Below are positions 1-64,000 of a stretch of DNA of 64,000 nucleotides, one piece after another (positions within the stretch are counted from its first letter, which is position 1; each line of letters opens with the position of its first letter). Made by a program: the position numbers and the translations under genes. The notes below the pieces were generated by a model that had not been told where the DNA came from, did not search any database, and saw only the letters and a list, made by a program, of their open reading frames with translations. Source of the DNA: Weizmannia acidilactici (GTDB taxonomy: Bacteria; Bacillota; Bacilli; Bacillales; Bacillaceae_C); the NCBI RefSeq assembly GCF_008974185.1, contig NZ_BKZP01000004.1, positions 62,001 through 126,000 of the forward strand, in the 5' to 3' direction.

Positions 1-940
1 GCACCGATACAGGCTCGCTTGTCACGGCGCGGATGTGCCTCACATCGCCTTTGCTGACTTTCGCTTCAGCAAGTACCGCCCCTTTTTTGTATAACGGATG
101 TGAGGTATACTGGCTGTATGCATAGTCGAGCATTTTTGAGACTTGCGCGTTCCGTTCTTTTGTCGACGGCGCGCCGAAAATGACGGCGATGACGCGCATG
201 CCGTTCTTTTTGGCCGTCGCGGTCAGGCAGAATTTCGCTTCACTCGTAAAGCCGGTTTTTAGGCCGTCAACGCCGGGATAGTACCGGACAAGCTTATTCG
301 TATTGACAAGCCAAAACTTTTTATCCGTGCCTTCCCTTAAATAATCTTCGTACTTCCCGGTAAATTCTGTAATCTCTTCATGCTTCAGCAGTTCCTTCGC
401 CATCATGGCCATGTCATATGCCGAGCTGTAATGGCCTTTTACAGGCAACCCCGTTACATTTTCGAAATGCGTGTTTTTCAGGCCGAGCGCTTTTGCCCGT
501 TCGTTCATGCGGTCGACAAAAGCTTCTTCACTTCCGGCAATCCTTTCCGCCATCGCAACGGCAGCGTCATTTGCCGAACCGATGGCAATGCCTTTCAGCA
601 TTTGTTCCACTGTCATTTCTTCGCCGGGCTCAAGGAAGATTTGCGATCCGCCCATGGAGGCCGCATATTCGCTCGCCCGCACTTTTTCATTCATTTTAAT
701 TTCGCCCTTATCAAGCGCTTCCATAATCAAAAGCATGGTCATAATTTTTGTCATGGATGCGGGCGGCAGTTCTTCATGGCTGTTTTTGCTGTATAAAACT
801 GTTCCCGTGTCACGCTCGATCAAAATGGCGGATTTGGCATCCGGGGCCAGTTCATTTTTCGTTTCGGCCGCAAAAGCGCGCGGGCCCAGGGCGGCGGCGG
901 CAAGTATCAGACAGGCGAGCAAACTTGTGATTTTCTTCAT
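1..940 (-). CDS. dacF: D-alanyl-D-alanine carboxypeptidase DacF (3' end outside window)
   Basis: A low-molecular-weight penicillin-binding protein that trims the terminal D-Ala from peptidoglycan stem peptides outside the membrane. The 313 visible residues begin with a cleavable signal peptide (about residues 1-25). The serine-protease-like triad motifs follow: SMTK (62-65), SAN (122-124) and KTG (228-230). The C-terminal beta domain and anchor lie beyond the left edge. The ATG at 938-940 has a GGAGGG ribosome site six bases upstream. In Bacillus, dacF precedes the spoIIA operon and is expressed in the forespore, so spoIIAA-AB-AC probably lie just left of base 1 (inference). Confidence 0.95.
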   Translation of the reverse strand, partial: MKKITSLLACLILAAAALGPRAFAAETKNELAPDAKSAILIERDTGTVLYSKNSHEELPPASMTKIMTMLLIMEALDKGEIKMNEKVRASEYAASMGGSQIFLEPGEEMTVEQMLKGIAIGSANDAAVAMAERIAGSEEAFVDRMNERAKALGLKNTHFENVTGLPVKGHYSSAYDMAMMAKELLKHEEITEFTGKYEDYLREGTDKKFWLVNTNKLVRYYPGVDGLKTGFTSEAKFCLTATAKKNGMRVIAVIFGAPSTKERNAQVSKMLDYAYSQYTSHPLYKKGAVLAEAKVSKGDVRHIRAVTSEPVSV

Positions 941-1024
941 GATGACCCTCCATCTTGTAAAATGTGAAACTCCAGTGCAAAACCCCCGAACCGGGCGGAG
1001 ATTTTAAATACGTATGCATAGAAC

Positions 1025-1053
1025 CATTTTTTCCAGTTCCGCCATTTTTATAC
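1025..1053 (-). promoter_or_regulatory. Candidate sigma-F promoter of dacF
   Basis: On the minus strand GTATA (1049-1053) is followed after 14 bases by GGAAAAAATG (1025-1034). This resembles the forespore sigma-F pattern GYATA / GGNNANANT. It lies about 85 bases before dacF and after the pdp terminator. The spacing is slightly short, so the call is tentative. Confidence 0.35.
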
Positions 1054-1072
1054 TGATTTTTTCACACGCGAT

Positions 1073-1096
1073 AAAAAAACCCGGCGTATGCCGGGT
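1073..1096 (-). terminator. Intrinsic terminator of the deoB-punA-pdp operon
   Basis: On the minus strand a six-base-pair GC stem (CCCGGC / GCCGGG) with a four-base loop is followed by seven T residues. It starts ten bases after the pdp stop codon and separates pdp from dacF. Confidence 0.85.
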
Positions 1097-1106
1097 GGGA
1101 ATCAGG

Positions 1107-2411
1107 TTATTCTTCGATTTCTTCCCATATGAGGCGGGGAGGGGCCGTTTTTTCCTTTGAGATCCGGATATGTTTGTAAAGTTTCTCTTTCACTTCCGCA
1201 ATGTCTTCTTGATTGGCATGGATGGTGAGAAGCGATTCCCCTTTTTTAACAGGGTCGCCCACTTTTTTATGGAGGACGATCCCGACCGAAAGATCAATTT
1301 TTGACTCTTTTGTAGCCCTGCCGGCGCCGAGCATCATGGCGGCAAGGCCGACTTCATCCGCCGTAATGCCGGAGATATATCCGCTCTCTAACGCAGGAAG
1401 ATCGATTTGGAATTTGGCCTGCGGCAGTTTTTCCGGATGGTCCGCAACGGATACATCCCCTCCCTGTGACTTGAGGAACACTTTAAATTTTTCAAGCGCA
1501 TTACCGGAGGCAATCGAAGCTTCGAGCATCGCGCGCGCCTCTTTTAAGGAGCCTGCTTTTTGCGCCAAAACGACCATATGGCTCCCGAGTACAAGGCAGA
1601 GTTCGCGCAAATCTTCGGGGCCTTTCCCTTTCAGCGTATCGACCGCTTCCTTTACTTCAAGGGCATTGCCGACTGCATACCCGAGCGGCTGGCTCATATC
1701 GCTGATCACGGCAATCGTTTTTCTGCCGGTGTGCCTGCCGATCGAAACCATCGCACGCGCTAGTTCGCGGGCATCCTCGAGCGTTTTCATAAATGCGCCC
1801 GCGCCCGTTTTCACATCGAGGCAGATCGCATCCGCCCCGGCCGCGATTTTTTTGCTCATGATTGAACTGGCGATCAGTGGGATGCTGTCGACCGTGCCTG
1901 TGACATCCCTCAATGCATACAGTTTCTTGTCGGCAGGCGTTAAATCGCCGCTTTGGCCGATGACGGAAAGTTTATTCTCGTTGACAAGCCGGATAAATTC
2001 CTCATTTGAAATTTCGACATGAAAACCCGGTACCGATTCGAGCTTGTCAATAGTGCCGCCCGTATGGCCGAGTCCGCGCCCGCTCATTTTAGCAACCGGG
2101 ACGCCTGCTGACGCAACAAGCGGCGCGAGCACGAGCGTAGTCGTATCGCCGACGCCGCCGGTTGAGTGCTTATCGACTTTAATCCCTTCAATGGCCGATA
2201 AATCAATCATATCGCCGGAGTGCACCATCGCCATTGTCAAATCGGCCCGTTCCCTTTCCGTCATCCCGCGGAAAAGGACGGCCATGGCGAAAGCACTCAT
2301 CTGGTAATCCGGAATTGTACCGTCCGTATAACCGCGGATGATAAATTGGATTTCTTCTGTTGCCAATTCATATCCATCACGCTTTTTTTCAATCAAATCA
2401 ACCATTCTCAT
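1107..2411 (-). CDS. pdp: Pyrimidine-nucleoside phosphorylase
   Basis: Cleaves uridine, thymidine and deoxyuridine with phosphate to base plus (deoxy)ribose-1-phosphate in the cytoplasm. The 434 residues match the full family length. The phosphate-binding KHSTGGVGD stretch is near residues 81-89, and [16 protein letters not shown] follows. The start overlaps the end of punA by 14 bases, which suggests translational coupling. Third gene of a deoB-punA-pdp operon, whereas B. subtilis keeps pdp with dra and nupC. The product sugar phosphate feeds DeoB, encoded first in the same operon. Confidence 0.97.
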
Positions 2412-3240
2412 TTGGCTGCCCTACTTTCAAACGACCGGTGATTTCTTTTACGTACGAAAGGAAATCTTCCCGGACCCGGTTTGCCGTTTTCACCACTTCT
2501 TCGTGGTTCAAAGGCACATCAAGGATCCCCGCTGCCATATTCGTAATACAGGAAATGCCCAGTACTTTCAATCCGGCATGGCGCGCTGTGATCACTTCCG
2601 GCACTGTTGACATGCCAACCGCATCGCCGCCGATTGCGCGCACCATGCGGATTTCGGCGGGCGTTTCGTATGAAGGGCCTGTAAACGCCGCATAAACGCC
2701 TTCCTGCACATCGATTTGCAGCTCGTCTGCGATTTGTTTTGCCAATTGGCGCAATTCCGGATCATACGCGGCGGACATGTCCGGAAAACGCACGCCGAAT
2801 TCCGCGTCATTCGGTCCGATCAATGGGTTCGTGCCCATCAAATTGATATGGTCGGAAATGAGCATCAGCTGGCCAGGTTTTAATTTTTCATTCACCCCGC
2901 CTGCCGCGTTTGTCACGATCAGCACTTCCACGCCGAGTTCTTTCATCACCCGCACCGGGAACGCCACCTGGCCCATCTGATAGCCTTCATAGTAATGGAA
3001 ACGGCCCTGCATCGCGACGACTTCTTTTCCGCTTAAAAAACCGAAAACAAGCTGGCCGGCATGCCCCGCTACCGTCGACACGGGAAAATGCGGGATTTCT
3101 TTGTACGGCACCCGCACCGACTGTTTGATTTCTTCGCCGAGGATGCCGAGCCCGGAACCGAGGATCAGCCCGATTTTCGGCCTCCCTGTATACTTATTTT
3201 GCAAAAATGCGGCTGCTTCTTTTACCTGTCCGTAATCCAT
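2398..3240 (-). CDS. punA: Purine-nucleoside phosphorylase (trimeric type)
   Basis: Phosphorolyses inosine and guanosine and their deoxy forms to base plus (deoxy)ribose-1-phosphate. The 280 residues have the trimeric PNP family features: GLILGSGLG near residues 24-32, HAGQL near 60 and TNAAGG near 111. It lies 11 bases downstream of deoB and its 3' end overlaps pdp by 14 bases, so the three salvage enzymes are almost certainly co-transcribed. The B. subtilis orthologue is called PupG or PunA and is distinct from the hexameric DeoD. Confidence 0.96.
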
Positions 3241-3251
3241 TTCAAATCCTC

Positions 3252-4436
3252 CTATTTTAAATCCGCCAAAAAGCTTGTACCGTATTCAGGCATTTTGACG
3301 CCAAAATTATCCGCCACCGTTGCGCCGATATCCGCGAACGTTCTCCTGACCGGCAGTGCCTTGCCAACTTGAAAACGTTTGGCATACACCAACAGGGGCA
3401 CATATTCGCGCGTATGGTCCGTGCCATGGTGGACCGGGTCATTGCCGTGGTCAGCAGTAATAATCAGCAAGTCACCATCTTTCATTTTGGCAAAAACTTC
3501 CGGGAGGCGCGCATCGAATTCCTCCAGCGCTTTCCCGTATCCTTCCGGGTCGCGGCGGTGGCCGTACAAAGCATCAAAGTCGACCAAATTCAAAAAGCTT
3601 AACCCGATAAAATCTTTATCAAACGTTGCGATGAATTTGTCCATCCCGTCCATATTGGAGACGGTGCGGATCGCTTCCGTTACGCCTTCCCCGTCGTAAA
3701 TATCCGAGATTTTACCGAGCGCAACGACGTCAAACCCGCTGTCTTTCAATTCGTTCATGACCGTCCGCCCGAAAGGCTTAAGCGCGTAGTCATGGCGGTT
3801 TGCCGTCCGTTTAAAACTTCCCGGCTTGCCGACAAATGGGCGCGCGATCACACGTCCGACTTTGTACTCGTCCGCAAGCGTAATTTCGCGGGCGATTTTG
3901 CAGATTTGATATAATTCTTCAAGCGGCACTACTTCTTCGTGCGCGGCAATCTGCAAAACGGGATCGGCGGATGTATAAACGATTAAAGCGCCGGTTTTCA
4001 TATGCTCTTCCCCGAGTTCTTCGATAATCGCCGTCCCGCTCGCCGGCTTGTTGCCGATCACTTTGCGGCCTGTTTTTTCTTCCAAAAGGGAGATCAGTTC
4101 GGGTGGAAAACCGTCCGGGAATGTCCGGAAAGGCTCCTTTATATTCAAACCCATGATTTCCCAGTGGCCCGTCATCGTATCTTTTCCGTTTGACGCTTCT
4201 TGCATTTTCGTGTAATACGCTAGCGGCTTTTCCGCCGGCTTTATGCCTTTAATTTCGTGGATATTGGACAGCCCAAGTCTTGCCATATTCGGCATATGGA
4301 GCCCGTTCATTCTTTCCGCGATATGGCCGAGCGTATCCGCGCCCTTATCATTAAATTTATCAGCATCGGGCGCTTCCCCGATCCCGACGGAATCCATTAC
4401 AATGAGATGCACCCTTTTGAATCCGCTCTCTTTCAT
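3252..4436 (-). CDS. deoB: Phosphopentomutase
   Basis: Interconverts (deoxy)ribose-1-phosphate and (deoxy)ribose-5-phosphate, linking nucleoside breakdown to the pentose phosphate pathway. The 394 residues belong to the alkaline-phosphatase-like metalloenzyme superfamily. Visible features are the N-terminal metal aspartate in [13 protein letters not shown], the TMTGHWE phosphothreonine region, and TADHGNDP plus HTREY near the C-terminus. The ATG follows a strong GAGGAGG. First gene of the operon with punA and pdp; in B. subtilis it is called drm. Confidence 0.97.
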
Positions 4437-4530
4437 TTCATTGCCTCCTCAAGCTTTGCGGCAGCCGTCTATCTGCCGTGAATGTGATCATAATTATTAT
4501 TTTACTAAAATCTGCCACAAAAGTACAAGA

Positions 4531-4590
4531 AAGGGCCGGATGCTTCAACCTGCCCCGTGGAATGCAAAGAGGGAGAAGCATCAGGCCCTT
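4531..4590 (-). terminator. Long terminator hairpin at the 3' end of xerD
   Basis: Two arms of about 16 bases (4531-4546 and 4575-4590) pair with a single mismatch and enclose a loop of about 28 bases. On the minus strand a T-rich tract follows. The hairpin contains the last xerD codons and its stop, separating xerD from the deoB operon. Confidence 0.7.
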
Positions 4591-5474
4591 GGATGGAATT
4601 TGGCATAGACATCTTTTAATCTTGTTTTCGAGACGTGGGTATAAATTTGCGTTGTCGAAATATCAGCATGCCCGAGCATTTCTTGCACCGCCCGCAAATC
4701 AGCGCCGTTTTCGATCAGATGGGTAGCAAACGAATGCCTGAGCGTATGCGGCGTAATGTCTTTTTCAATATTTGCTTTTTTGGCGAGCGCTTTTAAAATT
4801 TTCCAAAACCCCTGCCGCGTCAGCCGGCTGCCGTGGTGGTTCAAAAACAGCGCATCCGTTTTTTCCGTTTTGGACACTAATTTCGGTCGCCCGTCTTTTA
4901 AATACCGTTCAAGCGCCGCAGTTGCTGTACGCCCGACCGGGATAATCCTTTCCTTGTCCCCTTTTCCGATGCATTTCAAAAAGCCCATCGACAAATGGAG
5001 GTCATCGAGATTTAGCCCGATCAGTTCACTGACACGCATGCCGGTTGCATACAGCAGCTCAAGCATCGCCTGGTCACGCATATGGAGCGGCGTATCCCCT
5101 TTCGGCGCGGCAAGCAGCGCTTCGACTTCCTGGATGCTTAATACTTTCGGCAAAGTGCGCTCGGCCCGGGGAGTTTCAATATGGACGGTCGGGTCATGGT
5201 CCGCCGCCCTTTCCCTCAGCAGAAACTGGTGGAAAGACCGGATCGAGGCGACATGCCTTGCGAGCGTCTTCGATGATTTCCCCTGCTGTTTTAAAAAGTT
5301 CAAAAAATGCATGATATGGAACCGCGTCACTTCATTCCAGGACGCGAGCAGCTCCACCTTTTGCAAATAACGGAGATAGCTGCGCAAATCGCGTTCATAC
5401 GATGCAACCGTATTCTTGGCCAGCCCTTTTTCAACAACCATAAAATGCATAAAATCTTTTAATTGGTCTTCCAT
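4581..5474 (-). CDS. xerD: Site-specific tyrosine recombinase XerD
   Basis: Partner of XerC in resolving chromosome dimers at dif during division. The 297 residues have an N-terminal SAM-like core-binding domain (about 1-90) and a C-terminal catalytic domain. The catalytic set is visible: Arg in GMRVSEL, Lys in the beta-hairpin, [11 protein letters not shown], the HADIS histidine, and the nucleophilic Tyr in QIYTHV. An in-frame start 16 codons upstream exists, but the GGGGAG site at about 5480-5490 and the family N-terminus (MEDQLKDF) support 5474. It lies five bases after yqzK. B. subtilis name ripX. Confidence 0.96.
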
Positions 5475-5479
5475 TCCGA

Positions 5480-5701
5480 TTACTCCCCATCCATATAAAA
5501 GAGCAACAGGCGTTGTACCCACGCCGGCTCATCCTTCGCGGCCGCGCTTACCTTAACGGCCGCCCCTTTTGGTTTTTCATAGCGGTGGTAGTTTTCATAT
5601 TCCTGATTAACCCACAGCAGCGTAAAGTAAAAAAGCAACGTGCAGCATAAAAACAGAATGAAGATTTTCAGCGCATGGAGCAACATTTTCAGCCACGGCA
5701 T
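5480..5701 (-). CDS. yqzK: YqzK-like small membrane protein (DUF4227)
   Basis: A 73-residue protein of unknown function conserved between fur and xerD in Bacillaceae. One hydrophobic segment near residues 10-27 is followed by [22 protein letters not shown], the conserved part of the family. An upstream in-frame ATG would give 81 residues. The AAAGGCGGA ribosome site lies inside that extension, so the ATG at 5699-5701 is preferred. Its stop is five bases from the xerD start, so the two are probably co-transcribed. A TATAAT on the minus strand at 5758-5763 is a possible operon promoter, without a good -35. Confidence 0.85.
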
Positions 5702-5812
5702 GTTTCGTCCGCCTTTCTGAATCACTTTTAATACAAGCTATGACAGACTTTTGCCGAATTATACATGTTGTATGTAAAAATTTCTGAGGTAGCCAAAAAC
5801 GCATATTATAAC

Positions 5813-5839
5813 AAAAACCTTTTCGTCCGCGCGAAAAGG
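5813..5839 (-). terminator. Terminator of fur
   Basis: A perfect eight-base-pair stem (CCTTTTCG / CGAAAAGG) with a six-base loop. On the minus strand it is followed by TTTTTG. It begins six bases after the fur stop codon. Confidence 0.8.
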
Positions 5840-5844
5840 CCTGG

Positions 5845-6321
5845 TCATTCTTCTTTTGTCCCGTCTTTCTTTCCCTTTTCTTTTTGCTGGCACCTGTAGC
5901 AGATGCCGTGAAATGTCAGGCGGTGGTCTTTAATGATAAAATGCCAGCGGCTTTCCACAACTTTTTCTACATTTTCCAATAAATCTTCCTGTATTTCGTC
6001 CACCGCGCCGCATTCGATGCACACAAGGTGATGATGAAAATGTGCGGCGCCTTCCTGCCTGAGGTCATAGCGGTATACCCCGTCGCCGAAATTGATTTTG
6101 TCCACCACTTTCAGTTCGGACAGCAGTTCCAAAGTACGATAAACGGTGGCGAGACCGATCTCAGGGGATTTTTCTTTTACAAGGAGGTACACATCTTCCG
6201 CACTCAAATGGTCCGTTTCATGTTCAAGCAAAACGCGCACGGTCGCCTCTCGCTGCGGCGTCAGCTTGTAACTGGCTGAATGTAATTGCTTTTTAATTCT
6301 ATCAATACGAGCTTCTTCCAT
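5845..6321 (-). CDS. fur: Ferric uptake regulator Fur
   Basis: Fe(II)-responsive repressor of iron-uptake genes. The 158 residues have a winged-helix DNA-binding half (about 1-85, including TPQREATVR and GLATVYRTLELL). The dimerisation half holds the histidine-rich HFHHHLVC metal site, a CIEC pair and a CYRC pair, the zinc-binding cysteines of the family. Close to B. subtilis Fur over nearly its whole length, with a charged C-terminal tail of about ten extra residues. It has its own sigma-A promoter and a PerR-like box upstream, and a terminator downstream. Confidence 0.97.
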   Translation of the reverse strand: MEEARIDRIKKQLHSASYKLTPQREATVRVLLEHETDHLSAEDVYLLVKEKSPEIGLATVYRTLELLSELKVVDKINFGDGVYRYDLRQEGAAHFHHHLVCIECGAVDEIQEDLLENVEKVVESRWHFIIKDHRLTFHGICYRCQQKEKGKKDGTKEE

Positions 6322-6350
6322 TATTCCTCCCCCTCGCCGCTGTCTATGAT

Positions 6351-6378
6351 ATTATAGCAGATTAAGGGAAATAGTCAA
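6351..6378 (-). promoter_or_regulatory. Sigma-A promoter of fur
   Basis: On the minus strand TTGACT (6373-6378) and TATAAT (6351-6356) are separated by 16 bases. A TG one base before the -10 adds an extended -10. It lies about 30 bases before the fur start codon. Confidence 0.8.
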
Positions 6379-6379
6379 A

Positions 6380-6394
6380 ATGAAATGATTATAA
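6380..6394 (-). promoter_or_regulatory. PerR-box-like operator upstream of fur
   Basis: The minus strand reads TTATAATCATTTCAT, matching 12 of 15 positions of the PerR box TTATAATNATTATAA. It lies immediately upstream of the -35. In B. subtilis fur is a PerR target, which makes peroxide control plausible here (inference). Confidence 0.5.
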
Positions 6395-6431
6395 ACTGTA
6401 AAAAATAATGGTTATTTTTTAATATTAATTA

Positions 6432-7079
6432 TTAATTAATAATCTTCATAACAGACTGCATAAGCTGCGGGGAAATGTACGCTTCCACGCAAGCCGCCAG
6501 CAATACGGCAATGAATGCCGCGGCAAGTGCCCCGCAATATTTGATAAATAAATGGAAAAACGCATAATGGGCTGATTGTTTGATGAAAATTTTACGGATC
6601 AGGTTTAAGGAAAACATAACCGCGATCACGGACGTAAAAATAAACATCGGAATAATGAGCAGATTTTGCGGGAGGACGGTGACAAATGCGAGCAAAAACC
6701 CGCCCCACCTCATTTGGTTCACGAGAAAGCCGATCGAAAAACCGACAACAAGTCCCTTTAAAAAAAGAAGAATGAGAATGAGCGGCAGGCCGATGATCGA
6801 AATGCCGAGCACCCAAATCAGCCCGAGAAATTTGATATTGTGCAAAAAACTCGAACGGAATAAATCTTCCGGCGCAGCGACTTTGCCGGTCGACACTTGT
6901 CCGAAAAATTGCTTCAAATAGAAAAACAAATCTTCTTTCTGGGCGATGGACAGGCTGTTGACAATGACGGCGCCAAAGATCACGCCCATCAAAAACAGCA
7001 CGATGACAAACGAATAAATAGAGGAATTTTCCCTGATATGGCGGCTGATCGGATTTTGTAGCACATTTTGTTTCCGCAT
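6432..7079 (-). CDS. spoIIM: Stage II sporulation protein M
   Basis: Integral membrane component of the SpoIID-SpoIIM-SpoIIP engulfment machine, made in the mother cell and needed to thin septal peptidoglycan. The 215 residues show several hydrophobic segments typical of the family (about 20-42, 78-108, 112-150 and 180-203). The start has AGGAGGGG upstream. A sigma-E-type promoter lies 40 bases before the gene. An AT-only inverted repeat at 6400-6420 follows the stop and may end transcription. The position between fur and yqxK is conserved. Confidence 0.95.
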   Translation of the reverse strand: MRKQNVLQNPISRHIRENSSIYSFVIVLFLMGVIFGAVIVNSLSIAQKEDLFFYLKQFFGQVSTGKVAAPEDLFRSSFLHNIKFLGLIWVLGISIIGLPLILILLFLKGLVVGFSIGFLVNQMRWGGFLLAFVTVLPQNLLIIPMFIFTSVIAVMFSLNLIRKIFIKQSAHYAFFHLFIKYCGALAAAFIAVLLAACVEAYISPQLMQSVMKIIN

Positions 7080-7117
7080 TGCTTTCCCCTCCTGAAAGCG
7101 AGTTGGCTCTTGCTATC

Positions 7118-7146
7118 AATCTATGAAAGGAGGGGAACGTTTATGC
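7118..7146 (-). promoter_or_regulatory. Sigma-E promoter of spoIIM
   Basis: On the minus strand CATAGATT (7118-7125) matches the sigma-E -10 pattern CATANANT exactly. GCATAAA (7140-7146) lies 14 bases upstream as a partial -35. Mother-cell sigma-E control is what is known for spoIIM in B. subtilis. Confidence 0.7.
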
Positions 7147-7165
7147 AGGAGATGGAGGAAACGAT

Positions 7166-8341
7166 CTACCGGGGCTTTTTCTGCTTCACCTTTCCGTATT
7201 TTCCGCCGCCGCCCGAGTCAAGCGCCAGCATTCCTGCCCGTGCTTTTACGATCAGATCCGAAAGACTCAGGTTAACGACTTCACGAAGCGCCTCCTCCGG
7301 TACGCGGTGCAAAATATCCATCTCCGTCCCGAAATGGTCCAGTAGTTTTGCCATCGTTTTCGGTCCGAGACCTGGCAAAAACTCAAGCGGCACCTGGTGG
7401 ATATAAGGCGGGCGCGTGTTAAGCGGTTGGGCATCCGCCAATTCTTCAATCCGTCCGGAAACGCCTTTCGTTTTTAACGGGGACCCGCAATGCGGGCAAA
7501 TTCCACTTGAAACAGGCTGGCGGCATTTAGCGCACGTCGTTGTGTAATACTTCCCGAGTTTCGGGTTTAACCCGTAATTTGCGATGATCCGGTTCCCCCC
7601 CTCATTCCGGAACGCCTTTAAAAGAGCATTGAATGACGGAGACTCAAGTGCCACCATTTGGTATTCCCTCGCGATTTTTGCAAGCGAGTGCGCATCCGAA
7701 TTCGTCACAAATGGATAGCGGTGCAGCTCCCCGATCCGGTCCGCCATATCAGTATCGGAACTTAACCCGAGTTCTACGGCATCAATCAAATCCGGGTCAA
7801 GCACTTCTTCGAGCGACCGTTCCACCCCTTTTCCGTACAAGCTTTTAAAAGGGGTAAACACATGGGCGGGAATAAACATTCCATCCAGCGCCTTCACTTT
7901 TTGCTGCAGCTCTTTTGCCCCCGCGCGGATCCGCTGCGTGCTTAAATGCGGATTGGCAACACGCGCCGCATACCATCCGGAAAACGCATCAAGTGCTGCC
8001 AATTCCGGAAAATAGGCGAGCACATGGACCGGCCCCAGGCAATTTTCATCATAAACTTCAATTTCAACACCCGGGATCAGTGTGACTTTCCCCTGGTACA
8101 AAAGCCCGCCGCCTTTTAACGGGGCTAAACCGCCTGAACCGATAAGCGTTCTGATTTCTTCCCTTACTTCCGGTGAATGGCAGTCGATCACCCCGACAAT
8201 GTCCAACCCCTTCGGTTTTTTGGCCGCTTTTAAAATATTTTCAAGCGTGAGGCTTTGTGCACCCGTAATTTTTACCGGCCTGCCCATTTGCGTGCGCCCG
8301 ATATGGATATGCAGATCAGCAAAATAAGCCTCGTTGTTCAT
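7166..8341 (-). CDS. yqxK: Endonuclease Q family protein (YqxK, PHP domain)
   Basis: Predicted DNA-repair nuclease that nicks 5' of deaminated bases. That activity was shown for archaeal EndoQ and a Bacillus pumilus YqxK homologue; function here is by family. The 391 residues begin with a PHP metallo-hydrolase domain (DLHIH at 9-13, DCHSPE, TNSDAHS). A four-cysteine zinc finger follows near 277-295 (CAKC, CPHC), then a helix-hairpin-helix-like segment (LPGLGPKTMAKLL). The track-length frame allows 19 more residues, but MNNEAYFADLH fits the family and overlaps nudF by the usual ATGA. Coupled to nudF, another nucleotide-damage enzyme gene. Confidence 0.88.
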   Translation of the reverse strand: MNNEAYFADLHIHIGRTQMGRPVKITGAQSLTLENILKAAKKPKGLDIVGVIDCHSPEVREEIRTLIGSGGLAPLKGGGLLYQGKVTLIPGVEIEVYDENCLGPVHVLAYFPELAALDAFSGWYAARVANPHLSTQRIRAGAKELQQKVKALDGMFIPAHVFTPFKSLYGKGVERSLEEVLDPDLIDAVELGLSSDTDMADRIGELHRYPFVTNSDAHSLAKIAREYQMVALESPSFNALLKAFRNEGGNRIIANYGLNPKLGKYYTTTCAKCRQPVSSGICPHCGSPLKTKGVSGRIEELADAQPLNTRPPYIHQVPLEFLPGLGPKTMAKLLDHFGTEMDILHRVPEEALREVVNLSLSDLIVKARAGMLALDSGGGGKYGKVKQKKPR

Positions 8342-8886
8342 TTGTTTTCCCCCAGCAGGATCCAATGCTGAAGGGCGATGATCGTTTTGGCATCGCATAA
8401 TTTCCCCGACCGGAGCATCCCTTTCACCTCATCAAGACTGAATTCCAAAATGTCGACAAACTCATCGTCATCTCCCGCTTTCGGCTCTTCCAGTTTTTCA
8501 AGGCCTGTAGCCATATAAAGTCGGATCCATTCATCGGCAAAACCCGGCGAGGTGTAAAAAGCAGTTATCGGCTCCAATTTCCCGCACGCATAGCCGGTTT
8601 CTTCCTCGAGTTCACGCATCGCCGCCTCCAGCGGATCTTCCCCCGGTTCCAGTTTCCCGGCCGGAATTTCGATGAGCGCGCGCTCGGCCGCTTTCCGGTA
8701 TTGTTCGACCATGACAACTTTATTTTCTTTCGTGACAGCCAGCACAGCGACGGCACCAGGGTGCTTGATCACCTCGCGCTTTGATGTCTTCCCGTCCGAC
8801 AGCTCGACATCCAATACTTGCAAATGCAATATTTTCCCGTTAAAAATCTCTTCCACCTTCAACGTTTTTTCTTCGTATTTATGCAT
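8338..8886 (-). CDS. nudF: ADP-ribose pyrophosphatase (Nudix)
   Basis: Hydrolyses ADP-ribose to AMP and ribose-5-phosphate in the cytoplasm. The 182 residues contain an intact Nudix box near residues 78-100: G in GKLEPG, then REL, EE and TG at the required spacing. Its TGA overlaps the ATG of the downstream EndoQ-like gene in ATGA, so translation is probably coupled. Upstream, the minus strand has TGGTAAAAT at 8930-8938, an extended -10 without a clear -35, and this may be the promoter. Confidence 0.94.
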   Translation of the reverse strand: MHKYEEKTLKVEEIFNGKILHLQVLDVELSDGKTSKREVIKHPGAVAVLAVTKENKVVMVEQYRKAAERALIEIPAGKLEPGEDPLEAAMRELEEETGYACGKLEPITAFYTSPGFADEWIRLYMATGLEKLEEPKAGDDDEFVDILEFSLDEVKGMLRSGKLCDAKTIIALQHWILLGENK

Positions 8887-8924
8887 GTTACCAAACTCCT
8901 CGAGTTCTTGATTCTAAACTGACT

Positions 8925-8932
8925 CATATATT
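8925..8932 (+). promoter_or_regulatory. Candidate sigma-E -10 element for mciZ
   Basis: CATATATT matches the sigma-E -10 pattern CATANANT at the right distance (37 bases) from the mciZ start. No convincing -35 is visible, and the site overlaps the divergent nudF promoter candidate. B. subtilis mciZ is sigma-E dependent, which is the main reason to list it. Confidence 0.3.
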
Positions 8933-8968
8933 TTACCATAAAAAAGTTACCGGCCAGGGGAGTGAAAA

Positions 8969-9100
8969 ATGATGACCATTCTTGTCCATCCAAAAGGCAT
9001 TATTTTGAAAGGAAAGGCTTGGGAAATCCGCGCACAACTGAAAAAATACAGCCGCAAGTACAGCACGGTCGAGGAATGGATTGAAAAAACGTGTTCCTAA
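8969..9100 (+). CDS. mciZ: Z-ring formation inhibitor MciZ
   Basis: Small mother-cell peptide that caps FtsZ filaments and prevents Z-ring assembly during sporulation. The 43-residue product contains HPKGIILKGKAWEIRAQLKKY, closely matching the MPKGVVLVGKAWEIRAKLKEY core known from B. subtilis MciZ (40 residues), followed by a conserved V-x-x-W-I end. GGGGAG lies 6-12 bases before the first ATG; a second ATG follows directly and could also be used. It is divergent from nudF and shorter than usual gene-finder cut-offs. Confidence 0.88.
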   Translation: MMTILVHPKGIILKGKAWEIRAQLKKYSRKYSTVEEWIEKTCS

Positions 9101-9163
9101 ACCCAATGTTTGTGTTTTTCCCTCTCGCTTTTATACAATAAAAGAAAAAGGGGGAAGGAAAAA

Positions 9164-10078
9164 ATGGAAAAAAACCGTTTAGGCAATTCCAATTTATATG
9201 TATCAAAACTCGGTCTCGGCTGCATGTCGCTCGGCACTGACCCGAAAAGAGCGCGCGCCATTATCGAAACGGCGCTCGAAGAAGGCGTCAACTATTTCGA
9301 CACGGCCGACCTTTATGACCACGGCACCAACGAAAAATTGGTAGGCGGGGCGCTCAAAAACGTGCGCGGGGAAGTGGTCATCGCGACGAAAGTCGGGAAC
9401 CGCTGGAATGAAGACGGCAAAGGCTGGCATTGGGACCCGTCCAAAGCATACATAAAAGAATCCGTCAAACAAAGCCTGAAGCGCCTCGGTACGGATTATA
9501 TCGATTTGTACCAGCTCCACGGCGGAACGATCGAAGACCCGATTGAAGAAACGATTGAAGCGTTTGAAGAGTTAAAAGCAGAAGGCGTGATCCGTTATTA
9601 CGGCATTTCTTCCATCCGCCCGAATGTCATCCGCGAATACATGAAAAAATCGTCAATCGTAAGTGTGATGATGCAGTACAGCTTATTGGACCGGCGCCCG
9701 GAAGAAACGGTCACGGATCTTTTGGAGGAAAACGGGATCAGCATTGTCGCCAGGGGCCCGGTCGCAAAAGGAATTTTAAGCGGGAAAATGATGGAAAAGG
9801 TGCCCCGGGACGGGTATCTTGATTACACTTACGAAGAAATCGCCACACTTCTTGAAAAAATCAAAGAAGCGCTGCTTGGCGGCGGACGGACGATGCTCGA
9901 GCTCGCCCTCCAATATGACCTCGCCTGCCCTACGGTTGCTTCAGTCGTTGCCGGCGCCAGCTCCCCGGACCAGGTGCGTGCCAATGCCAATGCGGTGAAT
10001 GCACTGCCTTTAACAGAACGGGAACTCAACCTGCTTCGCGAAATCACAAAGCAAAATGTTTATACCGCACACCGATAA
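9164..10078 (+). CDS. yqkF: Aldo/keto reductase (YqkF-like)
   Basis: NADPH-dependent oxidoreductase of unknown natural substrate with a TIM-barrel fold. The 304 residues include the catalytic Asp and Tyr in FDTADLYD, Lys in VIATKVGNRW and His in YQLHGG, plus SRR-like C-terminal cofactor contacts. The ATG at 9164 has GGGGGAAGG upstream; a longer frame from 9110 has none. Close to B. subtilis YqkF throughout. It lies downstream of mciZ in the same direction and ends at a terminator. Confidence 0.9.
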   Translation: MEKNRLGNSNLYVSKLGLGCMSLGTDPKRARAIIETALEEGVNYFDTADLYDHGTNEKLVGGALKNVRGEVVIATKVGNRWNEDGKGWHWDPSKAYIKESVKQSLKRLGTDYIDLYQLHGGTIEDPIEETIEAFEELKAEGVIRYYGISSIRPNVIREYMKKSSIVSVMMQYSLLDRRPEETVTDLLEENGISIVARGPVAKGILSGKMMEKVPRDGYLDYTYEEIATLLEKIKEALLGGGRTMLELALQYDLACPTVASVVAGASSPDQVRANANAVNALPLTERELNLLREITKQNVYTAHR

Positions 10079-10086
10079 CCCTGCAC

Positions 10087-10122
10087 GGCAAAGGATGCGC
10101 GCCATTCTTTGCCATCTTATTT
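10087..10122 (+). terminator. Terminator of yqkF
   Basis: GGCAAAGGATG (10087-10097) pairs with CATTCTTTGCC (10103-10113) across a five-base loop with one wobble. ATCTTATTT follows. It insulates the sin locus from upstream transcription. Confidence 0.6.
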
Positions 10123-10159
10123 ATGCCCCCCGCGCAAAAAGCGTCACCTGAATCGTCCG

Positions 10160-10169
10160 TTTTCGACAA
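10160..10169 (-). promoter_or_regulatory. Upstream Spo0A box of the sinI promoter
   Basis: The minus strand reads TTGTCGAAAA, containing the Spo0A-box core TGTCGAA perfectly. It lies about 110 bases upstream of the putative sinI -35. In B. subtilis the sinI promoter is controlled by Spo0A~P through several such boxes. Confidence 0.6.
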
Positions 10170-10267
10170 TATTTGCGCCAACATTCTGCCCAGATCCCAA
10201 AATAATGGCACCCTTTGCCGATATAATAGGGGAAGAAAGGATGAATTTGTCATAACAATTTTTAGAT

Positions 10268-10277
10268 TTTTCGACAA
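10268..10277 (-). promoter_or_regulatory. Spo0A box overlapping the sinI -35 region
   Basis: The minus strand again reads TTGTCGAAAA with a perfect TGTCGAA core. It coincides with the proposed -35 hexamer (10271-10276). That placement is typical where Spo0A~P activates sigma-A polymerase at a weak -35. Confidence 0.6.
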
Positions 10278-10299
10278 ATTCCACCATCACGGATAGAAA
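10271..10299 (+). promoter_or_regulatory. Candidate sigma-A promoter of the sinI leader
   Basis: TCGACA (10271-10276) and TAGAAA (10294-10299) are separated by 17 bases. Transcription would begin near 10305, giving a leader of about 155 bases that contains the riboswitch. The weak -10 fits a promoter needing an activator. Confidence 0.45.
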
Positions 10300-10349
10300 A
10301 AATGTCTATATTCATAATGAACCGATTGTTCGGATACAAGGATTGGAGA

Positions 10350-10455
10350 AATCAGAAAAGAGCAAACCTTTTTGAAAAATAGAGGCGCAAAGCCACAGGT
10401 CTAAGGCGGAGGCTAAGACGGCTGGGCTGCCTGAAATACATTGTATTTTAGGAGG
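10350..10455 (+). ncRNA. Cyclic-di-GMP-I (GEMM-I) riboswitch in the sinI leader
   Basis: The aptamer carries the class-I signature in order: GCAAACC (10362-10368), a GAAA tetraloop arm (10374-10377), GCAAAGCCAC (from 10387), GTCTAAGG (10399-10406) and GGCTGGGCTGCC (10420-10431). P1 can close through TCAG (10352-10355) with CTGA (10431-10434). The same CTGA is also part of an alternative ten-base-pair hairpin (10430-10439 with 10443-10452) that buries the AGG of the sinI ribosome site AGGAGG (10450-10455). Ligand binding should favour P1 and expose the site, so this looks like a translational ON switch (inference). No cobalamin, guanidine or other class fits the signature. Confidence 0.88.
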
Positions 10456-10462
10456 AATGAGG

Positions 10463-10609
10463 ATGAAGCCTGATGTTCAATATTCCAATAAACAGTTGGA
10501 TCAGGAATGGGTGCATCTCATCAGCATGGCAAAAAACAAGGGGCTGTCGGTCGCCGAATTCCATTCTTTTTTAAGAAAGAAAAAAGCAAAAGGCAATCAT
10601 AAAGGCTGA
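10463..10609 (+). CDS. sinI: SinI-type antirepressor
   Basis: A 48-residue protein that would bind SinR and relieve repression of biofilm-matrix genes. It contains the SinI helix-hook signature: LDQEWVHLISMAKNKGLSVAEFHSFLRKKK is read at residues 12-41 as core LDQEW, then the second amphipathic helix. The ATG at 10463 is seven bases from AGGAGG; an ATG six bases earlier is too close to it. Located directly behind the c-di-GMP-I riboswitch and about 100 bases before sinR, the order of the B. subtilis sin operon. Translation is probably gated by the leader. Confidence 0.88.
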   Translation: MKPDVQYSNKQLDQEWVHLISMAKNKGLSVAEFHSFLRKKKAKGNHKG

Positions 10610-10680
10610 CGAACTTAGGAACGATTTTTGGGGGGTTGTGAATTTTTTTGTTCTAGATATGAAACATATTCTTCGTTATA

Positions 10681-10689
10681 TGCTATAAT
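10681..10689 (+). promoter_or_regulatory. Extended -10 promoter of sinR
   Basis: TGCTATAAT gives an extended -10 (TATAAT at 10684-10689). The -35 (GAAACA, 10661-10666, spacing 17) is poor. A GTTCTAG at about 10650 partly matches the SinR site GTTCTYT. It would allow SinR to be made independently of sinI, as in B. subtilis. Confidence 0.6.
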
Positions 10690-10711
10690 AAAACGGAGGT
10701 AGGTGACGTGC

Positions 10712-11041
10712 ATGATTGGCGAACGAATTAAAAGCTACCGCCTGAAAAAAGAACTGTCTTTATCTGAATTGGCTGAAAAAGCAGGCGTGGCAAAATCTTA
10801 TTTAAGTTCCATTGAACGGAATATCCAAACCAACCCATCCATTCAATTTCTCGAAAAAATTTCCCAGGTGCTCGGGGTGTCTATCGGTGTCTTGCTCCAC
10901 GACCAAATAGATGAGAAAGAAACAACAGAACTTGATGCCGAGTGGGAACAGCTGGTCATTGAAGCCATGCATTCCGGTGTATCCAAAGAAGAATTTCGGG
11001 AATTCCTCGAATATAACAAATGGAAAATGGGGCGAAAGTAA
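10712..11041 (+). CDS. sinR: Master biofilm repressor SinR
   Basis: DNA-binding tetramer that represses matrix operons and is inactivated by SinI. The 109 residues have an N-terminal Xre-type helix-turn-helix (SLSELAEKAGVAKSYLSSIE is within about 16-35, very close to B. subtilis SinR). A C-terminal SinI-like oligomerisation segment follows (LDAEWEQLVIEAMHSGVSKEEFREFL). The ATG at 10712 matches the family start; a GTG three codons earlier is possible. The ribosome site is GGAGGTAGGTGA. A hairpin terminator follows at 11058. Confidence 0.95.
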   Translation: MIGERIKSYRLKKELSLSELAEKAGVAKSYLSSIERNIQTNPSIQFLEKISQVLGVSIGVLLHDQIDEKETTELDAEWEQLVIEAMHSGVSKEEFREFLEYNKWKMGRK

Positions 11042-11057
11042 AAGCACAGGCAGTTGC

Positions 11058-11084
11058 GCAAAAAGCGGCTGCTTTTGCTTTATT
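11058..11084 (+). terminator. Terminator of sinR
   Basis: GCAAAAAGC (11058-11066) pairs with GCTTTTGC (11071-11078) with one bulged A and a GGCT loop. TTTATTTG follows. Confidence 0.6.
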
Positions 11085-11516
11085 TGCCGAGGCGGGCGGT
11101 GTTTTTCCGCGCCGGCAATCAAGCAAGGCCGGCCCCCTGCCAGGAACCAATTCTGTTTGCACGTTTGTATCCGGCATTGCTGCCCCTTTTTCTGTGTTAT
11201 TTTTGCCTGGAGCAGCCTTGTTTACAGCTGTTTTGGCGTTTTCGGTGTTTTGCTTCGCTGTGCTGCTTTGTGACGATTGGTGCGCTTTTTCCACCCCGGA
11301 TTTCCCGCTTTTCACCTATACCCCTTTCTGTTCCCTCCCTGGATTTTCCAGTAGTCCTTTTTAGAGAACAAATCCATCCTCCTTTTATCTATTTTTTATA
11401 ATTAAAACAGTGAAAATGTGCATTTTATCAGCGTTTGTTTTAACGATCTGCACAACTTGAATATACGAAAGCACGTTAATTTTGTATAACTTTAAAAAAG
11501 TGGTATTTTCTTAATT
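11085..11516 (-). other. Gene-poor stretch with a degenerate minus-strand small ORF
   Basis: No convincing plus-strand gene is present. On the minus strand AAAAGGAGG leads into an ORF (MDLFSKKDYWK..., from about 11361) that stops after 21 codons. A hydrophilic frame then starts at GTG 11313-11315 and contains KQNTENAKTAVNKAAPGK and PDTNVQTEL. These faintly recall gamma-type small acid-soluble spore proteins. That frame runs on through the sinR terminator, so it is not an intact gene. A GTTCTCT SinR-type heptamer lies at 11363-11369. It may be the remains of a small spore or matrix gene; function unknown. Confidence 0.25.
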
Positions 11517-11535
11517 AAGAACATTTTTTGTTCTT
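11517..11535. promoter_or_regulatory. Inverted-repeat SinR-type operator before the second sin module
   Basis: AAGAACA (11517-11523) and TGTTCTT (11529-11535) form a perfect seven-base inverted repeat with a T5 spacer. It includes one full GTTCTYT SinR consensus (11530-11536). It lies about 100 bases before the sinR-like pseudogene, where repression by SinR or its paralogue would be expected. Confidence 0.5.
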
Positions 11536-11637
11536 TTTCTCAAATTATTTCATCCGTCCGTACAATTTTGGCATTTTATAAAGAATCGATCGTTTTTTAT
11601 AATGAACATTAAGGACTTATCAAAAAAGGAGAATACC

Positions 11638-11981
11638 ATGATCGGGAAAAAGATAAAAGAACTCCGCCTGAAAAAAGGCTACTGCTACTCGATTACACAC
11701 TGGCGGGCCGGCGTGTCGAAATCTTATTTAAGTTATATTGAACGAAACATCCGCAATAACCCTTCCCTTGAGTTTCTCGCAAAAATCGCGCGCCCGCTTG
11801 ATACAACGGTCGAATATTTGCTGCTTGATGTGCTTGCGGAAAAAACTTGGCGGAAGACACTTTTGACGAGAAGTGGATCGAACTTTTAAGGAAGGTCATT
11901 GATGAGGGGATGAAAAAAGAGGATTTCATCAAGATGAAGGAATTTATCAAGTTTAAAAACTGGCAAGATTCAAACAAATAA
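11638..11981 (+). pseudogene. Frameshifted SinR/SlrR-like regulator
   Basis: The N-terminal half reads as a SinR-type helix-turn-helix: MIGKKIKELRLKKGY, then SKSYLSYIERN. Residues 16-23 (CYSITHWR) replace the expected SLSELAEK, as if two indels had scrambled helix 2. After about 72 codons the frame stops at 11889. The missing C-terminal half (DEKWIELLRKVIDEGMKKEDF...) continues in another frame from about 11853 to the TAA at 11979-11981. AAGGAG precedes the ATG. Together the two parts equal full SinR length (about 114 codons). It resembles slrR relative to sinR in B. subtilis. Sequencing error at one site cannot be excluded, but two lesions favour decay. Confidence 0.75.
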
Positions 11982-11998
11982 AATTGGAGGAATTGACT

Positions 11999-12150
11999 AT
12001 GGATATTGCGCACAGCCAAAAAAAGAATGGATGCTGCTGTTGAAAGAAGCGAGGGAGATCGGGATTTCCGCTGAAGACATCCGTGCTTTCCTCCGCAGTT
12101 CTGCAAAGCAAACACAACCCAAAAAAGAAACCGGGCGGCCAGAACCATGA
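11999..12150 (+). pseudogene. SinI/SlrA-like antirepressor frameshifted in an A7 run
   Basis: An ATG with TTGGAGGAA upstream opens a frame that ends after 14 codons. Adding one base to the A7 run at 12018-12024 yields a complete 50-residue SinI-like protein. Its core would be KKEWMLLLKEAREIGISAED, followed by IRAFLRSSAK. It ends at the TGA 12148-12150. It directly follows the sinR-like pseudogene, so the pair looks like a duplicated sin module in reversed order. A homopolymer slip could be a real null mutation, a phase-variable site or a read error. Confidence 0.7.
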
Positions 12151-12243
12151 AAAAAATTACCGCCTTCATTCTGTTTTTTCCGGCATCCTGATGATGTATC
12201 GGGAGCGCGCCGGAAGTATATCGTCATGTCCTTGTTGCCGGGG

Positions 12244-12278
12244 CATAATAAAGCCCCGCATGCACTTTTCAGGCGGGG
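12244..12278 (-). terminator. Terminator of yqkE
   Basis: GCGGGG (12273-12278) pairs with CCCCGC (12254-12259) over a 13-base loop. On the minus strand CTTTATTATG follows. Confidence 0.55.
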
Positions 12279-12287
12279 TCTCGTCAA

Positions 12288-12536
12288 TTATTTAAATTTT
12301 CTCCAATCCATATCAGATTCTTCCAGCAGTTCCGCAAACGATTTGTTTTTTTCGCGCCGCTTCCTTTCTGCCCTTCTCCTTTCCGCTTCCGCTTTTTTCT
12401 TTTCTTCCTCCTCCACGGTCAATTCCTGCTTCGCTTGTTTCAGCTTCTCAAGCACATCGCTCCCCAGCGCATCCTGCAATCGGAGCTTTTCTTCCTGCTT
12501 TTCTTTTTTCAGCTGTGTCTGCCTGTTTTTCGCCAT
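12288..12536 (-). CDS. yqkE: YqkE-like charged coiled-coil protein (DUF3886)
   Basis: An 82-residue, very charged protein of unknown function. After a basic N-terminus it has a long Lys/Glu/Arg-rich helix (about residues 35-65, likely coiled coil). The conserved tail KNSFAELLxESDMDWRKFK marks the Bacillus YqkE family (observed as KNKSFAELLEESDMDW). The ATG at 12536 is preferred over a TTG eight codons upstream, although neither has a strong ribosome site. It is convergent with the sin locus. Confidence 0.75.
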   Translation of the reverse strand: MAKNRQTQLKKEKQEEKLRLQDALGSDVLEKLKQAKQELTVEEEEKKKAEAERRRAERKRREKNKSFAELLEESDMDWRKFK

Positions 12537-12885
12537 TTTCCGCTGCCTGCAAAACCGCAAATGTGCCCGGATTTACAACGTTTTTCCGACATATGTGCAA
12601 GTTTGCAAACAACCTTCACCGCCCTTCCCGTAAATTTCCGTTTTTTTCTATTTTACCATTTCCGGCCGCATTTTTTAACATACCATCTCCTGTACAGTTT
12701 TGCAGAAATCAAATGTCCATAAAAAAAATTGTCAAATTAGGCGCCGTTCGGTTTAAAAATCCGCGGAATCTTTGGTATAGTAGCGTTAAAGAAAAGATTT
12801 ACGTGTTTTTTGAATCTTTTCTTCCCGGCTTTCCGTATTAGACATATGGCCAAATTTATCAAGAAATGTACAGGGGTGTCCAATC
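12537..12885. other. Divergent intergenic region between yqkE and xpaC
   Basis: No gene is seen. For xpaC there is TGGTATAGT, an extended -10 near 12774-12782, with only a weak TTTAAA -35. Downstream of it AAGAAAAGATT (12789-12799) and AATCTTTTCTT (12813-12823) form a perfect 11-base-pair hairpin in the leader without a following T run. Its role is unknown; it could stabilise the message or bind a regulator. Confidence 0.45.
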
Positions 12886-13527
12886 ATGAAATTTTTTATT
12901 GGCGCGGTAATCCGCACGGCCATTACCTTTCCAAGCATACTCCTGCTTTGGATGCTCATTTATTTTGCTTTCGGCCGTTTGTTTTGGCTGTCCCTTCTGC
13001 TGTCATTTGCAGGCGGTTTTTTGGTCAACCGCCTCGTGAAGTGGCTTATGGTGAGGAGCTTTCTGAAAGAACAGCAGCTGTCCAGAAAGGATTATTTGTA
13101 TATCCGTAAAAACTTGAAAGAAGCCGATAGAAAAATCAAGCGGCTGCAAAAAACATTTTTTTCCGTCCGCAGCATCGGTACATTCAAGCTTTTTTATGAT
13201 ATGAATAAAGTGATCCGGAAAATACATGCTTTGGTTAAAAAAGAACCGAAGCGCTTTTACCAGGCGGAATCGTTTTATTTTTACCACCTGGATTCCATGG
13301 TGGAACTGGCGGAAAAATACGCCCTGTTAAATGGTCAGCCTGTCAAAAATAAAAAAATGTCCGATCATTTACAGGATACGGAAGAAGCATTAAAGCAATT
13401 GGGCCGTGAGACGGAAAAGGATTTGTACCATATGCTTTCGACCGATTTGGACGAGCTCGACTTTGAACTGGCTTACGCGAAACATTCGCTGGAACGCAAA
13501 TCTCCCTCCGGCATGAAAGGAGTTTGA
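12886..13527 (+). CDS. xpaC: XpaC family membrane protein
   Basis: Named from 5-bromo-4-chloroindolyl phosphate hydrolysis in B. subtilis; the molecular role is unsettled. The 213 residues start with two hydrophobic segments (about 5-27 and 32-50). A long, basic, helical cytoplasmic part follows, including [16 protein letters not shown] and [19 protein letters not shown], conserved in the family. It sits four bases before yaaN, the same pairing as in B. subtilis. There the pair lies far away near dnaX-recR, so the block has moved relative to that genome. Confidence 0.88.
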
Positions 13528-13531
13528 AAAA

Positions 13532-14713
13532 ATGACAGAAGAAAAACAACCGCTCTGGCAGGAACCGGCTGGAGAAAACCTTGATGACCTGCTTGCCGAT
13601 CCTTTCGGCAGCCAGGATCCCGGAGACAAGGAAATACGAGAGGTGCAGCCTGCCGGGGGCCGGAAACCTGCACGCCTTGTCGACATGCTTCCGGAAGAAA
13701 ACCGCGAAAAAGCGTATGAACTGGCAAAACAAATCGACCCTGCAAACCACCAGGCCGTCATTTTATACGGCACACAGGCGCAGTCGAAATTGCTGAATTT
13801 TTCGCATGCGATGCTTGACCAGGTACAGAAAAAAGATATCGGGGAAATCGGCGATATTTTAAACGAACTAATGCGCAAACTCGAGCAGGTCAACCCGGAG
13901 GAACTTGTGCCCGAAAAGAAAAACTTCTTTTCGCGCATGCTTGGCAAAATTTCCAACTCTGTACAGGAACTGCTGTCGAAATACCAGAAAACGAGCGCCC
14001 AGATCGACCGCATCAGCGTGAAGCTCGACCTTTCGAAAAAAACGCTGCTGAAAGATATCCAAATACTCGAGCAGCTGTATGAAAAAAACAAAGATTATTT
14101 CCACGCGCTCAATATTTATATTGCGGCCGGTGAACTCAAGCTTGATGAACTGCGCACCAAAACAATTCCCGAGCTGAAGAAAAAAGCGGAAGCAACCGGC
14201 GACCAGATGGCTTTCCAGGAAGTAAGCGACATGATCCAGTTTGCCGACCGGTTGGAAAAACGGCTGCACGATCTGAAATTGAGCCGGCAGATCACCATCC
14301 AGAGCGCGCCGCAAATTCGCCTCATCCAAAACACAAACCAGACACTGGCAGAGAAAATCCAGTCTTCGATCATGACCGCGATCCCGTTATGGAAAAACCA
14401 GATTGCCATCGCATTAACGCTTATCCGCCAGCGCCATGCGGTTGAGGCTCAAAAGCAGGTGGCAAAAACGACAAATGAGCTGCTGCTGCGGAATGCGGAA
14501 ATGCTGAAGGCCAACACGATTGAAACGGCGCAGGAAAACGAACGCGGCCTTGTGGATCTCGAAACGTTGAAAAAGACGCAGGAAAACTTGATTTCAACGC
14601 TCGAAGAAACGCTCCGCATCCAGCAGGAAGGTAGGGCAAGGCGGGTCCAGGTCGAACAGGAACTGGTGACAATGGAAAACGAGCTGAAGCAGAAGCTGAT
14701 GAATTTAAAATAA
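13532..14713 (+). CDS. yaaN: Toxic anion resistance protein, TelA family (YaaN-like)
   Basis: Soluble, mostly helical TelA/KlaA-family protein linked by genetics to tellurite and other stress resistance; mechanism unknown. The 393 residues match the family length, with a Gln/Asp-rich N-terminus and long heptad-like helices from about 95 to 385. [20 protein letters not shown] and TIPLWKNQ-type segments (observed [17 protein letters not shown] region) are the family hallmark. It has AAAGGAG upstream and follows xpaC by four bases. Together they probably act in envelope stress (inference). Confidence 0.9.
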
Positions 14714-14779
14714 GCCGCTTCCGGATAATTGGACCGTTTTTCGGGCATCCTAACCCTATCTGCTTTTCGGGGGATTGGT

Positions 14780-14908
14780 ATGAAAAAACTCGACAAAGGC
14801 TATAGCCAAAAAGGGAAACCTTCAGCGGATACACCGAAACAGATGATGGCCGCGGAAGATTTGGAAAAAGCTATCCATCCGGCAAAACGGCAGAACAGCC
14901 CGCAATAA
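14780..14908 (+). CDS. Hypothetical 42-residue hydrophilic protein
   Basis: A small ORF directly after yaaN, preceded by GGGG eight bases before the ATG and followed by a terminator. The product is basic and polar (starts MKKLDKGYSQKGKPS; ends KRQNSPQ) with no hydrophobic segment or Cys. No family is recognised. Its place in the xpaC-yaaN transcript and its own ribosome site favour a real gene, but conservation is unknown. Confidence 0.4.
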   Translation: MKKLDKGYSQKGKPSADTPKQMMAAEDLEKAIHPAKRQNSPQ

Positions 14909-14914
14909 TACGGC

Positions 14915-14951
14915 AACCGGCACGGCTCATTTCGCCGCGTCGGTTTTTGTT
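14915..14951 (+). terminator. Terminator of the xpaC-yaaN operon
   Basis: AACCG (14915-14919) and an inner CGGC pair with GCCG and CGGTT (14941-14945) around a short loop. TTTTTGTTTG follows. It lies just after the 42-codon ORF. Confidence 0.6.
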
Positions 14952-14980
14952 TGCAATCATTCGGCTTGCGGGCATATAAT
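14951..14980 (+). promoter_or_regulatory. Sigma-A promoter of yqkD
   Basis: TTGCAA (14951-14956) and TATAAT (14975-14980) are separated by 18 bases. A second TATAAT follows five bases later. It lies about 45 bases before the yqkD start. Confidence 0.65.
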
Positions 14981-15026
14981 CGTATAATCGTCTTAAACGT
15001 TTATTTTAAGATACGGAGGGATTTTT

Positions 15027-15950
15027 TTGAAAAAAGTTTTATCTTTTTTGGGCACGGCGGCGCTTTCGGCAGGCGCGCTCGGATTTTATATTTCCGAGCA
15101 GGTGATGCATATGCGCAAAAAAGACGAACACCTGATCATTGACCGCGAAGTTGCGGCAAAGCGGCTAGATCTTGAAGCATACGCGTCTCTGCCGAAAGAA
15201 GAAGTGTGGATCCTCTCCCCTTTCGGCTATATGCTGAAATCTGTCTGGGTCAAGCCCTACCCCGATTCAAAAAAATTCATGATTTTCTGTCACGGCGTAA
15301 CAGAAAACAAAATGAATTCGATCAAGTACATGAATGTTTTTCTTAAACGGGGCTTTAATGCCATCCTTTACGACCACAGGCGCCACGGAGAATCCGGTGG
15401 CAAATCGACGAGCTACGGCTACTACGAAAAATTTGATTTGAAAGCGGTTGTCGATGCGCTGCTGGCGCGCGAAGGGGAAGACATTTTTTTCGGCATCCAC
15501 GGCGAATCGATGGGCGCCGCAACGCTTCTTTTGTATGCCGGGCAGCTTTGTGACCGGGCGGATTTTTATATCGCCGACTGCCCGTTTTCCAGTTTTCGCA
15601 CCCAATTGATCCAGGAGTTTACACACGAGGCAAAGTTGCCTGGAAAATGGTTTTTCCCGCTTGCCGACCTTTTTGTCCGCATCCGCGACGGCTACTCGCT
15701 CCGCCATGTTTCACCGATCGATGTGGTCGACCGCATCAGAAAGCCTGTTTTGTTTATCCACAGCGCCAAGGACGATTACATTCTGCCGGAAATGACAAAA
15801 GCCCTGTACGAAAAGAAAAGAGGGCCGAAACAGCTGTTTATTGCCGAAAACGGAGCCCATGCCCAGTCATTTAATTTGAACCGGGAACAGTATGAAAAAG
15901 CGGTTGATGAATTTTTGGAAAACATTGTCCTCGGAAACCGCAATTTTTAA
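15027..15950 (+). CDS. yqkD: Alpha/beta hydrolase YqkD
   Basis: Predicted serine hydrolase of unknown substrate, probably membrane-anchored by a hydrophobic N-terminus (residues 5-24) with the catalytic domain outside. The 307 residues contain YDHRRHGESGG, the nucleophile elbow GESMGA, the aspartate in HSAKDDYI and the histidine in ENGAHAQS. The start is TTG, six bases after GGAGGG. It is close to B. subtilis YqkD over its full length, and the locus between yqkE and yqj genes is syntenic. Confidence 0.92.
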   Translation: MKKVLSFLGTAALSAGALGFYISEQVMHMRKKDEHLIIDREVAAKRLDLEAYASLPKEEVWILSPFGYMLKSVWVKPYPDSKKFMIFCHGVTENKMNSIKYMNVFLKRGFNAILYDHRRHGESGGKSTSYGYYEKFDLKAVVDALLAREGEDIFFGIHGESMGAATLLLYAGQLCDRADFYIADCPFSSFRTQLIQEFTHEAKLPGKWFFPLADLFVRIRDGYSLRHVSPIDVVDRIRKPVLFIHSAKDDYILPEMTKALYEKKRGPKQLFIAENGAHAQSFNLNREQYEKAVDEFLENIVLGNRNF

Positions 15951-16029
15951 CGCATCCTTCCCGTTTTTCTGAACATCCGCTTATGTCCATGAATATGGTA
16001 TAGGAGCATGAAATCGGGGAGTGTCGAAG

Positions 16030-17439
16030 ATGGAAATTTATACTGTGCAGCAAGGCGATACGCTTTGGCGGATTGCAAACCGCCTTAATGCGGATCTTGC
16101 GCAGCTTTTGGCGGCAAACGGGCTCGGTGGCTCGTCGCCGCTTGTGCCCGGCCAGGCACTTGTTATTCCTGACCGGTTTTTCCAATATATCGTCCAGGAA
16201 GGGGACCAGCTCGGAACGATTGCCGCGCGCCTCGGCGTTACGGCCCGGTCCCTGATCGAAGCCAATGTGCTCCGCAATCCCGCCTCACTTTCTCCGGGGC
16301 AGGTACTTTATATCCCTTACAGGAACCATACGGTCAGAGCAGGCGAAACATTGTACGGGATTGCCCGGGCTTATGGAGTGAACCCGCAAAGTATTACCCG
16401 GGCAAATCAGCTTACAAGCGCATCCCTTGCTGTAAGCCAGGTGCTTCGTATCCCGGCTCCCGCACGGCCGGTAAAAGAAGTCAACGCCTATACAACTTCT
16501 TTTGATGTTGCAGGCGCCGGGGAAGTATACAGGCTTGGGCATTATTTTACGTACCTGTCCCCTTTCCGCCATGCTTTCCGGGAAGACGGCAGCCTGACGC
16601 CGCTCAATGACCGCCCTGTCATCCAGGCGGCGGAAGCAAACGGTGTCCAGCCACTTTTGATTCTCGCCAATTTTACGGAAAGGGGCTTCAGTTCCGATTT
16701 GGCGGCCCGGCTGCTCCGAAACGAACCACTGCAGGGCACGCTGATCAATAATCTTTTAACAGCCATGAGGCAAAAAGGCTACCGCGGCGTAAACTTTGAT
16801 TTTGAGTATGTGTACCCTGAAGACCGCGACCGTTATACAGCCTTTCTGCAGCGCGCCGTCCGCCGCCTGCGCCCTGAAGGCTTTCTCGTTTCGACCGCGC
16901 TCGCGCCGAAAAATTCCGGAACACAGCAAGGGCTGCTTTATGAAGCCCATGATTACGGGGCGCATGGCGCAATCGTCGATTTTATCATCCTCATGACGTA
17001 TGAATGGGGCTGGGCAGGCGGCAGGCCGTGGGCAATTGCGCCGATCAACGAAGTGAGACATGTCCTGGATTACGCCGTCACCGTTATCCCACCGAATAAA
17101 ATCATGATGGGGGCGCCGCTTTACGGGCGCGACTGGAAAATCCCGTGGCACCAAGGGACATTTGCGCGCACCATAAGCCCCCAGGAAGCAGTTGCTTTAG
17201 CGGCACAATACGGCGCGGAAATCCGCTACCATCCAACGTATCAGTCGCCTTATTTCCGTTACACCGATGAAACCGGCCAGCAGCATGAAGTCTGGTTTGA
17301 AGACGCACGCAGCATACGGGCAAAAATCAATTTGTTGAACGAATACGGCCTGCGCGGCATCAGCTACTGGGTGCTCGGCAACCCGTTCCCGCAAAACTGG
17401 GTTGTCCAGCAGGCGCTCGTGCAGGCAAGAAAAAGATGA
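16030..17439 (+). CDS. yaaH: Spore cortex-lytic N-acetylglucosaminidase (LysM + GH18, YaaH/SleL-like)
   Basis: Degrades spore-cortex muropeptides during germination and is expected in the spore coat. The 469 residues start with three LysM domains (about 1-45, 48-93 and 96-140), each with a Y-T/I-V...GDTL-like start. A GH18 barrel follows with the catalytic FDFEYV motif near 257 and the substrate-site MTYEWGWAGG. Absence of a signal peptide is typical of coat proteins. ATG at 16030 has GGGGAG eight bases before; a GTG three codons earlier overlaps that site. In B. subtilis yaaH lies far away, as does xpaC-yaaN, suggesting shared rearrangement. Confidence 0.9.
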   Translation: MEIYTVQQGDTLWRIANRLNADLAQLLAANGLGGSSPLVPGQALVIPDRFFQYIVQEGDQLGTIAARLGVTARSLIEANVLRNPASLSPGQVLYIPYRNHTVRAGETLYGIARAYGVNPQSITRANQLTSASLAVSQVLRIPAPARPVKEVNAYTTSFDVAGAGEVYRLGHYFTYLSPFRHAFREDGSLTPLNDRPVIQAAEANGVQPLLILANFTERGFSSDLAARLLRNEPLQGTLINNLLTAMRQKGYRGVNFDFEYVYPEDRDRYTAFLQRAVRRLRPEGFLVSTALAPKNSGTQQGLLYEAHDYGAHGAIVDFIILMTYEWGWAGGRPWAIAPINEVRHVLDYAVTVIPPNKIMMGAPLYGRDWKIPWHQGTFARTISPQEAVALAAQYGAEIRYHPTYQSPYFRYTDETGQQHEVWFEDARSIRAKINLLNEYGLRGISYWVLGNPFPQNWVVQQALVQARKR

Positions 17440-17447
17440 AAGGCGTG

Positions 17448-17480
17448 GCCGGCAAACGTGGAAAGCTTGCCGGCTTTTTT
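17448..17480 (+). terminator. Terminator of yaaH
   Basis: GCCGGCAA (17448-17455) pairs perfectly with TTGCCGGC (17467-17474), followed by TTTTTT. Confidence 0.85.
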
Positions 17481-17821
17481 CATGCCCGTTCCACATCGAT
17501 AATGGCATCCATTTTTAAAAAAACGGCCTCCCCTGTTTTTTTAAGCAGCTTCAATTCCCTTTCCAGCGGGCGGAAATCTTTTACGGTGCCGGTGATCTCG
17601 CGGAACGACCCGTCCTCGAAAAAACGGACCGAAACCGGCGCCTGTATCTCTCGGGCAAGCTTGAGCATCCGGTTGATCTTTTCGAGATGCTGCTCATCCA
17701 GTTCAGGTTTTTGCAGTTTTCCCTGCTCCCTTTTCCGTTTTAGAATTGCCTGTTTATGCTCGGGCAAAAACATGCGCGACCCCTCCCAAAGTTTGTTTCC
17801 GCGCCGCAAATAATCGTTCAT
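17480..17821 (-). CDS. yqjX: YolD-like protein (YqjX)
   Basis: A 113-residue YolD-family protein found next to UvrX/PolYB-type polymerases and thought to assist or modulate them. The conserved N-terminal RG-x-x-x-WEGSRMFLPEH stretch is at about 6-22. It is followed by a basic linker and a beta-rich half. Its ATG overlaps the polYB stop in ATGA, so the two are translationally coupled, matching yqjW-yqjX of B. subtilis. Expression should follow the LexA box upstream of polYB. Confidence 0.88.
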   Translation of the reverse strand: MNDYLRRGNKLWEGSRMFLPEHKQAILKRKREQGKLQKPELDEQHLEKINRMLKLAREIQAPVSVRFFEDGSFREITGTVKDFRPLERELKLLKKTGEAVFLKMDAIIDVERA

Positions 17822-19053
17822 TTATAATGCCCCCCTATCTTTTTGGCGCGTTCCAAAGCCTGGCCGGCATCGAGCAGCGACACCGCCCAGATGATCGACG
17901 CGGCCCCGTACTTCTGCTTGATGCGGTCCATCGTATAGCCGATTTTTCTTTGCGCCTCTTTGTTTTCAAACAATTCCAGCTGCCGGGTCTTGTCGCTGCA
18001 CAGGCGCGACAGCTGCACGCTGATACGGCGCACCGGTTTCCCGTTCCAAAATTCGAGAAACAGCCGGCATGCCGCCCGGTAGACGTCCATCGTCCCGTTT
18101 GTCGGCGTCATGAGGGCCGTCTGGCGGTGGAACCCCGTCGGATGCGTATAGTCCGCCCCCTGGCAGCCGACCGAAACGCACCCCCCCATCACGCCTGATA
18201 TCCGCGCCCTTGAACAAACTTCTTCGCTCAGTTCAAGAAGAATCACTTTAATTTCGCGCTCGAAACTCGCGTAATCGCGCGGCAGTGTCATCGCGTGCCC
18301 GATCGCCTTCTGCCCGTCATGCGATTCCCTTGAAACAGGCGAATAATCAATGCCGTTTGCCGTCTCCCACAGCACCTGCCCGTTTATGCCCCATCTTTTC
18401 TTTAAAACGGGCAGCGGGAAGCGGGCAAGCGCGCCAATTGTATAAATGCCGAGCCGCTTTAAATGCCGCTCCATCCGGCTTCCGACGCCGAACATCGCGC
18501 CGACCGGCAAAGGCCATAAATATTCCTCGATATTATGGTGATTCAGTTCAAAGATGCCGTTTTTATTTTTTTTTGCAAAATTATCGCATGCCATTTTTGC
18601 GAGCACTTTATTCGGTCCGATCCCGCAACGGGCGTAAACACCGGTTTCATTCATGATATCCCGCTGGATTTTGGCGGCGATTGCATGCGGCTCCCCGAAC
18701 AGCCGCCTGCTGCCCGTCACATCCATGAACTGTTCGTCGACCGAATACGGTTCGACCATATCCGTATATCGTTCAAGGATGGCGGTAATTTGCAGAGACA
18801 CATCCAAATAACGCTGCATGCGCGGCCGGACGATAACCGCATCAGGGCAGAGCTGCTGCGCTTCCCATAAGCGGAGGGCATTTTTGACGCCGCGTTTTTT
18901 CGCAAGCGGGCAGCCAGCCAGCACCACCCCGGACCGGCGCGCCGGATCGCCCGACACGATCACGGGCTTATCTTTGTATTCCGGATGGTCGGCCTTTTCA
19001 ATGCTCGCATAAAATGACTGCATATCAACAAGAAAAATGACACGCTGGCCCAA
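17818..19053 (-). CDS. polYB: Y-family DNA polymerase PolYB (UvrX-like)
   Basis: Translesion DNA polymerase of the SOS response. The 411 residues have the palm motif FLVDMQSFYASIE (metal Asp near residue 9) and the YSVDEQFMDV catalytic Asp-Glu pair near 103-104. HhH and little-finger domains follow, with a QLELF clamp-binding pentapeptide near residue 372. The replacement of MNSF by MQSF is typical of the UvrX/YqjW branch. A LexA box lies 44 bases before the start. It is encoded with a YolD partner. Confidence 0.93.
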   Translation of the reverse strand: MGQRVIFLVDMQSFYASIEKADHPEYKDKPVIVSGDPARRSGVVLAGCPLAKKRGVKNALRLWEAQQLCPDAVIVRPRMQRYLDVSLQITAILERYTDMVEPYSVDEQFMDVTGSRRLFGEPHAIAAKIQRDIMNETGVYARCGIGPNKVLAKMACDNFAKKNKNGIFELNHHNIEEYLWPLPVGAMFGVGSRMERHLKRLGIYTIGALARFPLPVLKKRWGINGQVLWETANGIDYSPVSRESHDGQKAIGHAMTLPRDYASFEREIKVILLELSEEVCSRARISGVMGGCVSVGCQGADYTHPTGFHRQTALMTPTNGTMDVYRAACRLFLEFWNGKPVRRISVQLSRLCSDKTRQLELFENKEAQRKIGYTMDRIKQKYGAASIIWAVSLLDAGQALERAKKIGGHYK

Positions 19054-19096
19054 TTTCCACCCCTTCTTCCCTTACTTAGTTAGCGAGAAAGAATCA

Positions 19097-19110
19097 CGAA
19101 CCTATGTTCT
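19097..19110 (-). promoter_or_regulatory. LexA (DinR) box upstream of polYB
   Basis: The plus strand reads CGAACCTATGTTCT, matching the Bacillus SOS box CGAAC-N4-GTTCG at all but the last base. It is placed 44 bases before polYB, suitable for promoter occlusion. SOS control of yqjW is known in B. subtilis. Confidence 0.8.
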
Positions 19111-19477
19111 TATTCTATACCCTATTATATTCGAATATACGTTCCCTATCCAATTATTTTTTTGGAAATGCAGCTATTTTTTTCCAGTAAAATTGGTGAC
19201 CGGAATCCACTTCGGTATCCGGCTGGGGAAAGGAATCTTCTGCAGGAGTACACCCGTCAGAAAAAATATTTTTCTCAACAAATTTCAGACTTTGAAAAAA
19301 GAATGCTGCTTTTCTCCCCGTTTTTTTGCCCACGCTGATTTCCCGTATGTTTCCGCTGATTCAGCAAACCAAGGCGGGCGACCGTTGTTAACGCCGCTTT
19401 CCGTTGGCAGTCACGGGCTTCATCACGTGGCAATTCAGTTCGAGGGGAGCCCCTGCCGGCAATTTTCGCAGTCATTA

Positions 19478-19510
19478 AAAAATCCACGGGTGCAAATACC
19501 TGTGGATTTT
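19478..19510 (-). terminator. Terminator of yqjQ
   Basis: AAAATCCAC-G-GGT pairs with ACC-T-GTGGATTTT over a six-base loop. On the minus strand the hairpin is followed by additional T residues. It could also work on the plus strand. Confidence 0.8.
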
Positions 19511-19518
19511 CCTTCCTA

Positions 19519-20313
19519 TCATTTTTTGAAAAACGCATTCCGCCCGAGCCTTTCCACAAACCCGGGAAAAAGTGCATGAATCATGCTTCCCGCATTCATC
19601 CATTGCGGGGCATTGATTTCGCGTCGGTTTGTAAACATGGCGCCGGCAATTTTTTCCGCCAGCTTTTCAGGATCGAGCATGAACTTTTCAATATTTTTCC
19701 GGTATGTCCCCGATTTGTCGGCAATGTCAAAAAAGTGGGTCGCAATCGGCCCCGGGTTTACGGCGGTCACATAAACACCGAACCGTGACATTTCCATCCG
19801 CAGGCTGTTCGTAAACCCGAGCACAGCAAATTTACTTGCGGCATAAACGCTTGATTTCGGCGTCGCCATTTTTGCCGCCTGTGAAGCAATGTTTACGATA
19901 TGGCCGGCGCGCTTTTGTTGCATATGCGGCGCAACCGCTTTTGTGCAGGCGATCAGCCCGATGACATTGACGTCGAATATGCCCCTGACATCTTCCATCC
20001 GGATGTCCTGGACTTCGTCAAATACGCCAAACCCGGCATTGTTGACGAGGATATCAATATTTCCGTGCCGGCTGTAAATCGCATCAAATACGGCGGGGAT
20101 TTTTTCGTGTTCGGATACATCGAGCCGGATTGCATCGCAAGCAACAGAATAAGCCGCCTCGATCTCTGCCTTGATTTTTTCAAGCTTTTCAAGGCTGCGG
20201 GCAAGCAAAACAAGATTGGCCCCGTTTTTTGCGCACGCAAAAGCGATTTTTTCACCAAGCCCGCCGGATGCGCCGGTAATGACAATCGTTTTGTTTCTTA
20301 TACGTCCGTTCAT
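19519..20313 (-). CDS. yqjQ: Short-chain dehydrogenase/reductase YqjQ
   Basis: NAD(P)-dependent classical SDR of unknown substrate. The 264 residues show TGASGGLG (cofactor loop, 14-21), NNAG (about 93-96), catalytic Ser in NIASQAA, the YAASK Tyr/Lys pair, and the PGPI motif. A frame extending 68 codons upstream has no family support and overlaps the proI leader region. The ATG at 20313 has GGGGAAG upstream. It is divergent from the T-box/proI unit, as in B. subtilis gene order. Confidence 0.9.
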   Translation of the reverse strand: MNGRIRNKTIVITGASGGLGEKIAFACAKNGANLVLLARSLEKLEKIKAEIEAAYSVACDAIRLDVSEHEKIPAVFDAIYSRHGNIDILVNNAGFGVFDEVQDIRMEDVRGIFDVNVIGLIACTKAVAPHMQQKRAGHIVNIASQAAKMATPKSSVYAASKFAVLGFTNSLRMEMSRFGVYVTAVNPGPIATHFFDIADKSGTYRKNIEKFMLDPEKLAEKIAGAMFTNRREINAPQWMNAGSMIHALFPGFVERLGRNAFFKK

Positions 20314-20425
20314 ATTGCCATCTTCCCCAATTTTTCGTATGTATCTTACAATTGTATCGCATGCCGCCTGGAATGTCACTTTCGGAAAGGCCCCTATTTT
20401 CTCTGAAAATTCCAAGAATATCCTC

Positions 20426-20454
20426 TTGACAATGGTTCCTTTTTTCTTCATAAT
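20426..20454 (+). promoter_or_regulatory. Sigma-A promoter of the proI T-box leader
   Basis: A perfect TTGACA (20426-20431) and CATAAT (20449-20454) are separated by 17 bases. Transcription should start near 20461. Confidence 0.9.
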
Positions 20455-20460
20455 GAATAA

Positions 20461-20706
20461 TACATTTTCAATATGCGATCGGCTATGACCGGGACCAGTA
20501 AGCCACGCATGATGCAAGAGAGTGGAGTTCGAGGCTGGAAAACTTCGCCATCCTCTGCTTGGCCGAACCTGCCCTGTGAGCTGTTTGGCAAACCAAACCG
20601 GAATAAACCGTTAGACTAATGAGATGCGGGAAGCCATTTTCCCGCAAAAAAGGTGGTACCGCGGAACAACGCCCTTTCGTCCTTTAACGGATGAAGGGGC
20701 TTTTTG
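20461..20706 (+). promoter_or_regulatory. Proline-specific T-box leader
   Basis: The leader has AGTA near 20478, a long stem I and the T-box sequence GGTGGTACCGCG (20652-20663). It ends in a terminator (GCCCTTTCGTCC with GGATGAAGGGGC, then T5) at 20670-20705. The probable specifier triplet is CCT at 20568-20570 within CGAACCT, a proline codon, fitting the downstream proI. Uncharged tRNA-Pro should pair with both sites and stop termination. Proline T-boxes before proI are known in Bacillus. Confidence 0.9.
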
Positions 20707-20725
20707 CTTGGAAGGAGGAAAAACG

Positions 20726-21556
20726 ATGAAAGTATCTTTTATCGGCGCCGGATCGATCGCCGAAGCTATGATCGGGGGCATACTGAAAAAAGGCGTTGTC
20801 AAATCCGGTGATATCAAGGTGCATAACCGTACAAACAAAAAAAGGCTTGCGGCATTGGAACACCGGTACGGCATCCAGGCCGCACCAACATTGGAACAGC
20901 TTTTTGACGGCCCGGATGTTGCCGTTTTGGCTGTAAAACCGAAAGATGTTCCAGGAGTGCTCCGGTCCGTCCAGCCGCTGATCGCACCTGGAACACTCTT
21001 TATTTCGGTAGCGGCCGGGATCACCATCCCGTTTATGGAAAACCAATTGAGCCTGGACATTCCAATTGCACGCGCCATGCCAAATACCTCGGCAAAAGTC
21101 GGGCAGTCGGCAACCGGGATCGCGTTTAACGCAGCCGCCACTAAAACGGACCGTAGGCGTGCGCTCGAAATTTTTTCGGCGATCGGCCTTACGATGGTTG
21201 TGGAAGAAGAGCAGCTCGATGCGTTGACGGGACTATCTGGCAGCGGACCGGCCTATATTTATTATATCGCCGAAGCGCTTCAGCAATCGGCAGCAGAAAT
21301 CGGGCTTGAAGCACACGCGGCGAAACACCTCATTATCCAGACGATCATCGGCGCGGCGGAAATGCTAAAAACTTCAAACGAGCCGCCGAAAGCACTCCGG
21401 AAAGCCGTCACAAGCCCGAACGGCACAACGGAAGCAGGCATCCGCATCCTTGATGAGCGGGATGTGAAACAGGCATTTATCGATTGCGTCAAAGCGGCAA
21501 CAAAGCGTTCAAAAGAATTGTCCCTTGTCCAAAAAGAAACCCCGGTAGCAGAATAA
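20726..21556 (+). CDS. proI: Pyrroline-5-carboxylate reductase
   Basis: Reduces pyrroline-5-carboxylate to proline with NAD(P)H, the last step of anabolic proline synthesis. The 276 residues carry the Rossmann loop FIGAGSIAEAMIGG (5-18), VKPKDV, ARAMPNT and the family signature LTGLSGSGPAYIYY near 168-181. The ATG at 20726 has GAAGGAGG upstream. A longer frame starts inside the T-box and is discarded. It is controlled by the T-box leader and ends at a terminator shared with rnz. Confidence 0.96.
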   Translation: MKVSFIGAGSIAEAMIGGILKKGVVKSGDIKVHNRTNKKRLAALEHRYGIQAAPTLEQLFDGPDVAVLAVKPKDVPGVLRSVQPLIAPGTLFISVAAGITIPFMENQLSLDIPIARAMPNTSAKVGQSATGIAFNAAATKTDRRRALEIFSAIGLTMVVEEEQLDALTGLSGSGPAYIYYIAEALQQSAAEIGLEAHAAKHLIIQTIIGAAEMLKTSNEPPKALRKAVTSPNGTTEAGIRILDERDVKQAFIDCVKAATKRSKELSLVQKETPVAE

Positions 21557-21567
21557 CGTAAAAACAC

Positions 21568-21606
21568 AAAGCGGTGGGCAACCCAAAATGCCCCGCCGCT
21601 TTTTTA
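21568..21606. terminator. Bidirectional terminator between proI and rnz
   Basis: AAAGCGG-T-GGGC (21568-21579) pairs with GCCC-C-GCCGCTTT across a ten-base loop. T6 follows on the plus strand and a T-rich stretch on the minus strand. Confidence 0.8.
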
Positions 21607-21608
21607 TA

Positions 21609-22526
21609 TTAGGAAACAGGCACTTCCATGAAGTCATGCACAAGCAGACTTTCGGGAAATACCGTTTTCGCTTCCTGCTCTAAGACAGGCCAGTCTTCTT
21701 TGCCGTACCTTGAGCTGATATGGGTGAGGAGAAGCTGCTTCGCCCCCGCTTCTTTCGCCGTTTTCGCCGCCTGAAATGTCGTGGAGTGAAAATAATCATG
21801 CGCCATTTTTTCACTTTCCCGGTTAAATGTCGCTTCATGAATTAGGAGATCGGCATTCTGCGCCAGCCGGACAGCTGCCGGGGACGGCCTTGTATCACCA
21901 AGGATAGCGACGACCCTCCCCTTTTTCGCCGGGCCGAGATAATCTTTTCCGTTGATCGTGCGGCCGTCATCGAGCGTCACCGTCCGGCCTTCTTTCAGCA
22001 GCCGGTACACAGGGCCGGAGTGGATCCCTTCTTTTTGCAATTTTTCGGCATCAAGGGCGCCCGGCTTGTCTTTTTCCATAATCCGGTAGCCGAAGCTTTC
22101 GATCCCGTGGTTTAAACGGCGCGCCTCAACTGTAAACTGGCCGTCTTCAAACACTGTCCCTTCGCCGATTTCAATAACGGACAAAGGATATTTCACATGC
22201 GTTTCGCTCACCCTCAAGGAGACTTCCACAAAATCCTTGATGCCTTTCGGGCCATATATCACAAGCGGGCTTTCCCCGCCCTGGAACGAACGGCTGCCAA
22301 GAAAACCGGGCAGCCCGAAAATATGGTCGCCGTGCAGATGGGTAATAAAAATTTTCTCGACTTTCCGCGGTTTTAACGTCGTGCGCAAAATTTGGTGCTG
22401 CGTTGCTTCCCCGCAGTCAAAAAGCCAGACCGCATTCCTTTCTTCGAGCAGTTTTAATGCAATTGATGTAACGTTTCTTGCTTTGGCGGGTACGCCTGCA
22501 CCGGTTCCCAAAAATAAAATTTCCAA
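21609..22526 (-). CDS. rnz: Ribonuclease Z
   Basis: Endonuclease that removes 3' trailers from CCA-less tRNA precursors. The 305-residue metallo-beta-lactamase-fold protein has [17 protein letters not shown] at the start and the zinc motif HLHGDH near 63-68. HEATF and LTHISSRY provide further metal ligands. The flexible exosite arm region RSFQGG is also seen. It starts at TTG (22524-22526) behind GGGGG, which fits the [11 protein letters not shown]-type family start; the upstream ATG extension is not conserved. Confidence 0.94.
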
Positions 22527-22726
22527 ATGATTTCCCCCTTTACTTGCCATTTCCGGCCACAAATATAAACTATCTTATCATAATTTTAGCGAAAGGAAAC
22601 ATTTGCATATTATTTGCGTATTTGCCGGCGACAGTCTAGAATAAAGTGATACCGGAAGTTCATCGGTTTTGTGCCAAAAATATGAATAATAGAAGTCATT
22701 TTTTTCTCGTTTTTTCATGAAATGGT

Positions 22727-22755
22727 TTCAGAATGGCACATTATAACCGTATAAT
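22727..22755 (+). promoter_or_regulatory. Sigma-A promoter of zwf
   Basis: TTCAGA (22727-22732) and TATAAT (22750-22755) are separated by 17 bases, giving a leader of about 45 bases. A short palindrome TTAG-CT-CTAA lies just downstream near 22765-22774 and could bind a regulator, identity unknown. Confidence 0.6.
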
Positions 22756-22807
22756 GAAATTAGGTTAGCTCTAATCGTGATTTTTTGAACAAAGAGAGGT
22801 ATAGAAA

Positions 22808-24307
22808 ATGCAGAGAACCGAGACACCAAAATCATTGTTTATGCTTTTTGGCGCAACAGGTGATTTGGCGAAACGCAAGCTGTTTCCTTCCTTATATAAT
22901 TTGTACCGGAAAGGCAAATTATCGGAGCGTTTCGCGGTGATTGGCACGGCGAGAAGGGGATGGACGGATGAAGTGTTCCGGAACCATGTGAAGGATTCCG
23001 TGCTGAGCGCAAACAAACATGCCGAGCGGATCGAGGAATTTGCCTCGCATTTTTATTACCAGCCGCATGACGTGACGGATTCCGACTCATACATACAATT
23101 AAAAAAGCTGGCGGATGAGCTGGATGGAAAGTACCAATTGGAAGGCAACCGCATATTCTATTTAGCGATGGCTCCGGAATATTTCGGCACGATTTCCGAC
23201 CATTTAAAAAGCGACGGGCTCACCGATACGAAGGGGTTTAAGCGGCTGGTTATCGAAAAGCCTTTCGGACATAACCTGGAAACGGCAAAAGCGCTGAACA
23301 ACCAGATCCGCAAGTCTTTCTCGGAAAGCCAGATTTACCGGATCGACCATTATTTAGGGAAAGCGATGGTGCAAAATATTGAAGTGATCCGGTTTGCGAA
23401 TGCCCTGTTTGAGCCGCTTTGGAACAACCGCTATATTTCCAATATCCAAATTACATCAAGTGAAATGCTCGGGGTGGAAGAACGGGCGCGCTATTATGAA
23501 ACGAGCGGGGCTTTGCGCGATATGGTGCAGAACCATATGCTACAAATGGTGGCGCTTCTAGCGATGGAACCGCCGATCAGCCTGACGACAAATGAAATCC
23601 GCAGTGAAAAAGTGCGGGTGCTGCGCGCATTGCGGACCATTGAAGGGGAAGATGTACCGGAATATTTTGTGCGCGGGCAGTACGGGCCTGGCAAAATCAA
23701 CGGCAAAAAGGTTCCGGGCTACCGGGAAGAGCTGAATGTGGCACCGGACTCCAACACGGAAACGTATGTGGCCGGAAAGCTGATGATCGACAATTTCAGA
23801 TGGGCGGGCGTGCCGTTTTACATCCGTACCGGCAAGCGGATGGCCGCGAAATCGACAAAAATTGTGGTGCAGTTTAAAGACATCCCAATGAATTTGTATT
23901 ACAACACGAACCATGATCTGCATCCAAATTTGCTTGTCATCCACATCCAGCCTGAAGAAGGGATCACACTGCATTTAAATGCGAAAAAACCGGGCCAGCA
24001 TATGGAAACGACCCCTGTACAGCTGAGCTTTGCCAACAGCAGCAAAAATGGCATCAATACGCCGGAAGCATACGAAAAGCTGATCCATGACTGCCTCCTC
24101 GGGGATGCGACGAACTTTACCCACTGGGATGAAGTCGCCTTATCGTGGAGCTTTGTCGACAAAATTTCGCAAGTATGGGAAAACAAAGCCATTTCCTTTC
24201 CGAATTACGAAGCCGGCACGATGGGCCCGAAATCTGCCGATGAGCTGCTCGAAAAAGACGGCTTCTTCTGGTGGCCGGTAGAAGACCTTGAAGTCTGCAA
24301 CTGCTAG
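22808..24307 (+). CDS. zwf: Glucose-6-phosphate 1-dehydrogenase
   Basis: First enzyme of the oxidative pentose phosphate pathway, producing NADPH and 6-phosphogluconolactone. The 499 residues include the dinucleotide loop FGATGDLAKRKLFP (14-27), EKPFGHN (about 153-159) and the substrate-binding RIDHYLGK (179-186). C-terminal features are those of the family. It has GAGAGG upstream. In B. subtilis zwf neighbours rnz and gndA; no gndA is seen here. Confidence 0.97.
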   Translation: MQRTETPKSLFMLFGATGDLAKRKLFPSLYNLYRKGKLSERFAVIGTARRGWTDEVFRNHVKDSVLSANKHAERIEEFASHFYYQPHDVTDSDSYIQLKKLADELDGKYQLEGNRIFYLAMAPEYFGTISDHLKSDGLTDTKGFKRLVIEKPFGHNLETAKALNNQIRKSFSESQIYRIDHYLGKAMVQNIEVIRFANALFEPLWNNRYISNIQITSSEMLGVEERARYYETSGALRDMVQNHMLQMVALLAMEPPISLTTNEIRSEKVRVLRALRTIEGEDVPEYFVRGQYGPGKINGKKVPGYREELNVAPDSNTETYVAGKLMIDNFRWAGVPFYIRTGKRMAAKSTKIVVQFKDIPMNLYYNTNHDLHPNLLVIHIQPEEGITLHLNAKKPGQHMETTPVQLSFANSSKNGINTPEAYEKLIHDCLLGDATNFTHWDEVALSWSFVDKISQVWENKAISFPNYEAGTMGPKSADELLEKDGFFWWPVEDLEVCNC

Positions 24308-24345
24308 AAAAAAAGCGGAGGCGCTTGCCCCGGCCCTCAAAAATA

Positions 24346-24390
24346 AAAGGAACACGCCGTACATAAATGGATAGCGTGTTCCTTTCTTAA
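24346..24390 (+). terminator. Terminator of zwf
   Basis: A perfect 12-base-pair stem (AAAGGAACACGC / GCGTGTTCCTTT) with a 16-base loop is followed by CTTAAAC. The T run is weak, but the stem is strong and well placed 38 bases after zwf. Confidence 0.65.
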
Positions 24391-24427
24391 ACAAACTATC
24401 GGTAACAGAAAATTGCGGGGTGGAAAC

Positions 24428-24865
24428 ATGGGGAACAGAAAAAATGTGGAAGATTACTTGAAGGAAGGCATTTACGGGGAAAAAGAAACGTTGCCGGAAG
24501 AGCGCAAAAAATTTCTCGGAACCATCCGGGAAAGGATTGTCGCCGCTTTAACAAACGACCAGGTCATGGAAGCGGAAACCTATCCGGAAGTAACCCGGCT
24601 TCTCCATGAACATCCGGACGCAAAACTGCTTTTAAACGGCGCCCTCGATTACAGCTATCTTTCCAAATACATCAAGGAAGCGGACAAAAGCGACATTCCC
24701 TTCTCCATTGTCGAGAAAAAAGGCGTGGAAACCGATATCGGGCTTGTGCTCGCATACGACCATGCCATCAATCAAAAGGAAATTTATATCAAAAAGCAAA
24801 AAAAGGAACCCGAAAAGCCGAAAAAGAATGGCCTCTCTTCGCTTTTCAGTTTTTGGAAAGACTAG
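24428..24865 (+). CDS. yueI: YueI family protein (DUF1694)
   Basis: A 145-residue cytoplasmic protein of unknown function. Conserved YueI features are KEGIYGEKETLPEERKKFLG, the LxLNG-x-x-DYSYLSKYIKEA region and the DIGLVLAYDHAINQKEI end. Beyond this is a basic Lys/Pro-rich tail absent from the shorter B. subtilis protein. The ATG at 24428 follows GGGGTGG; an in-frame GTG-like start five codons upstream is less likely. Its stop TAG shares the CTAG palindrome with the stop of convergent polYA. Confidence 0.88.
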   Translation: MGNRKNVEDYLKEGIYGEKETLPEERKKFLGTIRERIVAALTNDQVMEAETYPEVTRLLHEHPDAKLLLNGALDYSYLSKYIKEADKSDIPFSIVEKKGVETDIGLVLAYDHAINQKEIYIKKQKKEPEKPKKNGLSSLFSFWKD

Positions 24866-26079
24866 AGGACAGGAGGATCATGCGGATTCTCCGCTTCTCT
24901 TCCGGTTTGGATAATATTTTCCCCGAATTTTTCGCGTAGCTGCTCGATCGCCTTATACAGCGGCTCTTTTTTTGCGGCTTCTTCATACGTAAAAAGGCTT
25001 AACTGTTCCGCTGCCGCCCTGCGCTCAACTAAACCGGATCCTGTTATGCCGAGAAGGCGGACCGGGGTATTGTCCCAGTGCCGGATAAAAAGCGCCCGCG
25101 CCGTTTCAAAAAGCGCTTGACCGCTTTCAACAGGACTGCTGCATTTTTTACTTCTTGTCACCGTCTTCCGGTCCCGGTAACGGATCATAACGCTCACATT
25201 CGTTGCCGCATAACCTTTTTTCTCCATCCTTTCCGCCGTTTCATCCGCCAGTTTTTTCAGGACAGCATTGATGCGGTGCTCGTCATCCAAGTCCTCAGGC
25301 AGCGTCTGCATGCGCCCGATGCTTTTCGTAACATTTACGGATTCCGGATCGACCGGCCTATTGTCTTTGCCATTCGCCCTTTCTTTCAGGCGGATGCCGC
25401 GGATGCCGAGCAATTGCTTTAGTAATACATCATCCGCATGCGCCAAATCTCCGATCGTAAAAATACCGTGTTTTTCGAGTTTTTCCGCCGTTTTGCCGCC
25501 CACACCGTGCATATCGATTAAAGGCATCGGCCATAATAAGCGAGGAATATCGCGTTTCCGGAGGACGGTAATGCCCAACGGCTTTTTCATATCCGAAGCC
25601 GTCTTTGCCAAAAATTTATTTGGGGCGACGCCAATACTTGATGGCAGGTCAAGCTCAGCCAGAATCTCCTGCTGGATCGATTCGGCGATCAAAAGCGGGC
25701 TGCCGGGTTCGAATTGATCCGTTATATCGACATAGCCTTCATCTATGGATACCGGCTCGACAAGCGGCGAATACCGGCGCAGGATCGCAAACATAGCGGC
25801 GGAAGCCTTTTTATACCGCTCAAAATGGGGTGGAATGACCAACAGATCCGGGCACCTTTTTTTCGCTTCCCAAACCGGCATCGTCGTTTTTACGCCGTAT
25901 TTCCTTGCTTCATAGCTGCACGTCACAATAATGCCCTTCCGCTCTTTCGGATTGCCGGCAATCGCTACCGGTTTGCCTTTCAATCCGGGGTTTTCCGCCA
26001 TTTCAACCGAAGCAAAAAAACTGTTCATATCCACATGCAGAATGACGCGGCCGTTTTTCAGATAAAACTGCTTCATCAT
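24862..26079 (-). CDS. polYA: Y-family DNA polymerase IV (PolYA/YqjH)
   Basis: Translesion polymerase of the DinB group. The 405 residues have VDMNSFFASVEMA (metal Asp near 17), VSIDEGYVDIT with the catalytic Asp-Glu pair near 114-115, SIGVAPNKFLAK and helix-hairpin-helix segments. A QLSLF clamp-binding motif lies near residue 374. It starts at ATGATG overlapping the cheW stop (ATGA). No LexA box is seen before this unit, agreeing with non-SOS expression of B. subtilis yqjH. Confidence 0.94.
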   Translation of the reverse strand: MMKQFYLKNGRVILHVDMNSFFASVEMAENPGLKGKPVAIAGNPKERKGIIVTCSYEARKYGVKTTMPVWEAKKRCPDLLVIPPHFERYKKASAAMFAILRRYSPLVEPVSIDEGYVDITDQFEPGSPLLIAESIQQEILAELDLPSSIGVAPNKFLAKTASDMKKPLGITVLRKRDIPRLLWPMPLIDMHGVGGKTAEKLEKHGIFTIGDLAHADDVLLKQLLGIRGIRLKERANGKDNRPVDPESVNVTKSIGRMQTLPEDLDDEHRINAVLKKLADETAERMEKKGYAATNVSVMIRYRDRKTVTRSKKCSSPVESGQALFETARALFIRHWDNTPVRLLGITGSGLVERRAAAEQLSLFTYEEAAKKEPLYKAIEQLREKFGENIIQTGREAENPHDPPVL

Positions 26080-26579
26080 CCACCAACTCCGGTGTTTTGT
26101 GATTTTGCGGCCGCTTTTGCCTCTTTCATATAAGCCGCAATTTCTTTTATCCCTTCAAGCGATTCCGTGAACAAATCGGCATCCACCACTGTAATAAGCC
26201 GTCCTCCCAGATTTGCCACGCCCGTAAAATATTTTGTGCGGTCATAACCAACAAGACCGATCTGTTTTTGGTCATTTTCCAGTATTTCCACAATATCATT
26301 CGCTTCTTTCACAAGCAGGCCTATCGGAAGGGCCTGAGTCTGTAGCACAATGATGCGCGCATCCTCTTCATGCACTAGCTGCGTTTGATAGAAAACATGC
26401 TCCACATCAATAATCGGGACAAGCTCATCCCTTACCCTCATCACACCCCGAACAAATTCCGGCAGTTTCGGGATCGGGTTCACTTTTTGTGCCCTTTCAA
26501 TGGAGATCACCGATTGGATATGAATGCCGTACTCCTCTTCCCTCGATTTAAAAATGATAAATTTATTGAGCGTATTCAT
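26076..26579 (-). CDS. cheW: CheW-like chemotaxis coupling protein
   Basis: Adapter linking methyl-accepting receptors to CheA. The 167 residues span a single CheW fold: KFIIFKSREEEYGIHIQSV at the start, IPKLPEFVRGVMRVRDELVPIIDV, and the LLVKEANDIVEI strand. No response-regulator domain is present, so it is not CheV. The ATG at 26579 follows AAAGGA; a 35-codon extension is discarded. It is isolated from other chemotaxis genes and translationally coupled to polYA. Whether it is the main CheW or a second copy cannot be told here. Confidence 0.88.
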   Translation of the reverse strand: MNTLNKFIIFKSREEEYGIHIQSVISIERAQKVNPIPKLPEFVRGVMRVRDELVPIIDVEHVFYQTQLVHEEDARIIVLQTQALPIGLLVKEANDIVEILENDQKQIGLVGYDRTKYFTGVANLGGRLITVVDADLFTESLEGIKEIAAYMKEAKAAAKSQNTGVGG

Positions 26580-26595
26580 CCGTTTCGTTCCTTTC

Positions 26596-26632
26596 TTTAA
26601 AAGGGGATGCGGGAGGCCGTTTTCGCGTCCCC
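26596..26632 (-). terminator. Hairpin between pepT and cheW
   Basis: GGGGACGCG pairs with CGCATCCCC (one mismatch) over a 12-base loop and is followed by TTTTAAAG on the minus strand. It looks like a terminator of the tripeptidase gene. However, almost no room remains for a cheW promoter, so partial read-through is likely. Confidence 0.5.
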
Positions 26633-26649
26633 CCGTCGCAATGGATCTG

Positions 26650-27774
26650 TTATTTTTCTTCTGCGGCGGTTTCCGCAATCGCAACTGCCATTTCCGCCAG
26701 TTTCACCAGTTCTTTGACCGGAATCCTTTCGTTGGTCGTATGGATTTCTTCATAACCCGTGCCGAGGTTCACCGTTGGGATATTAAAGCCGGAAATGACA
26801 TTGGCGTCGCTTCCGCCCCCGCTTTGCTCGAGTTTGCTTTCACGGCCGATTTTCGCTGCCGCTTTTTTGGCAACTTCAACAACCTGGTCGCCGTCAGCGA
26901 ATTTGAAGCCCGGATACATGACGTTCACTTCAATTTCCGCTTTTCCGCCCATTTCCTGTGCCACTTGTTCAAACGCTTCCTTCATTTTCGCCACCTGCGC
27001 CTCCATTTTTTCCGGCACGAGCGAACGGGCTTCGGCAAGAATATCGACGCGGTCGCATACAATATTCGTCGCTCGGCCGCCTTCAAAGCGCCCGATATTG
27101 GCGGTCGTTTCGCTGTCGATGCGGCCGAGCGGCATTCTTGAAATGGCTTTTGCAGCAATCGTAATCGCAGAGACGCCTTTTTCCGGCGCCACCCCGGCAT
27201 GGGCCGTTTTCCCTAAAATTGTTGCCTTGATTTTTGCCTGCGTCGGGGCGGCAGTGACAATCGTGCCGACCGGGCCGTCGCTGTCAAGTGCAAAACCGTA
27301 TTTTGCCTTTAACAGGGAGGGATCCAATTCACGGGACCCGACAAGGCCGGACTCCTCGCCGACGGTAATCACAAACTGGATATCCCCGTGCCGGATATTG
27401 TCTTCTTTCAACACCCGTATCATTTCGAACATAGCGGACAGCCCGGCTTTATCGTCCGACCCTAGAATCGTGGTGCCGTCCGAGACGATGTAACCGTCTT
27501 TAATGGACGGTTTGATGCCTTTTCCCGGTACAACGGTATCCATATGCGAAGTAAAATAGATCGGCGCGGCATCCGGTACGTTCCCTTTCAATGTGCAGAT
27601 CAGGTTTCCGGAGCCGTGCCCGGTTTTTCCTTTTGTATCGTCTTCATATACTTCAACGCCAAGGCTTTCGAATTTTTTCTTCAGCACTTTGCCAATTTCT
27701 TCTTCATGGCCGGTTTCCGAATCCACCTGAACCAATTCAAAAAATTCTTTTACTAAACGTTCTTCATTGACCAT
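26650..27774 (-). CDS. yqjE: M20 family peptidase, tripeptidase T-like (YqjE)
   Basis: Di-zinc aminopeptidase predicted to release N-terminal residues from tripeptides in the cytoplasm. The 374 residues include the metal ligands in FTSHMDTVVPG and GSDDKAGLS. The catalytic Glu pair is in VGEESGLVGS, the Asp ligand in ALDSDGP, and the C-terminal His in YEEIHTTNE. Close to B. subtilis YqjE, annotated as PepT-like. Genes on both sides preserve yqj synteny. Confidence 0.92.
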   Translation of the reverse strand: MVNEERLVKEFFELVQVDSETGHEEEIGKVLKKKFESLGVEVYEDDTKGKTGHGSGNLICTLKGNVPDAAPIYFTSHMDTVVPGKGIKPSIKDGYIVSDGTTILGSDDKAGLSAMFEMIRVLKEDNIRHGDIQFVITVGEESGLVGSRELDPSLLKAKYGFALDSDGPVGTIVTAAPTQAKIKATILGKTAHAGVAPEKGVSAITIAAKAISRMPLGRIDSETTANIGRFEGGRATNIVCDRVDILAEARSLVPEKMEAQVAKMKEAFEQVAQEMGGKAEIEVNVMYPGFKFADGDQVVEVAKKAAAKIGRESKLEQSGGGSDANVISGFNIPTVNLGTGYEEIHTTNERIPVKELVKLAEMAVAIAETAAEEK

Positions 27775-27861
27775 GGAAAACCCTCCAATATTTGTATGTA
27801 CTTTATCAGTATATCGCTAAATGTGCGGACAGACAACGATGACCCCGCCGCATGATTTTGC

Positions 27862-27890
27862 TTGTGCATTTTCCGGATTCGGGCTAGAAT
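27862..27890 (+). promoter_or_regulatory. Sigma-A promoter of prli42
   Basis: TTGTGC (27862-27867) and TAGAAT (27885-27890) are separated by 17 bases. It lies about 35 bases before the tiny ORF. Confidence 0.6.
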
Positions 27891-27927
27891 AAACTTATCA
27901 TTGTCCGTGCAAGAGGTGAAAAAAGTT

Positions 27928-28020
27928 TTGTCGAAAAAAACGCAAAAGATCGTGGTGTATTTGATGCTGCTGGCAATGTTGGCCGGCACAGTTCTCTCCG
28001 GATTGACCATGCTGTTCTAA
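27928..28020 (+). CDS. prli42: Stressosome-associated miniprotein Prli42
   Basis: A 30-residue single-pass membrane miniprotein. In Listeria, Prli42 anchors the stressosome to the membrane for oxidative-stress sensing. The product starts SKKTQKIVVYLMLLAML, with basic residues then a hydrophobic helix to the C-terminus, matching the family pattern (N-K-K-x-x-K-I-V-V-Y-x-M-L-L-A-M). TTG start, with AGAGGTG nine bases upstream; an in-frame GTG four codons earlier is possible. It has its own promoter and terminator. Missed by standard length cut-offs. Confidence 0.85.
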   Translation: MSKKTQKIVVYLMLLAMLAGTVLSGLTMLF

Positions 28021-28027
28021 CAAAGAA

Positions 28028-28052
28028 GGAACGGGAATGCCCGTTCCTTTTT
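28028..28052 (+). terminator. Terminator of prli42
   Basis: GGAACGGG (28028-28035) pairs perfectly with CCCGTTCC (28040-28047) with an AATG loop, then TTTTTATTT. It partly overlaps the stop of the convergent L,D-transpeptidase gene. Confidence 0.85.
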
Positions 28053-28557
28053 ATTTGATTGCGCCCTTCTCTTTTGCCAGTTGGAGCATCGATCGATTCG
28101 AACGGGTGATGTAAATTTTCACCCCGACTGGCACTTCTTCGTACAATTTTTCAAGCGCCTCCTTAGGCAGCCGGATGCAGCCACTTGAAATATAGCGGCC
28201 GATTGACGAAGGGTTATTCGTGCCGTGCAGGCCGTAAATCCGTCCGTCCGTGCCGCGAGCGTCAAACCCGATCCAACGTGACCCGAGCGGATTGCGCGGA
28301 TCCCCGCCCGGAATATTTTTTTTGCGGTAATAAGGGTTTTTGGCTTTCACTTTAATGGTAAACAACCCTTCCGGCGTCAGCTCGTTTGTTTTTCCGGTCG
28401 CAACCGGTGTTTCCATCCGGATTTTCCCGTCTCGGATCCAGGCGAGCCGGTTGGTTGCTTTATTCACAATGATCAAAGGGTCCCCTGACGCAACACCCCC
28501 ATCAGCCGGCAATACCGGCATGCTGAACAAAAGCATTACTGCCATCCATACATGCAT
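28051..28557 (-). CDS. L,D-transpeptidase (YkuD domain), secreted
   Basis: Probably forms 3-3 cross-links in peptidoglycan or attaches proteins to it. The 168 residues start with a signal peptide (about 1-20). The YkuD domain then has LIIVNKATNRLAW at its start and the catalytic motif HGTNNPSSIGRYISSGCIR, with nucleophilic Cys near residue 136 and His about 18 residues earlier. The ATG at 28557 has GGGTGA seven bases upstream; a longer frame starting at 28629 is unsupported. No LysM domain is present, unlike YkuD itself. Confidence 0.88.
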   Translation of the reverse strand: MHVWMAVMLLFSMPVLPADGGVASGDPLIIVNKATNRLAWIRDGKIRMETPVATGKTNELTPEGLFTIKVKAKNPYYRKKNIPGGDPRNPLGSRWIGFDARGTDGRIYGLHGTNNPSSIGRYISSGCIRLPKEALEKLYEEVPVGVKIYITRSNRSMLQLAKEKGAIK

Positions 28558-28564
28558 ATGCCAT

Positions 28565-29556
28565 TCACCCGTTGATTGTATTTTCCTTAGTTTGCTTAAC
28601 GGAGCGGGTTCCATACATGTTAAATCCACTTTTAATTGTTAAATATTGTTCAATTTCCTGCAAGAAAACATAAAGTGCCGCCCTTGCCTCAAATTCCTCC
28701 CTTGTTTTCGGAAGTTCCATTTTTTTCATATTTTCCTGGAGGGTATGTAGCGATTCCAGGCGGTGGTGGGCCGTATTTTGCGGCTTAATATGTTTTTCAC
28801 TTCTTCCAAAAAACGGGCAACGAACATCCGCTGTTCCACCATATGGGAGATCGATGCCAAAGTCGGCAGGCACCTTCCAATATTTCAAACTGCTTCGCCC
28901 GCATCGAAAAATAATCATAATAAAATGTATCCCCCGCTGAGAGCCGGTTCTCGATATCGCGGAACGCAAGCTTCTTCCCTTCTTCAAGCAGGGCGGCAGT
29001 CTCAGTAATTTCACTCCCGTCCCACGACATTTTCTCAAACTGCAAATAGGAGATCATTTCTTCGAAAATAGCTTTAAAATTGTTTTCAATTTCAGCCCGC
29101 ATCGCGAGCAGTTTTGAATCGAGGCACGGCATGTACAAATTGATGACCAATGTGGTTCCAATGCCGATGAAAATGATGGCGCCCTCATTCAGTAGAAAAG
29201 CATACGTAATATGCCCTTTTGCATAAAAATGGAGCAAAATGACACTTGAAGGAACAATCCCTCCTGCACTTTTAATGCCACCGTCAGCGGGATCAAGATC
29301 AGCAAAGTTATGCCGATGACATAAGCTCGGTAGCCGAGAAGTGTGAAGCAAAGGGAGGACAATGCTATGACTATTATGCATGCGAGAAGCCGGCTCCATG
29401 CCGCAGTAAAAGATTTCTTTTTCGTATTTTGGATGCAAAGGATCACGATTTGATCGCGGCGGATAAAAAATTTTGCAGATGGAAAAACTGGTCAATGCTG
29501 ATTGCCACTGGTGCGCCAACAGCAGTTTTTAAAATCCTGTAACCAATCCGGAACAT
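28565..29556 (-). pseudogene. yqjA: Decayed YqjA-like aromatic acid exporter family gene
   Basis: Consecutive pieces of one YqjA-type membrane protein are spread over three frames. From 29556, MFRIGYRILKTAVG... stops near 29443. ILCIQNTKKKSF... (29446 to about 29265) is next. A third piece, LNEGAIIFIGIGTTLVINLYMP and EITETAALLEEGKKLAFRDIE, runs to about 28880. VEQRMFVARFLEEVKN is in another frame, and TREEFEARAALYVFLQEIEQYL lies at the end. At least four frameshifts are needed, so this is true decay rather than one read error. A GGGGGG ribosome site remains at the start. Order next to brxB matches B. subtilis. Confidence 0.85.
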
Positions 29557-29577
29557 CGTCTTTCCCCCCGAAAGTAA

Positions 29578-29620
29578 ATAAAAAAGCCTGAAGCCTTTTC
29601 CAATCGTAAGGCTCAGGCTT
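29578..29620 (-). terminator. Terminator of brxB
   Basis: AAGCCTGAGCCTT pairs with AAGGCTTCAGGCTT (one bulge) over a ten-base loop. On the minus strand TTTTTTATTT follows. Confidence 0.8.
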
Positions 29621-29633
29621 GAAGAAGGCCAAA

Positions 29634-30071
29634 TCAAAGTTCTTTACAGTATTCTTTGAACAATGCCTGCAGTTCGGCCACGACAGCTGCAGGGTCATGC
29701 CCTTCGATCTGATGGCGTTCAATCATTTTCACAATCTTTCCGTCTTTTAAAAGTGCAAAAGACGGGGAGGACGGCGGGTAACCGGTGAAATAGCTGCGCG
29801 CCCTCGCGGTTGCTTCCTTATCCTGCCCGGCAAACACTGAAACAAGCTGGTCAGGCCGCTTATCGTAATGGATGGCATGCGCTGCAGCCGGACGAGCGAT
29901 TCCGCCTGCGCAGCCGCACACAGAGTTGATCAAAACAAGCGTTGTCCCTTTTTTGGCGAAAGCTTCGTCCACTTCTTCAGGCGTCCGCAGTTCCCTGTAG
30001 CCGGCATTGACAGCTTCTTCACGGGCCTGCCGGACGACGTCATTCATATAGAGATTAAAATTTACAGTCAT
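29634..30071 (-). CDS. brxB: Bacilliredoxin BrxB (YqiW)
   Basis: Thioredoxin-fold protein that removes bacillithiol from S-bacillithiolated proteins after oxidative stress. The 145 residues contain the active-site CGC motif in NSVCGCAGG (about 53-55). Also present are IARPAA and [21 protein letters not shown], hallmarks of the DUF1094/YphP-YqiW family. It closely follows B. subtilis YqiW in length and sequence. Own terminator downstream. Ribosome site AAAGGAAGG. Confidence 0.94.
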
Positions 30072-30315
30072 TTTTCCCTTCCTTTCTTGCTTGTACTACT
30101 GTTACAGACTATCATAGCAGGATTTACCGCCACCTTTCAAACGTTCTGTTTGGCGCTGCATTTTTTTGCTTATTCATAGTAAAATGTGTAAAAAACTTGC
30201 CAAAAGGCGTTTATTTTCTTTGAATCCGGGGTACAATAATAGTACATCTAGATCCATACCCCTAAACTCCCTAGATGCTTTGGATAGCGGTTTCTCGCTG
30301 TCCCTTTTTATGCCG

Positions 30316-30343
30316 AAAAAACCGGGAACTTTCCCGGTTTTTC
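30316..30343 (-). terminator. Terminator of fruK
   Basis: AAACCGGGAA pairs with TTCCCGGTTT around a two-base centre and is flanked by T residues on both strands. It lies six bases after the fruK stop. Confidence 0.8.
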
Positions 30344-30348
30344 TAATC

Positions 30349-31260
30349 TTATAACGGTTTTACATTCACTTGCTTAAGAAGTTCTTCCGCTTCTTCTTTC
30401 GTGCACAGTTCCATCGAGAATGCCGTTGCGCTTCCGCAGGCGACGCCGAGCGCGAAAGCTTCTTCGTATGGCTTTCCTTTTGCAATCCCGCTCATAAATC
30501 CGGCTACGACAGAATCCCCTGCGCCGGCGGAATTTTTCACCGTCCCTTTCGGCGCCACTGCATAATAAGAAACCTCTTGATTCAGGAAGAGCGCGCCCTT
30601 TTCTGCCATCGAAATGATCACGTTTTCAACGCCCATATCCAGTAGGCGGCTGCCGTATTTGTGTGCTTCTTCCGGCGTTTCCACTTTTACGCCGAAAATC
30701 TCTCCAATTTCATGGTGGTTCGGCTTAATTAAAAACGGGTCCGCTTTAATGACGTGATTCAGCGGTTCGCCGGAAACATCGGCAATCACCCTTATATTTT
30801 TTTTCTGGCATCTTTTGATCAAATCCACATAAATCGTGGACGGCAGGGAACTCGGGATGCTGCCGGAAAATAAAATCATGTCGTTTTCATTCAGTTTTTC
30901 AATTTGGGCAAGCAGCTTGTCCAGCTCTGCTTCCGAAATGGACGGGCCTTTCCCGTTGATCTCGGTTTCTACACCTGATTTTAATTTAATATTGATCCTT
31001 GTATCTTCAGAAACATGGACAAAGTCCGTTGAAATGCCTTCTTCCCGCAGAAATTTTTCAATATAGCCACCTGTAAAACCGCCGAGAAAACCAAGCGCCG
31101 TGGAATCGACGCCGAGCCTTTTCAAAACGCGCGATACATTGATGCCTTTTCCGCCCGGAAATTTCGTATCCATAACAGAGCGGTTCAACCCGCCGAGTTC
31201 AAAATTTTCTACCTGGACAATATAATCGACGGACGGGTTCAGCGTAACAGTATAAATCAT
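30349..31260 (-). CDS. fruK: 1-phosphofructokinase (PfkB family)
   Basis: Phosphorylates fructose-1-phosphate to fructose-1,6-bisphosphate. The 303 residues have MIYTVTLNPSVDYIVQV, the substrate-loop FPGGKGINVSRVL near 35-47, IKPNHHE, and the ATP/anion-hole NSAGAGDSVVAGF with catalytic Asp near 249. Closest in feel to B. subtilis FruK; tagatose-6-phosphate kinase is an alternative within the same family. Unusually it stands alone: no fruR or fruA is beside it, and it is flanked by terminators on both sides. Confidence 0.87.
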   Translation of the reverse strand: MIYTVTLNPSVDYIVQVENFELGGLNRSVMDTKFPGGKGINVSRVLKRLGVDSTALGFLGGFTGGYIEKFLREEGISTDFVHVSEDTRINIKLKSGVETEINGKGPSISEAELDKLLAQIEKLNENDMILFSGSIPSSLPSTIYVDLIKRCQKKNIRVIADVSGEPLNHVIKADPFLIKPNHHEIGEIFGVKVETPEEAHKYGSRLLDMGVENVIISMAEKGALFLNQEVSYYAVAPKGTVKNSAGAGDSVVAGFMSGIAKGKPYEEAFALGVACGSATAFSMELCTKEEAEELLKQVNVKPL

Positions 31261-31485
31261 TCCTCACACAACCTTTGCTTTCATTTATCCTTTTCTCTCC
31301 TGGAAGCCTGGAAAACAGGCTGCAGAACAAATCTTATTATCCCCCTTTTTTCCTTCTCAATCGCAGCCAGCCATCTGAAATTGCAATCCTTCCGGTCGTT
31401 ATTTTACAATCAAAAACAGTATAAATCAATTAAATTCATTCAAAAACAATCAGTTTCGATAATTTGCCACACTTTCCGCAAAACA

Positions 31486-31511
31486 GAAAAACCCGCTTGA
31501 ATAAAAGCGGG
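31486..31511 (-). terminator. Terminator of the bkd operon
   Basis: CCCGCTT (31505-31511 complement) pairs with AAGCGGG over six bases, followed by TTTTTCTG on the minus strand. It lies 11 bases after bkdB. Confidence 0.8.
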
Positions 31512-31521
31512 CAATGGATCA

Positions 31522-32784
31522 TTAATAGAGCGGTGCGGTTTCCGGTGTGACCGCTTCTAAAATGTCTTTTACGCGTTTTAAAAAGCGGCCGCAGACCAGT
31601 CCGTCCAAAATGCGGTGGTCGAGCGAAAGGCAAAGGTTCACCATATCGCGGGCGGCAAACATTCCGCCATCCATGAAGACAGGGCGCTTGACAATCGATT
31701 CCACCTGCAGAATGGCAGCCTGCGGGTAATTGATGATCCCCATCGACTGCACCGAGCCAAACGTACCGGTATTGTTGACGGTAAATGTGCCGCCTTCCAT
31801 ATCTTCAGGCGCCAGTTTCCCTGTACGGGCTTTTTGCGCCAAATCCGCAATTTCGCGGGCAATGCCTTTAATCGATTTCTCATCGGCCCGTTTGATCACC
31901 GGGACATACAGCTTATCTTCCGCTGCTACTGCAATCGAAATGTTGATCTCGTGTTTTTGGATGATGCTGTCCCCGGCCCAAGTTGAGTTGAGCTGCGGAT
32001 ACTCTTTTAACGCCTGGGCAACAGCTTTTACAAAAAAGGAAAAATAAGTAAGATTAAAGCCTTCACGCCGTTTAAAATCTTCTTTCACGGCATTCCTGTA
32101 TTGCACAAGATTCGTTACATCGGCTTCCACCATCATCCACGCATGTGGAATTTTCTCCTTGCTGCGTACCATATTGTTTGCGATTGCTTTGCGCACGCCG
32201 GCAACGGGAATGACAAGGTCTTCAGCAGCCGCCTGTTGCGGTCCAGGCGCCGGCAGCGTTTGTTTTTCAGCAGCAGGGGAAGGTTGGGAAGCCGGAGCTT
32301 GCAGTTGTTCCGCTTGCGGTTCGTTAAGGCTTCCAATAATTTTTAAAAGGTCTTTGCGGGTGATCCGGCCTTCCTTTCCCGTTCCCTTTACTTTGCTTAA
32401 GTCGATGCCGTGTTCCTGGGAAAGCTTCAGAACAGCCGGCGAATAGCGCATTTTTTTCCCTCCGCGGTTTTCCGGCGGTTCCGGGGAGACAGGCACGGAT
32501 TCCGGTTCCCCTTCTTGCCGCATTCCGCTTTCCTCTTCAGCCGCTTCGATTTTGACCGTACAAATTACTTCGCCGACCGCGACGGTTTCATCCACGGCCG
32601 CGATCAGTTCCACAATCTCGCCGGTAAAAGATGAAGGCACTTCCGCATTGACTTTATCCGTCAACACTTCACAAAGCGGGTCGTATTTATTGACATGGTC
32701 GCCGGGGGATACGAGCCATTTGCTGATCGTCCCTTCCGTCACACTTTCCCCCAACTGCGGCATTGTAATGTTTTTAATCGCCAA
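31522..32784 (-). CDS. bkdB: Branched-chain 2-oxo acid dehydrogenase E2 (dihydrolipoyl acyltransferase)
   Basis: Core of the complex that converts branched 2-oxo acids to acyl-CoA. The 420 residues have an N-terminal lipoyl domain with the lipoylated Lys in LTDKVNAEV (near 44). A Pro/Ala/Gln-rich linker, an E3-binding domain (YSPAVLKLSQEHGIDL, about 113-150) and a catalytic domain with SLDHRILDG near the C-terminus follow. It is last in bcd-lpdV-bkdAA-bkdAB-bkdB, 23 bases after bkdAB. Confidence 0.95.
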   Translation of the reverse strand: MAIKNITMPQLGESVTEGTISKWLVSPGDHVNKYDPLCEVLTDKVNAEVPSSFTGEIVELIAAVDETVAVGEVICTVKIEAAEEESGMRQEGEPESVPVSPEPPENRGGKKMRYSPAVLKLSQEHGIDLSKVKGTGKEGRITRKDLLKIIGSLNEPQAEQLQAPASQPSPAAEKQTLPAPGPQQAAAEDLVIPVAGVRKAIANNMVRSKEKIPHAWMMVEADVTNLVQYRNAVKEDFKRREGFNLTYFSFFVKAVAQALKEYPQLNSTWAGDSIIQKHEINISIAVAAEDKLYVPVIKRADEKSIKGIAREIADLAQKARTGKLAPEDMEGGTFTVNNTGTFGSVQSMGIINYPQAAILQVESIVKRPVFMDGGMFAARDMVNLCLSLDHRILDGLVCGRFLKRVKDILEAVTPETAPLY

Positions 32785-32807
32785 TTGACACCCTCCTTAC
32801 CTGCATC

Positions 32808-33791
32808 TTAAAATTCGGCCAACTCCCGCATCGCTTTTTCGATTTTATCGGGATTGACCATAAAATATTTTTCCATCGTCGGTGCATACGGCATCGCCGG
32901 AACATCCGGGCCAGCTAAACGCATAATCGGGGCGTCAAGATCAAACAGGCAGTGTTCCGCAATGATAGCGGCCACTTCACTGATGATGCTCCCCTCTTTA
33001 TTGTCTTCGGTGATGAGCAGCACTTTTCCCGTTTTTGCCGCCGCCTCCATAATCGCTTCCTTGTCAAGCGGGTACACAGTGCGCAGGTCAAGAATATGGG
33101 CATCAATGCCATCCTGTGCGAGCTTTTCCGCCACCTGCAGGGCGAAATGGACACAAAGCCCGTATGTGATAACCGTGATGTCCTCGCCTTCCCTTTTCAC
33201 TTCGGCCTTTCCGATCGGCAGCACATAATCATCATCGGGCACTTCCCCTTTAATTAAACGGTAAGCGCGCTTATGTTCAAAAAAGAGGACAGGATCGTCA
33301 TCGCGAATCGCTGCCTTGAGCAAACCTTTTGCGTCATAAGGCGTGGACGGCATCACGATTTTAAGGCCCGGCTGGTTTGCAAATACCGCTTCGATCGATT
33401 GCGAATGGTACAGGGCGCCGTGGACACCGCCCCCGTAAGGCGCGCGCACGACAAGCGGGCAATGCCAGTCATTGTTCGTACGGTAGCGGATTTTGGCCGC
33501 TTCGGAAATAATTTGGTTTACTGCCGGCAAGATAAAGTCGGCAAACTGGATTTCGGCAATCGGCCGCATCCCATACATCGCCGCACCGACCCCGACGCCG
33601 ACAATCGCGGATTCGGCGAGAGGGGTGTCGATCACCCTTCCGGCGCCGAACGCTTCATATAATCCTGCTGTCGCTTTGAACACCCCGCCTTTTTTCCCGA
33701 CATCTTCCCCCATTACAAAAACTTTTTCGTCCCGCTCCATCTCTTCGCGCAACGCTTTTGTGATCGCATCAATATATGAAATTACCGCCAT
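32808..33791 (-). CDS. bkdAB: Branched-chain 2-oxo acid dehydrogenase E1 beta
   Basis: Beta subunit of the thiamine-diphosphate E1 component. The 327 residues include FVMGEDVGKKGGVF, TPLAESAIVGVGVGAAMYGMRPIAE, the HSQSIEAVFANQPGLKIVMPSTPYDAKGLL region and a C-terminal transketolase-like domain (DLRTVYPLD). It lies 12 bases after bkdAA and 23 bases before bkdB. The heterodimer with BkdAA decarboxylates oxo acids from Val, Leu and Ile, supplying primers for iso- and anteiso-fatty acids. Confidence 0.96.
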   Translation of the reverse strand: MAVISYIDAITKALREEMERDEKVFVMGEDVGKKGGVFKATAGLYEAFGAGRVIDTPLAESAIVGVGVGAAMYGMRPIAEIQFADFILPAVNQIISEAAKIRYRTNNDWHCPLVVRAPYGGGVHGALYHSQSIEAVFANQPGLKIVMPSTPYDAKGLLKAAIRDDDPVLFFEHKRAYRLIKGEVPDDDYVLPIGKAEVKREGEDITVITYGLCVHFALQVAEKLAQDGIDAHILDLRTVYPLDKEAIMEAAAKTGKVLLITEDNKEGSIISEVAAIIAEHCLFDLDAPIMRLAGPDVPAMPYAPTMEKYFMVNPDKIEKAMRELAEF

Positions 33792-33803
33792 GGTCTTTCC
33801 TCC

Positions 33804-34796
33804 TCACTCCTCGCCGTATACATAACGTAGTGCATCTTCCGGCTTTGCATACGGCGCATTTTCGGCATAGTCGGTCGCTTCATTCACGATCTGCATGACG
33901 TGTCCATTAACTTCCTTTTCTTTTTGCACGTCCAAAAGGCCCAGCTCTTTTAAATATTGGCCAAACGTGGCGATAGGATCTTTTTCCTTCGCTTTTTTCA
34001 CTTCTTCCGGGGCCCGGTAGCGGTCGTCATCATCGGAAGAGTGCGGCGTAAACCGGTAGACGACCGCCTCGATCAATGAGGGCCCTTCTCCGCGCCGTGC
34101 TCTGTCCGCCGCTTCTTTGACAACTTCATAGACAGCGAGCGGGTCATTTCCATCAACGGTCACGCCCGGCATGCCGTAGCCGATTGCCCGGTCGGAAACG
34201 CGAGGATTCCCGAGCTGTTCCTCAATCGGGACGGAAATCGCATACTGGTTATTTTCGCACATGAAAATCACCGGCAATTTATGGACAGAGGCAAAGTTCG
34301 CCCCTTCATGGAAATCGCCCTGATTGGAAGAGCCTTCCCCGAACGTCACGAAGGAAACAAAGTCCTTTTTCTCCATTTTTCCGGCAAGCGCAATGCCGAC
34401 CGCATGCGGAACCTGTGTTGTGACAGGCGAAGACTGCGTCACGATCCTGTTTTTCTTCTGCCCGAAATGGCCCGGCATCTGGCGCCCCCCCGAGTTCGGG
34501 TCTTCCGCTTTCGCAAATCCGGACAGCATGATGTCGCGCGCGGTCATGCCGAAAGCGAGCACTACCCCGAGATCGCGGTAATACGGCAAAACATAGTCTT
34601 TTTTCCTGTCGAGCGCAAATGCTGCGCCGACCTGGGCGGCTTCCTGCCCCTGACAGGAAATGACAAACGGGATTTTCCCGGACCTGTTCAACAGCCACAT
34701 CCGTTCGTCCAATTTGCGCGCCAAAAGCATCGTTTCATACATCTCGATGACATCCCGGTCGCTTAAGCCCAAGCTTTTATGCCGATTTTCAGTCAT
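33804..34796 (-). CDS. bkdAA: Branched-chain 2-oxo acid dehydrogenase E1 alpha
   Basis: Alpha subunit of E1, binding thiamine diphosphate through GEGSSNQGDFHEGANFA and the downstream MCENNQYAIS (GDG...NN-type motif). The 330 residues also hold RKLDERMWLLNRSGKIPF, typical of the branched-chain rather than pyruvate enzyme, and TPHSSDDDDRYR with the phospho-loop region. The ATG at 34796 has GGGGAG eight bases upstream; a GTG three codons earlier overlaps that site. It follows lpdV by 24 bases. Confidence 0.95.
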   Translation of the reverse strand: MTENRHKSLGLSDRDVIEMYETMLLARKLDERMWLLNRSGKIPFVISCQGQEAAQVGAAFALDRKKDYVLPYYRDLGVVLAFGMTARDIMLSGFAKAEDPNSGGRQMPGHFGQKKNRIVTQSSPVTTQVPHAVGIALAGKMEKKDFVSFVTFGEGSSNQGDFHEGANFASVHKLPVIFMCENNQYAISVPIEEQLGNPRVSDRAIGYGMPGVTVDGNDPLAVYEVVKEAADRARRGEGPSLIEAVVYRFTPHSSDDDDRYRAPEEVKKAKEKDPIATFGQYLKELGLLDVQKEKEVNGHVMQIVNEATDYAENAPYAKPEDALRYVYGEE

Positions 34797-34820
34797 ATTG
34801 TTCACTCCCCATTCAAAGCA

Positions 34821-36236
34821 TTACGCATGGATTTCAAGCCCGTCGACAGCGAGCGCCGCTTCCCCGATTGCTTCACTCAGCGTCGGGTGCGGATGGACTG
34901 CCATGGCCACCTCCCAAGGGGCTGCATCCAATACGCGCGCCAATCCGGCTTCTGAAATCATATCTGTTGCATGCGGTCCAATGATATGTACACCTAATAT
35001 ATCGTTCGTTTCTACATCTGCAACCATTTTGACGAAGCCGTCCGATTCGCCGTGGACGAGCGCTTTTCCGACCGCTTTAAAAGAAAATTTGCCAACTTTC
35101 ACATTGTACCCTTTTTCTTTCGCCTTGTCTTCACTTAATCCGACACTCGCAATTTCAGGGTTTGCGTACACGCATTTCGGGACAAATGTTTCATTGAGCG
35201 GATCCGGATTTTTGCCGGCAATATGGTCAACCGCAATGATGCCTTCCCGCGATGCCACATGGGCAAGCTGCAATCCGCCTACACAATCTCCGATTGCATA
35301 AATATGGGATTCTTTTGTCTGGTAAAATTCATTCACCCGGATCGCGCCGTTTTCGATTTCTATCTCCGTATTTTCAAGGCCGATATTTTCTATGTTGGCG
35401 ACCCTCCCGACAGACAATAACAGTTTTTCCGCCTCAAGCGTTTTTGCGCCGACGTCTGCTTCGATCCGCAATTTGCCTTCCCCGGTATGAAGGGAAGCGG
35501 GATTTAAAGTAGTGCCTGTTAAAACCGTAACCCCTTTTTTCTTCAGCAGGCGGGCGATCTCTTTTGATATTTCGCAGTCCTCGCCCGGCAAAAGGCGGTC
35601 TGCTACCTCGCAAATCGTGACTTCCACGCCGAAGTCGGAAAGCATGGACGCCCATTCAACCCCGATCGCACCGCCGCCGGCAATGATCACCGATGCCGGG
35701 AGTTCCGAAAGTTCCAATGCCTCATCGGACGTGAGCACATATTCCCCGTCAACCTCAAATCCCGGCAGAACGCGCGGGCGCGAACCGGTTGCGATAATCA
35801 AATGTTTTGGAAGGAGCATTTCGTTTCCGCCGCCGGAACTTTCCACCGAAACCGTTCCTGGAAGCGGAGAAAAGATCGATGGGCCGAGGATTCTGCCTGT
35901 GCCTTCGTACACATCGATTTTCCCTTTTTTCATAAGATGCACTACACCTCGGTGCAGCTGGCCCACTACCGCCTTTTTCCGCTCCTGGATTTTTGCAAAG
36001 TTCAATTCGGCGCCAGTTACGTCAATGCCAAAATCCCCGCTTTTCCGGATTGTCCGGTAGACTTCCGCGCTTCTTAAAAGGGCTTTCGTCGGAATGCAGC
36101 CTTTATGCAGGCATGTGCCGCCAAGTTTCTCTTTTTCGACAATTGCGGTTTTTAATCCGAGTCGGGAAGCGCGGATAGCCGCCACATAGCCCCCAGTGCC
36201 GCCGCCCAGCACAACTACATCATATTCTGTTGCCAA
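34821..36236 (-). CDS. lpdV: Dihydrolipoyl dehydrogenase E3 (branched-chain specific)
   Basis: FAD enzyme that reoxidises dihydrolipoamide with NAD+. The 471 residues contain the FAD loop VLGGGTGGYVAAIRA, the redox-active pair in GGTCLHKGCIPTK (Cys near 41 and 46), the NAD loop IAGGGAIGVEWA, AIGDCVGG, and the His-Glu active-site HPHPTLSEAIGE. Located in the bkd operon, so it is called LpdV rather than PdhD. It lies 69 bases after bcd. Confidence 0.95.
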   Translation of the reverse strand: MATEYDVVVLGGGTGGYVAAIRASRLGLKTAIVEKEKLGGTCLHKGCIPTKALLRSAEVYRTIRKSGDFGIDVTGAELNFAKIQERKKAVVGQLHRGVVHLMKKGKIDVYEGTGRILGPSIFSPLPGTVSVESSGGGNEMLLPKHLIIATGSRPRVLPGFEVDGEYVLTSDEALELSELPASVIIAGGGAIGVEWASMLSDFGVEVTICEVADRLLPGEDCEISKEIARLLKKKGVTVLTGTTLNPASLHTGEGKLRIEADVGAKTLEAEKLLLSVGRVANIENIGLENTEIEIENGAIRVNEFYQTKESHIYAIGDCVGGLQLAHVASREGIIAVDHIAGKNPDPLNETFVPKCVYANPEIASVGLSEDKAKEKGYNVKVGKFSFKAVGKALVHGESDGFVKMVADVETNDILGVHIIGPHATDMISEAGLARVLDAAPWEVAMAVHPHPTLSEAIGEAALAVDGLEIHA

Positions 36237-36305
36237 ACCGTGTACCTCCTTCTTCGTTTAGGCCGCATTGCCGAAGCAGCAATAGCGGCATGTTGACTGC
36301 CGGTG

Positions 36306-37409
36306 TTAATACTGCAGCCGTTTTTCCAAAATGTGTTTATTATATAGCAAAAACTGCGACCTCGAGCGGGAAACTTTTCGGATCCGTTCTTCTGCCATCC
36401 GGTCGGCCGCCAAATATGTCGGAATCCGGTCGCGCTTTGAAATTTCAATGACTTTTTCCACATTATTGTATATTTGCTCAACTTTTTTCATAGCCCTTTC
36501 CCGGTTGTAACCGTGCAGTTCATCGGCGACATTGATGACACCGCCGGCATTGACAACATAATCCGGTGCATAGAGGATACCCATTTCATGGATCAGATCC
36601 CCGTGACGCGGCTCTTTCAGCTGGTTATTCGCCGAACCGGCAATGACTTTTGCCTTCAGCAGCGGAATGGTGTGATCGTTTAATATCGCCCCCAATGCGC
36701 ACGGTGCAAAAATATCGCAGTCCACTGCGTAAATGTCCTTTGGATCCGCCGCTTTAGCCCGGAAAGCGTCAACCGCGCGTTTCACAGCATCAGCGGCAAT
36801 ATCGGTCACAATAAGATTGGCGCCTTCCCCATGAAGATAACGGCACAATTCAAAGGCGACATTGCCGACACCTTGGACCGCAATGGTCTTTCCTTCCAGC
36901 GAATCGCTTCCGAACGCTTCTTTTGCCGCGGCTTTCATCCCGACATAGCAGCCGTATGCGGTAACGGGCGACGGATTGCCGGATGAACCGTACGTTTGCG
37001 AAACACCTGTCACAAAATTGGTTTCTTCATGGATGATGTCCATATCTTCAACAGTGGTGCCGACATCCTCCGCCGTGATATAGCGGCCGCCGAGCCCTTG
37101 GATAAAGCGGCCGAACGCACGGAACATTTCTTCATTTTTGTCTTTGTGCGGGTCGCCGATGATAACCGTTTTACCCCCGCCAAGATTCAGCCCCGCCGCG
37201 GCGTTTTTATAGGTCATGCCTTTTGCAAGCCTCAGTGCATCTTCAATTGCCGCTTCTTCGGATTCATACGTCCACATTCTTGTTCCTCCGAGCGCAGGGC
37301 CGAGCGTTGTATCGTGTATGGCGATGATTGCCTTTAAACCGGATGCGGCATCATGGCAAAACAAAAGCTGTTCGTAATCATATTTTCCCATATAATCAAA
37401 AATTTCCAT
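36306..37409 (-). CDS. bcd: Leucine (branched-chain amino acid) dehydrogenase
   Basis: NAD-dependent oxidative deamination of Leu, Ile and Val to the 2-oxo acids used by the Bkd complex. The 367 residues have the Glu/Leu/Phe/Val dehydrogenase signature [10 protein letters not shown] with catalytic Lys near 80. [12 protein letters not shown] and the Rossmann loop AVQGVGNVA follow. The ATG at 37409 has GGAGGACACC upstream. First gene of the operon. Transcription probably starts at a sigma-54-type promoter 230 bases upstream, activated by BkdR. Confidence 0.96.
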
Positions 37410-37640
37410 TTTGGTGTCCTCCGTTTTCCGCAAAAAAGTGCTGTTACTCTTTTCTATGCATCATGGGCGGTTTTGCTATTAAAGTGCCCTTGATGCGGGG
37501 CTTTCTTGTTGTACACCGCTGAATTTGCTCCGCAGCACGCATCGGGCATCTTCGCGCGGCACCCCAGCATCAGGATCCCTTCTTGCCCGCTTTTTCCGCA
37601 AATTTTACGGTGAACAACCATGCTCCTTTGCCAATCAAAA
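37410..37640 (-). other. Long leader of bcd with a possible 55-codon upstream ORF
   Basis: From the predicted sigma-54 start (about 37631) to bcd there are some 220 bases. An ATG at 37621 directly behind AAAGGAG opens a 55-codon frame ending at 37454. The product is Cys- and Lys-containing and unlike any known family. GCCC-TT-GATGC and GCATC-G-GGC (about 37487-37546) can pair. No known riboswitch signature is present. The ribosome-site spacing is very short, so the ORF is doubtful. Confidence 0.3.
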
Positions 37641-37657
37641 ATGCAAAAATAATGCCA
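37641..37657 (-). promoter_or_regulatory. Sigma-54 (SigL) promoter of the bkd operon
   Basis: The minus strand reads TGGCAT-TATTT-TTGCAT. The GG at -24 and GC at -12 have the required ten-base spacing, and the match to TGGCAC-N5-TTGCA has one mismatch. It lies between bcd and bkdR, whose product is a SigL activator. Confidence 0.85.
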
Positions 37658-37693
37658 TTTTGCGTGGTATTTCATTTTGCACCCTAACGATGC

Positions 37694-37713
37694 CTTCCAA
37701 ACATTTATGGAAG
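37694..37713. promoter_or_regulatory. Candidate BkdR upstream activating sequence
   Basis: CTTCCA (37694-37699) and TGGAAG (37708-37713) form an inverted repeat with an eight-base spacer. It is 37 bases upstream of the -24 element, compatible with enhancer-type binding. No consensus is known to me for BkdR, so this is inference. Confidence 0.4.
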
Positions 37714-37782
37714 CGGAGACGGGGCACGCGGGAAAATAAACTTACGTTTACCAGTTTGCTACTTTTTGCACGAAGATGCAAA

Positions 37783-39846
37783 TTATTGCATGCCGTTTTT
37801 TGCAAGATTGTATTTCTCCAATTTATAATACAGGCTTCTTAATGAAATGCCGAGCTGCTTCGCTGCTTTTGTTTTATTTCCGGCGTTTTCCGCCAATGCT
37901 TTTTCGACCACATGCTTTTCAAACGCTGCCATCAACCTGTCCAGATTCCCTTCTCCCGCCACAAAATTGTCATTTTTTTCAAGCCTTTTCCCCGCCGTTA
38001 GCCCAAGCCCGGCCAGGTGCACGGCATCCATGATTTTTTCTTGGAAACCCATAAAAATAATCGCCCGGCCGAGTACATTTTCAAGTTCGCGGACATTCCC
38101 CGGCCAATCGTACCTGCATAAGACCGAAAGCGCCGCCTCCGATATTCCTTCCACGTTCCGGCCGTAATCCTGGTTGATTTTCTGGATGAGTCGCTTGCAT
38201 AATAACGGAATCTCCTGTTTTCTCGACCTGAGCGGCGGAATGCGGATCGGCATTCGGTCAAGCCGGTAATATAAGTCTTCCCTGAACTTCCCTTTGGCAA
38301 CAGCTTTTTCAAGATGAACGTGCGTGGCGGCAATGATGCGGACATCAACTGGCACCGGTTTTGTCCCCCCGACGCGGACGATTTCCTTTTCCTGTAGCAC
38401 CCGCAGCAGCTTTGCCTGCATATGGGCGCTGAGCTCACCGATTTCATCCAAAAACAGGCTGCCGCCGTCCGCTTCTTCAAACAGTCCTTTTTTTCCGCCC
38501 CTTTTCGCGCCCGAAAAAGCTCCTTCTTCATAGCCGAAAAGTTCGCTCTCAAGCAGAGATTCGGAAATGGACGCACAATTTACACGGATAAACTTATGAT
38601 TTCTGCGGCTGCTGGCCTGGTGGATCGCATGGGCAAACAATTCTTTTCCAGTGCCGGACTCCCCGCGCAATAATATTGTGACGGGCGTCTGCGCCGCAAG
38701 TTTTGCCTGCTCGACCGCCATATCCATCTCATCTGATGCATGGATAATATCATCAAATGTATATTTGGCCGTACTTACCCGCGCCATTTGCCTTGCACGG
38801 CTCAGTTCTTTCGTTAACGACTCGATTTCGGACACATCGTGGATGACACCGACGCTCCCCTTTAATGCTCCGTTCACGATCACCGGCGCCACATTGACAA
38901 CCACTTCCTTTTTTAACGGGCCGACCCGCATTTTTACGCCGCGGACCGGTTTTTTTGTCTGCAGCACCTTATAATGCATGCTTTCGCCCTCCGATATGTC
39001 CGCGGTTGCCGGTTTGCCGATCACTTCCTCCTCGCTTAAGCCGGTAATCCTTGTATAGGCGGGATTAATGAGGATGCCGCGCCCTTTTTCGTCAACGACC
39101 GAGATCGCATCATCGCTCGAATGAATGATCTCCTGCAGCATCATTTTGATTTCTTTTAAATTTGTGATTTCCTCAGCCTGCTTTACGGCTTCAGTAATAT
39201 CGCGGAATACCGAAATGGCCCCGGCAACTTCACCGTCTTCGTTGAACATCGGGATATGGGATGCAAGTATTTTTGTGCCGTTCTGCAATTCGATTTCCAC
39301 ATTTGATTCGCTTTTCTTTGTTCTGAGTACATGCTCCAGCCTGCTGTTCGGGATGACACATGAAATCGGCCTGCCCACCACACTGCAGGCGGATACACCG
39401 TTGATCTTTTCCGCACTCCGGTTCATAAAAATAATATTGCCGCCTTTGTCAATTACTGTCATACCTTCTGCTGTCGACTGAAGGATCAGTTCATGCTTTT
39501 TCGTTTCATTTTCCAGTTTCCGGATGAGGGCTTCTTTTTCCTCCAGCAATTTGGCAATCAAGTAGGCGACACTACCGGGGACAACCGTTTTTTTCGGGCA
39601 TTCGGCAACGATTTCCCGGAATACATGCTCATTGCTGGTCACTTCGATGATGATGCCAACATTTGAGCGGGCATAACTGCGCCAGTCCTCCCCTGTTTTC
39701 ACGCCCATTTCTTTAGCCAGCCTGATTCCGGCGGCATCTGGATTGATGTCCACGATCGCCGAGACATGGAACCGCGTACTTTCCGATAAAATTTTTAAAA
39801 TTGCTTTCCCGCCTTTTCCGCCGCCTACAATTAAGACGTTTTGCAA
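37783..39846 (-). CDS. bkdR: Sigma-54-dependent activator BkdR
   Basis: Enhancer-binding regulator of branched-chain amino acid breakdown. The 687 residues begin with a Rossmann-like segment ([13 protein letters not shown]). Two PAS-type sensory domains (about 115-225 and 235-350) are next. The AAA+ domain (about 370-605) has Walker [15 protein letters not shown] contacting sigma-54 and Walker [13 protein letters not shown] Fis-type helix-turn-helix ([20 protein letters not shown]) is at the C-terminus. It is transcribed in the same direction as bcd, just upstream of the sigma-54 promoter. Confidence 0.95.
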
Positions 39847-40030
39847 TTTTGTTCCCCCTTTTTCAGTCCTGTTTGATTTGCCATCCTCCTATTCAATTTT
39901 TACGACTGTTGAACGTACCGGATTCACAATGAAATACGGATTCCGCAGCAACCATAGCCAATGCCAAAGCGTCCCACAGGCATTGCCATTTTATTACATA
40001 TAGAATCGCTTTTATATACAATTGGAAGCA

Positions 40031-40060
40031 TTGCCACACTAAAAATACGGATGGTATAAT
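40031..40060 (+). promoter_or_regulatory. Sigma-A promoter of yqzF
   Basis: TTGCCA (40031-40036) and TATAAT (40055-40060) are separated by 18 bases, with TGG just before the -10 (extended -10). It is 30 bases before yqzF. Confidence 0.75.
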
Positions 40061-40089
40061 GGGAAAAATACGGGAAAAGGGGGAACGGG

Positions 40090-40323
40090 ATGGGAAGGTT
40101 GATTGCGCTTTTTATTTTGGCTTTTCCGGTCATCATGGCGACTGCCGGCATAAAATGGATGAGGGATATGATTTTCGGCATTTTGCACCACCCGTTTCCT
40201 TCACTCTCCGTACAGTTTTTGGCAGGGCTGCTTTTTTGCACAGGCGGGGTTGCATTTACTGCCGGTTTTATCCTGCACCGAGACCGTAAACACAACAAAG
40301 TGCAGAAGCGTTTCAGCAAATAA
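40090..40323 (+). CDS. yqzF: YqzF-like small membrane protein (DUF2627)
   Basis: A 77-residue protein of unknown function with two hydrophobic segments (about 4-20 and 40-61) and a basic tail (HRDRKHNKVQKR). The central KWMRDMIFGI and PFPSLSVQFLAGLL stretches fit the DUF2627 family. AAAAGGGGGAACGGG precedes the ATG. Divergent from bkdR, the same arrangement as in B. subtilis. Confidence 0.85.
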   Translation: MGRLIALFILAFPVIMATAGIKWMRDMIFGILHHPFPSLSVQFLAGLLFCTGGVAFTAGFILHRDRKHNKVQKRFSK

Positions 40324-40351
40324 ACGCAAAAACATTCATGGCCATCGGCAG

Positions 40352-40392
40352 AAAAAACCCGTTAAGAAATTTAGTTTCTCGACGGGTTTTTT
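40352..40392. terminator. Bidirectional terminator between yqzF and yqiK
   Basis: AAAAAACCCGT (40352-40362) pairs with ACGGGTTTTTT (40382-40392), with an inner AGAAA/TTTCT pairing. T runs follow on both strands. Confidence 0.85.
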
Positions 40393-40415
40393 CGTTTCGG
40401 TACAGCCTCTTTCCG

Positions 40416-41141
40416 CTATTCGTATTCTTTTCTGATCCGTTCCGCCATTTCCGGATAATCCGTAATAATGGCGGTGCAGCCTATTTCAAACAGCCTCCGC
40501 ATATCTTTTTCGGTATTGACTGTATATGGCCTGACAGCGATGCCGTTTTCCATCGCTGTTTGAATAATCTGGTCACTGGTGGTCACGAGACGTGGATGGA
40601 TCCCCCCCGCCCGGATGGATTTTGCATAAACCCAAGGCATAAACAGCATTTCCGAGTATAGGGGGGCAATTTCGATTTCAGGTGCCAGCCTGTAACAATG
40701 GATAATCGAATAGTGGTTAAACGAAGAAAAAATGACCCGCTCCTCCAGTTGATAAGCTTTGATTAAAGCAACCGTTTTTTCCTCGATTGACGGATAGCTG
40801 ATTTTCGCTGTTTTCAGTTCAATATTACAGAGGAGCCGGTTCGTTTTCAGCCAGCCGAAAACTTCCTTCAGCGCCGGGATGCGGAGTTTTCCCGCCACAC
40901 CAAAACGGTCACGTACGTCCAAGTTTTGCAATTCGGCGAGCGTAAAATCTTTCACAAAACCTTTACCTGATGTTGTCCTGTTCACGGTTTCATCATGGAT
41001 GACGACAATTTCCCCGTCTTTAGAGAGTTGGACATCCAGTTCGATGCCATCCGCTCCCGCCCTTTCCGCTTGCAAGAAAGCTTCCATTGTATTTTCCGGA
41101 TGGGTCCCTGCTGAACCACGATGCGCAAAAATAAATGTCAA
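40416..41141 (-). CDS. yqiK: Glycerophosphodiester phosphodiesterase YqiK
   Basis: Hydrolyses glycerophosphodiesters to glycerol-3-phosphate and an alcohol; cytoplasmic form without signal peptide. The 241 residues open with TFIFAHRGSAGTHPENT (catalytic His-Arg). ADGIELDVQLSKDGEIVVIHDETVNRTT with metal Glu/Asp and the second His follows. The TTG at 41141 fits the family start MT-x-IFAHRG; a GTG three codons upstream is an alternative. Confidence 0.9.
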   Translation of the reverse strand: MTFIFAHRGSAGTHPENTMEAFLQAERAGADGIELDVQLSKDGEIVVIHDETVNRTTSGKGFVKDFTLAELQNLDVRDRFGVAGKLRIPALKEVFGWLKTNRLLCNIELKTAKISYPSIEEKTVALIKAYQLEERVIFSSFNHYSIIHCYRLAPEIEIAPLYSEMLFMPWVYAKSIRAGGIHPRLVTTSDQIIQTAMENGIAVRPYTVNTEKDMRRLFEIGCTAIITDYPEMAERIRKEYE

Positions 41142-41309
41142 ATGCCCCACATCCTTTTCTTTTCAATTCCCATCTTTTATATATTCTTCAATCGGCACGG
41201 AGATGAAAAGAAGGGCACAGGGAAACGAGCATTCCCGTACGGATACTTTTAAACACACATAAAATGGCTGGTTGTAAGGATTTGTATCGTCTGCCGGCCC
41301 CTAACCCTT

Positions 41310-42098
41310 TCAGGAAGCTTTGTGCTCAAGGCGAAGTTTGTCTGCGACCATGGCAATAAATTCACTGTTTGTAGGTTTGGCTTTTGTCATAGAAACCGTG
41401 TACCCGAATAAAGTGGAAATCGATTCAATATTCCCCCTGCTCCACGCAACTTCTATCGCATGGCGGATAGCGCGCTCCACACGGCTGGCAGTGGTATTGT
41501 ATTTTTTGGCAATTTCCGGGTACAGCACTTTTGTAATCGAACCGAGCAGTTCAATATCATTGTACACCATTGAAATCGCCTCCCGTAAATACATGTACCC
41601 TTTAATATGGGCGGGCACCCCAATTTCGTGGATGATGCTCGTAATACTCGCATCGAGATTTTTCGGTTTTGAGTCAGCCTGTACGCGGCCGAGGCCGGAC
41701 GGGGACTTCAGTACAGTGCTTGCTTTGCCGCTTATCTGCCGGATATGGGAAACAAGCATATCCATATCAAACGGTTTTAAGACAAAATAAGAAGCGCCGA
41801 GTTCGACTGCTTTTTTCGTGACGTCTTCCTGGCCGAAAGCTGTCAACATGATCACATTTGGCATCGGCGAATGGCCCGTTTCCTTTAGTTTTTTCAAAAC
41901 CCCGAGTCCGTCCAGATGCGGCATAATGATATCGAGCAATAAAATATCCGGCGCCGCGTCTTTCAGCTTTTCAAGGCATTCCGTTCCGCTGTAGGCTGTG
42001 CCGGTAATTTCCATATCTTCCTGCGATGATATATACTCTTCTAATAGACGTACAAGTTCACGGTTGTCATCGACAATAAATACTTTGATTTTTTTCAC
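41310..42098 (-). CDS. spo0A: Sporulation master regulator Spo0A
   Basis: Response regulator at the end of the sporulation phosphorelay. The 262 residues have a receiver domain with acidic pair Asp10-Asp11, phosphorylation site Asp56 ([12 protein letters not shown]) and conserved Lys in LKPFD. A variable linker (about 125-150) and the DNA-binding sigma-A/H-contacting domain follow, nearly identical to B. subtilis from [14 protein letters not shown] to LRLEHKAS. The start is GTG at 42098, nine bases after AGGAGG. Preceded by a sigma-H-type promoter and 0A box; downstream of spoIVB. Confidence 0.97.
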
Positions 42099-42152
42099 TA
42101 CCACTGTCCTCCTCAAAAAAAAAAAATAACCGTATCTCTTTACATAAATATG

Positions 42153-42179
42153 TTTCGACAATGGCGGAAAAATTCCTGC
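42153..42179 (-). promoter_or_regulatory. Sigma-H promoter of spo0A with embedded Spo0A box
   Basis: On the minus strand GCAGGAATT (42171-42179) and GTCGAAA (42153-42159) are separated by 11 bases. This matches RNAGGAWWW / RNNGAAT with one mismatch. The -10 is part of TTGTCGAAAC, which contains a perfect Spo0A-box core TGTCGAA, so Spo0A~P would control its own sporulation promoter. Confidence 0.75.
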
Positions 42180-42192
42180 TTTTTTATAAATT

Positions 42193-43485
42193 TTATTTTT
42201 TTTCGAAAGCGGAAGGGGACGCGCCCCTTCCTTTTATGCCTGCTTCATTGAGCATCCATTCGATATGGACGCCGTATCCGGATGTCGGATCGTTGACAAA
42301 TACATGCGTCACCGCACCGACAAGCCGGCCGTTCTGGATAATCGGGCTTCCGCTCATGCCCTGTACAATCCCCCCTGTTTTTTTCAGGAGTTTAGGATCG
42401 GTAATTTTGATGACCATTCCTTTCGTTGCCGGAAATTTTTGCGGAATGGTGCTGACGATTTTAATCGAATACGCTTCGACCTTTTTTCCGTCCACAACGG
42501 TTAAAATTTTGGCCGGCCCCGTTTTAACCTGGTCGGACAGCGCAATCGGGATCGGTTTGGCATACCCGTTACCCAAGCTGCTTAAGCTGCCGTTTAGCTT
42601 GCCGAAAATGCCGAACGGGCTGTTCTTTGTGATCGTCCCGATTTGGCCCTCTTCGGAAAAGCGCGCAAGTTTTTCCCCTGGGCTGCCGTTTTTCCCTTTT
42701 TCAATGGACGTGACTACCGAATTGACAATCCGGCCGTTTTCAACGACGATCGGCTTTTTGGTATCCATATCCGAAATGACATGGCCGAGCGCTCCGTATT
42801 TTTTTGTTTTCGGGTCGATAAACGTCATGGTGCCAATGCCAGCAGCGGAATCCCGGATATACAACCCGAGTTTATAATTTTGTTCGGTTTTGTCTTTTTG
42901 CGGATGGATTGTTGTCCGGATCGTCCGGTCATCCCTTTTGATGACAACCGGAAGTGCCTTCCCCTCTTCCCCCACCTTTTGCACAATTGGGGCAACATCG
43001 GACATATTTTCGATTTTTTTCCCGCCCATTTCGAGAATCATATCGCCGACTTGAATGCCGGCTTGTTCCCCGGGAGAGATTTTTCCTTTGTCCGTTTGCA
43101 CAAGATGGTGGCCGACGACGAGGACACCGAGCGTTTTCAGCTTGACGCCGATCGACTGGCCGCCCGGAATCATCTTGATGTTTTTATACACTTCCACATC
43201 GGTTTTTTTAATCGGGACGCCTGCCAGTTCAAGAAACATTTCTTCTTTTCCGGCTGTTTTCCCTTTAATCGAAACCGATTGCTTATTTTCCTTGATATCC
43301 GCACTGTTCCCTTTTACAGCAACTGTTGCAGCGGCGGATTTATGGAATTCAATTTGCTGGCCTTCCATTAAGCGAACTTGCTTCGGAAAGTGAAGGTATT
43401 GTTGAAAAGGTTGCGAAAAACCTAATAGCACAAGTGAAACAAGGAGAAATCCGCCAATCAGCTTTCTTACGTTTTCAAAGTTCAA
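42193..43485 (-). CDS. spoIVB: SpoIVB serine peptidase
   Basis: Forespore-secreted protease that triggers pro-sigma-K processing by cleaving SpoIVFA. The 430 residues have an N-terminal membrane anchor (about 9-26) and a PDZ domain (near 105-195). The peptidase domain contains [13 protein letters not shown] (catalytic His) and [11 protein letters not shown] (catalytic Ser). The TTG at 43485 is eight bases after AGGAGAG; an upstream GTG is too near that site. A GC-rich hairpin near the 3' end lacks a T run. Order spo0A-spoIVB-recN is conserved. Confidence 0.95.
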
Positions 43486-43618
43486 ACAATCCACTCTCCT
43501 CGCTTCTAGTCCACCCTTTTGGTTTAGCCTTTATTTTATTTGGCTATGATTTTAATTTAGCCTTGAAGCGCTTTAAATATAACCGGACCGTTGGAAAAAA
43601 ACCTGCCCAAACTGGATA

Positions 43619-43666
43619 GAAAGGGGTCGGCTCCACCTTTTTTCCAAAAGGCGGGCCCCGGACCCC
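43619..43666 (-). terminator. Imperfect GC-rich terminator after recN
   Basis: GGGGTC with inner GGC and CC segments pairs with GACCCC on the other side of an AT-rich loop. On the minus strand TTTCTAT follows. Several mismatches reduce certainty. Confidence 0.5.
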
Positions 43667-45370
43667 TTATTTAATCGTTTCGGCCAGTTCTAGCAGTTCT
43701 TTTGCATGCTGCCTTGTCAGGTCAGTCATTTCGACGCCGGAAATCATGCGGCCGATTTCTTTAATTTTTTCTTCCTGCCCTAACGGTTTTACTTTTGTTC
43801 TCGTCCGTCCTTTTACCGTTTCTTTCATAATAAACAGATGGACATCCGCCATAGCGGCGACCTGTGGGAGATGGGTGATGCACAGCACTTGCGAATGGAC
43901 CGAAATGCGGTATATTTTTTCCGCGATCGCCTGGGCGACCCGACCGCTGACGCCTGTGTCCACTTCGTCAAAAATAATTGAAGTGATCCCCTGATGTTTT
44001 GAGAAGATGGTTTTTAAGGCGAGCATAATCCGGGACAGTTCCCCGCCAGATGCCGTTTTTGCCAAAGGCTTGAGCGGCTCGCCCGGGTTTGTGGAAATAT
44101 AAAATTCAACCTGGTCAAGCCCATCGCGCCTGAATGGGATCTCATCCGCTTCAAAATAATCATCCGCAGTGGAAAGGAAACGGACTTCAAATGTTGTTTT
44201 GTCCATATAAAGCTGTTTTAATTCGGAATGGATATTCTTTGTCAGCTTTTCCGCCCATTTTTTTCGCAAATCGCTGAGCTGTTTAGCTTCCAAATACAAA
44301 TCGCGCTTGACCGTTTGCAGTTCTTTTTGCAGCTGTTCCACATGATGGTCACGGTTTAGGATTGACTCAATTTCTTCTTCAATTTTCGCGCCGTATTCCA
44401 ATATTTCTTCGATCGAGCTGCCATATTTCCGTTTCAACTGGTTGATTTCATTCATCCGTGCTTCAATCTGGTTCAGCCTCTCCGGGTCAAATTCAAGCAT
44501 ATCAAGTTGGGAGCGGATCGTACGGGCCGTATCTTCGAGCGTATAAAAACAATTTTGCACCGTCTCCAAGAGCGGCGCAAGCGCAGGATCCGCTTCGGCA
44601 GCCGTTTCCAACTGTCCCATGACAAGCCCGATCCAGTCGAGGCCGTGCTGTTCGCCCTGCAGCGCCTCATAACTTGTATTCAGCGATTCAAACAAGCGTT
44701 CAAAATTCATCAACTTCCTTTTTTCATCGGCCAGTTCTTCATCTTCACGGAGCTTCAGGTCGGCCCTTTGGATTTCACCGTGCTGGAACTGAATGAGGTC
44801 AAGACGCTGGGCAAGCTGCTGATCGTTTTCGTTCATTCTTTTTAAACGGCCGGATACAGTTTCGTATTTTTTATACACTTCCCGGTAATCGTCAAGCGCC
44901 GCTTCAATTTCCACCCGGCCATAATGATCGAGAAGCGGCAAATGGAATGTTTCATTTAATAATTCCTGGGTCTCATGCTGGCTGTGTATATCAATTAATG
45001 TTGACCCGATTTCGCGCAAAACTGAAATGGTGACGAGCTTTCCATTAATGCGGCATACGCTTTTTCCGGCCTTCGAAATATCGCGCCGCAAGATGACCAT
45101 GCCTTCTTCGATGTCTATGCCGAATTCGCGGGCCCGTTCCATGCACGGATGCCCGTCGTCCACTAGAAATAACCCCTCGATTTCAGCGCGGTCCTCGCCG
45201 TGGCGCACATATTCGGACGATCCCCTGCCGCCTGTCAGAAGCTGGATGGCGTCAATGATAATCGATTTGCCGGCGCCTGTTTCCCCTGTCAGGACGGTTA
45301 AGCCATTTTCAAACGATAGAGATAATTGGTCGATAATGGCGAAATTTTTAATCGATAGTTCTTGCAGCAA
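43667..45370 (-). CDS. recN: DNA repair protein RecN
   Basis: SMC-like ATPase acting early at double-strand breaks. The 567 residues have the Walker A in TVLTGETGAGKSIIIDAI near 29-40 and two long coiled-coil arms (about 155-365). The signature LAKTASGGELSRIMLAL and Walker B TSIIFDEVDTGVSG follow, then ITHLPQVAA. The start is TTG with a weak GTGGTGATG site; the N-terminus MLQELSIKNFAII fits the family. It follows argR by 18 bases. Confidence 0.95.
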   Translation of the reverse strand: MLQELSIKNFAIIDQLSLSFENGLTVLTGETGAGKSIIIDAIQLLTGGRGSSEYVRHGEDRAEIEGLFLVDDGHPCMERAREFGIDIEEGMVILRRDISKAGKSVCRINGKLVTISVLREIGSTLIDIHSQHETQELLNETFHLPLLDHYGRVEIEAALDDYREVYKKYETVSGRLKRMNENDQQLAQRLDLIQFQHGEIQRADLKLREDEELADEKRKLMNFERLFESLNTSYEALQGEQHGLDWIGLVMGQLETAAEADPALAPLLETVQNCFYTLEDTARTIRSQLDMLEFDPERLNQIEARMNEINQLKRKYGSSIEEILEYGAKIEEEIESILNRDHHVEQLQKELQTVKRDLYLEAKQLSDLRKKWAEKLTKNIHSELKQLYMDKTTFEVRFLSTADDYFEADEIPFRRDGLDQVEFYISTNPGEPLKPLAKTASGGELSRIMLALKTIFSKHQGITSIIFDEVDTGVSGRVAQAIAEKIYRISVHSQVLCITHLPQVAAMADVHLFIMKETVKGRTRTKVKPLGQEEKIKEIGRMISGVEMTDLTRQHAKELLELAETIK

Positions 45371-45388
45371 GTGAACATCACCACTTTC

Positions 45389-45838
45389 TTAAAGCATGTC
45401 CAAAAATCTTTGTGCAACCGATTCGGTCTCGTCCTGATTTTTGCAAATGATCAAGCATGTGTCATCCCCGCACAAAGTCCCGATGATTTCTTCCCAATCC
45501 AAAATATCAATCAGAGCGCCGATTGCATGGGCGTTCCCCGGCAAAGTTTTCATCACAATTAAATGCCCGGCCGTATCTACGCTGACAAATGCGTCTGCCA
45601 ACGCCCGCCTCAGCTTCTGCGTCGGATTGAAGCGCTGGTCGGCAGGCAGACTGTATTTGTATCTGCCGTTATTGAGCGGCACTTTCACAAGATGAAGTTC
45701 TTTTATATCCCTTGAAATCGTCGCCTGCGTCACATTGAATCCGGCGTTCCGCAAACGCTCAACAAGCTCGTCCTGCGTCTCAATATCGTAATTCGTAATC
45801 ATTTCCCGTATTTTAATTAAGCGCTGTCCTTTATTCAT
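45389..45838 (-). CDS. argR: Arginine repressor/activator ArgR (AhrC)
   Basis: Arginine-dependent hexameric regulator repressing biosynthesis and activating catabolism. The 149 residues have an N-terminal winged helix ([14 protein letters not shown] through [13 protein letters not shown]). The C-terminal oligomerisation and arginine-binding domain has [13 protein letters not shown]. Ribosome site GAGGTGAGGAC. An AT-rich region 20-60 bases upstream (near 45870-45890) may hold ARG boxes but none is convincing. Confidence 0.95.
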
Positions 45839-46030
45839 GTCCTCACCTCAAGGCGTGCTTACTTTTGTAAATATGCATCTATCTGTATGTTAGCGTATTT
45901 CCGGGAAAATGTACATTGAAAGAAGCAGCCATGCCTGTAAGAAAATCTTAATGCCGTATCAGTTGCTTTTTTCGCACACGTACCCGGTTAGACATCAGCC
46001 TGTCCCTTTCTAGGCGGTACAGCCTGCGCA

Positions 46031-46060
46031 AAAAAGCCTACTGGAAAACCAATAGGCTGT
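46031..46060 (-). terminator. Terminator of the dxs-yqxC transcript
   Basis: AGCCTATTGG pairs with CCAGTAGGCT with one mismatch and a four-base loop. TTTTTTGCG follows on the minus strand, 14 bases after yqxC. Confidence 0.75.
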
Positions 46061-46073
46061 TTTGTAAATAACA

Positions 46074-46898
46074 TTACCCTTTTTTCAGTGCGGCGTGGGC
46101 TTCTTCCACCACGTCTTTTACGGCCACCGGGAGGCGGTTCTGCCCCCTATCCTTTTCATAAGCCGGCCATTTGAGGTGGATTAAAAATTCGATATTGCCC
46201 TCACCGCCGGTAATCGGGGAATAGGAAAGGTTTTCAACCGAAAACTTTTCATGTATTGCAAGATGGATGATTTTTTCAATGACTTCCCGATGCACTTTTT
46301 TATCCTTTACGATCCCTTTTTTGCCAACCTGCTCGCGCCCTGCCTCAAACTGCGGCTTGATCAAGGCGACAACATCGCTGTCCGGCGCAAGCAATGTTTT
46401 TAATACCGGAAGGATGAGGGACAAAGAAATAAAAGACACATCAATCGATGCAAAATCCGGGACTCCTTTTGTCAGATTTCCCGGGGTTACGTAACGGAAA
46501 TTCGTCCTTTCCATGACGACAACCCGTTCATCCCGGCGGAGCTTCCATGCCAGCTGATTATAGCCGACATCAAGGGCGTACGACATTTTGGCGCCGTGCT
46601 GCAGGGCGCAGTCGGTAAATCCGCCGGTTGAGGCTCCGATATCGAGAAGGATTTTTCCTTTTATGTCAAGATTAAACACTTTTAATGCTTTTTCCAGTTT
46701 CAGCCCGCCCCGCGAAACATATGGAAGCGGGTTTCCTTTAACGGCAAGTGGTGTATCAACCGGGATTTTTTCGCCCGGTTTATCAAGTCGGGTTTCGTTT
46801 GCAAACACAAGCCCCGCCATCACCGCCCGTTTTGCTTTTTCTCTTGTTTCCATTAATCCGCGTTCTACGAGGAGAACATCTACACGTTCTTTTTTCAT
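46074..46898 (-). CDS. yqxC: TlyA-type rRNA 2'-O-methyltransferase (YqxC)
   Basis: Predicted S-adenosylmethionine-dependent ribose methyltransferase for rRNA. The 274 residues have an N-terminal S4 RNA-binding domain (RVDVLLVERGLMETREKAKRAV) and an FtsJ-like Rossmann domain. The latter has LLDIGASTGGFTDCALQ (SAM loop, near 84) and ALDVGYNQL. TlyA homologues in mycobacteria methylate 16S and 23S rRNA; the B. subtilis function is less clear. It begins five bases after dxs. Confidence 0.92.
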   Translation of the reverse strand: MKKERVDVLLVERGLMETREKAKRAVMAGLVFANETRLDKPGEKIPVDTPLAVKGNPLPYVSRGGLKLEKALKVFNLDIKGKILLDIGASTGGFTDCALQHGAKMSYALDVGYNQLAWKLRRDERVVVMERTNFRYVTPGNLTKGVPDFASIDVSFISLSLILPVLKTLLAPDSDVVALIKPQFEAGREQVGKKGIVKDKKVHREVIEKIIHLAIHEKFSVENLSYSPITGGEGNIEFLIHLKWPAYEKDRGQNRLPVAVKDVVEEAHAALKKG

Positions 46899-46903
46899 TG
46901 ATG

Positions 46904-48799
46904 CTAAGCCCTTTTCTGATGTTTTGCAGTTAATTCGCCTTGTATTTCTTCGATAATCCGTTCAGTTGTCAAGCCGATTTCCCGCCATAATTCTTTTACG
47001 CTGCCATGCTCGATAAAGCGGTCCGGAATGCCGATACGGCGAATGGAATTGTGGTGGAAGCCGTGTTCATGGGCAAACTCTAACACTGCGCTGCCGAAGC
47101 CGCCTAGAAGCACCCCTTCTTCAACGGTCAACACCGGCATGCCGCTTGCAAGAATGGATGCCAGCACCGCCTCATCAAGCGGCTTCAAAAACCGTGCATT
47201 GACCACTTTTACCGATGTTCCCTGCTTTTGTAAATATTTTGCTGCTTCCATCGCCAGCGGGATTGTCGTTCCAAATGTAAGGATGCAGGCATCCGTACCT
47301 TCTTTCAGCACTTCCCACGTGCCGATCGGGATTTCCTTCAAATCCGGATCCAACGGAACGCCGAGGCCGTTGCCGCGCGGAAACCGCATCGCGATCGGGC
47401 CGTCGCCGTATTTTAAAGCCGTATAGACCATATGCTGGCCTTCATTTTCATCTTTCGGCATCATTAAGACCATATTCGGCAGGCTTCGCAGGAAGGCAAT
47501 ATCAAACACGCCCTGGTGTGTTTCGCCATCCGCGCCGACAAGGCCGGCCCTGTCAATGCCGATGAACACATTTAAATTTTGCCGGCAAATATCGTGGACA
47601 ACCTGGTCGTAAGCCCGTTGCAAAAACGTGGAATAAATGGCCAAAAACGGCTTCATCCCTTGTGTCGCAAGGCCGGCCGCAAAAGTGGCCGCATGCTGTT
47701 CCGCGATGCCGACATCGTACACCCTGTCCGGCAGTTCCTGCTGAAACCGTTCCAGCTTGGAACCGACCGTCATTGCCGGCGTAATCGCAACAATGCGGGG
47801 GTCTTCTTTGGCAAGCCTCAAGACGGTGTCACTGACAAGTTTGCTCCATGCCGGTGGGGCGTTTACCGGCTTAATAAAATCTCCGGTTTCAATTTTATAC
47901 TGCCCTGTGCCGTGCCAGGCGCCCCTTGTATCGTTTTCGGCAGGTTTATATCCCTTGCCTTTCTTTGTAATGACGTGCAGGAGTACCGGGCCTTTCGTTT
48001 TTTTCGCATACTGGATATTTTCAAGAAGCGCTTCGAAATGATGGCCATCAACAGGGCCGAAGTACGTGAACCCCAGTTCTTCAAAAAAGATGCCAGAAAC
48101 AAGCAGGTATTTAAGGGAATCTTTCAGCCGTTCTGCGGTTGCCGCGAGCTTTCCGCCGACAGCCGGGATTTTTTTCAGCAAAAATTCCAGTTCATCTTTG
48201 GCGCGCCGATATTTGCTCGCCGTCCGCAGTTTGCCGAGCACCTGATGAAGTGCTCCGACATTCGGGGCGATCGACATCTCGTTATCATTCAAAACAACGA
48301 TGATGTCCCTCTTCTCATGGCCGATATGGTTCAGTGCTTCAAAAGCCATCCCGCCTGTCAGCGCGCCGTCGCCGATCACAGGAACGATATAGGATTTTTC
48401 GCCTTTTAAATCCCGTGCCACAGCCATGCCCATCGCCGCGGACAAGGACGTGGAACTGTGCCCGGTTTCCCATACATCATGGATGCTTTCATTCTGCTTC
48501 GGAAATCCGGAAAGGCCGCGGTACTGACGCAATGTTTTGAATTGGCCCGCACGTCCGGTTAAAATTTTATGCACATACGACTGGTGGCCTACATCCCACA
48601 GGATTTTGTCTTTCGGGCTGTCGAAACATTTATGCAAAGCAAGCGTGAGTTCCACAACACCGAGATTCGGCCCAATATGCCCGCCCGTTTTCGACAGCGT
48701 TTCAATCAAAAAACGGCGGATCTCCGCACTCAGCTGTATCAGCGCGGGAATGTCCATTTTTTTCAAAAAGGACGGGTCCTTAATCGATTCAAGATCCAA
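46904..48799 (-). CDS. dxs: 1-deoxy-D-xylulose-5-phosphate synthase
   Basis: Thiamine-diphosphate enzyme opening the MEP route to isoprenoids. The 631 residues show [14 protein letters not shown] (about 40-53), [29 protein letters not shown] and [14 protein letters not shown]. The C-terminal half has [15 protein letters not shown] and [18 protein letters not shown]. The TTG start fits the family N-terminus. It lies downstream of ispA on the same strand, so two isoprenoid genes sit together. Confidence 0.96.
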
Positions 48800-48934
48800 T
48801 ACGGATCACTCGCTTTCATTTCAAAATAACGGCGTAAGCTTAAATTCTATTATAAACGAAACCTTCGCTTAGACAAGAAATTCCCGCTTTAAACATAATC
48901 CGGCAAATACCGACCCGTTTCAGCCAGTTTCGGC

Positions 48935-48957
48935 AAAAACGCTTCTGTAAAAGCGCT
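48935..48957 (-). terminator. Terminator between ispA and dxs
   Basis: On the minus strand GCGCTT and AAGCG pair around TTACAG and are followed by TTTTTG. It lies about 60 bases after ispA. A TGTTATAAT extended -10 precedes it at about 48987-48995. Confidence 0.5.
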
Positions 48958-49015
48958 ACCAATCATCAAGGGGCTAACCTTACTGTATTATAACACAAAA
49001 ACGACATGGCGCGCA

Positions 49016-49885
49016 TTAATGGTCCCGCGTTTCAACCATCCGTACCAGCTCCAGTAACGTGCCCGTATCCGCGCCAGTTTCTTTCAGCCGTTCTTTTGCC
49101 AGCCGGATGTGCTTCTTGAGTTCCGCTTTTGCGCCTTCAAGCGTCAAAAGTGCCGGGTATGTACTTTTATGGCGCGATTCGTCGCTGCCAACCCGTTTTC
49201 CAATTTTTTTCTGATCCCCTTCAATATCCAAAATATCGTCGCGGATTTGGAATGCAATGCCGAGATGTTCGGCAAACTGCCTGAATTGTTCAAGCTGCAT
49301 GTCCGTTACGCCGCCGATCATCGCCCCGGCCAGGACACTGAACGTAAGCAGCTTACCGGTTTTATGGGCATGAATATATTCAAGTTCATCTAAAGTCAGT
49401 TTTTTGTTTTCCCCTTCCATATCGGCAACCTGCCCCGCCACCATGCCTTCCGGGCCGGCCGATTCTGCCAGGAGCGCAATCAGTTTCACTTTTAATGCAT
49501 CATCCAGATAGGGGTCTTCGGCAATGAGCTGGAAACTGTGTGTCAAAAGCCCGTCCCCCGCTAGGATTGCAACCGCTTCCCCGAACACTTTATGGTTTGT
49601 CGGCTTTCCCCTCCGCAAATCATCATCATCCATTGCCGGAAGGTCGTCATGGATGAGGGAGTAAGTGTGGATCATCTCCACTGCGCACGCCGTCTGCATG
49701 CCTTTTTCAACACGTTCACCGAGCGCGGACACGGTTGACAATAAGAACAAGGGGCGAATTCTCTTTCCGCCGGCCTGGATGGAATAATCCATTGCTTCTT
49801 TTAACACGGAAGGCGCTTTTAGTCCCGCAATATATTGCGCCAGCCGTTTTTCAATTTCTTTCACATCATACGTCGCCTCGTGCAA
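49016..49885 (-). CDS. ispA: Farnesyl diphosphate synthase
   Basis: Condenses isopentenyl diphosphate with allylic diphosphates to C15. The 289 residues contain GGKRIRPLFLL, the first Asp-rich motif DDLPAMDDDDLRRGKPTNH (near 82-88), GQVADMEGE, and the second motif FQIRDDILDIEGD. It has a TTG start behind AGGAGGAGG. It directly follows xseB by two bases. Confidence 0.95.
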   Translation of the reverse strand: MHEATYDVKEIEKRLAQYIAGLKAPSVLKEAMDYSIQAGGKRIRPLFLLSTVSALGERVEKGMQTACAVEMIHTYSLIHDDLPAMDDDDLRRGKPTNHKVFGEAVAILAGDGLLTHSFQLIAEDPYLDDALKVKLIALLAESAGPEGMVAGQVADMEGENKKLTLDELEYIHAHKTGKLLTFSVLAGAMIGGVTDMQLEQFRQFAEHLGIAFQIRDDILDIEGDQKKIGKRVGSDESRHKSTYPALLTLEGAKAELKKHIRLAKERLKETGADTGTLLELVRMVETRDH

Positions 49886-49887
49886 GG

Positions 49888-50115
49888 TTATTCCTCCTCC
49901 TTAATTTCAAAATCCTTTTCTTCCCCGTCCTCGGACATGACTTTCGTCAATTGTTCTTCGACATTCTTCAATTTGCCGTGCAGCAGTTTGGACAGCTCCA
50001 TTCCCTGTTTATAGATGGAAATTGCTTCCTCTAAGGGAACATCCCCTTCTTCCAGTTTGCGGACAATGTCCTCGAGCTGCGCCATCGCCTCTTCAAATGT
50101 TAATGATTCAGCCAT
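49888..50115 (-). CDS. xseB: Exodeoxyribonuclease VII small subunit
   Basis: Small subunit needed for ExoVII, which degrades single-stranded DNA from both ends. The 75 residues have the whole family core: [27 protein letters not shown], then YKQGMEL. A long acidic tail ([11 protein letters not shown]) follows. The ATG at 50115 sits behind GGAGGAGG and overlaps the xseA stop by eight bases, implying translational coupling. Confidence 0.94.
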
Positions 50116-51460
50116 TTTCTCTCCTCCTCCGAATTTCATCCACCGTGCACAAGAGCCCCCCGTCCGTTAACACGACCTGGATGGTGTCTCCTTTTTTGAC
50201 CTGGCTTGTTTTTTTGATGATCGTTTCGTCTTCCGCCATTGCCAGGCTGTATCCCCTTTCCATCACTTTGAGCGGGCTGAGTGCTTCAAGGGCGGAAATG
50301 TTCTTCCCGAACCGGTGCTGTTTTTCCCGCAGCACCGCCTGCATTTGTTTCACCAAATTCCCGTGAAGGCTTATAAAATCCCGCCGCGCCTGCAAAAGTT
50401 TCTGCTCCGGCCGGTTGCGCAAAAGGCGCTCATACAAGTTCCGACACTGTTCCCCAGCCGCTCCGATCAGGCGTCCGGCTTCCCTGTGCAAGCTTTCCGC
50501 CAGGCGGTCAGCCTGTTCCATTTGCTGGCGGATCAGCCGGTACGGGTTTTTCAAAGCGGGCGACCGCTCGAGATACGCGAGGCGGCTGCTTTCATGGCGC
50601 ACTTTTTCACGCACGCTCCGCAAAAGCCTTGCCTGCATGTTTAAAATTTTTTCACGTACTTCGTCGATATGTGGAACGGCAAGTTCGGCCGCGGCCGTCG
50701 GTGTCGGGGCGCGCAGATCAGCCGCAAAATCAGCAATCGTAAAATCCGTCTCATGGCCGACTGCGGAAATGACAGGAATCGTGGATGCGGCAATTGCCCG
50801 TGCCGTCATTTCTTCGTTAAACGCCCACAGTTCTTCGATTGAGCCGCCGCCCCTGCCGACAATCAGCACATCCGCTTTCCCCAGCCGGTTCGCCTCCTCA
50901 ATCGCCTTGACAATGGAAGGCGCGGCATTTTCACCCTGTACGAGCGCAGGATGCAAAATGATTTTGACAACCGGAAATCTTCGCCTGATCGTTGTGATAA
51001 TATCGCGGACAGCGGCACCCGTCGGCGAGGTGACAACGCCGACGACTTTCGGGTAAGCCGGTATCGGCCTCTTTTTTTCTTTTGCAAACAATCCTTCTTT
51101 CTCCAGCTTGTCCTTCAGCTGTTCATATGCAAGGTAAAGTGCGCCGATCCCGTCCGGCTGCATGCCTTTCACATACAGCTGATAACTGCCGCCTGCTTCG
51201 TACACCGAAACCGAAGCTCTGACAAGCACCTTCATGCCGTTTTCCGGATTGAATTTCAAAAACCGGTTGGCAGAGGAAAACATGACGGCGAGAATCCTTG
51301 CTCTCTCATCTTTTAATGTAAAATACATATGGCCGCTTGTGTGGCGTTTAAAATTGGAAATTTCCCCCTTGACATAAATATCCGCCAAATAAGGGTCGGC
51401 ATCAAATTTCCGCTTGATGTATTTTGTCAACGTCTGTACCGTTAAATATTGCGGAGCCAT
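50108..51460 (-). CDS. xseA: Exodeoxyribonuclease VII large subunit
   Basis: Catalytic subunit of ExoVII. The 450 residues start with an OB-fold domain (about 5-100: [30 protein letters not shown]-like [14 protein letters not shown]). The nuclease core follows with [14 protein letters not shown] and the [14 protein letters not shown] loop, and a long coiled-coil segment ends near 400. A hairpin terminator lies just upstream in the gap from folD. Confidence 0.95.
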
Positions 51461-51487
51461 ACTTCCACCGCCTTTCTTTCCATTAAG

Positions 51488-51522
51488 AAAAGCTGCCTCC
51501 TTCTTTTGGGAGTCAGCTTTTT
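51488..51522 (-). terminator. Hairpin terminator between folD and xseA
   Basis: AAAAGCTG-A-CTCC pairs with GGAG-G-CAGCTTTT around an eight-base loop, with T-rich tails on both strands. Only about 27 bases separate it from xseA, so some read-through seems required. Confidence 0.65.
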
Positions 51523-51635
51523 ACCGGGCCCGTCCTGTTTTCTTTGACACTTAGGGGCACCCGCTTTTCCTGCCGTGAGATCCCCGCAGGCTGCACCAAG
51601 TTCCAGAAAACTTAAACCAAGGGCCTTTTACAACA
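51523..51635. repeat. GC-rich intergenic segment resembling a degenerate Bacillus repeat
   Basis: The spacer between folD and the hairpin contains a GTGAGATCCCCGCAGGCTGC stretch. It recalls the AGACTCCTGCGGG-type core seen in the repeat at 59089. No ends are definable and no gene is present. Weak similarity, given only by eye. Confidence 0.25.
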
Positions 51636-52484
51636 TTACCGTACTTTTTTCGCAGCTTTTAACGTGTTGGCCAGCAGCATCGTGATCGTCATCGGGCCGA
51701 CGCCGCCAGGAACAGGCGTGATAAAGGAAGCTTTTTCTTTAACCGCGTCAAAATCGACATCCCCGCAAAGCTTTCCGTTTTCATCCCGGTTCATGCCGAC
51801 ATCGATCACCACGGCGCCGTCTTTGACGAAATCTGCTTTCACAAATTTCGCTTTCCCTACTGCGCTGATCAAAATATCCGCCTGCTGCGTGTAAAATTTT
51901 AAATCCGTCGTTTTCGAATGGCAATACGTGACAGTCGCATTTTCATTTAAGAAGAGCTGGCCGGCCGGTTTACCGACAATATTACTGCGGCCGATGACCA
52001 CGACATGCTTGCCGGCGATTTCAATTCCTTTTGACTGCACCATTTTTAAGATGCCGCGGGGGGTACACGGCAAAAATGCATCCTGACCCGTCATCATCCT
52101 GCCAATATTGATTGGATGGAAGCCATCCACATCTTTTGCCGGGTCAATTGCTTCAATCACTTTATTCGGCCCGATATGCGGCGGCAAAGGAAGCTGCACC
52201 AGAATACCGTGGATATCGGGATCTTCGTTTAAATTTTCAATATGTTCGAATAATGTTTGTTCCGAAATATTTTCCGGTAGTTCGATCAAAACAGATTTCA
52301 TGCCGAGCTCGCGGCACGCTTTTTCCTTATTTTTGACATATGTACGTGAAGCCTGGTCGTTTCCGACTAAAATGACGGAAAGTCCCGGGGTAATTCCTTG
52401 TTTTTTCAACTGCTCCGTTTCTGCCTGGATATCTTTTCTGATTTCAGCTGCCAATTGTTTACCGTCAATGATTTCCGCTGCCAT
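51636..52484 (-). CDS. folD: Bifunctional methylenetetrahydrofolate dehydrogenase/cyclohydrolase
   Basis: Interconverts methylene-, methenyl- and formyl-tetrahydrofolate for purine synthesis. The 282 residues include [16 protein letters not shown] (catalytic Lys), [25 protein letters not shown], the Rossmann [13 protein letters not shown] and [16 protein letters not shown] at the end. The ATG at 52484 follows GGAG; the six-codon longer frame overlaps the nusB stop. Seventeen bases separate it from nusB. Confidence 0.96.
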
Positions 52485-52501
52485 TTCTCCATCCCCCGTC
52501 A

Positions 52502-52900
52502 TTAAGATGATTGAATTGTATTTTTCATGTTGTTCAAAACACCGTTAATAAACTTGGCGGACTTTTCATCCGCAAACCGTTTCGAAATTTCAAGTGCTTC
52601 GTTAATTGCAACATTGGCAGGCACATCTTCCGCATACATTAGTTCATAAGCAGCAAGGCGCAAAATGTTTAAATCGACTTTTGCGAGCCTGTCCAGTGTC
52701 CAGTGTTCAAGATGCCGGCTGATCATGCCGTCAATTTCCGCTAGATGCGCAGCAGTGCCTTTTACAAGCTTTTCCAGATATTCATCGCTTTCCTGCCCGT
52801 TCAGCACATTCCGGACTGCTTCTTCCGGAGCTTCTTTGTTCATGTCGATCTGGAATATGGCCTGGAGCGCTTTTTCGCGGGCGGTTCTTCTTTTCATCAT
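52502..52900 (-). CDS. nusB: Transcription antitermination factor NusB
   Basis: RNA-binding partner of NusE/S10 in rRNA antitermination. The 132 residues are all-helical with family features [17 protein letters not shown] at the N-terminus, [19 protein letters not shown] and [36 protein letters not shown] lies 11 bases before the first of two ATG codons. A terminator upstream separates it from yqhY, so a separate promoter is likely. Confidence 0.96.
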
Positions 52901-52965
52901 GTCGGCAATAACTCCTTTAAAAACTTCAAATTCACTTGAATCTATTGTAGCAGAATGGGGCCGCC

Positions 52966-52995
52966 AAAAAAAGGCCGGGACTTGAGCCCTGGCCC
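52966..52995 (-). terminator. Terminator of the accB-accC-yqhY operon
   Basis: GGCC-A-GGG pairs with CCC-GGCC over seven bases with one bulge, then T7 on the minus strand. It starts seven bases after yqhY. Confidence 0.8.
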
Positions 52996-53001
52996 TTCCA
53001 C

Positions 53002-53412
53002 TTACCCTTCCGTCTGGAATTCAGGTTCGTTCTTTTGAGTATCGAATTGAATTCCAACAATATGGATATTGACTTCTGCCGCTTCAAGAGCAGTCATGTT
53101 CAAGAGCGCCTGCCGGATATTATCTTGTACTTCCTGGGCAACAGACGGAATTGAAACGCCAAAATTCATCGTGCAGTATACATCCACTTTAATGCCGTCT
53201 TCGGCTAGCTCTACTTTAACGCCTTTACCGTGGTTTTTCTTGCCGAGGCGCTCTGCTACCCCGGTTGCGAAATTGCCGCGCATTTGCGCAACGCCTTCGA
53301 CTTCAGATGCCGCAATTCCCGCAATAACTTCAATCACTTCAGGGGCGATCTCTACTTTTCCCAAGCCTTCTTCATCGTGGTGCATTTCTAACATTTGGTT
53401 GGTTTCTGCCAT
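53002..53412 (-). CDS. yqhY: Asp23/Gls24 family protein YqhY
   Basis: A 136-residue DUF322 protein. In B. subtilis its gene is co-expressed with accB-accC and its loss is linked to acetyl-CoA carboxylase suppressor mutations, pointing to lipid metabolism. GKVEIAPEVIEVIAGIAASEVEGVAQM and VDVYCTMNFGVSIPSVAQEVQ are the family core. The ATG at 53412 follows GGAGGTG; a seven-codon longer frame is unlikely. It lies 22 bases after accC. Confidence 0.92.
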   Translation of the reverse strand: MAETNQMLEMHHDEEGLGKVEIAPEVIEVIAGIAASEVEGVAQMRGNFATGVAERLGKKNHGKGVKVELAEDGIKVDVYCTMNFGVSIPSVAQEVQDNIRQALLNMTALEAAEVNIHIVGIQFDTQKNEPEFQTEG

Positions 53413-53434
53413 TTTTACACCTCCTACATACACG

Positions 53435-54784
53435 TTATTTCATTACATCGTATTTTTCAAGGAATTTCGTGTTGAAATCTCCTTCGATAAAAACTTCATG
53501 TTCGAGCAGGCGCTGATGGAACGGAATCGTTGTATAGATACCCTCCACGGCAAACTCGCTGAGCGCCCGCCTCATCCGTGCAATCGCTTCGTCGCGCGTC
53601 TTCCCGTAGGCGATTACTTTCGCAATCATCGAATCATAATACGGTGGAATAGTGTAACCCGAGTATGCGGCCGATTCTACCCGAACGCCGATCCCGCCCG
53701 GCGGAAGATAAAAATTTATTTTTCCAGGCGACGGCATAAAATTCTTTTCCGGGTTTTCAGCATTAATGCGGCATTCGATAGCCCAGCCGTTCCATGTGAC
53801 ATCTTCCTGTTTCAGAGACAGCGGCTCTCCCGATGCAACAAGGATCTGCTCTTTGACAAGATCGACGCCTGTCACCATTTCCGTAACCGGATGTTCCACC
53901 TGGATACGGGTATTCATTTCCATGAAATAAAATTTCTGGTTGCGGTGGTCAAAAATAAACTCGATTGTCCCTGCGCCCGTGTAATCCACGGCTTTTGCGG
54001 CTTTCACGGCTGCCTGCCCCATCTCTTCGCGCATCTCGCTTGACAGCGCCGGTGAAGGCGATTCTTCAAGCAGTTTTTGCAGCCTTCTTTGGATGGTGCA
54101 GTCCCGTTCCCCCAAATGGATGACATTGCCGTATTTATCAGCCATGACCTGGATTTCGACATGTCGGAAATCCTCGATGTATTTTTCAAGATAGACGCCA
54201 GGATTACCAAAAGCGGTGGAGGCCTCCTGCTGCGTAATTTGGATACCCTTTACAAGCTCCTCTTCGTTTTTCGCAACGCGGATTCCCCTTCCGCCTCCGC
54301 CGGCCGTAGCTTTTATGATAACCGGATAGCCGATCGATTCAGCTACTGCCTTCGCCTCTTCGGCATCTTTGACAAGCCCGTCCGACCCCGGCACGATCGG
54401 GACGCCCGCCTGTTTCATCGTTTCCCTTGCGACGTCTTTTGCGCCCATTTTCGCGATTGCTTCCGGGCTCGGGCCGATAAACTCAATGTTGCATTCGCGG
54501 CATAGTTCGGCAAAATCAGCGTTTTCCGCCAAAAACCCATATCCTGGATGGATCGCGTCGCAGCCGGTTAAAGTGGCGGCACTGATAATGTTCATAAAAT
54601 TCAAATAGCTGTCTTTCGATGCTTTCGGGCCGATGCAGTACGCTTCATCGGCAAGCTGGACGTGCAGCGCATTTTTATCCGCTTCCGAATAAACGGCAAC
54701 CGCTTCGATCCCCAAATCGCGGCAGGCGCGGATAATTCGCACCGCGATTTCGCCGCGGTTTGCGATTAAAACTTTTTTTATCAT
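53435..54784 (-). CDS. accC: Biotin carboxylase subunit of acetyl-CoA carboxylase
   Basis: Carboxylates the biotin on AccB with ATP and bicarbonate, the first step of fatty-acid synthesis. The 449 residues have [22 protein letters not shown] and [13 protein letters not shown]. The ATP-grasp loop [13 protein letters not shown] is near 160. [44 protein letters not shown] and MIAKVIAYG follow. It is 13 bases after accB. Confidence 0.97.
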
Positions 54785-54797
54785 GAGAGTCCGCTCC

Positions 54798-55286
54798 TTA
54801 CTTTGTCTTTACCAAAAATAACGGCTGGCCGAATTCAACAAGCTGGCCGTCTTTTACGAGAATATCTACGATTTCCCCTTCCACTTCCGCTTCAATTTCG
54901 TTAAACAATTTCATCGCTTCGATTATACATACGACCGTATTCGGGCTGACTTTGGAGCCGACCTGTACATACGGTTCAGCTTCCGGTGAAGATGCCTGGT
55001 AGAATGTGCCGACCATCGGTGATACGATTTTATGTAAGTTTTCGTCATTAGATGTCGCCGGGGTTTGGGGCTGTACAGGCGTTGCAGGCTGTGCTGCCTC
55101 AGAATGTACCGGTGGCTGCGGGGCAGGAACAGGCGCAGCAGCTTCCCGCAACGGGCGTTCAACTACCTGCACGCCGGAATTTTTCTTCATTTTAATGACA
55201 GTTCCTTCATTTTCATATTCAAATTCATCTAGGCTTGAACGGTCAACAAGCTCGATTAAAGCTTGGATATCCTCTACTTTCAGCAT
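54798..55286 (-). CDS. accB: Biotin carboxyl carrier protein
   Basis: Carries biotin between the two half-reactions of acetyl-CoA carboxylase. The 162 residues have an N-terminal helix domain ([24 protein letters not shown]) and a Pro/Ala/Gln-rich linker (about 50-80). The biotinyl domain contains the [12 protein letters not shown] site (Lys near 128). The ATG at 55286 follows AAGGAGTGG. An AT-rich inverted repeat TTGAA-N8-TTCAA at 55304-55321 lies just upstream of the ribosome site, of unknown role. Confidence 0.96.
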
Positions 55287-55515
55287 AAATGCCACTCCTT
55301 AAATTGAAATTCGTAATTCAAATTTATTAACATTTTATGAATAACTATCCATATCATACGATAACAGCGGGCAATAATTCAATGATTTGTATAAAATACA
55401 GCCTTCCGGAAATTTCCGGCCGGGCCCGGCTTCTCCAGAAAATACAAGGGGTAAAGCGGTTTACCTTTCAGAAAAGAACGAACCATTCATACTTTTCTAT
55501 AATTTTTCAAATATA

Positions 55516-55538
55516 GAAAAAAAGGGCTGGACGCCCCT
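55516..55538 (-). terminator. Terminator of the spoIIIA operon
   Basis: GGGC and GCCC pair around GTCCA with a weak outer pair, followed by T7 on the minus strand, 24 bases after spoIIIAH. Confidence 0.75.
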
Positions 55539-55562
55539 GTCTGAATCGTATTCTTTGTTTCA

Positions 55563-56108
55563 TCAATTTGTCTGGAACTCTACCGCCAGCTTCGGCGTAT
55601 TGCCGAGTTCCTGGTTGACGAGCTGGACGATTTCGTTTGCAGCCGCTTTGTCATGCTTTTTCGATTTCACGGTTACAATGACTTCGTCGCTATCTGCCTG
55701 CACGAGCGCATCTTCATATCCTTTTGCCTTGATCAGGCTTTCCAGCACCTGCTCTTTGTTCGCAGTTTCCGTCAATTTTTTCATTTCATCCATCGCCTTG
55801 CTTTTTTCTTCCGGCGTGAGGTCGGTTGAAGCGAGTTTATTTGTCAGTTCTTCCTGCTTTTTGCTCAGTTCATCCTGCCGCTCGAGGCGGAGCGCTTCAA
55901 AGACTTCATCGCTGGCGGGCTTCGTTGTCAACTTGATTTTTTGCGAAGAAGACGCATTTTCTTTTGATGACGAAGTCTCCTTTTCTTTATTTTGTTGGAC
56001 AACCTGGTTCGTTGTTTTCGGATCGGCCGTCACGTAATAAACCGATAATACGACGACAAGGCTAAGCATTGTCAACAGCCAGACTGTTTGTTTTTTCAAA
56101 AGCATCAT
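55563..56108 (-). CDS. spoIIIAH: Stage III sporulation protein AH
   Basis: Mother-cell membrane ring protein that pairs with forespore SpoIIQ across the intermembrane space. The 181 residues have an N-terminal transmembrane helix (LLKKQTVWLLTMLSLVVVLS), a Ser/Lys/Glu-rich linker, and a YscJ/FliF-like ring-building motif fold (about 95-180, ending AVEFQTN). It starts ATGATG directly behind AGGAGG; the second ATG gives better spacing. Last gene of the operon. Confidence 0.93.
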   Translation of the reverse strand: MMLLKKQTVWLLTMLSLVVVLSVYYVTADPKTTNQVVQQNKEKETSSSKENASSSQKIKLTTKPASDEVFEALRLERQDELSKKQEELTNKLASTDLTPEEKSKAMDEMKKLTETANKEQVLESLIKAKGYEDALVQADSDEVIVTVKSKKHDKAAANEIVQLVNQELGNTPKLAVEFQTN

Positions 56109-56117
56109 TCATTCCTC

Positions 56118-56777
56118 CTAATTCTTTTTCGGCATCACGGAAACCCGGTAACTTGCCACATTCAAAGCATTCGATACGGCTTCTTTTACCGATTTTTGGA
56201 TGGAAATATCGCCGCCGCCGTCGCAGACAACGAGCACACCGGTAATTTCCGGCATTTTTGTTTCGGTAACAAGCGGCACTTCCTTATCCCCGTCCTGGAC
56301 CGTTACGACTTTATCGTCCTTTGATATGCTTTCGATTTTCCGTTCCCCACCGTTTTTGTCGGTTTCGGTTGTTGTTTCGTTCTGGATTGTGGAGTTTTTT
56401 TCATACACTTTGCTTTCAGATGTGGAAACATTGACGCGGACGGTGACGGAGCCGACACCCTGAATCTGTTCAAGAATGCTCTTCAGCTCTTTTTCATACT
56501 GGTTTTCGTAAGCGAGGATCGTTTTCGATTTCTTAGATGTGCCTGATCCGAATGCCGCCGTTTCTTTTCCCGCAGTCTTTGCGGAGGATGAAACAGTGAC
56601 AGCTTCATTTTTTTGGCCTGAATGCCCGAACAGGTCATTGATAAACATGGCCCCGAGCCCGCAAACAAATAAAAGGGTGACCAAATAGAGCTTTTTATGT
56701 TTTTTCGATTCATCAGGCGGTCCGGAAGGCAGCCACTTTTCTTTCAGTTTGTTAAACGGCCCCTGGTTACGGTCCAT
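56118..56777 (-). CDS. spoIIIAG: Stage III sporulation protein AG
   Basis: Ring-forming component of the SpoIIIA-SpoIIQ feeding-tube channel. The 219 residues have a basic cytoplasmic start and one transmembrane helix (about 28-46, LYLVTLLFVCGLGAMFI). The ring-building domain follows, with the family stretch KILAYENQYEKELKSIL and SVTVRVNVS, and GVLVVCDGGGDISIQKSV. The ATG at 56777 is favoured by GGGG-rich upstream sequence; it overlaps spoIIIAF by 11 bases. A longer frame is spurious. Confidence 0.92.
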   Translation of the reverse strand: MDRNQGPFNKLKEKWLPSGPPDESKKHKKLYLVTLLFVCGLGAMFINDLFGHSGQKNEAVTVSSSAKTAGKETAAFGSGTSKKSKTILAYENQYEKELKSILEQIQGVGSVTVRVNVSTSESKVYEKNSTIQNETTTETDKNGGERKIESISKDDKVVTVQDGDKEVPLVTETKMPEITGVLVVCDGGGDISIQKSVKEAVSNALNVASYRVSVMPKKN

Positions 56778-57411
56778 TTTCGTTTCCAAGCCCCCCTTCG
56801 ATATGGAGTTCGATTTTTTCTTTTGGTACATTCCAGCGGTTTGACAACATTGAGATGATGGAGTTCTTTTCTGTGGAGCTTTCTTTTTCCGTATTTTCAT
56901 CCGCGCCTATTTCGATCGGTTCAATCACAGCTACTGAGCCTTTTTCGTTTTCAGCTGCTAAGTAGACTTTGATTTTTTTTACATTGGTCACGTTTCCTAA
57001 AGCTGCCATATCCCCGCTTCCCTTTCCGTCTTTCCATTCAAGCTTAATATCCGATATGGATTTGCCGAACTGCTTTTCAACCTCCCCTTCCGCATCCTGT
57101 TTCAGTTGGACAGCCATTTGTTGTAATGTATATTCCTGCTGCATGGCATTTATTTCTTTTTTCTGCGTTTCCAGCGCATTTTCTTCCCCGTTTGAAAAAT
57201 TTGCGCCTCCCACTTTAAATTTGGCAATGATGTCTTCGGGATTCATGGAAAAAAGCTGGAAGACAGGCGTTAAAATAATGGTGATTAAAAGTAGGCCAAT
57301 CACCAGTTTTGTATACTTCCGCATCCCGGATTCGGGAAGGAGCATGTCCACGACCATGGTCAAAAGGATAAAAATGATGATATGAAGCACCCATTTTGTT
57401 AAATAATCCAT
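56767..57411 (-). CDS. spoIIIAF: Stage III sporulation protein AF
   Basis: Component of the channel with a ring-building-like periplasmic-side domain. The 214 residues have two N-terminal membrane helices (about 7-24 and 33-52, with YTKLVIGLLLITIILTPVF) and a mixed alpha/beta domain to the end. It lies 11 bases after spoIIIAE and overlaps spoIIIAG, so the operon is tightly coupled. Confidence 0.92.
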   Translation of the reverse strand: MDYLTKWVLHIIIFILLTMVVDMLLPESGMRKYTKLVIGLLLITIILTPVFQLFSMNPEDIIAKFKVGGANFSNGEENALETQKKEINAMQQEYTLQQMAVQLKQDAEGEVEKQFGKSISDIKLEWKDGKGSGDMAALGNVTNVKKIKVYLAAENEKGSVAVIEPIEIGADENTEKESSTEKNSIISMLSNRWNVPKEKIELHIEGGLGNENGP

Positions 57412-57422
57412 ACATTTCCCCC

Positions 57423-58619
57423 TTAACGCATCATCATCGTGAGGTTTCCGGCAGTGATGATCATGGTGATGCTGAGAAAAAACATGATCGTGACAATCGC
57501 CAGCGCGGCAAATACATACAGCATATTTTTACTGATAATGTCGAGGCAACTGATGACAGGCCCCCCGCCGAGCGGCTGCAGCAGGGCGGAAGCAAGTTTG
57601 AACATTAAAGACATCGTGAAAATTTTAATCGCCGGGAACACCGCAATTAGAAGCACGATGGCCACTCCCGCGATCCCGAGCGTGTTTTTCAATAATACGG
57701 AAGCGCTGATCACCGTATCGGCAGCATCTGTCAGCATCCGCCCGACAACCGGGACGAAATTTCCGGTTACAAATTTTGCGGTGCGGATCGCAAGCCCGTC
57801 GGTAATGGCGGTTGCCGTCCCCTGCACGGATAACACTCCTAAAAAAACCGACATAAACGCGCCCAGTATCCCGATTGCGAGGTTGCGCATGAGTTGCGCA
57901 AGGCGCGTTGCTTTATGCTGTTCGGAGAGGGTGCTTACAACGCTGAGCAAAGTGGAAAGCAGCAGCATCGGCAGCACAATATACTGGATCAACATCCCAC
58001 TTGTGCTCGACAAAAAAATGATCACGGGGTGGAAAAATGCCGCCGAAGTGACGCCCCCTGAAGTCGATAAGAGCGCAAGCAAAAGCGGCATCAGGGCAAG
58101 GATAAACCCACCCATCGCCCGGATGGCCTCAAGTGCGTAATCGAGTGCGACATGAAAACTGTTCAGCGCAATGACCACCAGCACCATAAAAACGACAGCA
58201 TATGCGATTTTGCTGACCGTCCCCTGCTGGAAGGAATGGTGGATTGTTTCCAGCAGCATGCTCAGGATTGTAAGGATAATGAGGGAGCCGAGCAGCTTAC
58301 CGTTGATGAGCAGTTCCTGGAAAATAAACGAGAGAAAGCCCTTCAGCCAGGCCTGCAAAGAAAAATGCTTTTCGCCCTTGATGAAATCCATCAGGCTCCC
58401 TTTTTGGCTTTCCGGCAAATAGCCGCCATATTCACTGACAATTTTGTTCCAATACGTTTTCAATTCCGATAAGTCCAATTGATTCAATTGTTCATCGACA
58501 ATTTTTTCAGATATGCTGTCATCCTTACCCGAATTTTCCCCTGCAGCGCAAACCGATTGCCCGCAGTAAAATAATGCAAACAAAATGGCCAGCACTTTGA
58601 TCCATATCCTGCGCCGCAT
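57423..58619 (-). CDS. spoIIIAE: Stage III sporulation protein AE
   Basis: Polytopic membrane protein of the SpoIIIA complex. The 398 residues begin with a signal-like hydrophobic segment (about 5-26) ending near CAAGEN. About seven further transmembrane helices run from residue 95 to the end. MRRRIW (58619) is nine bases from AGGAG; an in-frame TTG three codons earlier abuts that site. It lies 12 bases after spoIIIAD. Confidence 0.93.
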   Translation of the reverse strand: MRRRIWIKVLAILFALFYCGQSVCAAGENSGKDDSISEKIVDEQLNQLDLSELKTYWNKIVSEYGGYLPESQKGSLMDFIKGEKHFSLQAWLKGFLSFIFQELLINGKLLGSLIILTILSMLLETIHHSFQQGTVSKIAYAVVFMVLVVIALNSFHVALDYALEAIRAMGGFILALMPLLLALLSTSGGVTSAAFFHPVIIFLSSTSGMLIQYIVLPMLLLSTLLSVVSTLSEQHKATRLAQLMRNLAIGILGAFMSVFLGVLSVQGTATAITDGLAIRTAKFVTGNFVPVVGRMLTDAADTVISASVLLKNTLGIAGVAIVLLIAVFPAIKIFTMSLMFKLASALLQPLGGGPVISCLDIISKNMLYVFAALAIVTIMFFLSITMIITAGNLTMMMR

Positions 58620-58631
58620 GTTTTTCAACTC

Positions 58632-59018
58632 CTAGCCTTTCGGAACGAGATTAACAATCGTTTCGATCAATACCGTGATAATGGGAATGGCCATCGTTAA
58701 AATGATGATTTTCCCCGCCACTTCAACTTTTGCCGCCATCGCCCCCTGCCCGGCGTCTTTTGTAATATTGGCGGCAAAATCGGCAATATAGGCGATTCCG
58801 ATAATCTTTAAAATCGTTTCGATGTACATCGTGTCCACATTGCCTTTTTGGGCAATTTTTTGCAGGAGCCGGATAATGTCATAAATCTTGTCCATGAGAA
58901 AAAGAAAAATGAAACAGCCGGCAAAAAGCGTCAGCAAAAACGCGAAATTCGGCTTTTGCTCTTTTAAAATCAGCGCAAGGAATGTGGTGATGAGCGCAAT
59001 ACCTGCAATTTGCAGCAT
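58632..59018 (-). CDS. spoIIIAD: Stage III sporulation protein AD
   Basis: Small polytopic membrane protein with four predicted helices in 128 residues. MLQIAGIALITTFLALILKEQKP begins the first, and GIAYIADFAANITKDAGQ marks the conserved loop. It has GGAGGGG upstream. Normally it follows spoIIIAC at once, but here a 202-base gap containing a repeat separates them. Confidence 0.93.
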   Translation of the reverse strand: MLQIAGIALITTFLALILKEQKPNFAFLLTLFAGCFIFLFLMDKIYDIIRLLQKIAQKGNVDTMYIETILKIIGIAYIADFAANITKDAGQGAMAAKVEVAGKIIILTMAIPIITVLIETIVNLVPKG

Positions 59019-59088
59019 TTCAATGGGAAATCCCCTCCTTTCGTTTTTGGCTTGGCCTCTTTATTGAAAAGATTTGTTAAATTTTATT

Positions 59089-59202
59089 GTTGATGATCGC
59101 GAAATTCGCTCACTTTCCGAACGCATCGCGAGACCCCTCACTCGATACCTTGTTGCGAGGTCTCTTCTATCCCGCAGGAGTCTAAGAAATGAGATAATCA
59201 AC
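59089..59202. repeat. MITE-like repeat inserted between spoIIIAC and spoIIIAD
   Basis: A 114-base segment bounded by imperfect inverted ends GTTGATGATC and GATAATCAAC (10 of 11 bases when a T/G difference is allowed). It contains GAGACC/GGTCTC arms and, on the minus strand, AGACTCCTGCGGGA. That core recalls a widespread small repeat of Bacillaceae. It has no coding capacity and no clear target duplication. It lengthens the spacer inside an otherwise tightly packed operon. Confidence 0.6.
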
Positions 59203-59220
59203 ATGGATCACGAACACAGC

Positions 59221-59424
59221 CTATCGAAAAAGAAAAACGGTTTTGATTTTGGAAAATAAATCCCCCACAATGGAAGTGACCAAAAATAAGATGTAAAGAA
59301 ACCCGAGGAGCGTCACCCATTGCGCATATTCTTTCTTGCCAACCTGGTCCAGTATGGTGTGCAGAAATGCTACGACAATGCCGACCCCGGCAATTTTGAA
59401 AATGATATCCACATCAATGCCCAT
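59221..59424 (-). CDS. spoIIIAC: Stage III sporulation protein AC
   Basis: A 67-residue, two-helix membrane protein of the SpoIIIA channel, nearly identical to the B. subtilis protein. GVGIVVAFLHTILDQVGKKE and WVTLLGFLYILFLVTSIVGDLF are visible. GGGGGAG lies upstream. It ends 19 bases before the repeat. Confidence 0.94.
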   Translation of the reverse strand: MGIDVDIIFKIAGVGIVVAFLHTILDQVGKKEYAQWVTLLGFLYILFLVTSIVGDLFSKIKTVFLFR

Positions 59425-59459
59425 TGCCTCTCCCCCAAATTTGATCCGCCCCGGAAAGG

Positions 59460-59975
59460 TCAGATCAGCAAAATGACGATCAGTAATCCCGTGAGAACGC
59501 CAAGGCTTTTTGCCATTTTTTCATAGCGCATCTGCCGCTCATGCGCTTCTTTTTCTTCCCGTTCCAAATGCGTGAGTGCGAGCATGATCTGTTTCTGCTC
59601 GGTATAACGGTCATGTTTTCCCAAGTTTTCCCCAAGCTGCAGCAGCACTTCATGCTCGCTTTCCTTTAGGGCCGTGTTCCCCCAAATTTGTGCAAGGCTT
59701 TTTTCCCATGCCTCTTTTACCGTCGTTTCCACTGTTGTTAATTGCCCGGCAAACGTTTGAAAGAAAGAGGAGGCCGGTTCCGGCAGCTGCAAAGCCAGTT
59801 TTCTTGCTGCTTCATGGAGCGGCGTGTGCCCGTACATAATTTCAGTTTCCAACGCCTGAAGCGCACTTTTGAATATTCTTAACTGGCGGGGGCGCTCGCT
59901 TAAACGTCTCGCCATCTCGAATCCGGCCAGGCTCGTTGCCAGCACAATCAATGCTGCACCGATCAATTTAAGCAC
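59460..59975 (-). CDS. spoIIIAB: Stage III sporulation protein AB
   Basis: Membrane-anchored soluble protein with GspF-like helices, thought to contact the SpoIIIAA ATPase. The 171 residues have an N-terminal helix (LKLIGAALIVLATSLAGFEMA). ETEIMYGHTPLHEAARKLA and LALTHLEREEKEAHERQMRYEKMAKSLG follow, then a C-terminal hydrophobic segment. The GTG at 59975 is six bases from GAGGGTG and gives the B. subtilis length; an upstream ATG would add five residues. It overlaps spoIIIAA by eight bases. Confidence 0.92.
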   Translation of the reverse strand: MLKLIGAALIVLATSLAGFEMARRLSERPRQLRIFKSALQALETEIMYGHTPLHEAARKLALQLPEPASSFFQTFAGQLTTVETTVKEAWEKSLAQIWGNTALKESEHEVLLQLGENLGKHDRYTEQKQIMLALTHLEREEKEAHERQMRYEKMAKSLGVLTGLLIVILLI

Positions 59976-60897
59976 GGGAAACACCCTCATTGCTTTTGAT
60001 CAAATCCCCATCCGCATTCCGGATTGCCGCAACGAATCCCGGCCTGCCCCCGCGCGCCAGTTCAAAAAAGCGGTCAAACGCCTGCTGGCTCAGGATTTTC
60101 TTTAAGATCGGGCGCTTCTGAATGTCCCGGTATGTTTCGCCATGGGTCGTCATGACTAAAGAAATTCCGGCATTTACCGCTTCCATGATCGCCTGTGCAT
60201 CTTCCTCACGCCCGATTTCATCGACGATTAAGACTTCGGGGCTCATTGACCGGATCAGCATCATCATCCCCTCCGCTTTCGGGCAGGCATCGAGCACATC
60301 AACACGCGGACCGAAATGGAGCTGCGGAACGCCGCGCACACAGCCCGCGATTTCAGACCGCTCATCGACAATGCCCACTTTACAGGGTGGAATCCCACGT
60401 TCCGGGACGCCGCTTGAGATGAGCCGTGCAACATCCCTTAAAAAAGTGGTTTTCCCGGCCTGGGGTGCGCCGATGATCATGGCGGACAGCCAACGGCCCT
60501 TGTACAGGTAGGGGACATACGGCTCTGCGGCCCCGATTTTTTCGCGGGCGATCCTGATATTAAAAGAAGAGAAATAACGGATCGCCTTTACTTGTCCATT
60601 TTCAAGGATCACTTTTCCGGCAATCCCTACGCGGTGCCCGCCTTCGATTGTGACATACCCTTTTTTCAGCTCTTCTTCCAATGTATAAAATGAGAAATTG
60701 GCCAGCCGGTTAATCAGCTGTTCGGCGTCGTTTTCCGTCGGTATATAGCGTATAAAATAAGGCTTTCCTTTTGCGGTCACTTCAAGCGGGCGGTTCACGC
60801 GGATGCGGATTTCCTCCACATCATCAAGGATGTTTTCCCTCAAATTTTCCAACTGCTGTGAAATCGCCTTTGGCAAAACGCCCAGCAAATTTTTCAT
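59968..60897 (-). CDS. spoIIIAA: Stage III sporulation protein AA (ATPase)
   Basis: Secretion-type ATPase that powers the mother-cell-to-forespore channel. The 309 residues have Walker A GAPQAGKTTFLRD (near 146-154), Walker B VLIVDEIGREEDA and a conserved VVMTTHGET-like TTHG. The N-terminal domain carries VEEIRIRVNRPLEV. GCVRGVPQLHFGPRVDVLDACPK is typical of the sporulation branch. First gene of spoIIIAA-AH, preceded by a sigma-E-type promoter. Confidence 0.95.
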   Translation of the reverse strand: MKNLLGVLPKAISQQLENLRENILDDVEEIRIRVNRPLEVTAKGKPYFIRYIPTENDAEQLINRLANFSFYTLEEELKKGYVTIEGGHRVGIAGKVILENGQVKAIRYFSSFNIRIAREKIGAAEPYVPYLYKGRWLSAMIIGAPQAGKTTFLRDVARLISSGVPERGIPPCKVGIVDERSEIAGCVRGVPQLHFGPRVDVLDACPKAEGMMMLIRSMSPEVLIVDEIGREEDAQAIMEAVNAGISLVMTTHGETYRDIQKRPILKKILSQQAFDRFFELARGGRPGFVAAIRNADGDLIKSNEGVSRA

Positions 60898-60949
60898 CCT
60901 AATCCCCTCGCTTACTAAAAACCCATACAGCTTGGTTCATTGATAATAC

Positions 60950-60977
60950 AATCTATTCAACGCATCAAAAAATATGC
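60950..60977 (-). promoter_or_regulatory. Sigma-E promoter of the spoIIIA operon
   Basis: On the minus strand GCATATT (60971-60977) and AATAGATT (60950-60957) are separated by 13 bases. They match the sigma-E -35 and seven of eight -10 positions (CATANANT). It lies 52 bases before spoIIIAA. Confidence 0.75.
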
Positions 60978-61090
60978 AAAGAACAGTTTCTGTTATTCAT
61001 AATTTAACTATAATTTCATTATGTAAACTCAATCATAGGATCAATGCCTACGTGCACAAAAACAACAAATGACAATCACTCCGCCAAAAT

Positions 61091-61129
61091 AAAAAAGCTT
61101 GTGGCAGAACATGCCGTCAAGCTTTTTTT
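61091..61129. terminator. Terminator of efp (bidirectional shape)
   Basis: AAAAAAGCTTG (61091-61101) pairs with CAAGCTTTTTT (61118-61128) with further pairing of TGGCA and TGCCG. T runs exist on both strands. It follows efp by a few bases. Confidence 0.85.
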
Positions 61130-61133
61130 CAAA

Positions 61134-61691
61134 TTAAGCGCGGGATACGTAAGTACCGTCCGTTGTATTGATGATTAATTTATCGCCTTCGTTGACGAAG
61201 AAAGGCACCTGCACGGTCAGGCCGGTTTCAAGGGTGGCCGGTTTCGATCCGCCTGTTGCGGTGTCGCCTTTCACGCCCGGTTCCGTATGGGTGACCGTGA
61301 GCGTAACCGTATTCGGAAGTTCGATCCCTAGTGTTTCCCCCTGGTACATGATGACCTGCACTTCCATGTTTTCCAGCAAATATTTCAACTCATCCTGGAT
61401 TTGGGCAGTGCTCAGTTCGATTTGTTCGTACGTTTCCGTATCCATGAAAACGTGCTGGTCGCCGTTTGCATACAAATACTGCATCCTGCGGTTGTCAATT
61501 TGGGCCCTTTCCACTTTCTCGCCAGCACGGAAAGTTTTTTCCTGGATCGCGCCGGTGCGCAAATTGCGGAGTTTGGAGCGCACAAACGCAGCGCCTTTTC
61601 CTGGTTTAACGTGCTGGAAGTCAAGGACGCGCCAGATACCGCCGTCCACTTCAATCGTTAAGCCGGTGCGAAAATCGTTTACTGAAATCAT
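61134..61691 (-). CDS. efp: Elongation factor P
   Basis: Relieves ribosome stalling at proline stretches. The 185 residues make three beta-barrel domains: KOW-like start ([25 protein letters not shown]), the tip loop [17 protein letters not shown] with modifiable Lys32, and the C-terminal OB domain ([22 protein letters not shown]). In B. subtilis this Lys carries 5-aminopentanol. It has AGGAGG upstream and is followed by a terminator. The usual yqhV gene between efp and spoIIIAA is absent. Confidence 0.97.
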
Positions 61692-61738
61692 ATTTTTCCT
61701 CCTACATCTTCATACAATCCCTGATGGGGACTGTATCA

Positions 61739-62800
61739 TTATAATATAATAAGTTCTTTTGTGGAATGTGTGAGCAATTCATTGGAATCTTCCGTAATCA
61801 AAGCATCGTCTTCAATCCGCACGCCGCCGACGCCCGGCAGGTAAATCCCCGGTTCAATCGTCACGACCATGCCCGGTTCCAAAGTGTAGGCTGAACGCTT
61901 GGAAAGATTCGGTCCTTCATGGATTTCAAGGCCGATCCCATGGCCCAGGGAATGTCCGAATGCTTCTCCGTAACCTTTTGACGCAATATAATCGCGGCTG
62001 ACCGCGTCTGCTTCCACACCTGTCATGCCCGGTTTGATCTTCTCTACGGCCAAAACTTGTGATTCGAGCACAATATGATAGATCTCTTTCAATTGTTCCG
62101 AAGGCTCCCCGACCGCAACCGTCCTTGTGATATCGGAACAGTAACCTTTGTAGAGCGCACCGTAATCCAACGTCACAAAATCGCCTTTTTCGATCACTTT
62201 ATTGCTGGCTACACCGTGCGGCAGTGCAGAGCGTGTGCCGGATGCGACAATCGTATCGAAGGAAGAAGCGGTTGCGCCGCATTTCCTCATGAAAAATTCC
62301 AGTTCATTGGAGACTTCCAATTCTGTTATACCCGGTTTGATAAAATCCAAAATATGTTTAAAAGCAGCATCCGCAATATCCGCAGCTTCCTTTAATATCT
62401 TAATTTCCGCTTCCGTTTTTATCAAGCGCAAATTTTCAACAAGGCCGGAAACAGGGACAAGCTCGGCTTTTAGCACACGCTCGTACGTTTTAAAAAGTGC
62501 GTAGCTCATATAGTCCTGTTCAAAGCCGAGCTTTTTGATGCCCATCGCCTCCACCTGTTTGGCCACTTCCTGTTCCACCGGGCCCTGGTGCTGAACAATT
62601 TCATAGCCTTCACACTGCTCGGAAGCCTGCTCGACATACCGGAAATCGGTAATGAATTTCGCTGCATCTTCAGATATCAGGACAATTCCGGTTGTCCCTG
62701 TAAAATTGGACATATAGCGGCGGTTGTACGGGCTCGTGATCAAGATCCCGTCAATGCCTGATTCCGAAAATTTTTCCCTTAGTTTTTCCAATTTGGACAT
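61739..62800 (-). CDS. papA: Xaa-Pro aminopeptidase (M24, YqhT/PapA)
   Basis: Cleaves N-terminal residues preceding proline. The 353 residues have a creatinase-like N-terminal domain (about 1-130) and a pita-bread metallopeptidase domain. The ligands are DYGALYKGYCSDITRT (two Asp), GHSLGHGIGLEIHEGP (His) and TIEPGIYLPGVGGVRIEDD (two Glu). It sits two bases after aroQ and 47 before efp. A possible functional link is proline peptide handling with EF-P (inference). Confidence 0.94.
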   Translation of the reverse strand: MSKLEKLREKFSESGIDGILITSPYNRRYMSNFTGTTGIVLISEDAAKFITDFRYVEQASEQCEGYEIVQHQGPVEQEVAKQVEAMGIKKLGFEQDYMSYALFKTYERVLKAELVPVSGLVENLRLIKTEAEIKILKEAADIADAAFKHILDFIKPGITELEVSNELEFFMRKCGATASSFDTIVASGTRSALPHGVASNKVIEKGDFVTLDYGALYKGYCSDITRTVAVGEPSEQLKEIYHIVLESQVLAVEKIKPGMTGVEADAVSRDYIASKGYGEAFGHSLGHGIGLEIHEGPNLSKRSAYTLEPGMVVTIEPGIYLPGVGGVRIEDDALITEDSNELLTHSTKELIIL

Positions 62801-62802
62801 CG

Positions 62803-63249
62803 TTATTCCTCTCCCTCTCTTGCCCCGAGAAAAGCCATAAGCGCCAGTTCATAGCCGTAAAGCCCGAGGCCCGCAATTTGCCCGCGCGAAACTGCCGCCG
62901 TAACGGAACGGTGGCGGAACTCCTCGCGGGCGTGGATGTTTGAAATATGTACTTCAATAACCGGTACACTGATGGAACTGATTGCATCCCGCAAAGCATA
63001 ACTGTAATGCGTCAGTGCGCCGGGATTAAAAATGATACCGGCATAACCCTCTTCCTCCGCAGCATGGAGCCTGTCAATCAATGCGCCTTCATGGTTCGAC
63101 TGGAAAAAGCCGACTGAAACGCGGTGCTTTTCCGCTAGCCTTTTCATACGCTCCATCAGGGACTGCAAAGAATCCGTCCCGTATATGCCCGGCTCCCTTT
63201 TCCCGAGCAAATTTAGGTTCGGGCCGTTTACAACAAGATATTTTTCCAT
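62803..63249 (-). CDS. aroQ: Type II 3-dehydroquinate dehydratase
   Basis: Third step of the shikimate pathway. The 148 residues show VVNGPNLNLLGKREPGIYG with the catalytic Tyr, FFQSNHEGALIDRLH, NPGALTHYSYALRDA, and VEVHISNIHAREEFRHRS with the catalytic His. The ATG at 63249 lies six bases from AGGTG-type sequence; a GTG three codons earlier is less likely. It is coupled closely with papA. Confidence 0.96.
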   Translation of the reverse strand: MEKYLVVNGPNLNLLGKREPGIYGTDSLQSLMERMKRLAEKHRVSVGFFQSNHEGALIDRLHAAEEEGYAGIIFNPGALTHYSYALRDAISSISVPVIEVHISNIHAREEFRHRSVTAAVSRGQIAGLGLYGYELALMAFLGAREGEE

Positions 63250-63326
63250 TCCTAGCACCTTATTTTGACATTTTTTAACGTGCCCATTTTATCATAAATT
63301 GAAGGAAATTTCTATTTTTTTAACTT

Positions 63327-63845
63327 TCACTGCCGGGTATTTGTCTGTCCGGCTACCCTTTTTTTAAACTTTTGGCCCCTTTCATACTCAAAAGAAATCG
63401 AATATCCGATAAAGACTCCGTATAGGATGTATATGCATGCACATGTGGTGATCGTATTGGCATCCAGTTTTAAAAGCGGCTTCATGCCCGGGAAAATCGG
63501 ATTCAGTACGAGCAGCACGAGCGCGCACAAGCAAAGGCCGTATGCCGCCCCCGCCCACATTGATTTGATTTTTTTAAAGAAAAGATAATAGACAATGGCA
63601 ACACCGATCGAGATAAGCCCGTAAGCAAGAATGGCGATCATTTTGCCAATCCATATTTTCCGCCAGCTTCCAACTGTAAAAGGTTCCAGAAGGATATTAG
63701 GCTCAATCGTTGTAAAATGAAGGTAAAAGCACAAATAAGCTACAACGCTCCAAATGATTCCGCCGGTAAAACCAGTTACAATCACCATTTGGAAAAAAGT
63801 CAATGTATGTTCCTGGTATTTCAGTTTTTCGCTGCCGATTGCCAT
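63327..63845 (-). CDS. yqhR: YqhR-like membrane protein
   Basis: A 172-residue polytopic membrane protein of unknown function conserved upstream of aroQ in Bacillus. Four hydrophobic helices are visible (about 16-40, 66-88, 96-116 and 127-148) with a basic C-terminus (KFKKRVAGQTNTR). The upstream GGGTGGGAAT contains the ribosome site. Between it and aroQ are 77 AT-rich bases. Confidence 0.85.
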   Translation of the reverse strand: MAIGSEKLKYQEHTLTFFQMVIVTGFTGGIIWSVVAYLCFYLHFTTIEPNILLEPFTVGSWRKIWIGKMIAILAYGLISIGVAIVYYLFFKKIKSMWAGAAYGLCLCALVLLVLNPIFPGMKPLLKLDANTITTCACIYILYGVFIGYSISFEYERGQKFKKRVAGQTNTRQ

Positions 63846-64000
63846 ATTCCCACCCCAGAACGTTTAAGTTATGCCAACTGTTCTTATCTTTACCAGAAAG
63901 CTTTCCTCTAGTCGTTTTTAAAATTTTTTAGTAAAATGAAGGTAGAAATGAGGATTTGAAAACAGCTTTTGCCTTATGGCTGAATGATGAATAGATTAGT
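63846..64000. other. Right edge, no gene recognised
   Basis: Beyond yqhR the sequence is AT-rich. TAAAAT near 63935 on the plus strand could be a -10 for a rightward gene outside the window, but no ORF starts inside. Confidence 0.3.

Follow-up and report, generated by a model that had tools for sequence, protein, structure and literature searches.

A conserved c-di-GMP-I-type riboswitch precedes sinI in a Heyndrickxia-like genome and many relatives and probably controls SinI translation

The window analyzed here is a 64,000-nt stretch of Weizmannia acidilactici DNA (contig NZ_BKZP01000004.1), taken from a Heyndrickxia-like draft genome of 3.19 Mb in 123 contigs, among whose genus-mates are H. 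ginsengihumi and H. acidiproducens. Its plus strand carries, in this order, a c-di-GMP-I (GEMM-I) aptamer (10351-10434), a Shine-Dalgarno sequence AGGAGG (10450-10455), sinI (10463-10609, 48 codons plus stop) and, adjoining it downstream, sinR (10712-11041), in which Pfam recognizes an HTH_3 domain and a SinI-type dimerisation domain. The aptamer ends 15 nt before the Shine-Dalgarno sequence and 28 nt before sinI, and a hairpin (10430-10452, +; CCTGAAATAC, loop ATT, GTATTTTAGG), found by folding, shuffles and pattern search, extends from the end of the aptamer into the Shine-Dalgarno sequence, whose AGG forms part of the 3' arm. As assessed by cmscan, the aptamer belongs to RF01051, with 61.8 bits (E 1.1e-9; gathering score 35 bits), the match covering all 87 model positions (1-87). 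Pfam assigns the product of 10463-10606, 48 residues long, to the SinI family (PF08671) with 35.2 bits, above the cut-off of 31.4. A preliminary description of this DNA had proposed a class-I aptamer before a 48-codon sinI whose ATG (10463) follows AGGAGG by seven bases, and this arrangement holds in full, with a significant Rfam match. The class-I signature strings that it named are likewise all present, but it overlooked an AG in place of the conserved GG before CAAA and the two non-standard pairs that P2 has in Rfam's alignment.

Further downstream lie a second SinR-like gene (11638-11981, +; its pieces were searched apart and not joined) and a second SinI-like gene (12000-12150, +; ORFs and domain search, with the SinI domain at 12031-12150), each with a frameshift near an A run. 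This interrupted pair (11638-12150) represents either pseudogenes or homopolymer errors of the draft assembly; second pairs near sinR also occur in other genera (e.g. loci L127 and L134). Elsewhere in the window of this Heyndrickxia-like genome, Rfam sbrA, named as a Listeria sRNA, matches with 76.2 bits (cut-off 45) at 30242-30310 (+). The genome encodes four GGDEF domains, three EAL domains and one TasA-family protein; the TasA-family match, on contig C50 of the draft (8193-8780), contains one TAG.

When the window aptamer is read by eye with the Vc2 numbering of PMC3764141, A47, C92, C44 and the GAAA tetraloop are intact, and the ligand-contacting G20 is replaced, according to the Rfam alignment, by an A at 10361 (+). 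The genome has only one other RF01051 match (contig C10, 73419-73502, minus strand; 60 bits; loci L002 and L102), which also carries A20 and directly precedes a SinI-like ORF scoring 24.1 bits against Pfam, below the cut-off. This second riboswitch-sinI copy has no sinR beside it and no hairpin, and of the ORFs flanking it, one looks by eye like a surface protein and the other like a lactate dehydrogenase. The two aptamers share 79% identity and are not each other's nearest neighbours.

The pairing of aptamer and gene is conserved well beyond the window. Among 34 genomes of the family, 33 contain RF01051 matches (102 in all, one below the cut-off), of which 25, in 24 genomes, directly precede a SinI ORF as recognized by a profile built from five seeds. 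The ORF as found begins 7-35 nt past the aptamer in 23 of these 25 cases; the remaining two (genomes G013 and G018) have aptamers with an insertion, and sinI follows after about 30 nt. RF01051 is absent from all 14 control genomes, B. subtilis included. A search for named relatives with the SinI protein of the window alone returned 109 pattern-matching stretches, none of which was confirmed; alignment of SinR worked instead and gave 116 confirmed relatives, the best 80 of which were taken, from genomes that partly overlap the family set. Thirty-eight of these best 80 sinR loci contain 39 c-di-GMP-I or c-di-GMP-I-GGC matches at the gathering score (L126 being counted with its full aptamer), and all 38 have a same-strand SinI-scoring ORF at or just behind the aptamer, with sinI before or opposite sinR; at eight loci the ORF finder had picked an in-frame start inside the aptamer. 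The genera concerned include Heyndrickxia, Lederbergia, Siminovitchia, Rossellomorea, Mesobacillus and Peribacillus, and further Pseudalkalibacillus, Alkalihalobacillus, Thalassobacillus, Terrihalobacillus and Evansella. The 42 unmatched loci comprise 17 that lack a SinI ORF beside sinR, among them all 14 from Halobacillus, and 25 in which a SinI ORF is present and no class match reaches the gathering score. Thus, sinI stands beside sinR in 63 of the best 80 loci, with the riboswitch in 38 and without it in 25.

At the level of the order, a strict pattern of aptamer end plus hairpin was found in 50 of the 397 genomes searched, at one place each and in 15 of 135 genera, whereas the reversed pattern, used as a control, occurs in none of the 397. 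sinI lies behind all 47 pattern places outside the window's family (43 recognized by script and four by reading translations). A c-di-GMP-I-clan match was found in all 20 scanned of those 47 places, abutting the hairpin in 19 and lying about 155 nt further upstream in the last (L217). The placement before sinI is confirmed, and a regulatory reading of it is well supported by sequence conservation.

Several relatives carry unusual arrangements of the aptamer. Two sinI aptamers have insertions in P3, of about 265 nt in L126 (851-1186) and about 98 nt in L130 (901-1083), and that in L126 holds a Bacillaceae-1 RNA (RF01690) at 931-997, i.e. a structured RNA inside a riboswitch. The short aptamers (63 nt) seen in G013 and G018 could be read as decayed, but this was rejected, since in their named copies, L130 and L126, the aptamer is complete on both sides of the P3 insertion. 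Locus L141, from an Alkalihalobacillus macyae MAG, has two aptamers (449-539 and 1153-1240), one before sinI and the other some 255 nt upstream of sinR. A stretch with one transposase-like ORF, recognized by eye, appears to split the locus of H. sporothermodurans DSM 10599 (contig C1, about 3252600-3254620; L077 and L117). On one side of it is an intact aptamer, still standing behind tandem Spo0A boxes, and on the other are sinI and the 3' half of the hairpin, so that sensor and gene would have been parted naturally. H. acidiproducens DSM 23148, the nearest named SinR relative (86% identity), has before sinI a remnant (L109, about 1140-1250) that aligns by eye with the aptamer but shows no match to the class, even with E raised to 5. 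Since only this remnant is left, selection for the aptamer can be lost in the lineage, and the switch is thus common but dispensable.

Such losses suggest that the aptamer might also be a relic in the window species, unresponsive to any ligand, with sinI either constitutive or driven purely by Spo0A. Besides the remnant in H. acidiproducens, this reading could draw on the A20 substitution, on the two P2 mismatches of the window copy, on the lack of a SinR match at E 1e-15 in two of the five genomes of the genus, and on the scores of the two aptamers of this genome (61.8 and 60 bits), which are the lowest of the family's uninterrupted sinI aptamers (64.8-86.6 bits for the other 21). Against it, all 87 model positions are matched, A47, C92, C44 and the tetraloop are preserved, the hairpin is perfect and the second aptamer of the genome again precedes a sinI-like ORF, and we consider a relic unlikely.

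Aptamer and hairpin together suggest an expression platform. The hairpin of the window has a perfect stem of 10 bp in the RNA (CCUGAAAUAC, loop AUU, GUAUUUUAGG), the last three bases of which are the first AGG of AGGAGG. Its first two bases, the CC that ends the aptamer (10430-10431, +), occupy invariant columns of the alignment, being present in all 23 aligned sinI leaders of the family, and in the numbering of PMC3764141 they correspond to C92, which contacts the ligand from J3-1, and to C93, the partner of G14 in the apex pair of P1 (PMC3764141). Aptamer fold and hairpin are therefore mutually exclusive, and the predicted hairpin is an anti-Shine-Dalgarno element incompatible with the ligand-bound fold. 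Local folding predicts this pairing of the CC with the Shine-Dalgarno sequence for 20 of the 23 family leaders. Across 45 distinct platforms drawn from 61 leaders (L126 with its full aptamer, the second aptamer of L141 left out), this pairing is predicted in 31, whereas 100 shuffles of the spacer letters between CC and Shine-Dalgarno sequence gave 16.3 on average and never more than 26. The platforms share ancestry, so that counts made on them are not independent. Among the 14 platforms without the pairing, eight are from Pseudalkalibacillus or Alkalihalobacillus. In the predicted structures of the 31 pairing platforms, stem pairs vary compensatorily on both sides (e.g. pair 3 is U-A in 21, U-G in six and C-G in four), and 29 loops measure 3-7 nt; pairs were counted on the individual predicted hairpins, the MAFFT platform alignment having put the arms out of register. 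As this pair count leans on the structures predicted for the 31 pairing platforms, the shuffles are the fairer test.

Termination of transcription was considered and rejected: AGG rather than a U run follows the hairpin, and a scan of the sequence from aptamer to sinI showed no terminator-like site. A consensus scan of 10080-11100 found no promoter-like site, and with only 15 nt between aptamer and Shine-Dalgarno sequence, transcription is unlikely to start past the aptamer.

Since the final CC serves both aptamer and hairpin, ligand binding should free the Shine-Dalgarno sequence. Ensemble folding, in which the CC and the two preceding bases were kept unpaired in a thermodynamic model that itself contains no ligand, agrees with this direction. 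For the free leader of the window, the probability that the CC pairs with the Shine-Dalgarno sequence is 0.97, and the openness of the latter rises from 0.44 to 0.75 when the CC is held. The mean over the 23 leaders rises from 0.39 to 0.65, with an increase in 18, a decrease in four (L002, L018, L052 and L062) and no change in one. The four decreases, one of them in the second copy of this genome, together with the fact that c-di-GMP-I-type riboswitches are reported to act both ways (PMC9262584), leave some room for a switch of the opposite or of another kind, in which the bound leader lowers SinI or the hairpin protects the mRNA from nucleases or exposes it to them. Such a switch seems to us improbable, given that the hairpin uses exactly the two C of the ligand-bound fold and covers part of the Shine-Dalgarno sequence, that ON is the predicted direction for the window and for 18 of the 23 leaders in all, and that ON agrees with c-di-GMP promoting biofilm.

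We infer the following course for a translational ON switch. With no ligand, the 3' CC would leave the aptamer and pair with the Shine-Dalgarno AGG to nucleate the hairpin, and translation of sinI would be hindered. With ligand present, C92 would hold it and C93 would close P1, so that the hairpin would lose its base and the freed Shine-Dalgarno sequence would allow SinI to be made. SinI would then titrate SinR, encoded beside it, and matrix genes, of which the TasA-family gene may be one, would be derepressed. This model would be a plain one, in which the ligand-binding CC of the aptamer doubles as an anti-Shine-Dalgarno sequence. It is in line with a report that raised c-di-GMP raises sinI expression in B. 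thuringiensis (PMC7793685). That a cyclic dinucleotide controls SinI is the best reading of the locus, given that the riboswitch does lie directly before sinI and that this placement is widely conserved. Judging from sequence and folding models, we put the probability that the sinI leader is a translational ON switch, responding to a cyclic dinucleotide (most likely c-di-GMP) and feeding the SinI:SinR ratio, at roughly 0.7.

The identity of the ligand calls for more caution. The preliminary description had c-di-GMP itself setting the SinI:SinR ratio; a survey of sinI leaders in relatives upholds the placement on which this was based (24 of 34 family genomes; 38 of the best 80 named sinR loci), but affinity or specificity for c-di-GMP is not to be assumed in the window genome, because A20 replaces G20 in both of its aptamers. 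Among the 25 sinI aptamers of the family, G20 is found in 22, i.e. in all but one of the 23 from other genomes, and A20 in three, the third being that of G013. The 77 other family aptamers have G in 64 and A in three, with 10 unreadable. Among 47 sinI aptamers from the rest of the order, G20 is present in 46 and one is unreadable. Position 20 is unreadable in eight of the 39 aptamers from named loci, in which a lone T (L145) is probably misread. A G20 mutation reportedly weakened c-di-GMP binding by Vc2 30,000-fold, while the equivalent change in Vc1 did not abolish binding (PMC4744006); another study describes the equivalent position as a factor in selectivity, not a strict filter (PMC9262584). 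G20 and C92 are also reported to be less conserved than A47 (PMC9049102), and A20 therefore weakens the claim as to ligand and affinity, not membership in the family.

An A at this position is also the base by which GEMM-Ib is recognized, since it equals A14 by the A47/A41 offset from PMC6274999, and a class-I aptamer with G20A binds 3',3'-cGAMP (PMC6274999, PMC7288161). As A20 thus permits 3',3'-cGAMP in this aptamer class, a cGAMP synthase was sought. Hypr cGAMP synthases have Ser where canonical GGDEF domains have Asp (PMC8835794, PMC6456294); none of the four GGDEF domains of the window genome is of the Hypr type, all four keeping the canonical Asp, and SMODS nucleotidyltransferase (PF18144), the sole CD-NTase family searched, has no match in the genome at E 0.001. 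In light of these searches, we regard it as quite improbable that the two sinI aptamers of this genome have changed their ligand or their range, i.e. that they accept 3',3'-cGAMP or answer only high c-di-GMP, even though A20 is shared by both of them and is rare elsewhere. A change of ligand in this genome is possible but not favoured, and a weaker or shifted response to c-di-GMP is more likely than such a change. That both sinI aptamers have shifted to another cyclic dinucleotide (3',3'-cGAMP or a mixed one) made by an unrecognised synthase is very improbable, for all that it would mean a SinI biofilm switch rewired from c-di-GMP, used in many members of the order, to a different second messenger.

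The translational ON switch would act on a transcript that Spo0A probably still drives. Upstream of the aptamer, the window has two copies of the heptamer TTCGACA (minus strand), the reverse complement of TGTCGAA, which we take to be the Spo0A-box consensus, at 10162-10168 and 10270-10276, 189 and 81 nt before the aptamer, respectively. Of 24 sinI leaders of the family, 15 carry a degenerate form, WTCGACA, in the same orientation and 50-110 nt upstream of the aptamer, versus nine of 77 other c-di-GMP-I leaders, the position window having been chosen after the loose count was seen and one leader having been dropped because its contig begins 9 nt before the aptamer. The exact heptamer is found at -105 to -55 in 11 of 24 sinI leaders versus 12 of 77 others, and anywhere in the 250 nt upstream, on either strand, in 12 of 25 versus 18 of 77. 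Seven of the 24 leaders show, by eye, the exact tandem TTCGACATCGACA. These boxes speak against a riboswitch standing here in place of Spo0A, with one exact heptamer at 10270-10276 and boxes at that distance in many relatives. Because Spo0A boxes are kept upstream, c-di-GMP would add to Spo0A and not replace it. With Spo0A acting on transcription and c-di-GMP on translation, SinI would depend on both signals, which, if true, would make the sinI leader a two-input gate.

The preliminary description knew of no account of the riboswitch-sinI link; however, "(c-di-GMP)-sinI" is listed for B. methanolicus MGA3 in Table 4 of an RNA-seq study from 2015 (PMC4342826), and the link itself is thus already in print. 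As in the window, a riboswitch of the same ligand class lies there in the 5'-UTR of sinI, and the pairing was found by comparing mapped 5'-UTRs longer than 100 nt with Rfam (PMC4342826). That source gives it a table line and part of a sentence, and in its available text the mechanism, the platform, the Spo0A boxes and the distribution are absent (PMC4342826). Among the available portions of the open-access literature, we found no dedicated study of the link. Added here are the mechanism proposed, the probable co-control by Spo0A, the distribution, the second copy and A20.

Among characterized riboswitches, Vc2 of Vibrio cholerae shares the architecture of the window aptamer, with corresponding A47, C92, C93, C44 and GAAA tetraloop (PMC3764141), whereas the window has A20 and a different gene and platform. 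Bacillus thuringiensis likewise has c-di-GMP riboswitches, Bc1, Bc2 and Bc3-5, of which Bc2 precedes an adhesion gene; in contrast to the window, Bc1 acts through terminators, and none of Bc1-Bc5 is described as lying before sinI in the text available (PMC11218506). The 3',3'-cGAMP riboswitches of Geobacter (GEMM-Ib) resemble the window aptamer in having A at the position equivalent to 20, but no Hypr GGDEF or SMODS synthase to go with such a ligand was found in the window genome. Moreover, the window aptamer has GC just before AAA, the ordinary c-di-GMP-I form, and Geobacter GEMM-Ib aptamers have other letters there. Bacillus subtilis has the same sinI-sinR pair, and its sinI is activated by Spo0A (PMC8876208); unlike the window genome, it has no RF01051 match, and c-di-GMP is said not to control its biofilm (PMC4879592). 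The same sinI switch carries a built-in sensor, most likely for a cyclic dinucleotide, in many genera of the order, with the Spo0A boxes kept in many of them. If this switch works as proposed here, B. subtilis, the model organism, would be an exception, and in these relatives c-di-GMP would feed directly into the SinI:SinR ratio.
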